A DNA stretch of 26,499 bases, taken from a virus. Below, in pieces: positions 1-26,499 of the stretch (position 1 is its first letter; each line of letters starts with the position of its first letter). The DNA lies in the IMG/VR virus record IMGVR_UViG_3300030085_000001, positions 1-26,499 of that record; one strand, 5' to 3'. The translations under genes and the position numbers were made by a program. Below the pieces are notes generated by a model. That model searched no databases. It had not been told where the DNA came from and worked only from the letters and a program-made list of their open reading frames with translations.

Positions 1-1198
1 GAACAGATGGATCATTTAGTGGGACAAACGGTGTAGCAAAGCTGGCAATAATATTCGTCCCGTCAAATGTATTGCCTGATTCCATTTGATATACGTAGCC
101 ATCATTGTTAGCAAAGTATATTAACTCATCAAATCCTTCATATTCACTGTGGGCTACATGTGCGTTAATGCCACGCAGATCGTTAAAGACTACACCTTCT
201 TGCAACTGCGTAGCAGCAATTCCTTTTGCGCTTTCAATAGCGCCAGAGGCTAGAAATGCAAATACTCTATACTGGCTTTTCTCACGAATAACTGTGCTTG
301 TAAAGCCGCTACCACCACTACTAATCAGATCAAGCATTTCTGACTGTATAGTTTTAGATACGGCACCAAGACTAAAGTCACCAATCCTGTCAGTTGCAGA
401 GAACAAACGCAAGCCATCAGGACCAAGGAATATAATGTCTCCACCAATTTCCTGAATTGTATCTGGGGCCACACAACCTAAGTCACGAGACACAGGCTGT
501 AGTGTAAAGTCTGCCACACTGTTGCCATTAAGTACAAAGATACTGGTCTTACAGAAAACAATTAGTTGCTCACGGAATACAGTAAGTCCTGTAATCTCAT
601 CTGCAACATTTATTATACCACCACCGTTGGCAACTGTAAAGTCATCATCTTCATATGGCGCAGAAAAAACTATCTTTTTTTCGTTACCCAGTACAATGTG
701 GTTCTTAAAGTTGACAATAAAACTTGCACCAGAGGTATCACTAGGCAAGGACGATAGTTGGGCAAAGGTTGAACCATCAAACCTAAATGGCTTGCCCGTG
801 TCATCCACAAGCATCAGCTTTTCTGTGCCGTCAAAATCGTACTTCAGAAAACGTACTTTGCCTGACCCGCCGATTGTAACACCGGCACTGCTAAATGAAG
901 CATTGTCACTTATCTGCGTCCAACCTGATCCTCCAGACCTGAATAGGTCATCACCTCTTACTGCGTATACCTGACTGTTGTATCTAGTTAGACCACGAAC
1001 TACACCAGTATTGCTTAGTGCGTTTGTGTCGTATTTGGTAAACCCTTCAACTCGTCTGTACCCACCGAAGATAGACGGTTCAAAGTTACGCAGGATACGT
1101 GCTGACCCCGGTGCTTGCACACCCTGTTGGGTGGGAGCAAGATTAGTAATCAACCCACCGCGAAACTCAAAAGGGTAAGTTTGCCATGCGTCAGCCAT
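1..1198 (-). CDS. Tail-tube / tail tubular protein B-like protein, partial
   Basis: The frame is open from an ATG at 1198 to the left edge, giving 399 residues with no stop, so the C-terminus lies outside the window. It begins MADAWQTYPFEFRGGLITN and continues with beta-rich segments such as GGYRRVEGF, NFKNHIVLGNEK and GGDIIFLGPDGLRLFS. These resemble the repeated blades of podovirus tail nozzle/stabilisation proteins (T7 gp12-like role). Its ATG overlaps the stop of the preceding adaptor gene by one base (TAATG), so the two are probably translationally coupled. Position after a head-to-tail adaptor supports a distal tail role. The fold assignment is inferred from sequence pattern and order; a generic tail protein is the alternative. 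Confidence 0.82.
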   Translation of the reverse strand, partial: MADAWQTYPFEFRGGLITNLAPTQQGVQAPGSARILRNFEPSIFGGYRRVEGFTKYDTNALSNTGVVRGLTRYNSQVYAVRGDDLFRSGGSGWTQISDNASFSSAGVTIGGSGKVRFLKYDFDGTEKLMLVDDTGKPFRFDGSTFAQLSSLPSDTSGASFIVNFKNHIVLGNEKKIVFSAPYEDDDFTVANGGGIINVADEITGLTVFREQLIVFCKTSIFVLNGNSVADFTLQPVSRDLGCVAPDTIQEIGGDIIFLGPDGLRLFSATDRIGDFSLGAVSKTIQSEMLDLISSGGSGFTSTVIREKSQYRVFAFLASGAIESAKGIAATQLQEGVVFNDLRGINAHVAHSEYEGFDELIYFANNDGYVYQMESGNTFDGTNIIASFATPFVPLNDPSV

Positions 1199-1929
1199 TA
1201 GATGGGCAACCTCGCGTAGCCCGTCCTACCACCACCACCTGTGTTCTGTGGGATCATGTAAGACCTCACATAATATGTGCGGTTGATTAGCATGGAACGC
1301 ATGTTCTTAATGCCCTCTTCAAACTTCTCCTTTGCTACCAGTGCGTCTTGTGTGTTGCCCCGGAACAGATATGCATAGTGCATAGCACCGTCTACAATGA
1401 TATGCTTGAAGCGTTCCGGTATTGCCGGTACGTCATCATGCAACTCAAGGTCTACAGGAATGCGGTAGTATTCGTACACCAGAGTGTATGCAGCATCTGG
1501 TTCAGGGGTGAGGATAAACTCAAGTGCTGGGCCATGCGCCACCAGTTGTGGTACACCCTGCCGTCCTGTGCTGTTATACTCTTGATCTACATACTTGTCT
1601 AGATATTCTTCGTAGGTGACAACTCCCAGACGAGTGGTGGCATTTCCAAGTGTGCTGTCTTCTTTGATGCGGAAGCTGTCAAAGTCAAGCAGCTTGGCGT
1701 CATGCGGAAATGCGTACCGTGTCACATTAGCTGACAGCGTTTCTTCCTGCTGCACATGATTGAACGGCCAGTTAAACTCTGTCTGATTGATGTCACGAAT
1801 AGATGCGTTAACGGCATCCTTAATGTGGGCATAGAAACCTGTAGAGGTAGAAAAGTTGGAAGACGTTAACTCAACTTCGTTCACTCTGCGGTTTACTTCG
1901 TTTACAAGTCCAAGATAATTGTAAGCCAT
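1198..1929 (-). CDS. Head-to-tail adaptor (tail tubular protein A-like)
   Basis: A 243-residue, largely helical N-terminal protein (LVNEVNRRVNEVEL, then IKDAVNASIRDINQTEFNWP), followed by a beta-rich middle and a C-terminal helix containing FKHIIVDGAMHYAY. This arrangement is typical of short-tail adaptor/gatekeeper proteins that sit under the portal (T7 gp11-like in size and position). The start ATG overlaps the previous stop by one base and the next gene starts in its own stop codon, so it sits inside a coupled pair. No enzymatic motif is seen. The assignment rests on composition, length and its place next to the tail nozzle-like gene. Confidence 0.75.
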   Translation of the reverse strand: MAYNYLGLVNEVNRRVNEVELTSSNFSTSTGFYAHIKDAVNASIRDINQTEFNWPFNHVQQEETLSANVTRYAFPHDAKLLDFDSFRIKEDSTLGNATTRLGVVTYEEYLDKYVDQEYNSTGRQGVPQLVAHGPALEFILTPEPDAAYTLVYEYYRIPVDLELHDDVPAIPERFKHIIVDGAMHYAYLFRGNTQDALVAKEKFEEGIKNMRSMLINRTYYVRSYMIPQNTGGGGRTGYARLPI

Positions 1930-2273
1930 TATTTCTGCCTTATCGGTAATTTGATGGTACGTTCAGCTACATTTGCATTTGTGTCAGTCATCTGACATGT
2001 AAATGTATATTCTCTGTTCAGCACCCCGCTGCCAATGTTAATGGTCGCTACAGTGTTTGTATTGGTCTGCGATACATTCTGAATGCTGTCAGTCACGGCA
2101 CTACTAGAAGCAGTGGTCAATGTCTGTCCAGCATTAATCTGTGTCTTACCAATCTCTGATGTTTGTACAAACCAGATAACGGAACTGATAGTGCCACTGC
2201 CAAGAAATCGTGACCAATCTACACTATAGTCTAAGGTTTCGTCTGGGTCTTTTATGGGCCACCTAAATGACAT
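1929..2273 (-). CDS. Probable fibre-to-tail adaptor protein
   Basis: A 114-residue protein beginning MSFRWPIKDPDETLDYSVDW, an opening I recognise from small marine phage proteins placed between fibres and tail adaptors. The remainder is beta-rich (TISSVIWFVQTSEIGKT, then REYTFTCQMTDTNANVAE), compatible with a small immunoglobulin-like sandwich. An AGGAG ribosome site lies 7 bases before the ATG. The gene follows the repeat-rich tail protein by 9 bases and overlaps the next gene by one base. The specific function (anchoring fibres to the tail) is inferred from family memory and context. Confidence 0.6.
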   Translation of the reverse strand: MSFRWPIKDPDETLDYSVDWSRFLGSGTISSVIWFVQTSEIGKTQINAGQTLTTASSSAVTDSIQNVSQTNTNTVATINIGSGVLNREYTFTCQMTDTNANVAERTIKLPIRQK

Positions 2274-2282
2274 TCAAATCTC

Positions 2283-3542
2283 CTATGCTGCTCTTGCTCT
2301 TCTTTCGGCTGAAGTAGAGAACCTTTCAACATATACTTTTCTATCTTCTTGCATGACATGCACAGTGCGATTTTTAGAACTTACAGTGACGCCACTGACA
2401 TATACTTTTCTATTTTCGTTTGCGGCATTAGCGGTACGGTTTTGCGAACTGACCGTAATCTTGTCAATATATACAACTCTACCTCTGTCATAGTTTTCTT
2501 TGATAGCCTCAAAGTCAAAGGCAACTCCTGTAGCTGTTACAGTTCCGACAGCAGTTAAAGCAGAAGTAGAAGCTAAAACTTCGGAAATATTAATTGATAA
2601 ATTTGCATCATCAACTATTGTTGATAGTGCAATATCGGATAAGGTAACATTACCAGCACCGGATGCACTAGTATCTCCAATGACACTCGTGCCTGTTACC
2701 CCAGAAAGACCTGCACCTGCATTAACTTTAGAAACGCCTGCAACAGTTCCTGCAGAAGATACGCCAGTTAAAGCGGACGTAGATATGTTAGGTTGCGTAG
2801 TACCTACGGCACCTGTAATAGAAACTGAGTTTAGTGTCTTATTGCTGTTGTGTGTTTGTGTAACAGTTCCAAGATTAGCATTCGCTGAAACAGACGAAAT
2901 AGTCTTACTTATATTTTCTTGTACAGTACCAATAGAACCAGTAGCTGCTACAGAATTTATTGTTTTATTGCTGTTGTGTGTTTGTGTAACAACACCTATG
3001 TTATTGGTAGATGAAACAGAAGTTAAAGTTAGTGCTAAGTTTACAGAAGGTGTGCCAACTGCAGAAGTTGCGGAAACACTACTTTCAGCGGGAGTGTTGT
3101 TAGTATTGACGCTGCCAACATTAATAGTGCCGGAAACTGCAGTAACAGATTTATTTACATTTTCTTTTACAGTCCCAATATTGCCTACAGCCAAAACTGA
3201 AGATACAGTTTTATTACTGTTAGCAACTTTAATAATATTTCCAATATTTACAGTAGCAGAAACAGAGGATAAAATTACTGAATCGCCACTGAGTAATACT
3301 ACGTTTGCTACACTTATGGTAGCAGATACAGAAGATACAGATTTAACTGCAGAAGAAGATGGAGTTACTGTTCCAATACTACCTGTAGCAGATACTGAAG
3401 CTACGATTTTATTGCTGTTGTGTGTTTGTGTAACAGTCCCAATATTTGCACTAGCACTTACAGAAGAAAGTACTACACTTAGGCCAGTTGGCCCTGCAAG
3501 GGTAGAAAACGGCGCTTCTGAAAATGCATTAATTGAAAACAT
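2283..3542 (-). CDS. Repeat-rich tail/fibre structural protein
   Basis: A 419-residue protein. Most of it is about a dozen degenerate repeats of roughly 22-26 residues built on SSVSATxNIGTVT followed by a variable linker, often QTHNSNKT. The C-terminal 70 residues switch to a different repeat around RKVYV (VVYIDKITVSSQNRT, RKVYVSGVTVSSKNRT, RKVYVERF) and end in ERRARAA. It contains almost no aromatic or charged residues in the repeat region, as expected for an elongated beta structure. The same SATGNIGTVT block occurs once in the glycine-rich fibre at 5798-7468, tying it to the tail fibre complex. At DNA level three exact 26-base copies occur (2839-2864, 2965-2990, 3409-3434). No strong Shine-Dalgarno precedes the ATG. 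Confidence 0.75.
   Translation of the reverse strand: MFSINAFSEAPFSTLAGPTGLSVVLSSVSASANIGTVTQTHNSNKIVASVSATGSIGTVTPSSSAVKSVSSVSATISVANVVLLSGDSVILSSVSATVNIGNIIKVANSNKTVSSVLAVGNIGTVKENVNKSVTAVSGTINVGSVNTNNTPAESSVSATSAVGTPSVNLALTLTSVSSTNNIGVVTQTHNSNKTINSVAATGSIGTVQENISKTISSVSANANLGTVTQTHNSNKTLNSVSITGAVGTTQPNISTSALTGVSSAGTVAGVSKVNAGAGLSGVTGTSVIGDTSASGAGNVTLSDIALSTIVDDANLSINISEVLASTSALTAVGTVTATGVAFDFEAIKENYDRGRVVYIDKITVSSQNRTANAANENRKVYVSGVTVSSKNRTVHVMQEDRKVYVERFSTSAERRARAA
2839..3434. repeat. Three exact 26-base copies inside the repeat-rich tail gene
   Basis: Identical 26-base stretches lie at 2839-2864, 2965-2990 and 3409-3434, each encoding VTQTHNSNK on the minus strand. Their starts are separated by 126 and 444 bases, both multiples of three, so recombination between them would keep the reading frame. 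Confidence 0.9.
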
Positions 3543-3565
3543 TGTTGAACCCAGTGTTCTATATA

Positions 3566-3593
3566 GTTTTATCTATTTTTATTTGTTTGTCAA
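3566..3593 (-). promoter_or_regulatory. Putative phage promoter before the repeat-rich tail gene
   Basis: On the minus strand a perfect TTGACA (3593-3588) is followed after 16 bases by TAAAACTATATA (from 3571). The same arrangement occurs at 10740-10767 and 25469-25496. It lies in the 70-base gap between two genes, about 25 bases before the ATG at 3542. Just upstream of the -35 is a small dyad, AAGTAA/TTACTT (3592-3607). The -10 hexamer on its own is only a 4/6 match; the support comes from sharing the motif with the other two sites. Confidence 0.5.
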
Positions 3594-3612
3594 GTAAAAT
3601 GTTACTTATAGT

Positions 3613-3891
3613 TTAGCAATCGGTAGCGTCTTCAAACTCATTGAGTAGTTTTAGTTGTGCGTAAATACCCGGTAAAAAATCTCCCGTAGGCACATCCATT
3701 GTATAGCACCAATCACAAACAGGTCTTGAACTACTTTGCCTCGCAGTTTCATTTGCGTATATAGTAACAAATACGGTGGCATAGAGGTTACTGGTATTTG
3801 GATTGTGTATTTTTACACGACTAACTTTAGCATAAGCAGCGGAAAAACCTGCGCCTACATCAGTTTCAGCAATATTAACTTGTAAAGCCAT
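3613..3891 (-). CDS. Small beta-rich tail-region protein, unknown
   Basis: A 92-residue protein (MALQVNIAETDVGAGFSAAY...) with alternating hydrophobic strands (KVSRVKIHNPN, LYATVFVTIYAN) and a short C-terminal acidic helix (LKLLNEFEDATDC). It has three cysteines, two of them close together (CDWC). It sits between two fibre-type genes and has an AAGGAAAA ribosome site upstream. The shape resembles small phage beta-sandwich accessory proteins, and the protein at 23171-23527 is loosely similar in character. I do not recognise a named family. Confidence 0.65.
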   Translation of the reverse strand: MALQVNIAETDVGAGFSAAYAKVSRVKIHNPNTSNLYATVFVTIYANETARQSSSRPVCDWCYTMDVPTGDFLPGIYAQLKLLNEFEDATDC

Positions 3892-3914
3892 TTTAAATTT
3901 TCCTTAACTAACTA

Positions 3915-5783
3915 TTAATAATCTACTTCAGTAGTATATACTGTGGCACCCCAACGAATATTGGTAGATGCAGCACCTGTGCCATTAACGGTAAATGCTC
4001 CAGTTGTTGTATCTATTGAAATACCACAGTCCCAACTAGAGGCACCCGAATCTGCTGCAATAACAGTTTTTGTTAGTGACCCAACTAATGCAGCAGTACC
4101 AGCACTAGCACCTATTTTTATACAGCCTAGCAATTCCCATGCTTTAGTATCGCCACCTCCAGTAACATGAGCAATTACCATAGCTTTAAATGCAACAGCT
4201 TGATTGGGGTCTAAGAGAATTTGATTTGAAGCAGTTACTGCGTTGTATGATCCTAATAATGTTTGTGTTGCATCCGTAGTGTCATTTCCTAAAACGTGAA
4301 TGCCTGAAGTAACAGCATTTGTATCAGAAGCTGGGTTTCTACTTCCTATTATAAAGGCAACCTTTCTAGCTTTAGAATCGGTATTGTATCCACAGGTTAC
4401 TGTTTTTTCTCCGTCATTTTCGTTATAATAACCTAATGCAACGCTAGATTCTCCTGAACAAGTATTAAAAAACCCACCGGCAGCAAAAGAATAGTCACCA
4501 GAACAACTGTGAGTATTTCCTAAAGCTACAGCAGTGTATCCAGATGCAGTGCCACTTGATCCAACGGCAAAAGAATAGTCGCCCGTAGCATCCGTACCAC
4601 TTCCCAGTGCTACAGAGTAGTCATTAGTTGAATCAACAGCATTTCCTATTCCTACAGAACCCGTGTTAGTTGCATCAGATGCACGGCCACCGGCAAGAGA
4701 ATATGTTCCTGAACTTGTATTACCACGGCCTCCTACAACAGTAGATTGACTTCCAGAAGCTGTGTTTTGACGACCACCTACAATTGACGATAGACCGCCT
4801 GAAGCAACTTGATCGGCGCTAGTTCTGTTTACTTGTAGATCAACAGATTCCCCAGCCCTTTTATTTCCCCCAGTGGTGGTGCTATCTGGAACTTGCAATA
4901 GAAAAGCGCCGGTCCCTTTTGGACCTAGTACAACATCAATATTTGTCTCTGTTCCATTTGCAATAAGGCTATGCGTTGGGACAGTATCATTAGGAGATGA
5001 CGTGCTTTCTGCTTCTGTAAAATGAGTTAAACCACCCCCACCTCCACCGATGCCCAAATCAGATGGGGTTATTTTCTTCATAACTCCACCGTCGTTAACT
5101 AGAACGTGATCTGCATCGCTTGAACTTGTCGTTGTTGTAGGCGCATCTGCATTGGCCGTGCCTACCAGAGTACCTGTTACTGATGGTAAAGTAGAAGTCA
5201 CATTTCCAGAAAAATTTGCATGGGCAGGGGCTTTTAGTCCAGCGTAGTGTGCATTTGAACTTTCGCAGTACAGACGAACTTCTGATTGTGTGCCACCATT
5301 TTTTACAGAAACGACGCCACTTTCTATAGAAACACCGTTGCTGCCATCAATCTGAACTACACCCGTGCCGTTGGGTGTAAGTGCAATGTTGCCATTACCA
5401 TCTGTACTGGTAATCGTATTACCATTAATATTAATATTATCAATTTGTGCTTCAGTAATTGCACTGTTTGTGCCAATAGTTGTACCATCAATAGCACCGC
5501 CATCAATGTTTACGCTGTCCGCTGCCTGAGTGGCAATAGTCCCAAGGCCCAAACTAGTTCTGGCAGTAGAACCTGTTTCTAAAACAAAGTTTGATCCATT
5601 GCCCACAATAATGCCACCATCCGTAACGGCAAGACCAGCAACATCTTGAAGTTGTGCATCAAGTGACGAAGTTAAATTTGTTATTGTGTTACTAGCACCA
5701 CTAATTGTTTTATTTGTCAAAGTAGACGTGCTAGTATCTGTAACAACATTAGTAACATTTAAAATGTCAGAAAGATTTGTCAT
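3915..5783 (-). CDS. Tail fibre with YadA-like head repeats
   Basis: A 622-residue fibre. Residues 1-50 carry the LTNKTISGASNTITN type of opening common in marine phage fibres. Residues 80-250 are Asn/Gly/Thr-rich beta structure. Residues about 328-485 are a run of 14-residue repeats (SIVGGRQNTASG, STVVGGRGNTSSG, YSVALGSGTDATG, YSFAVGSSGTASG, SSVALGYYNENDG) matching the left-handed beta-roll 'head' repeats of trimeric autotransporter adhesins. Residues about 525-622 form a C-terminal knob with AFKAMVIAHV and a WGATVYTTEV end, likely the receptor-contacting tip. No intramolecular chaperone motif is visible. The gene lies 14 bases after the glycine-rich fibre. Confidence 0.85.
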   Translation of the reverse strand: MTNLSDILNVTNVVTDTSTSTLTNKTISGASNTITNLTSSLDAQLQDVAGLAVTDGGIIVGNGSNFVLETGSTARTSLGLGTIATQAADSVNIDGGAIDGTTIGTNSAITEAQIDNININGNTITSTDGNGNIALTPNGTGVVQIDGSNGVSIESGVVSVKNGGTQSEVRLYCESSNAHYAGLKAPAHANFSGNVTSTLPSVTGTLVGTANADAPTTTTSSSDADHVLVNDGGVMKKITPSDLGIGGGGGGLTHFTEAESTSSPNDTVPTHSLIANGTETNIDVVLGPKGTGAFLLQVPDSTTTGGNKRAGESVDLQVNRTSADQVASGGLSSIVGGRQNTASGSQSTVVGGRGNTSSGTYSLAGGRASDATNTGSVGIGNAVDSTNDYSVALGSGTDATGDYSFAVGSSGTASGYTAVALGNTHSCSGDYSFAAGGFFNTCSGESSVALGYYNENDGEKTVTCGYNTDSKARKVAFIIGSRNPASDTNAVTSGIHVLGNDTTDATQTLLGSYNAVTASNQILLDPNQAVAFKAMVIAHVTGGGDTKAWELLGCIKIGASAGTAALVGSLTKTVIAADSGASSWDCGISIDTTTGAFTVNGTGAASTNIRWGATVYTTEVDY

Positions 5784-5797
5784 AATAAATTACACCT

Positions 5798-7468
5798 TTA
5801 CACATCGCCTGTGTTTGTAGATGGGTACGATCTACCCGGACCCCAAATAATTCGTACAGCACCCTGTGCGCCAGAACCACCTGCTCCTGTATAATCATCG
5901 TCATCAGCGCCACCGCCACCGCCATACGCGCCACCGTTAGATGAAGAGTTTCCGACTGTTCCGTTAGCACCGCCGGACCCGCCGTTACCCCCTTGACCAG
6001 CCGATGGAAGCGAACCAGAAGAACCTTCTCCAAGTATTCCTACACCGCCGCCGCCGCCGCAGTTATTAAACGTACAAGTGCCACCTGAACCGCCGCCACC
6101 TGAACCAGAACTGGCTGATAATCCATCTGCAGTAACATAGGAGTTATTGTTTCCCATGTGGCCATGACCGCCGTTGCCAGAATATCCAGCAGCACCACCG
6201 CCAGCACCACCAGCGTAATTCCAAGAAGCTAATCCCCCCTTGCCACCTGTGCCGCCGCCGTCTCTTTCTGTACCCTCGCTTATCCCTCCAACACCGTGTG
6301 TATTTGATTGAAATGTAGTTCCATACGCCTGCGCTTTTGTACCGCCCGTACCTTTACGACCACGAAGTAGAACAGTTGATCCTCTTTTAATAAACGACGC
6401 CTGTCCATCAGAACCATCTGTAGAATAATTAGCACCACCCGAACCGCCTGCACCAACCTGCACAGTCAAACTTTCTCCAGACGTTACATCAAAAGTTCCG
6501 TAGGCTAGACCACCTCCACCACCGCCAGCACCACCGCGGTTGCTTCCAGTACCGGCAGCACCACCACCACCTCCAACTACAACTGCACTGATAGAAGTTA
6601 TACCACTAGGTACTACAAAAGTATAAGTTCCTACCGATGTGTATGCAGTCTGACCCGGATCAGCAACAGTACCAGCAGTTACAGTACCAATATTTCCAGT
6701 AGCCGAAACTCCAGAAACATTTCTTGTGGCTTCATCTGAAAAAGTCATATGAAATGTTGCTGCTTGCTGTGCATTACCTTCATCTGTAAATGAAGCAGTA
6801 ACATCCGACAAAGCGTTATCTTGTGTTGAGAAGCCAATTATACTAGATTCTTTACCTATGAAAGTATTAAGTGCCTCACCAACCAGTTCAGAAAAAGTAG
6901 AGTCAAAAGTGGGGGTATTAAAAGTTGCATTGCTAGTAGATACTGACGTGTTCGTACATGTAGTTTTAACACCTACTACAAGTGCAGGAGATACGGCACC
7001 CAGTGTAGTTACATTTTGTACTTGATTGCTTACCTGACCAAGATCACTACTACCAAAAGTGTAGTCATACGTTCCCACATAATTAATAGGAGAAGAAGGA
7101 GTAAAAAATAAAATTGTGTGTTCTATTACTTCTGCGTTACCTGATGTAACCGTACCAGAAGATATATCAGAACTTGTCATAATTTTAAAACTAAAATCAT
7201 GCCGATATCCGCTGTAGCCACTTCTCGTAGCACTTGACGTACCTATTAATGTCCATCCCGAATTAAGATTAGACGATGGAGCAACTGCAACTTCACCTCT
7301 TATTCTTCGTTCCCATAAAATTGCTAAGTCGCCTACAGACCCCGCAGATAAACTTGTAGTTAAGGTACTGCTGTTAAAACTTGTTACATTTTCTTCATAT
7401 GTTCTTGCATTAAAAGATAAAGAAAATCCACTGGATGCTGTTAAAAGTTGATTACGCGCAGCAAACAT
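5798..7468 (-). CDS. Glycine-rich tail fibre / adhesin-like protein
   Basis: A 556-residue protein in three parts. The N-terminal 250 residues look like a beta-sandwich domain (FNARTYEENVTSFNSS..., GDLAILWERRI). Next is a linker with VSGVSATGNIGTVT, the repeat unit of the protein at 2283-3542. From about residue 280 comes a glycine-rich domain with many GGGGG and GAGGSGG blocks separated by short hydrophobic segments, ending AQGAVRIIWGPG. This last form is typical of phage glycine-rich adhesin domains that may pack as polyglycine-II helices. Its ATG overlaps the stop of the preceding gene by one base (TAATG). Role in receptor binding is inferred. Confidence 0.8.
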   Translation of the reverse strand: MFAARNQLLTASSGFSLSFNARTYEENVTSFNSSTLTTSLSAGSVGDLAILWERRIRGEVAVAPSSNLNSGWTLIGTSSATRSGYSGYRHDFSFKIMTSSDISSGTVTSGNAEVIEHTILFFTPSSPINYVGTYDYTFGSSDLGQVSNQVQNVTTLGAVSPALVVGVKTTCTNTSVSTSNATFNTPTFDSTFSELVGEALNTFIGKESSIIGFSTQDNALSDVTASFTDEGNAQQAATFHMTFSDEATRNVSGVSATGNIGTVTAGTVADPGQTAYTSVGTYTFVVPSGITSISAVVVGGGGGAAGTGSNRGGAGGGGGGLAYGTFDVTSGESLTVQVGAGGSGGANYSTDGSDGQASFIKRGSTVLLRGRKGTGGTKAQAYGTTFQSNTHGVGGISEGTERDGGGTGGKGGLASWNYAGGAGGGAAGYSGNGGHGHMGNNNSYVTADGLSASSGSGGGGSGGTCTFNNCGGGGGVGILGEGSSGSLPSAGQGGNGGSGGANGTVGNSSSNGGAYGGGGGADDDDYTGAGGSGAQGAVRIIWGPGRSYPSTNTGDV

Positions 7469-8439
7469 TACTGATAATCCTGTGTCGCTGTTCCGTACCA
7501 GTTTGTTCCATCAGAAATAAAACTTATAATATCAATAGCATTTGTTGTAGCTGTAATTGTAGGTGCAGTGCCGCCGGGAAACTTTACATTAGTAAATGTA
7601 GCAGTGTTACTACCACCCTGCGTAAGTTTTAAAATAAAACTTTTTCCTGTTGCTGCTGTGGGCATGGTAAAAGTACAGTTACCATTTAAGGTTGCAGTTT
7701 GAAACGTGCCGCTTGTTAAACTAAAAGTGTGTGACGTGCCGGTATTGCCAATAGCAACGGTGCCTTCAGTATAATTATTTATTGTTGGGTTAGTTAGTGT
7801 TTTATTGGTTAATGTTTGTGTACCCGTAAGAGTTACTGCACTACCTCCTGCAGCACCCACAGTAGTAAAGACACGCCAATCCGATCCCATATATAATAAT
7901 CGTATAACGACATTTGAAATATCACATACTAAATCTGACGCATTGCCTTGAATAGTATTACCATTACGGCCAATTGTAAGATTGTTGGAGTTAAAAGTAC
8001 CCGCAGCATCAGCAATAATAATTTCATCATTTTCGCGGGGGGAAGAAGGAAGAGTCAGAGTAAATGCACTGCTAGTTGTATTTGCTAATACAGTTTCAAA
8101 AGCCACTAAATTTGTTGCTGAAGAATAGGTATTTTGTTTACGCACTTTTTCAGCAGGTTGAGTAACAAAAATATCTTTGCTGCCAGCACCCCAATCTACT
8201 GCCGAATCACTATTACTAGATTGTAAAATAGTTGTACGGGCTAATGTCGTGCCAGATAATGTATAGGTGCCGATACCTACCTCAAAATCTGTTCCATCTG
8301 TACAACAATAGTATGTAGTATTACCATTTCCAACAACAGAAAACGACTCAAACCCCGTAGAAGCACCACCTAAAGTATAGGTGCCTGTACCCGTGGTTGT
8401 AGTCGTTTCCTTAATGCGATCAGCAAGGATTAGTGACAT
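7468..8439 (-). CDS. Tail fibre / baseplate-proximal structural protein
   Basis: A 323-residue protein starting MSLILADRIKETTTTTGTG, an opening frequent in phage fibre-like proteins. It has an N-terminal beta domain to about residue 110 (FEVGIGTYTLSG, DIFVTQPAEKV) and a middle region with PRENDEIIIADAAGTF. The C-terminal third carries the TLTGTQTLTNKTLTNPTI motif seen in many fibres, including a variant in the neighbour at 3915-5783. A strong ribosome site (GGAGAGG) precedes the ATG. It probably forms an attachment or trimerising part of the fibre complex; the exact placement in the particle is not deducible. Confidence 0.72.
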   Translation of the reverse strand: MSLILADRIKETTTTTGTGTYTLGGASTGFESFSVVGNGNTTYYCCTDGTDFEVGIGTYTLSGTTLARTTILQSSNSDSAVDWGAGSKDIFVTQPAEKVRKQNTYSSATNLVAFETVLANTTSSAFTLTLPSSPRENDEIIIADAAGTFNSNNLTIGRNGNTIQGNASDLVCDISNVVIRLLYMGSDWRVFTTVGAAGGSAVTLTGTQTLTNKTLTNPTINNYTEGTVAIGNTGTSHTFSLTSGTFQTATLNGNCTFTMPTAATGKSFILKLTQGGSNTATFTNVKFPGGTAPTITATTNAIDIISFISDGTNWYGTATQDYQ

Positions 8440-8451
8440 TACACCTCTCCT

Positions 8452-8901
8452 TTATTCAATACGAATTATTGCGGCGTCACCGTTTGTTCCAGTACCGGGA
8501 AATTGGATTGTAAGATCACCAGCAGTAGCAGATACTGTACCACCAAAACTAATAACCGCGATAGCTTTATTACCGTTAGTAGCATTGTAGATAAGACAAC
8601 CTGCAGTTGAAACAGTTACAGTTGAAAAAGTTTCATTTGCAATATCTACAAATGCGCGATTTCCAGTTTGGTTAGTTGTGACAGTAACACTATCTAAAAC
8701 TTGACCACCAGCAGAATAACCAGTACCGCTTGCTTCGTCTGAGTTATCTGTTATATTACTGTAATTAGTTGTGGCCGCGCCGTATGTTCCAGATTCGCTC
8801 GATTTTATTAGTGCAACTTTAAGTTGGTCATTAGCAAGGTCATGTCCTTCTGCTAAAATTTCACCCTTAAAACTGTTGCACATTGCCGTTGTAATTGCCA
8901 T
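8452..8901 (-). CDS. Small phage structural protein, tail-proximal
   Basis: A 149-residue protein starting MAITTAMCNSFKGEILAEGH and containing LKVALIKSSESGTYG, a segment I associate with small structural proteins of marine phages. The rest is beta-rich (AFVDIANETFSTVTVSTAG, IAVISFGGTVSATAGDLTIQ). A GGAG ribosome site lies a few bases before the ATG. It is the first gene after the hairpin at 8935-8956, so its mRNA level may differ from that of the capsid genes. It could be a tail or head-decoration component. Confidence 0.65.
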   Translation of the reverse strand: MAITTAMCNSFKGEILAEGHDLANDQLKVALIKSSESGTYGAATTNYSNITDNSDEASGTGYSAGGQVLDSVTVTTNQTGNRAFVDIANETFSTVTVSTAGCLIYNATNGNKAIAVISFGGTVSATAGDLTIQFPGTGTNGDAAIIRIE

Positions 8902-8930
8902 TTTGTTTCTCCTGTATCATGGCATCTAGA

Positions 8931-8956
8931 TAAAGGGGCAACCCGAAAGCTGCCCC
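8931..8956 (-). terminator. UUCG-capped hairpin after the capsid genes
   Basis: The minus-strand RNA folds as a 9-bp stem (GGGGCAGCU with GGUUGCCCC, including two G-U pairs) closed by a UUCG tetraloop, then UUUA. It sits in the 64-base gap after the decoration-like gene. The U-tract is short, so it may be a leaky terminator or an mRNA-stabilising 3' structure that separates high capsid expression from lower tail expression. Confidence 0.6.
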
Positions 8957-8965
8957 CTATTTTAG

Positions 8966-9448
8966 TTATGCAAGTGCGTCACGATCTACTTCATCAGCAG
9001 CAGTGTCGCCCATATCGGTGCAATCCATAAGAACTGCCCAGATACGGAATTTGCCTGAAGAAACTGCACCACCTGAAAGGGTAGCAATCGTTACGTCAAT
9101 GTTGTCGTCAGCAACAGCCATTACAGGCTGGTAAGCTGCAGGATTTTGAGCAACTACGCCAGCGGCAGAAGTAGCATCAAAACCGTCAACAAACACGTCA
9201 GCATCAACCATACCCAAGTCTACAGTAAATGTAGAACCATCGGTTTGCGTGTCAACTTCAATACCTGCATTGAGAACCATTGTCCCTTTTGGAACAGCGA
9301 TTACAGGAACGACATCAGCAGCAGCAAGTGCGGTGCCTTTGTCTGACAATGCGGTTGCCCAGTTCAAAGTAGTCTGAACCATGTACGGGTTGCGTCCGCG
9401 CTGGGAGTTGCCAGCAGCGGAACGTAGTGTGTTATCACCAAGTGCCAT
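8966..9448 (-). CDS. Head decoration/stabilisation-like protein
   Basis: A 160-residue protein immediately downstream of the major capsid gene, with a 14-base gap and a very strong ribosome site (GGGAGGG). It starts MALGDNTLRSAAGNSQRGRN and is beta-rich (VVPVIAVPKGTMVLNAGIEV, STFTVDLGMVDADVFVDGF) with an acidic tail (DMGDTAADEVDRDALA). The position, size and strong translation signal fit an abundant capsid accessory protein. No enzyme motif is present. The name 'decoration' is an inference from position; a minor structural protein is the alternative. Confidence 0.65.
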   Translation of the reverse strand: MALGDNTLRSAAGNSQRGRNPYMVQTTLNWATALSDKGTALAAADVVPVIAVPKGTMVLNAGIEVDTQTDGSTFTVDLGMVDADVFVDGFDATSAAGVVAQNPAAYQPVMAVADDNIDVTIATLSGGAVSSGKFRIWAVLMDCTDMGDTAADEVDRDALA

Positions 9449-9462
9449 TGTTTAACCCTCCC

Positions 9463-10539
9463 TTATGCCAAGTGGTAGATGGCGTTAACAAGTGCTTCAG
9501 GACGAAGAATCTTGCGGCCATACAGATGCATACCACGGACAATGTCAGCGAAGCTGTCCGGGTCACGGTAGGTTTCAGTCTTATTAATCTGCTCTGCAGT
9601 AGCAACAGCAGAAGAATGTCCTGCAACAATCACACCGTAGTTAGTTGTGCTGTTTGCGCCAGCGAATGACGAACCAGTACCAACTGAAGGTAGGTTGTTA
9701 GACTGATACACTTGGAAGCCGTGGATTTGAGTAGAAATCTGACCATTTTGAAGACCAGAACCACCAAAGTCAGCGTTGAACAGACGAGAATCCTCATCCT
9801 TCAATACTTCCATGAACACTGGATCAAGCACAATCCAACGACCTTGTGAGTCCACGTTTTGCTGATCCAACAGACGGGCCATACGTGCAATCAGAGTCAA
9901 TGGGTGTGTGTCACCAGCAGCAGGAGTTGCGTCAGTTGCGCCACCAGTACGAGGCTGGATAGCAATAGCAGCACCTGATGATCCTACTGAACCTGCACCG
10001 TCAGAGAAGTCAGATGCGTCCAACTTCATTGATGCAAGCAGTTCGTCTGAACCAGCAGTAGATACAGCCTTTGAACCATTTACGGTTGTGTTAGCTGTGT
10101 CGGCTGCACCATGAATTGCAGACTGTTTAAAGCCTGACATATAACCAAGAACGTCTTGGTCAAACTGGTCAGCCAAACGGTACGCAGCACGGTCACTTGC
10201 CAGAGACTGGAAGTTTACGTGGCTGTGCGCCTCTTCAATGTCATCAACCTTAAATGCAAAGTAGTTAGCTTTGTCAATTGTCAGGCTGAAATCTTCATCG
10301 TCAAGGTCTTGCGGCGTGATGGTTGTACCACGGGCGTAAGCCTTAACTGTGATTTCGGGTTCCTTGATAATCTTAACGGAATCACCCATAGCAGCAATTT
10401 CACCAAAGTAGTCAGAGTTGGTGATTGCTTCAGCAACAGCAGACTTGCGGAAAGCAAGTTGCACCTGTTTGCTGTAAATTACGGGAGAAAAATTACCGTT
10501 AGGAAGATTACCATAACCACTAGCAGTAGTGAATGCCAT
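9463..10539 (-). CDS. Major capsid protein
   Basis: A 358-residue protein of the podovirus major-capsid type. The N-terminal region (YSKQVQLAFRKSAVAEAIT) leads into FGEIAAMGDSVKIIKEPEITVKAYARG. Next come TITPQDLDDEDFSLTIDKAN and YFAFKVDDIEEAHSHVN, the beta/helix pattern seen in HK97-fold capsids of T7- and marine-podovirus kinds. The central part is Gly/Ala/Ser rich and the C-terminus ends ILRPEALVNAIYHLA. The scaffold gene lies upstream and the decoration-like gene downstream. The gene has its own promoter (10740-10767), a long structured leader, and an AGGAG site (10548-10552) 8 bases before the ATG. A conflicting pairing of that site is described in the findings. Confidence 0.9.
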   Translation of the reverse strand: MAFTTASGYGNLPNGNFSPVIYSKQVQLAFRKSAVAEAITNSDYFGEIAAMGDSVKIIKEPEITVKAYARGTTITPQDLDDEDFSLTIDKANYFAFKVDDIEEAHSHVNFQSLASDRAAYRLADQFDQDVLGYMSGFKQSAIHGAADTANTTVNGSKAVSTAGSDELLASMKLDASDFSDGAGSVGSSGAAIAIQPRTGGATDATPAAGDTHPLTLIARMARLLDQQNVDSQGRWIVLDPVFMEVLKDEDSRLFNADFGGSGLQNGQISTQIHGFQVYQSNNLPSVGTGSSFAGANSTTNYGVIVAGHSSAVATAEQINKTETYRDPDSFADIVRGMHLYGRKILRPEALVNAIYHLA

Positions 10540-10733
10540 GATATTATCTCCTATTTAGCATTTTACAGATACAAACTCGCAAGACTAATCAGGAGGCTGA
10601 TTCACATTGGGTGCGTATTCTGGAGGGTGGCCGCCCTACCATTCAACGGGCCATGTTCGTCAGGTAATCCGTAAGACTTGGCTGTTTGCGGTTTTGGTGC
10701 AAGCAGGTAGCGAACCCACTTACACCTTTGTTG
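10540..10733 (-). promoter_or_regulatory. Structured mRNA leader of the capsid operon
   Basis: About 190 bases with no gene lie between the predicted start of transcription (about 10733) and the capsid ATG. On the minus-strand RNA I see four structures. First is a 13-bp hairpin with a 5-base loop at 10726-10696, with three G-U pairs that exist only in this strand's RNA. Second is a GC-rich hairpin around 10620-10640 (AGGG/CCCU). Third is AAUCAG/CUGAUU with loop CCUC at 10602-10587. Fourth is an alternative pairing of 10595-10585 with 10558-10548 that covers the Shine-Dalgarno. The third and fourth exclude each other. Confidence 0.6.
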
Positions 10734-10739
10734 TGTATA

Positions 10740-10767
10740 GTTATACTTACAAATAACTATTTGTCAA
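10740..10767 (-). promoter_or_regulatory. Putative promoter of the capsid operon
   Basis: On the minus strand TTGACA (10767-10762), a 16-base spacer and TATAAC (10745-10740) lie just after the scaffold stop codon. The sequence continues as TATAACTATACAC, matching the other two sites of this promoter type. A perfect 8-bp inverted repeat, ATAGTTAT/ATAACTAT (10737-10744 and 10753-10760), spans the spacer and the -10. Confidence 0.72.
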
Positions 10768-10774
10768 CACTTTT

Positions 10775-11647
10775 TTATCGGGCATTACCCGACACATCAT
10801 AGACAAACTTTCCAGAACGGATAGCTTCCATGATTTCGTCAGACCTCGATTCGTACTCTTGCGGTGACATCTTCTGTACTTCCGACTCTTTCAAGTACGA
10901 CGAGGCTTCATTCTCTTGCGGTTTACTGCGACTATCCTTTGTGGACACAGACTTGGCTGCGTCTTTGTCTGACTTGGGTTTCTTTTTGCCAATACCCATA
11001 TCAGCTTTGTAGAGGTCAATCGCCCTAGCAGCAGAACGTGCGTCGTTGTCGTTTTCATAAAGCGCATCCTGCACCCACTTGGGTTGCTCTTCAGCCCACT
11101 CGTGGAAGCTGTCGCTATCACGAATAGTGTCAAAGTCTGGGTGCAGTCGCATCAGTTCTGCTTCTGCTTTTTCTTTTGTTGCAGACAGTTGCATCTCGTC
11201 AATTGCTTTGATACGATCTTCAAGTGCGCTTGATTGCTCTCGCGCTTTCTTCATTGCAATTGTTTCTACGATAGCTGCAACGTCTGGATAATCCTTTGCC
11301 CATTGTTCAATGTCTTCATCTGACTTGGGCAGACGCATTTCTTTTTTGGTAGCTGCGTCTAGCTGTCCACGTAGTTCAGCAATCTCTTTTTTAAAGTCGT
11401 CAGCTTGCTGCTGTTGATGTCTACGCAGATCAGAGTATCGTTTTTTAAATGTCTTCTCTTCTGGATTAACAGGTTCTTGCTCTTCTTCTACGGCTTCTTC
11501 TTTTTCGCCACGCTGTTCTTTTAGCATCTGCTCCAGTTCTTCTTCTTCCATTTTGCGTTTCTCTTCGTTGGTATACTTACGATTTGCAAACGCTACTTTC
11601 TTGGGTGACTGCATTTCTTCAGCCATGATTTTTGCGGCTTCTGCCAT
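10775..11647 (-). CDS. Capsid assembly scaffold protein
   Basis: A 290-residue, highly charged, almost entirely helical protein. The N-terminal half is Glu/Lys/Gln rich with coiled-coil character (EEKRKMEEEELEQMLKEQRG; RYSDLRRHQQQQADDFKKEI). The middle carries LPKSDEDIEQWAKDYPDVAAI. The C-terminus is a lysine/serine-rich linker followed by a short helix (SPQEYESRSDEIMEAIRSGKF) that may bind the capsid protein. Its place directly upstream of the major capsid gene and downstream of the portal region is the usual one for podovirus scaffolds. An AGGAG site lies 11 bases before the ATG. Confidence 0.85.
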   Translation of the reverse strand: MAEAAKIMAEEMQSPKKVAFANRKYTNEEKRKMEEEELEQMLKEQRGEKEEAVEEEQEPVNPEEKTFKKRYSDLRRHQQQQADDFKKEIAELRGQLDAATKKEMRLPKSDEDIEQWAKDYPDVAAIVETIAMKKAREQSSALEDRIKAIDEMQLSATKEKAEAELMRLHPDFDTIRDSDSFHEWAEEQPKWVQDALYENDNDARSAARAIDLYKADMGIGKKKPKSDKDAAKSVSTKDSRSKPQENEASSYLKESEVQKMSPQEYESRSDEIMEAIRSGKFVYDVSGNAR

Positions 11648-11719
11648 TTTATTTTTCTCCTAGTTGGGGCCAACCGTAGCCACGTCGGGTGGGGGATAGG
11701 GTAGCCAACATATGTGGGA

Positions 11720-14700
11720 CTATTTTTTAGAAGCTAGTCCACCGCGCTTCATCTTCTTCTTTGCTTTGGGTTTTGGTTTAGATGCTAGACCACCTTCCGC
11801 AAATCCACGTCCCGAAAAACCAGTAGACTGATATTCTGCAACACGATCAGCGGTAAAGTCATCTGCTCTTTCTTGGATAGTTTGACCTGATCCACCGCTA
11901 TCACGATCTTCTTGACGTTCCCTTTCCTGTCTTTCTGCTCTCTGCGTATTTCTTAGTATAGTTTCTGCTGCAGTTTCATTAGCTTTTGGTTTGCTTTGTT
12001 GTAGTTCTAATTCTAGTCTAGCTTTAGCCTGTTGTTCCTTAATTTCAGCAGCCCTTGTAGCAATTTCTTCTGCTTTTTCTGTTCTAGCCCTAATACGTTC
12101 TTCATTAGCCTTAACGATATCTGGTGTTTTTTCTGCACGTTTTAGATCAAAAAGAACAGCTTCTGATTCGCTTCCTTCAAATCCAGCCTCTTTCATTCTA
12201 TTATATGCGTTTGCATCAACTGTAACAGTTTCACCATCTAAGAAAAATGTAGCGTTAACATCTTCTGGTATACCCTTACCTGTAGCAAGGGCGGCAGCTA
12301 GTGCTGGACCTCCACCATCAAAAGACACACCGACTATTGTAGCGCCGTTTTTAAAGCCTTTGCCATCGCTAACTCCACCAAGTCCTACGCGACCTCCACC
12401 GGGGCCATACTTAGCTTCTTCTTCTGCGCGACGACGCTCATCGCTATCGTCAGTATCCACAACCCTCGCAGTTTCTACTGTAGTAGGTGTCGTTGTCACT
12501 TCTTCCGTAGCCGTTGCTGCAGGGTCAACCCAGCTATAGCCTTCAGGCAATACCTCACCCGGAAGCAACTCTCCTCTACTGCCTTTCTTAATACGTAGTT
12601 GAATTTCTTGACCTGCTTCATTACGGAAGGTAGCAAACTCAAAATCTACCTCTGGAACACCCGGTCCAGTGATCTGCCCAAAGGTAGGCAAAGGTGTTGG
12701 CACTTGCTGTGTAGGTACATATGCCTGTGCTGGGCGTGGTACAGGCTGCACAAATTGTTGTGACGCAGCTTGAACAGGTTGTGTCGCATATGAGGTAGTA
12801 GGCATAGGTGCAGCTTGATATCCTGCAATACCCATCTGCTGATCCTGCTGTGTACCCGGAACGAAACCACCTACATTATACTCTGGTTCGTCGTCCATGT
12901 CAAGATCATTTATGTCAAAAGGCAAATCATCTGGCATCGTAGCTTCTTCACTGTTGCCCATCTGCCCCATTGCTTCCATCATCTTGAGGCCCATCTTAGC
13001 CTCTTGGCGCATCATCATTAGCTTTTCAAGACCAATATAACGAACTACGTCAGCCGGGAATACAAACTCGCCTTCACTAAGTTGTGCCGGGATATCGTCG
13101 CGCACTTCTTCTTGTGTAGAGCCGGGTGGCACTTCATTGCCTGATACCGGGTCATTAGTGCCGCCGTCCTGCTCCAGACCACCGTCTGCGAACATATCCA
13201 TTTGTCTGTCCATAGGTACTACTCCACCTTTGTTAAATGCAAAATCTTCTGGATTACCCTTCTGGGCTTTCTTTGCCAATACTAGATGGCCAATCTGTAC
13301 TACTTCTTCTGCCGACAGCACAGGTGCGCCGTCTGCACGATCATAAAAATATCCACGACGAGTTGGGTCATACCCTACTTGTATCCACTCATCACTGTCA
13401 AATATCTGCTGCGCATAGTTAAATGCGGCATCATCAGACATTTGATTGTACTTACCCTTCATTACAGCAAATGGTGCTTTCTCTGCACCGGTTGCAACTT
13501 TTAGTGCTTTGCCAACAGGAGGACTGTCCGGCTGAATAAATGTTACATCTTTAAGAGAAACGCTGGGCGAGTATAGTGTTTTACCTTCATGTTTAAGCGT
13601 CGGAATCCACACGTCAAAGTTTGTGTAGGCATTGATATCTAACCTTGCATCAATCTCTGCGCCATCAGGAATGTTCCTGTTGAGGCCCAGAATGCCTCTT
13701 CCACCTTCTCTGCCCCCCAGAGCCGAAACAATTTCTTTTGCCGTAGCGGGGCGAGGAACGTCCTGCACATTACGGATGGGCCGAATTGCATCTGCTGCTT
13801 CCCTGTATTCCGCTCTCGTTACAACGCCGTCTCTAACTCCTGCAGCTAGGGCTTTTAGTGTTTCGCTTCTACCTTTAAGACTTTTGCGAAACTCTTCACT
13901 TGTTTCGTTTGTCTTACGCCATGCCGCTACATCATCTGCAGTAACACCCGCAGCAGTCATTGTGTCTACGGTTTCGTCCACAGCTTCTGTAGTTACATTA
14001 GCACTGCGTCCTGCAATGGAAGACGTATCAATCTTGTCCATATGCTCTGGAAAGACCATGATTTGTTTGGAGCGGTCTTTAAAGTCAGCAAACAGAACAG
14101 AGTCATAGCCTTGTTCTTTTAGTTCTGGTATTTTGGCTTTAAGTTCCTTGCGCTGTTTTTCTGTACGGACTACATATGGCTTCTTGAGATTGGACAGATC
14201 AAAACGACTTATAGACTGACCTTTTGCGATTGGCTCACCATAAATATCTTCTCCCTTTTGCAGACCTGACATGCTATAGTATTGGCCTTCGGGAGTTTTG
14301 TAAAGAGTGCCGGTAGGCACCGGATTACCAAATGTATCTCGTTTTTTAGAATCTACATTACGACGGTACTCTGGTTTAACATTAGTATCAGCTACGAGAA
14401 CTCTTAAATCTTTTGGTGTGACTCTAGTCTCAGGTGTATTAGATACTGTGCCAACGCCCCGAATGCTTGCATACTCAGATGCAATCTCTGGGTCAAGAGT
14501 AAAGTAAAATCCCTCACCAAGAAACTGGTCATTAGTACGTGCAAAGTTAATGTCAAAGAAAGGTTCGTCTGCCCCTCGCGCACTGGCTGTGCCGTGATAT
14601 CCGTACAGTCGATTCGCATCTGGCTGTGGCGGAAGCATTGCACGTTCCGTTTCAGGCAGTTCGTCAAACAATACACGAAGCGGAGACTTTTCCGGTAAGC

Positions 14701-16381
14701 TAACAGGCTTACCAGACTTATCTACTAAGTCTAAGTCTTTAGGCATGTCCGCCGTTTTACTTGGCAGTACATTCAACTGTGTTTCTGGCTTTGATCTACG
14801 TATCTGTACGTTACGTGCGTCTACTTCGCCACCTGCGCTACGGTATTTACGAAACGCTTCTTTTTCGTCAATGTTAGCTTGCTTTTCTAGTATGTCGTAT
14901 TTGTTACGTAGTTGTACTAACTCTTGAAAATCTCTTTTTTCCCAATCTGCAAATTTTGCAATGATAGGATCAAATGTTTTTCTGAAATGGTCAAATGCTT
15001 CATCATTTATATATTTATCAGAATATACCGACGACATGAGTAACTGAAACTCATTAGATCGCAGCGTATCTAATTCATCTGGAGTGTACTTTTCAAAGTT
15101 TTCAGATGTCTCTTTATTTGTTATGAAATAAAAAAAGTTGTTTCGCTCACCCCTTAATTGATCTAACTTAGAGGTTGCTTCCCGCATCGCATCTGTCCTA
15201 AACATTGTAGGACTTGCGCCGTGCTGACGACCCTCAAAATGATCTACGGCGTGTTGTATTTCGTGCAAAAGACTAGATATAAACTCTTCTTCTTCTGCGT
15301 CTGCCATGTAGATAACACGATCAAAAGGATCGTATAAAGCACGTGTGCCGTCTTCTGTGGCCTCATCACCTAAGCGACGAACCGGTATACCTTTAAGGTG
15401 GGGATATTCTTTGAACAGTTCATCAAACTTAATAATATCTGCAAGAACAATTTTTCTTTTCATAGACGGGTCTTCAAAGACCTGATACATTTGCTCTTGT
15501 ACCACATTGCCCTTGTCGTCTTTAATTATAGGATGATCGTCTACTTTACCCTGCTTTTTAAAATAAGGCAAAAGTTCTACATCTTTTGTGGCTATTTCGT
15601 AACGAATTTGTTTATCTTCGCCACGGAAAACGCTAGACTCCTTAAATACATACTCCGGGTCAGAGTCTACCTTTTCAGCTTCTTTTGCCTTTTTAATTCG
15701 CGTATTAGCCGTGCGTCCTTGTGTTCCGCCAAAAATTCTAAATACACTAGGGCGTTCAAAGTCCGTGCTGGTTTTAATGGTCGTGCCTGTGCTAACCGTT
15801 GCAGGGGCCATGCCATCAAAGTCATCGCCGCCGGGAGTAGCTGCACGGAACATGTCGCCAAGTTCATCCCCAATTTCACTTAGGTATTTACCTGCTTCAT
15901 CTCCGTACTTAGATGCAATCTTAGCAAGACCAGTAGCAGCTTTCGCAACACCTGTAGCTGTAACACCAACTGCTTCACCTACAAACTCGCCAACATTGCC
16001 TTCAAGATTTATAGGAGTATTTTCATTGATAAGTTTTACTGCATTATCCCGACTAATACCGGCTCTTGATAATATATCAAATGTTTCTTCAATAGCAGCA
16101 TACGTGGGAGATATTAAGGCTTGCTCTGGTGTTGGATCAGGAAGCATAGCCCCTAGATCAACAATGTCTCCTGCTGCAGTTATTGGTGCAGTAATAGCAC
16201 CTTCAGCAATATCAATAGGTGCTTTTCGTACATCACGTTTGGCTTTTGCCAATAACTCTGGATCAAAAGGCTCTGTCAGTTCTGGCTCACCCGTAATAGG
16301 GTTTTTAGGCAGAGGTTCAATCAACTCAAAGTTACTTGAGCGAGGATTAAACAAATCCATTTGTTCGTCTAGGTTACGCAC
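11720..16381 (-). CDS. Giant polyvalent / ejection-type virion protein with HExxH and ART-like domains
   Basis: 1553 residues. A helical N-terminus (1-200) is followed at about 345-395 by a zinc-protease-like signature, HEIQH at 373-377 within SSLLHEIQHAVDHFEG, closing near 515-530 with GGEVDARNVQIRR. Residues about 590-780 match an ADP-ribosyltransferase-like pattern: YGYHGTAS (H596), GEGFYFTLDPEIASEYA (Y626) and a late GYDSVLFADFKD/QIMVFPE segment. At about 980-1040 lies a further conserved block (WIQVGYDPTRRGYFYDR, VLSAEEVVQIGHLVLAKKA). At 1085-1130 is the marine-phage DDIPAQLSEGEFVFPADVVR segment. The rest is low-complexity, ending KKKMKRGGLASKK. The start is GTG, overlapping the previous stop by 8 bases (GTGCGTAA); the ATG at codon 8 is an alternative. 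Its position between portal and scaffold suggests an internal protein injected with the DNA. Confidence 0.8.
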   Translation of the reverse strand: MRNLDEQMDLFNPRSSNFELIEPLPKNPITGEPELTEPFDPELLAKAKRDVRKAPIDIAEGAITAPITAAGDIVDLGAMLPDPTPEQALISPTYAAIEETFDILSRAGISRDNAVKLINENTPINLEGNVGEFVGEAVGVTATGVAKAATGLAKIASKYGDEAGKYLSEIGDELGDMFRAATPGGDDFDGMAPATVSTGTTIKTSTDFERPSVFRIFGGTQGRTANTRIKKAKEAEKVDSDPEYVFKESSVFRGEDKQIRYEIATKDVELLPYFKKQGKVDDHPIIKDDKGNVVQEQMYQVFEDPSMKRKIVLADIIKFDELFKEYPHLKGIPVRRLGDEATEDGTRALYDPFDRVIYMADAEEEEFISSLLHEIQHAVDHFEGRQHGASPTMFRTDAMREATSKLDQLRGERNNFFYFITNKETSENFEKYTPDELDTLRSNEFQLLMSSVYSDKYINDEAFDHFRKTFDPIIAKFADWEKRDFQELVQLRNKYDILEKQANIDEKEAFRKYRSAGGEVDARNVQIRRSKPETQLNVLPSKTADMPKDLDLVDKSGKPVSLPEKSPLRVLFDELPETERAMLPPQPDANRLYGYHGTASARGADEPFFDINFARTNDQFLGEGFYFTLDPEIASEYASIRGVGTVSNTPETRVTPKDLRVLVADTNVKPEYRRNVDSKKRDTFGNPVPTGTLYKTPEGQYYSMSGLQKGEDIYGEPIAKGQSISRFDLSNLKKPYVVRTEKQRKELKAKIPELKEQGYDSVLFADFKDRSKQIMVFPEHMDKIDTSSIAGRSANVTTEAVDETVDTMTAAGVTADDVAAWRKTNETSEEFRKSLKGRSETLKALAAGVRDGVVTRAEYREAADAIRPIRNVQDVPRPATAKEIVSALGGREGGRGILGLNRNIPDGAEIDARLDINAYTNFDVWIPTLKHEGKTLYSPSVSLKDVTFIQPDSPPVGKALKVATGAEKAPFAVMKGKYNQMSDDAAFNYAQQIFDSDEWIQVGYDPTRRGYFYDRADGAPVLSAEEVVQIGHLVLAKKAQKGNPEDFAFNKGGVVPMDRQMDMFADGGLEQDGGTNDPVSGNEVPPGSTQEEVRDDIPAQLSEGEFVFPADVVRYIGLEKLMMMRQEAKMGLKMMEAMGQMGNSEEATMPDDLPFDINDLDMDDEPEYNVGGFVPGTQQDQQMGIAGYQAAPMPTTSYATQPVQAASQQFVQPVPRPAQAYVPTQQVPTPLPTFGQITGPGVPEVDFEFATFRNEAGQEIQLRIKKGSRGELLPGEVLPEGYSWVDPAATATEEVTTTPTTVETARVVDTDDSDERRRAEEEAKYGPGGGRVGLGGVSDGKGFKNGATIVGVSFDGGGPALAAALATGKGIPEDVNATFFLDGETVTVDANAYNRMKEAGFEGSESEAVLFDLKRAEKTPDIVKANEERIRARTEKAEEIATRAAEIKEQQAKARLELELQQSKPKANETAAETILRNTQRAERQERERQEDRDSGGSGQTIQERADDFTADRVAEYQSTGFSGRGFAEGGLASKPKPKAKKKMKRGGLASKK

Positions 16382-16583
16382 TATTTACTTCGTCCCTAAG
16401 AGTTTTAAGTTTACGCAATGTAGCAATAGCACCCTGTGATCTATGCATGAGGATGTTATTGTCTGATTGTTCTAGAGCCTTGTGCTGCTGCTCTATCAAC
16501 ACATCAATGTAACTACTGAACGCTTCCCACTGGCGGTTGTTGTTGACCCACGGCTTGAGTTTGCTCAATATTTGTTGGTTGTG
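16374..16583 (-). CDS. Small helical protein between portal and ejection protein
   Basis: A 69-residue protein starting MHNQQILSKLKPWVNNNRQW and continuing with FSSYIDVLIEQQHKALEQ and GAIATLRKLKTLRDEVN: two or three amphipathic helices. Proteins of this pattern, opening with KLKPWVxNxRQW, recur next to portals in marine phages; their role is not known to me. The gene overlaps the portal 3' end by 71 bases. A GTG 8 codons upstream is possible, but the ATG at 16583 has the better spaced GGA. The next gene starts within its stop codon region (8-base overlap). Confidence 0.75.
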   Translation of the reverse strand, partial: HNQQILSKLKPWVNNNRQWEAFSSYIDVLIEQQHKALEQSDNNILMHRSQGAIATLRKLKTLRDEVNSA

Positions 16584-18633
16584 CATTTCCACTAAATCCT
16601 TGTTCACCCGGCACCGGAACTTGTCCCATACCTATATTGCCGCCACCTGCACCGGAGGTGTCCATCGCATCCGCACCTGCTGGCGCAGGTTGTTGCCCTT
16701 CAGGCAGCGGCGCTTGGAACTCCTTCATCATCTCTGCTTGCAGGGCAGCTTCACTCATATTGTTGGTAACTTTGTCGGGGTCAAGGTCAAGAGACTTTGC
16801 AATCTCACGAATAACATATTGAAACTTTGCAAATGGTGCAAGAGAAGGATTGCTTGCAATCTGCAGGAACTGCATAAGCCGCTGGCTACGCACTTCATTT
16901 TTCATCAGGCTGTCTGTTCCACGTGCTTTGACTTCCAAGTCACCCTTAATTTCTGGATCAAAGTCAAACTGCATATTGAAACGGAAGAAGCCCTCACCAA
17001 GCGGACGTAGAAGATAGTCATCTACATTCTTGATAACGGTCTTGATGCTACCACTGGCAGCACCCATCAGCATAGAGATACCGGAAGCGGTACGACCTAC
17101 ACCAGTTACTCCTGTCTGTCCATGCGCAAAAGAAGGTAGACCAGTGGACTCGTCAGCAAGCACACGCGCTTTGTCAAACAACATCATATTTTCAGACGAC
17201 ACATTAGGAAACTTTGTACCGAAGATAGCTTGACCCGGCGCACCGCCTTGACGACGGAATATCTTACCCGGATACAAGGACAAGTCTTGTCCCGGCACTA
17301 GATTGGTTTCGTCCACTTCTACAATCAAATTACCTGACAATACAGCATTGTCCACAGCCATACGCATAAAGCCATTCATTAACGTCTGCGTATCGTCCAT
17401 GTTTTCTGCAATGCCTACGCCAAAGAAGCTATAAGGGTTCAGTTCATATGGTGCAGCTACATATGGAATTTTTGCTGGCTTAAACGGGTTAAGAACCATA
17501 CGAATAAGTTTGTTGTTTAGTACCCATACGTTTGCTTGCAGTTCATCGAAGTCTTTTAGTTCATTGGGAATATCTACGCCATTTTCTTCCAGCATGTCGG
17601 TATCGACCATGCCCCAATACTCAAGCACCTCAAAGCGGTCAATGCCATGCTCCGGTGCGTAGTCGGACAGATCATCTTCCCAGTATTTCTTATCGTAGTT
17701 TTCACCCATCATAATACATTCGTCAATGACTTGACCACGGAAGTATGGGCGTTTTTTGAGGTTACGCAGTTGGGAACGCGACAGCTTGTGACGTTCAATT
17801 ACATATTGTGCTTCATCCATATTGTTAGAGTCAGGGTCTGGATAGAAATTCCACACAGACACATGATCTACTTGTGGCACCGTTTTGAATACTGGATCAT
17901 ATTCTCCATCGTCGTTCCAGTTTGCGTATTCTTTATCTACAGCAAATGGGCCTTTCATAATGCCAGTGCCAAACAGCGCCATTTCAAACGAACTACTGCG
18001 CAGGTTTTTGTTAGCGCCCGACTCTTCAAGCTGATCGTGGATTTTCTTTTCCATCATCTTAGCCGCAACCATAGCTGGACTAAACTCGACTGCAGTTGGG
18101 GTTTTACCCGGCCCTTCTTTTAGTTTATCCTGCACCGGCTGCAGTTTTTCTGTAAGCGGCCCTAATTGCTCTATAAGCGACTGCGCCGTTGCGCCTGCAG
18201 GAAGATCATTGCCATCACCTGCAAAACCGTAGGGGCTTTGCATTTCGTCTGGTTCTTGTGGATCAAAGTGTACATCCGCTACTACACCTTCAGGAAGTTC
18301 TGTAGGTTCAATTGCAAGAGGAAATTTATTATTGGCAAATAGCACATCGACAATTTGACCATATGCAGCTAGTGTCTTAGTTTTAGTGACCTTAATAAAC
18401 ACACGAGACTTTTCAGACTCAGTAAACTGAACATCCGGCCCGTACAAGCCACGATAATTTCTATATGCTTTTAGCCATCTTTCTTCATCTTGATAACGAT
18501 AATCTTCAGCGCGGCGATACCTATCCATAATAAATGGAATAATGCCAGCAACATCACTATCTGCAGCTACAGAGTCGTCCGTATCCTCCAAAGCGATAGC
18601 ATCGTCTTCAATCATAATTTCATCATCTGCCAT
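16513..18633 (-). CDS. Portal (head-to-tail connector) protein
   Basis: 706 residues. An acidic N-terminus (DDEIMIEDDAIALEDTDD) is followed by IPFIMDRYRRAEDYRYQDEE and LPLAIEP-type stem and wing segments. A central region has VWNFYPDPDSNNMDEAQYVI and KIPYVAAPYELNPYSFFGVG, a hallmark of podovirus portals. It continues through ENMDDTQTLMNGFMRMAVDN and TGVGRTASGISMLMGAAS (the channel/tunnel-loop region) to a Pro/Gln/Gly-rich C-terminal tail. It begins 9 bases after the large terminase stop, the canonical terminase-portal order. The C-terminal 71-95 bases are also read in another frame by the next gene. Confidence 0.9.
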   Translation of the reverse strand: MADDEIMIEDDAIALEDTDDSVAADSDVAGIIPFIMDRYRRAEDYRYQDEERWLKAYRNYRGLYGPDVQFTESEKSRVFIKVTKTKTLAAYGQIVDVLFANNKFPLAIEPTELPEGVVADVHFDPQEPDEMQSPYGFAGDGNDLPAGATAQSLIEQLGPLTEKLQPVQDKLKEGPGKTPTAVEFSPAMVAAKMMEKKIHDQLEESGANKNLRSSSFEMALFGTGIMKGPFAVDKEYANWNDDGEYDPVFKTVPQVDHVSVWNFYPDPDSNNMDEAQYVIERHKLSRSQLRNLKKRPYFRGQVIDECIMMGENYDKKYWEDDLSDYAPEHGIDRFEVLEYWGMVDTDMLEENGVDIPNELKDFDELQANVWVLNNKLIRMVLNPFKPAKIPYVAAPYELNPYSFFGVGIAENMDDTQTLMNGFMRMAVDNAVLSGNLIVEVDETNLVPGQDLSLYPGKIFRRQGGAPGQAIFGTKFPNVSSENMMLFDKARVLADESTGLPSFAHGQTGVTGVGRTASGISMLMGAASGSIKTVIKNVDDYLLRPLGEGFFRFNMQFDFDPEIKGDLEVKARGTDSLMKNEVRSQRLMQFLQIASNPSLAPFAKFQYVIREIAKSLDLDPDKVTNNMSEAALQAEMMKEFQAPLPEGQQPAPAGADAMDTSGAGGGNIGMGQVPVPGEQGFSGNAQPTNIEQTQAVGQQQPPVGSVQ

Positions 18634-18642
18634 AGTTTTTCC

Positions 18643-20202
18643 TTAGTATCCAAAGGTAGCGTCAGCCACTCTCATACCTGTCGATGGTCTGCCATACGGG
18701 TCGTAGTCGAAAATAGAGAACCGGGGTCGGGACATAATCCCATACCGTAGCGCGTCGTAAAGGTGGTCTTCAGACTTTGTGTCAACGTCTTCTGGATTTT
18801 TCTTGTCCAGAGGGATGGCTGGTAATTGTGATATTGTATTTGTGCAACTACTAAAGAATACAAGTCTTGGTTCCTCTGTAAATTCATCAATCTGTAAACG
18901 TCTGTGTACTTCGTTTTTACCCGCTACCCGGCTACCTCTACTACGGTCTGACGGACGCCAGCGACATCCTTTTGCAATCATTTGCTCCGCAAGAGAAGGG
19001 CCAGTATCGCCACGCCTGTGCCAAAGACTGCTATCCAAAACACCATACTTAATGTTCCCATCTTCAGCTTCCAAATCCAAAATCATTTCGGCCAAGTCTG
19101 CGGCCAATACCTTACTGACGTACAGTTCTCTATATACGACAAGCTGTTCACTAGGTGTGACTGCAAACCAAAGAACGCCAGTATAGCTGCCATAACCATA
19201 GTCACATGCACGAAACTTGACCCAGTTGCTAGGGATACGATAAGGTTCAACAACGTGAATATCCCTATTAAACTCAGTAAACGCCGCGCCTTCCTTGATG
19301 TCCCAATCGCCCTCAAGAAGCTGCCTACGCTGCTGTTCAGGAAGCGAGAGGAGCATGGCCTCATAGTCTCCTGCTGTCGCAAGGTATGGGTTATCAGAAA
19401 GTCTTGCCGGGATAAAGCGTCTCTTAAATAAAGGTTTTCCTGCCTTGCTATGCCCATAGGGATATCGAAGAACTTCTCCGGTTTCTGTGTCTGTTGCATC
19501 GAATGACCTATTGTACGGCGCAGGGTCAATAAACATTTTCTTAACCCACTGATGTCCTCGTCCACCGGGGTTAGTAGTGGCCCTCATAAAAATGGGCAAG
19601 TCAGGTGCAGTGGACCGTAGACGAGATCGCATGTAATTCCATGCATATGGTGTGGCCCATTGAGTCAACTCGTCAAAGCCTATCCAGCTAAATGCCAGAC
19701 CCTGATAACGCAAGACATCCTCATCTCTATCCAGATAAGACATCCACAACCTTGCGCCAGATGGCGCGGTCCACTGCATCTTTCTTTCTGACCACTTTAT
19801 ACCGGGCCAGATTTTGGGGTACAACTCCTGCGATTTAAAAATAAGTTCTCGCAGTTCTTCAGTTGTATGTCGTAATAACAATCCACTAAATTGTGAATGC
19901 CCCATGTAGCGGAGCGGGTCTGCCAGCATGGCGTAACTTTTACCGCCACCCGCACTTCCGCCATATAATACCTCTCGCTCACTAGCGGCTAGAAACTCTG
20001 TCTGCGGCCCCGGATTAGGCTTGAACAATACATTAGCATGTTCCTCAACGTCAGATGTTTCATATGAAACCTCGTTAATCTGCGGCTGCTGCTCTTGCTC
20101 CAGTTCTTGCTTCTTCGATGGCTTTCGCTTTGCTGATCGCCGTTTCCGCATATTCTGCCCACTTGCGGAGGCTTGCAGCTTGGTTCTTACGCTGTCGCTC
20201 AT
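18643..20202 (-). CDS. terL: Terminase large subunit
   Basis: 519 residues. The ATPase has Walker A GGSAGGGKS (81-89), Walker B FSWIGFDE (171-178, catalytic Glu178) and the coupling motif ATTNP (208-212). The RNase H-like nuclease shows three acidic motifs: ACDYGYG (Asp334), GVLDSS (Asp390) and LYDALRY (Asp483). The first 60 residues are a basic then Glu/Gln-rich extension (KRRSAKRKPSKKQELEQEQQ) that is read from DNA also coding the C-terminus of the previous gene. The start at 20202 has AAGGAA about 11 bases upstream. The motor pumps DNA into the prohead with the small subunit and portal encoded alongside. Confidence 0.96.
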   Translation of the reverse strand: MSDSVRTKLQASASGQNMRKRRSAKRKPSKKQELEQEQQPQINEVSYETSDVEEHANVLFKPNPGPQTEFLAASEREVLYGGSAGGGKSYAMLADPLRYMGHSQFSGLLLRHTTEELRELIFKSQELYPKIWPGIKWSERKMQWTAPSGARLWMSYLDRDEDVLRYQGLAFSWIGFDELTQWATPYAWNYMRSRLRSTAPDLPIFMRATTNPGGRGHQWVKKMFIDPAPYNRSFDATDTETGEVLRYPYGHSKAGKPLFKRRFIPARLSDNPYLATAGDYEAMLLSLPEQQRRQLLEGDWDIKEGAAFTEFNRDIHVVEPYRIPSNWVKFRACDYGYGSYTGVLWFAVTPSEQLVVYRELYVSKVLAADLAEMILDLEAEDGNIKYGVLDSSLWHRRGDTGPSLAEQMIAKGCRWRPSDRSRGSRVAGKNEVHRRLQIDEFTEEPRLVFFSSCTNTISQLPAIPLDKKNPEDVDTKSEDHLYDALRYGIMSRPRFSIFDYDPYGRPSTGMRVADATFGY

Positions 20203-20482
20203 GTTGTAGACGTTTCCTTAATCCTACATGTGAAATATAACGGCCACTGTTGGAAGTCAACCAGTTGGCTACCTCACGGTATGAATACTGATTGACGTGC
20301 TTACGTGCCTTTTCTAACAAGTCCAGTTCTACTGGAATAGGGTCAAGAATGTCGGGGTCTTCTTCACTCTGTTTATAACCAAACGGTATTGTACGTGCAA
20401 TTCGTGGGATAGACACCCACTCGTTTTCTTCTTTAATGTCTGTGGGCTGTGGCAGTTTCCACTTGCCTATACTTCTACTCAT
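20075..20482 (-). CDS. HTH protein in the packaging cassette
   Basis: 135 residues from the ATG at 20482, chosen because it overlaps the small-terminase stop by 8 bases (ATGAGTAG) and has GAGG upstream. The middle reads PIPVELDLLEKARKHVNQYSYREVANWL then SNSGRYISHVGLRKRL, a clear helix-turn-helix of the recombinase/Hin-like kind (YREVANWL...SHVGLRKRL). The C-terminus is a basic, Ala-rich helix. No recombinase catalytic domain precedes the HTH. Being between terminase subunits, it may help recognise the packaging site, or it could be a regulator. The last 128 bases overlap the large terminase in another frame. Confidence 0.8.
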   Translation of the reverse strand: MSRSIGKWKLPQPTDIKEENEWVSIPRIARTIPFGYKQSEEDPDILDPIPVELDLLEKARKHVNQYSYREVANWLTSNSGRYISHVGLRKRLQHERQRKNQAASLRKWAEYAETAISKAKAIEEARTGARAAAAD

Positions 20483-20849
20483 CGTCCTCAACAGGTGCTT
20501 TAGGTGGCATAAGCATAACACCGCCGCTTGCCTCTACCTGCATCTTCTCAGTCTTGACAAGACCTACACGGTCAAGCAGTTCTTTGGCGGCAGACATCTT
20601 GTCACGGATGCCAAGTTCAGTTGGATCAAACAACGCACCCGTCATAGCCATTGCAGCCTTCGGTGCATTCTGCGCCATGTACATTTGTGTAGCCTCAAGG
20701 ATTTCTTCCTTCAAACCTTTGACAATTTCTGTGGTAGTTGTGGCATCTGAATAGCCAGCTATCTTCTTAGCCATAACCATGTTGCCACCGGCCTCATCAA
20801 AAAGAACATTCAAGAATGCCTGTTGTTTTCCTGTCAATTGTCTAGCCAT
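20475..20849 (-). CDS. Terminase small subunit-like protein
   Basis: 124 residues from the ATG at 20849, which overlaps the lysozyme stop by 8 bases (ATGGCTAG) behind a GGAGAG site. It starts MARQLTGKQQAFLNVLFDEA and continues MAKKIAGYSDATTTTEIVKG, the N-terminal HTH pattern of small terminases (KQQ.F......G....AA..AGYS). A helical oligomerisation region (KEEILEATQMYMAQNAPKAA) and an acidic tail (EDDE) follow. It should bind the packaging start site and recruit the large subunit. Confidence 0.8.
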   Translation of the reverse strand: MARQLTGKQQAFLNVLFDEAGGNMVMAKKIAGYSDATTTTEIVKGLKEEILEATQMYMAQNAPKAAMAMTGALFDPTELGIRDKMSAAKELLDRVGLVKTEKMQVEASGGVMLMPPKAPVEDDE

Positions 20850-21333
20850 CAAACTCTCCGTGATGCATGGCATGGGCGAGTTTTGTACTACGCGATTTTA
20901 CCTGCCTAGCCCACCTGCTGTCAAGCATTTCTTTCGCCGCTGTGTCAAATTGTTTTGCTTCTACAGCGGCCCACATTTTTTTGAACTTGCAAAGACGCGG
21001 CACCCCAAGATTAAATGCCATGTCTACAAGTACAAGTTGACGTACAGCGTCTAACTCCTCGACACAAGGGTGTGCGCGAACCAGTTCATCCTCGACTATC
21101 TGTACGTCATTCTTTGCGAGGTACATAGCATCCGCTTCGGTAATGCCATCAGAATAAACATAGTCGATGGAAGGATAGTCCATCCAATCTAGTTCATCTT
21201 TTGTAATACCCCGGTCATCCAGATTTCTACCAATGCCAATAGTGTTGATGCCTAGCGTATCTTGGTACACTTCCAAACGTAAACCCTCATGGGAAATCAG
21301 CTTTTTAATTAAATCGTCTTTATTGTATTTCAT
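20842..21333 (-). CDS. T4-type lysozyme (GH24 endolysin)
   Basis: 163 residues. The GH24 catalytic triad is intact and correctly spaced: Glu16 in HEGLRLEVYQD, Asp25 in the same segment, and Thr31 in GINTIGIG (gaps of 9 and 6, exactly as Glu11-Asp20-Thr26 of T4 lysozyme). The helical C-terminal lobe contains LVLVDMAFNLG and RWARQVKSR. It has no signal peptide or N-terminal anchor, so it needs the upstream holin to reach the peptidoglycan. Its ATG overlaps the previous stop (ATGA). Confidence 0.95.
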   Translation of the reverse strand: MKYNKDDLIKKLISHEGLRLEVYQDTLGINTIGIGRNLDDRGITKDELDWMDYPSIDYVYSDGITEADAMYLAKNDVQIVEDELVRAHPCVEELDAVRQLVLVDMAFNLGVPRLCKFKKMWAAVEAKQFDTAAKEMLDSRWARQVKSRSTKLAHAMHHGEFDG

Positions 21334-21533
21334 TTTTCATGTCCCATCCATACAGCAAACGCACCTGTCATCGCCCCTGTTACAACACTTACAAGTGCAG
21401 CTTGCTGTGACGTAGGGTCGGGCAACATCATAAACCACTCCACAACCCGCCACGCCGACAGGGACATCCCCAGCATCATTAAACGGGGGAGTATCTTCCA
21501 CTTCAGTATTCTTTCCATAGTGACTTCGGCCAT
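21330..21533 (-). CDS. Small two-segment membrane protein of the lysis cassette
   Basis: 67 residues: a short basic N-terminus (ERILKWKILPR), a hydrophobic segment (LMMLGMSLSAWRVVEWFMML), a short loop PDPTSQQ, and a second hydrophobic segment (AALVSVVTGAMTGAFAVWMG). The WRVVEWFM.LPDPTSQQAALVS pattern is one I recognise from marine phages next to lysozyme. It lies between the holin and the lysozyme and overlaps the lysozyme start (ATGA), so it is likely a second holin or antiholin. The function is inferred from topology and position. Confidence 0.75.
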   Translation of the reverse strand: MAEVTMERILKWKILPRLMMLGMSLSAWRVVEWFMMLPDPTSQQAALVSVVTGAMTGAFAVWMGHEK

Positions 21534-21535
21534 GT

Positions 21536-21919
21536 CTATTTCTTTCCAAAGAACTTAGTAGCTGAACGAACACCAAATGAGGCAGCAACGATAACCCCCA
21601 AAGAATATTGATACCATTCTGGCATAGCTTGGAGTTGTGCGAATCCATTTGCAACCACCTGTTCCATTCCGGGTATAAATGCTAGGATGAGTGGGATGCT
21701 AAATAAGATAGTTAGCCACTCATCTTTCCAGCTAGTCGAAGCACCTTTTATTGCCTCTAAGTCCCAATCAATCTCGCCAGTAGCTTTCTTCTGCATTACG
21801 ATAGCTTCGGCTTGTGCCTTCGCTACCTTGGTGGCTGATTGAGCCTTCTTCTCTTCTACCTTGCCATCTAGCCATGTGCCAGCTAGATTAGCTATCGGTC
21901 CTATCAATGCGGTCAACAT
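21536..21919 (-). CDS. Holin of the three-transmembrane GTA type
   Basis: 127 residues from the ATG at 21919; the TTG further upstream is less likely. It starts MLTALIGPIANLAGTWLDGK, followed by a charged helix (EEKKAQSATKVAKAQAEAIV) and SWKDEW. Two membrane segments follow, WLTILFSIPLILAFIPG (68-84) and YQYSLGVIVAASFGV (103-117), with a FFGKK end. This order of segments, with SWKDEWLTIL and PEWYQYSLG, matches the holin family first named for gene-transfer-agent release in alphaproteobacteria. It would permeabilise the inner membrane for the lysozyme two genes downstream. Confidence 0.85.
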   Translation of the reverse strand: MLTALIGPIANLAGTWLDGKVEEKKAQSATKVAKAQAEAIVMQKKATGEIDWDLEAIKGASTSWKDEWLTILFSIPLILAFIPGMEQVVANGFAQLQAMPEWYQYSLGVIVAASFGVRSATKFFGKK

Positions 21920-22016
21920 TTTTGAGTTCCCATATTTTTTTCCTAAGAAGGAATACGCGATTGTCAGAATCAGGCTCAACGTCTACTAGCCTTACCTCAC
22001 GGGGATCGTCATACAC
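21888..22016 (-). CDS. Possible 42-residue charged protein
   Basis: A short frame from a GTG at 22016 (MYDDPREVRLVDVEPDSDNR..., ending KNVDRIDRTDS). The GTG overlaps the previous stop by 8 bases (GTGTATGA), the same overlap size used at 16381, 20482 and 20849. It fills what would otherwise be an 89-base gap and overlaps the holin start by 32 bases. It has no recognisable motif and no Shine-Dalgarno, so it would depend on coupled translation. Confidence 0.45.
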   Translation of the reverse strand: MYDDPREVRLVDVEPDSDNRVFLLRKKIWELKNVDRIDRTDS

Positions 22017-22257
22017 CTCTGCGAAATTGCGCAGTCTTTTTTGCAATCGACTTAGGTTGTCGTACAAACTGTTTCCCCTTGCGTGTACCTTCTCTCTTAG
22101 CCCTAGTTGTAGCAGCATATTCGGCTGGTGTCAAGGACTTTATTGCTTTTTCAGGTAAATACCTTTCACCTGTCTTTGCGCTGGGCTTGCCAGACTTAGT
22201 GCGCCACTTCTGTTTTGTCCACGACTTGAGGCTTTGTTGAGACTTCGCTAATGCCAT
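22009..22257 (-). CDS. Small basic protein, marine-phage type
   Basis: 82 residues from the ATG at 22257, which shares one base with the previous stop (TAATG). It is Lys/Arg-rich: MALAKSQQSLKSWTKQKWRT, then SAKTGERYLPEKAIKSLTPAEY and AATTRAKREGTRKGKQFV. I recognise the TGERYLPE.AIKSLTPAEYAATT signature from many marine phage genomes and some algal-virus proteins, where it is of unknown function. Its charge suggests nucleic-acid binding. It stands just before the lysis genes. Confidence 0.78.
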   Translation of the reverse strand: MALAKSQQSLKSWTKQKWRTKSGKPSAKTGERYLPEKAIKSLTPAEYAATTRAKREGTRKGKQFVRQPKSIAKKTAQFRRGV

Positions 22258-22688
22258 TATAATCTTCCCTGTGCGTGTAGTACAAGTAATACAATACAAG
22301 CTAGAACAGTTAAACCAAGAATTAGTAGCAGGGCTATAAGAAACACTTCAAAGTGATGCTTCAGTTTTTTCCTGCGTGCTATCTCTGCTTCTCTACGTGC
22401 TACACGTGCCTTTGCCTGAAACCTTTGCCAATCATGCCACAGTCCGGGGCGACCTGCATATATCATAATCTGTTTTAGTTGCTCTTCTTGTTCACGTATC
22501 TGTTCAAGAGCCATAAACTCTTCTAGATCAGAGCCGCCACCTTTTCTATTAGCTTTCTTCTGCAGGTCTTCCTTGGCACCTACAAACTTAGCGATTGCAC
22601 TGCCTGCTTTGGCAATGTCACCACCGTGCTGTACGGCTTGCTTAATAACACTGAATGCGGCATTGGCCGCTGCAAGTTCCGCAAGCAT
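22257..22688 (-). CDS. Conserved protein with C-terminal membrane anchor
   Basis: 143 residues: MLAELAAANAAFSVIKQAVQ, a linker rich in Lys/Gly, a coiled segment (ALEQIREQEEQLKQIMIYAG), the conserved-looking GLWHDWQRFQAKARVARREA, then a basic stretch and one transmembrane segment (FEVFLIALLLILGLTVLACIV). The same architecture occurs near lysis or tail genes in marine phages. With a C-terminal anchor it is not a typical i-spanin, which has an N-terminal anchor. Start and stop are both coupled by TAATG overlaps. Confidence 0.75.
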   Translation of the reverse strand: MLAELAAANAAFSVIKQAVQHGGDIAKAGSAIAKFVGAKEDLQKKANRKGGGSDLEEFMALEQIREQEEQLKQIMIYAGRPGLWHDWQRFQAKARVARREAEIARRKKLKHHFEVFLIALLLILGLTVLACIVLLVLHAQGRL

Positions 22689-22876
22689 TAGTACACCCTC
22701 GTATCCTTATCCACCAGTTTGGGTAGGCAATAAGCAGTTATCTTCTTTCCCTGCTTATGTAATTTTTGTGCATACCACACACATTCGTTCAAGTTACGAA
22801 AGTACATGTCTTTGCTGATTAGTCTTTCACTATCGCCAACTCCAACATATACGAATAGGAGAAAAGCGTGGATCAT
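22688..22876 (-). CDS. Small secreted or membrane protein, unknown
   Basis: 62 residues with a hydrophobic N-terminus (MIHAFLLFVYVGVGDS) that could be a signal or anchor, then a segment with two cysteines (NECVWYAQKLHKQGKKITAYC) spaced 18 apart, possibly a disulfide. It resembles small phage proteins of the pattern 'C..YA..L...G....A.C.P'. It overlaps the next gene by one base. Confidence 0.65.
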   Translation of the reverse strand: MIHAFLLFVYVGVGDSERLISKDMYFRNLNECVWYAQKLHKQGKKITAYCLPKLVDKDTRVY

Positions 22877-22878
22877 AA

Positions 22879-23160
22879 CTAACTGCGGTAACCGCCCCCT
22901 GCATCTTTGTACGCTTTTGCTAACATCTGGGCTTTACGCGCCGACCACTGTCCGGGTGCGCCGCCCTTGCCACCAGCTTTGATGCGCTGAAACTGCCGCT
23001 TTCTCATTCCGGGCTTAGTATAGTTGCCAGCTTCGTTAACTCTACTTTTGCCCTTTGCCGCACCACCCGTCGAAAGTTTAAGCGCTCTAGTCGGTTTCTT
23101 CTGCGTTCTAGTTTGTGCGGCTTTCTTTTTAGCGGGGGCTTTTTTAGAGACACGTGCCAT
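22879..23160 (-). CDS. Histone-like basic small protein
   Basis: 93 residues with about 17 Lys and 9 Arg against two acidic residues. The N-terminus is a histone-tail-like run (SKKAPAKKKAAQTRTQKKPTR). The C-terminus carries the conserved-looking RVNEAGNYTKPGMRKRQFQR and PGQWSARKAQMLAKAYKDAG, a signature I know from cyanophages and other marine phages without an assigned role. An AGGAG site lies 7 bases before the ATG. DNA binding or condensation is a reasonable inference. Confidence 0.78.
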   Translation of the reverse strand: MARVSKKAPAKKKAAQTRTQKKPTRALKLSTGGAAKGKSRVNEAGNYTKPGMRKRQFQRIKAGGKGGAPGQWSARKAQMLAKAYKDAGGGYRS

Positions 23161-23170
23161 CTCCTATCTC

Positions 23171-23527
23171 CTACCTTGACGGATCATAAAATTCTTCTAC
23201 AGATATTGTAGACACGATACTGCTTGCATGGCTGGCCGAAATAATTATCTTATCCTCTGCCGCCAGAAACAACGGTACAGTTGCTGTAAAGATATTTATT
23301 GATGTGATTGCTGCCAGTGAGTGGCTAGTTATAATTGTTGTTGTTGTATTTGGAGTCTTCTGGAATATTTTAATTGTAAAGGTTCTTGCGCTGGCATTTG
23401 CATTTGTCAGCATCAAGTTTTTTATAACCGTCGTGTGGTTTGCCGGGACTACATAGCAATCTGTATCCCCGGTTCCCACCGCTGTGATAATTGTGTTAAA
23501 CTTAGAACCTTGGTCAATTATCGGCAT
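23171..23527 (-). CDS. Small beta-sandwich structural protein
   Basis: 118 residues, Thr/Ile/Ala rich and beta-rich: MPIIDQGSKFNTIITAVGTG, HTTVIKNLMLTNANASARTF, then FLAAEDKIIISASHASSIVS. The pattern is that of small phage accessory proteins attached to virions, and it is similar in style to the 92-residue protein at 3613-3891. The ATG overlaps the stop of the previous gene by one base. No specific family is claimed. Confidence 0.65.
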   Translation of the reverse strand: MPIIDQGSKFNTIITAVGTGDTDCYVVPANHTTVIKNLMLTNANASARTFTIKIFQKTPNTTTTIITSHSLAAITSINIFTATVPLFLAAEDKIIISASHASSIVSTISVEEFYDPSR

Positions 23528-23667
23528 TACTTATTCCAGTCTAACACCTTCCGGTGCATTTTCCAAAACCAGTTACCTACAGCGGTAAAGGGCTTGCCCA
23601 TATAGAGCAAACCCAAACCGAAGTATTTAACCGAAGTACGTTTTAGGTTTATTACGCTTGTTAACAT
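23527..23667 (-). CDS. Small basic/hydrophobic protein, start uncertain
   Basis: 46 residues from the ATG at 23667 (MLTSVINLKRTSVKYFGLGL, then MGKPFTAVGNWFWKMHRKVL). It has a hydrophobic, glycine-rich centre and a basic C-terminus; this KRTSVKYFG.GLLY.GKPF pattern recurs in marine phages. The frame is open upstream to the amber stop of the 44-residue peptide gene, and a TTG at 23721 would add 18 residues. GGAG lies 12 bases before the ATG, an acceptable but long spacing. Confidence 0.6.
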   Translation of the reverse strand: MLTSVINLKRTSVKYFGLGLLYMGKPFTAVGNWFWKMHRKVLDWNK

Positions 23668-23733
23668 TTTTCTTATGAACTCCGGGTCTACGGATACGCT
23701 TACGGGAAACTTTCGTGCCAACTTTTTGTGCCA

Positions 23734-23868
23734 CTACTTGCCACGCTTCTTAGCGGCCATGCCACCACGCATCATTTTTTTCTTGGCGACTGCACCGCCA
23801 CGCATCATTTTCTTTTTAGCCGCTGTCTTCATCATGCCGCCGCCCCGCATCTTTTTCTTCATTACCAT
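23734..23868 (-). CDS. 44-residue K/M/R/G repeat peptide
   Basis: The frame from the ATG at 23868 to a TAG at 23734 encodes a peptide made of a repeated KKKMMRGG unit: it starts MVMKKKMRGGGMMKTAAKKK, continues MMRGGAVAKKKMMRGG and ends MAAKKRGK. It has 17 Lys/Arg and no acidic residue. GGAG lies 8 bases before the ATG. The gene overlaps the 3' end of the preceding one by 53 bases. A related KKKMKRGGLASKK ends the 1553-residue virion protein, and MMMGGMANGKKHM occurs at 24388-24765. Such peptides are frequent in marine phages and have no known role. Confidence 0.75.
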   Translation of the reverse strand: MVMKKKMRGGGMMKTAAKKKMMRGGAVAKKKMMRGGMAAKKRGK

Positions 23869-24385
23869 TTCGTAATCTCCGTCTGTCAAGCACCAAGGCT
23901 TCATAGGTATCTTCTGGGAAGTTCATGTAATAGTCCGACTTCTCCAGACTCAATGCCGCATCATCAAGAAGCGACAGCTTCTGCACGAACACCATGCAGT
24001 ATTCTAAATCAGGGTCACTGACCCCTTCTTCCAATAAGAAATCCAGCCCAGCTTCTTCTGCGCTGTACTCTGGGTGAAACTGCATCAGGTGCATGTCAAT
24101 GCCAGCCACTGATAGCAGTTCGTTCATTCCATCGACAAACCCATCAAGGTACGGCATGTCGATTACATTTTCTTCTGCCCACACTACGATGTCGTAGTCG
24201 TGGGTGTCGAATATTCTAACGGCACGTATCAGTCCGTCTATGCCAGTATTGATACTGAACGTAACCTTATTGTCCAGCCACGCCTGCTTTGCGTAGGGAC
24301 ACGGTGGTAGACCATTCAGTTTTGCATTAGGTATTTCAAGAAAGTTGTGCGACCAATTGCGGATGTCGCGTTCTACACGATGCAC
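23816..24385 (-). CDS. Conserved marine-phage protein, unknown
   Basis: 189 residues from a GTG at 24385. The N-terminus reads VERDIRNWSHNFLEIPNAKL then NGLPPCPYAKQAWLDNKV, a signature I recognise from cyanophage and other marine viral proteins. The middle is an alpha/beta region with DYDIVVWAEENVIDMPYLDG. The C-terminal part contains VFVQKLSLLDDAALSLEKSDYY. The last 18 residues (RNGNEEKDAGRRHDEDSG) come from DNA that also encodes the repeat peptide. No enzymatic residues can be named with confidence. Confidence 0.75.
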   Translation of the reverse strand: MHRVERDIRNWSHNFLEIPNAKLNGLPPCPYAKQAWLDNKVTFSINTGIDGLIRAVRIFDTHDYDIVVWAEENVIDMPYLDGFVDGMNELLSVAGIDMHLMQFHPEYSAEEAGLDFLLEEGVSDPDLEYCMVFVQKLSLLDDAALSLEKSDYYMNFPEDTYEALVLDRRRLRNGNEEKDAGRRHDEDSG

Positions 24386-24387
24386 CG

Positions 24388-24765
24388 CTATACGCCAAAT
24401 CCCATGTTACGTACAGCTTTTCGCCCTTTATCTGTGGAGGCCAGTTTACGCAGTCCTTTGTTTGGCAGCTTGTCAGTAACATCACCGCCAGCAGAATACA
24501 TATGCTTCTTTCCATTAGCCATGCCACCCATCATCATCTGTGCTTTCTTAATCATGCCACCTTTATTGTTATCACCCTTTGCAATCTCATTTCCAATCTC
24601 TCTACGCACTGTACCATACGTATTGGGATACTTTGATTTTAGGCTAGATTGAATGTCAATAATTTGCTGACGATCCATGTTACCCGTCTGGATACCAACC
24701 AGTGCCATACGCAACTTTAATCTATCAGCAGCCGAAAACTTTTTATCTGGTTTTGCGTCACTCAT
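24388..24765 (-). CDS. Small protein with Met/Gly 'MMGGMA' region
   Basis: 125 residues from the ATG at 24765, preceded by GGAAAG and one base after the previous stop. The helical N-terminus (KFSAADRLKLRMALVGIQTG, MDRQQIIDIQSSLKSKYP) is followed by KGGMIKKAQMMMGGMANGKK, then HMYSAGGDVTDKLPNKGLRK and LASTDKGRKAVRNMGFG. The second half is a signature widespread in marine phages; its role is unknown. It shares the Met-Gly-basic style of the 44-residue peptide and of the end of the large virion protein. Confidence 0.75.
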   Translation of the reverse strand: MSDAKPDKKFSAADRLKLRMALVGIQTGNMDRQQIIDIQSSLKSKYPNTYGTVRREIGNEIAKGDNNKGGMIKKAQMMMGGMANGKKHMYSAGGDVTDKLPNKGLRKLASTDKGRKAVRNMGFGV

Positions 24766-24766
24766 C

Positions 24767-25069
24767 TTAATACTTTCCTTTTCTTGATTTAGGGCTAGAC
24801 TTTGTGCTACCACCAGCACCACCCCATAATGTACGGCAGGCCCAGTACCGGGCAGTTAGTTTGTCATTCGCTGTGTCACACTTGTGCCTAGCACGAAATG
24901 ACTTACGTGCGGCTGCGCTATAGTTGTGTCCATAGCCCGTAGCACCAAAGTGGATCAGTCGCACCCTGTCACCGTCTTTGGCAAGAACCATCTTCTTCTT
25001 ACCGGCACGATTACTTTTGATAGGCTTGTTGTAACCGGGAAATTTAATTCCACGATATTCTATGCTCAT
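24767..25069 (-). CDS. Basic protein with RKSFRARHKCD signature
   Basis: 100 residues, starting MSIEYRGIKFPGYNKPIKSN. The centre carries KMVLAKDGDRVRLIHFGATG. It then has ARKSFRARHKCDTANDKLTA and RYWACRTLW, a signature common to marine phages, with one Cys in HKC and one in YWAC that could pair or bind a metal. The C-terminus is Gly/Ser/Lys rich. It is coupled to the previous gene by an ATGA overlap. Its function is unknown to me. Confidence 0.78.
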   Translation of the reverse strand: MSIEYRGIKFPGYNKPIKSNRAGKKKMVLAKDGDRVRLIHFGATGYGHNYSAAARKSFRARHKCDTANDKLTARYWACRTLWGGAGGSTKSSPKSRKGKY

Positions 25070-25281
25070 AGTGATGTTCCCTTTGCTTCCGGCTCACTGC
25101 ACTTGAAATAGAAATTCAAAGGTGTCGGTATCATATATGAAATACCCTGTACCATTTGGTCTATACGCGCACGGCATTCCGCATGTGTTTCATACGGTCC
25201 ACGTGTATCTTCTGCGGTTACGCACTCGCTAGGGTCTGTAACCCCCAAAGCACAGAATACTACTACTGCTTCAAACATCAT
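25066..25281 (-). CDS. Small exported cysteine-containing protein
   Basis: 71 residues with a hydrophobic start (MMFEAVVVFCALGV) and four cysteines (10, 20, 36, 61). The part after the hydrophobic stretch reads CVTAEDTRGPYETHAECRAR, a motif found in several small phage proteins thought to be exported. The N-terminal segment is short for a signal peptide. It has ATGA overlaps with both neighbours, marking it as part of a coupled operon. Confidence 0.68.
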   Translation of the reverse strand: MMFEAVVVFCALGVTDPSECVTAEDTRGPYETHAECRARIDQMVQGISYMIPTPLNFYFKCSEPEAKGTSL

Positions 25282-25490
25282 TCATTCCCTTCTGTCCACC
25301 CTTCTGCCCTCATAGCATCCTCTACATGCTTCAAAGAAAAAGAACGACCATAGTGTGCTTCTACGGCCTGACGCACATAGAATACATCACTGTGGGGGAT
25401 ATGAAGTTTATCAAGTGAGTTAGTACGTATAGCAGCATAGAATGCTTCTAATACATTGTCTGTGTATAGTTTTACTGATTTCTTTGCCAT
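25278..25490 (-). CDS. First gene of the leftward operon, unknown
   Basis: 70 residues from the ATG at 25490 (MAKKSVKLYTDNVLEAFYAA, then HSDVFYVRQAVEAHYGRSFS and LKHVEDAMRAEGW). The C-terminal half is predicted helical, with YVRQAVEAHYGRSFSLKHVEDAM looking like a winged- or HTH-type arrangement. This makes it a candidate for the protein that binds the upstream palindromes, though that is only an inference. No convincing Shine-Dalgarno is present. A TTGACA overlaps the bases just before the start codon. Confidence 0.65.
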   Translation of the reverse strand: MAKKSVKLYTDNVLEAFYAAIRTNSLDKLHIPHSDVFYVRQAVEAHYGRSFSLKHVEDAMRAEGWTEGNE

Positions 25491-25496
25491 TGTCAA
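25469..25496 (-). promoter_or_regulatory. Putative second promoter at the head of the operon
   Basis: On the minus strand TTGACA (25496-25491), 16 bases, then TAAAACTATACAC (from 25474). It has the same form as the sites at 3566 and 10740. It overlaps the start of the first gene, so a transcript from it would begin inside that gene and serve mainly the genes after it. Confidence 0.45.
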
Positions 25497-25513
25497 GAGA
25501 AAATTTACAAGGA

Positions 25514-25605
25514 TATCACTTTAAGTGATAGTTCGCATCACTTAAGTGTCCAATTAAGTGTATTTATAATTTTACTAAATAACACTTTAGTGGTCACTTA
25601 TAGTG
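25514..25605. promoter_or_regulatory. Five palindromic CACTT-AAGTG operator-like boxes
   Basis: The boxes are a perfect 17-bp palindrome at 25514-25530 (core CACTTTAAGTG), a perfect CACTTAAGTG at 25539-25548, CAATTAAGTG at 25551-25560, CACTTTAGTG at 25583-25592 and CACTTATAGTG at 25595-25605. Boxes 2/3 and 4/5 are each spaced 12 bases start to start. All lie between the consensus promoter and the first gene. The centres are 0-1 base wide, so they suit a dimeric DNA-binding protein rather than RNA hairpins. Confidence 0.75.
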
Positions 25606-25626
25606 TAAGTTCGTTTAGTTTATATA

Positions 25627-25655
25627 ATTATACCAGAATGCAGGTACCGTGTCAA
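25627..25655 (-). promoter_or_regulatory. Perfect consensus sigma70 promoter for the leftward operon
   Basis: On the minus strand TTGACA (25655-25650), a 17-base spacer and TATAAT (25632-25627): an exact match to the sigma70 consensus in both hexamers and spacing. Transcription would start near 25620 and run leftward through a 130-base leader containing the palindromic boxes into the gene at 25490. Confidence 0.9.
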
Positions 25656-25810
25656 TACCTAAAATGCAAATCCGCGCAAATTAATTTGTAGTTGCACAAA
25701 AAATAGGCAGATTGCACACCCCTTGTGCATATATGATTGTCAGTTACTGTAGTGGTTAACAGTTAATTTTACTGATCTGTGTATTTCTGTGTACACATAT
25801 ACTACGTACG

Positions 25811-25871
25811 GGGGCGTGGCCCCTGCCCACCTTCTTCCTGTCGCGCCGTGATCGCGTGCCGCGCCAGCGAC
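25811..25871. other. GC-rich double hairpin
   Basis: GGGGC/GCCCC with a GTG loop (25811-25823) is followed by GTCGC/GCGAC (25840-25844 with 25867-25871) enclosing CGCG/CGCG (25853-25856 with 25860-25863). The block is sharply richer in GC than the AT-rich DNA on both sides. Neither strand has a U-tract after the stems, so it is not an ordinary intrinsic terminator. Confidence 0.5.
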
Positions 25872-25897
25872 GGCCAGCCAATTTGTCGCAATAATCT

Positions 25898-26281
25898 GCT
25901 AAGTCATTGTGCGCAAACGCTTTATGCGCAATGGGCAACAGATAGTGCATCATTTGACGTTTCAATGTGTTAGCACAAAAGCACAATTCACCGAAATTGT
26001 CGTGAAAACGTCAAGGCGGTGCATATCAGAACAGAAATGGCCTTACACCTATATATACAAAAATCGAATTTTTCACCAAGCCACACCCCATCACCTCTAA
26101 GTCACTGTAATCCTTAGCAAATCAAATTAATTTCAAATAAATTGCATTTTTATTTCCAACAAAATCAGTGACTTAACACTACAATTCAACAAAAACAATG
26201 GGTTAGCTATGAAACACAAATTCATCGCCGCTAAGTTATTGTTTTTATTAGGGTAACTTCAGCTAAGTTACTGTTTTTATT
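25898..26281. repeat. Iteron-like TAAGTYAYTG repeats
   Basis: Copies are at 25898-25909 (GCTAAGTCATTG), 26097-26107 (CTAAGTCACTG), 26166-26176 (inverted), 26230-26249 and 26262-26281. The last two are 20-base copies differing at two positions and spaced 32 bases apart. A 7-bp dyad, GTAACTT/AAGTTAC (26253-26271), lies between and within the last pair. Confidence 0.7.
25941..26027. other. Long imperfect stem-loop
   Basis: Nested inverted repeats are GATA/TATC (25941-25944 with 26024-26027), TGCA/TGCA (25946-25949 with 26020-26023), TTGACGTTTC/GAAAACGTCAA (25954-25963 with 26004-26014, one extra A) and ACAATT/AATTGT (25983-25988 with 25995-26000). Together they form one extended 87-base hairpin in the non-coding region. 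Confidence 0.65.
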
Positions 26282-26499
26282 GAGAGTTGTATTCTCTGTG
26301 GCTTTCGTGTCTAATCAAATCATCGAGGGCGACGGGCCGCCACTGCCAAGGCAAGCGAGACAACCCCCCGATAGCCAGATAACCCTAGACTGCCATTGGC
26401 GACGTAGGGCTGGCATTAGAAGACGGACTAGGCCGGACACTGATAGGCCCATAAAATTCAGTGTAGCTTGCGAGGCTAGGGTTTGCCCACATAGCGAGC

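Follow-up and report, generated by a model that had tools for sequence, protein, structure and literature searches.

Oriented near-palindromic boxes behind the late promoter of HMO-2011-type marine podophages: a candidate operator array

Introduction

In a stretch of viral DNA of 26,499 nucleotides (IMG/VR virus record IMGVR_UViG_3300030085_000001, positions 1-26,499; "the window" below), a promoter with the sigma70 consensus is followed by a series of short boxes within its own leader. This raises the question of what the boxes do, whether they are read as DNA or as RNA, and which protein reads them. HMO-2011-type phages, to which we assign the window, have been described as dominant in the oceans and widely distributed there, and some of their subgroups have been reported to lack lysogeny genes (PMC9038755). 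As far as annotated, they have no phage RNA polymerase. The literature searched contained no description of the array, and no late-gene timing, expression or binding data for HMO-2011-type phages.

Results

Judged from its sequence, the window represents part of the genome of a marine podophage of the HMO-2011 type. Its TerL shares 86% identity with the terminase of Puniceispirillum phage HMO-2011, the portal, terminase and capsid proteins were assigned to phage families, and the layout is that of HMO-2011-type phages. On the plus strand of the 55 kb HMO-2011 genome the early genes extend as far as 16.8 kb. The late genes are transcribed from the minus strand, between 53.2 kb and 16.9 kb, and form a block of approximately 36 kb preceded by one host-type promoter, the same as in the window. 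The DNA around the promoter and the array is approximately 82% identical to HMO-2011 over the aligned pieces. By this comparison, the promoter and the box array of the window are the leader of the late block, located where the early and late blocks diverge on the HMO-2011 map.

Prophage copies were sought in GTDB genomes; the six matches were all in metagenome-assembled bins, on phage-sized contigs, and were read as mis-binned phage. The bins whose contigs carry the phage gene (L302-L307) are labelled Bacteroidetes, Marinimicrobia, Flavobacteriales and Blastopirellula, and these contigs are probably mis-binned phage. Two further repeats were noted elsewhere in these genomes. Intergenic regions of the early part of HMO-2011 (L087/L086, about 53.8-55.3 kb and 1-0.1 kb) contain three or more copies of the hairpin AGTCCG-NNNN-CGGACT, which is possibly an RNA processing or regulatory element. 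The non-coding right end of the window (26210-26290) harbours GCTAAGTTA(T/C)TGTTTTTATT twice, with related AAGTCACTG words further left.

The exact sigma70 promoter with a 17-nt spacer that the sequence-only reading had described is present on the minus strand (25655-25627, P1 in Table 1), and its start site would lie approximately 7 nt past the -10, near 25620. The same reading had called such a promoter rare; in the HMO-2011-type family it is the rule, as the homologous leaders carry an exact match in 73/84 cases and a near match in 79/84. Upstream of P1 there is a TGCACA..TTGTGCA palindrome (window 25695-25740), kept in the matching HMO-2011 region, which is possibly an operator for the divergent early side. 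At the other end of the leader, a TTGACA hexamer (window 25491-25496) is, in most relatives, immediately adjacent to the ATG start codon of the first late gene, and in CRP-9/CRP-13-like phages there is a full second promoter at this hexamer.

Table 1. Promoter, boxes and first gene of the late operon in the window
Feature	Coordinates	Strand	Remarks
Late-operon promoter P1, TTGACA-17-TATAAT	25627..25655	-	direct reading; exact in 73/84 homologous leaders
P1 -35, TTGACA	25655-25650	-	direct reading
P1 -10, TATAAT	25632-25627	-	direct reading; 17-nt spacer from -35
Box 1, CACTATAAGTG, 11-mer	25595..25605	-	unchanged in the alignment of the 5 closest relatives
Box 2, CACTAAAGTG, 13 bp from box 1	25583..25592	-	direct reading
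A/T spacer between first and second box pair	25561..25582	-	word TTAGTaAAaTTATAAATA recurs in relatives
Box 3, CACTTAATTG	25551..25560	-	direct reading
Box 4, CACTTAAGTG, 12 bp from box 3	25539..25548	-	direct reading
Box 5, CACTTAAAGTG, 11-mer, inside TATCACTTAAAGTGATA	25517..25527	-	direct reading
First late-operon gene, 70-71 aa	25278..25490	-	HIPxSxVFYxR core, conserved across the group

Five CACT..A.TG boxes follow P1 on the minus strand (25605-25517), at approximately +15 to +103 from the presumed start. Chance is ruled out, as 2000 dinucleotide shuffles of the leader gave a mean of 0.028 boxes and at most 2. A generic box motif with two mismatches was not enriched across the whole window, and the signal is therefore the clustering. 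The number of boxes agrees with what had been read from the sequence before, but not their description as five CACTT-AAGTG palindromes in pairs 12 bases apart: only two are perfect, 10-mers and 11-mers are mixed, and one pair is spaced by 12 bp and the other by 13 bp.

A scan for relatives of the first late gene found 488, and the best 80 were kept; box statistics were calculated from 44 non-redundant leaders. Among these best 80, a typical leader of the window clade consists of the promoter and an A+T-rich stretch with 4-7 boxes. Box length is 10 or 11 bp, and most boxes are paired, the members of a pair often lying 12-14 nt apart, with approximately 20-24 nt of recurring spacer words between pairs (TTTCTTTGTTAATA and TCTTGTTAAA between the second and third pairs). 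In the 44 leaders, CAC-N4-GTG was observed 28 times (0.6 expected) and CAC-N5-GTG 46 times (1.1 expected), while most other CAC/GTG gap lengths were near chance. Orientation follows transcription (CACTTAAATG 32 vs. 3 in reverse, CACTTAACTG 14 vs. 1, CACCTAA 15 vs. 0). The boxes are restricted to +1 to +150, being close to zero over the 600 bp upstream and the 450 bp downstream; the first box begins 14-24 nt past the -10 in 37/44 leaders, and in the window clade no box overlaps the -35 or -10. No box clusters, only scattered singletons, were found away from the late leader in HMO-2011 and the near-complete relatives scanned. Stronger purifying selection on the boxes was not seen in the closest relatives, in which boxes and linkers did not differ measurably (11/52 vs. 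13/53 variable columns). In leaders L008, L014, L016, L027, L051, L078, L080 and L084, which are approximately 220-270 nt long, a short hydrophobic ORF (MTKYVMYIYVSII...) replaces the last box and sits between the array and the gene for the 71-aa protein.

The box class differs between lineages: CACT..AGTG, TACT..AGTA, AACT..AGTT and CATT..AATG were all found. The window clade has CACT..AGTG (outer pair C-G 57 times), CRP-9/CRP-13-like phages have TACT..AGTA (outer pair T-A 48 times), and CRP-207-like phages have AACT..AGTT or AGTTTAACT. In clade B, TACTTAT is oriented with transcription 33 times vs. 2. Within the window clade, seven genomes carry boxes of the CATT..AATG type throughout the leader. 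The boxes of one leader switch class together (e.g. L013, L063), as expected for one trans-acting factor. Promoter-bearing relatives keep the array though its sequence class changes, a favourable outcome, since the loss of the boxes in relatives keeping the promoter would have spoken against the roadblock or operator proposed by the sequence-only reading. Other repeated words, CCTTTAAGTA and TTCAAGT, were seen by eye near a strong late-side promoter in Cobavirus CRP-4 and in Sinorhizobium phage phiM6.

CRP-1, CRP-2, CRP-9 and CRP-13 share the host strain FZCC0023 (host table, PMC6918029) and, despite this, differ in box class. It is consequently unlikely that the boxes are read by a host protein whose specificity is fixed, and the reader is probably phage-encoded. 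In CRP-9 and CRP-13, structural genes of the HMO-2011 type occur together with a replication module of the Cobavirus type (PMC8528129), which indicates that box class is not simply tied to the structural genes.

The first late gene had been proposed to encode the binder, acting on its own operon. Its 70-71-aa product is conserved in all the clades compared, its gene always adjoins the array, and AlphaFold predicts a small fold of three helices (mean pLDDT 77), all of which would suit autoregulation through the boxes. However, no residue of the protein separates the 7 CATTA-type from the 73 CACTT-type genomes among 80 relatives, and its HIPxS-VFY core is invariant while the boxes switch class. 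The structural model had no convincing match in the PDB, and the protein belongs to no Pfam or PHROG family. The proposal was consequently not borne out: from the alignments, the protein is unlikely to determine box specificity, and it is highly improbable that it binds the boxes and autoregulates its operon.

Other candidate binders were considered. No HTH or RHH family was matched among the HMO-2011 early proteins scanned, which were part of the gene set. Gene families co-varying most with leader similarity (gp16, gp13 and the exonuclease) were set aside, as three divergent genomes drive the ranking; gp16 is, in addition, a very acidic protein. The basic, 135-aa gp03 of HMO-2011 was discarded for its patchy distribution. 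An Arg-rich early protein of approximately 55 aa (INPVAKALLQ..RRR..VVPDKTKYNRKKDK) was found in 15 of the genomes compared, with a related family in 3 more, its gene lying approximately 3-4 kb to the right of the promoter (e.g. near 1.3 kb in HMO-2011). It is possibly a nucleic-acid binder, and was rejected as the box binder because it has no visible link to box class.

Orientation and restriction to the transcript, taken alone, would suit an element read as RNA. The boxes of the leader transcript would then be bound by a phage RNA-binding protein or by host Nus factors, for antitermination of the late operon in the manner of lambda nut or HK022 put, from which an operon of approximately 36 kb would benefit. 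The recurrent spacer words that separate pairs two and three point the same way, and the N/nut system likewise has sequences that differ between lineages. However, in clade B (the TACT lineage) only 1-3 nt separate the -10 from the first box in 15/15 strong-promoter cases, so that the presumed start site would lie inside the box and the transcript would lack the 5' half of the box. In CRP-9-like phages, TACTT-[AC]GTA spans the spacer and -10 of the second promoter (8/8), and in clade C, 9/12 cases have a box in the 30 nt preceding the -35 of the second promoter (26% background); these clade-specific positions, those of clade B included, are counts from few lineages. The sense RNA also disfavours hairpins, its C.A mismatches (CACTTAAATG, 32) exceeding U.G wobbles (CATTTAAGTG, 3). 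Fold z-scores were low and similar on both strands, which the repeated palindromes alone could produce, and the difference between sense and antisense disappeared against shuffles, being explained by composition; hairpins were therefore rejected as evidence. The Rfam scan of the leader gave no family at threshold. We infer that the overlap with the start site in clade B and the overlap with or flanking of second promoters favour DNA over RNA as the target, and we consider an RNA element unlikely.

The leader (about 74% A+T, 26% G+C) might also be a replication origin, with the boxes as iterons for a phage initiator and the transcript serving as the primer, in the manner of the primary origin of T7. 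This would agree with the A+T-richness, with the position of the array at the divergence of the early and late blocks, and with the iteron-like appearance of short oriented repeats. Replication-module proteins also follow leader similarity better than structural proteins do, but this correlation is due to three divergent genomes, and the highest-ranking product is the acidic gp16. Moreover, the box spacings are irregular (12-15, 31-36 and 43-51 nt), unlike regular iterons, the overlap of boxes with the start site and second promoters better fits transcription control, and no initiator gene was identified. We regard an origin as quite improbable.

Discussion

We consider it rather likely, from comparing the leaders, that the boxes form a homotypic operator array, through which a DNA-binding protein of the phage would control the late promoter, most likely negatively. 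The sign of control would be repression rather than activation: a consensus promoter requires no activator, which makes negative control the simpler possibility. A roadblock or operator had already been suggested from the sequence, and that suggestion is retained as regards the array, which is oriented, lies in the initially transcribed region, overlaps the start site in one clade, and overlaps or flanks internal promoters in others; its choice of the 71-aa protein as binder is not. Three observations count against the operator reading, namely that the boxes of the window clade never overlap the promoter, as operators are expected to, that no DNA-binding family was found among the HMO-2011 early proteins scanned, and that the boxes are no more conserved than the linkers in the closest relatives.

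If the leader is such an operator array, a putative phage-encoded, sequence-specific DNA-binding protein would control the single strong sigma70 promoter of the late block. Its copies would occupy the oriented boxes, which reach from the start site to approximately +150, and would prevent productive transcription, either by occluding the start region, by blocking RNA polymerase just past the start, or both. The late genes would switch on once the protein vanishes or is modified, or once replicating genomes, adding 4-7 boxes apiece, titrate it. A wider proposal, which we put forward tentatively and hold to be rather doubtful, is that oriented operator arrays of lineage-switching sequence are, subfamily-wide, the master timer of late genes in HMO-2011-type (possibly also Cobavirus-like and phiM6-like) phages, a fast-evolving phage protein blocking the consensus host promoter from within the leader and being titrated by genome copies with 4-7 boxes each.

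The array offers a concrete, testable control element for the late genes and a readily recognised late-operon marker for metagenomic contigs. Phages of the same host strain with different box classes constitute a natural specificity-switch series for finding the DNA- or RNA-binding protein.

Several known systems resemble the array in part. The lambda OR/OL operators likewise combine several short dyad sites with a strong host-type promoter, but here the sites extend as far as +150 within the transcribed leader and never lie over the -35 or -10 in the window clade, and the operon guarded is late rather than early. The MetJ met boxes are also tandem short palindromes about 12 bp apart, whereas the 10-mers described here are oriented and asymmetric, and long spacers separate the box pairs. 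Lambda nut and HK022 put are, like the array, phage-specific leader elements ahead of long operons; by contrast, no stable sense-strand hairpin is favoured here, no conserved leader RNA hairpin was found, and in a related clade the start site falls within a box. Of the features of iteron origins, direct orientation and A+T-richness are present and regular spacing is absent.

Cluster A mycobacteriophages have stoperators (L5 gp71, TipsytheTRex repressor), oriented DNA sites that are proposed to halt elongation and constitute an established precedent for sites of this kind (PMC9283540). The array shares with them short, phage-specific sites downstream of a promoter, of lineage-specific sequence and oriented with transcription (CACTTAAATG 32:3, CACTTAACTG 14:1, TACTTAT 33:2). 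Stoperators are single, asymmetric 13-bp sites scattered over the genome, many of them in short intergenic spaces, whereas the boxes are near-palindromes of 10-11 bp, 4-7 of which cluster in one leader, and clusters were found in the late leader only. The stoperator system also includes a monomeric immunity repressor; the HMO-2011 early proteins scanned showed no HTH-type family. Because scattered sites were looked for and not found, the array does not belong to the stoperator system of the mycobacteriophages; it would work like a clustered stoperator or operator array.
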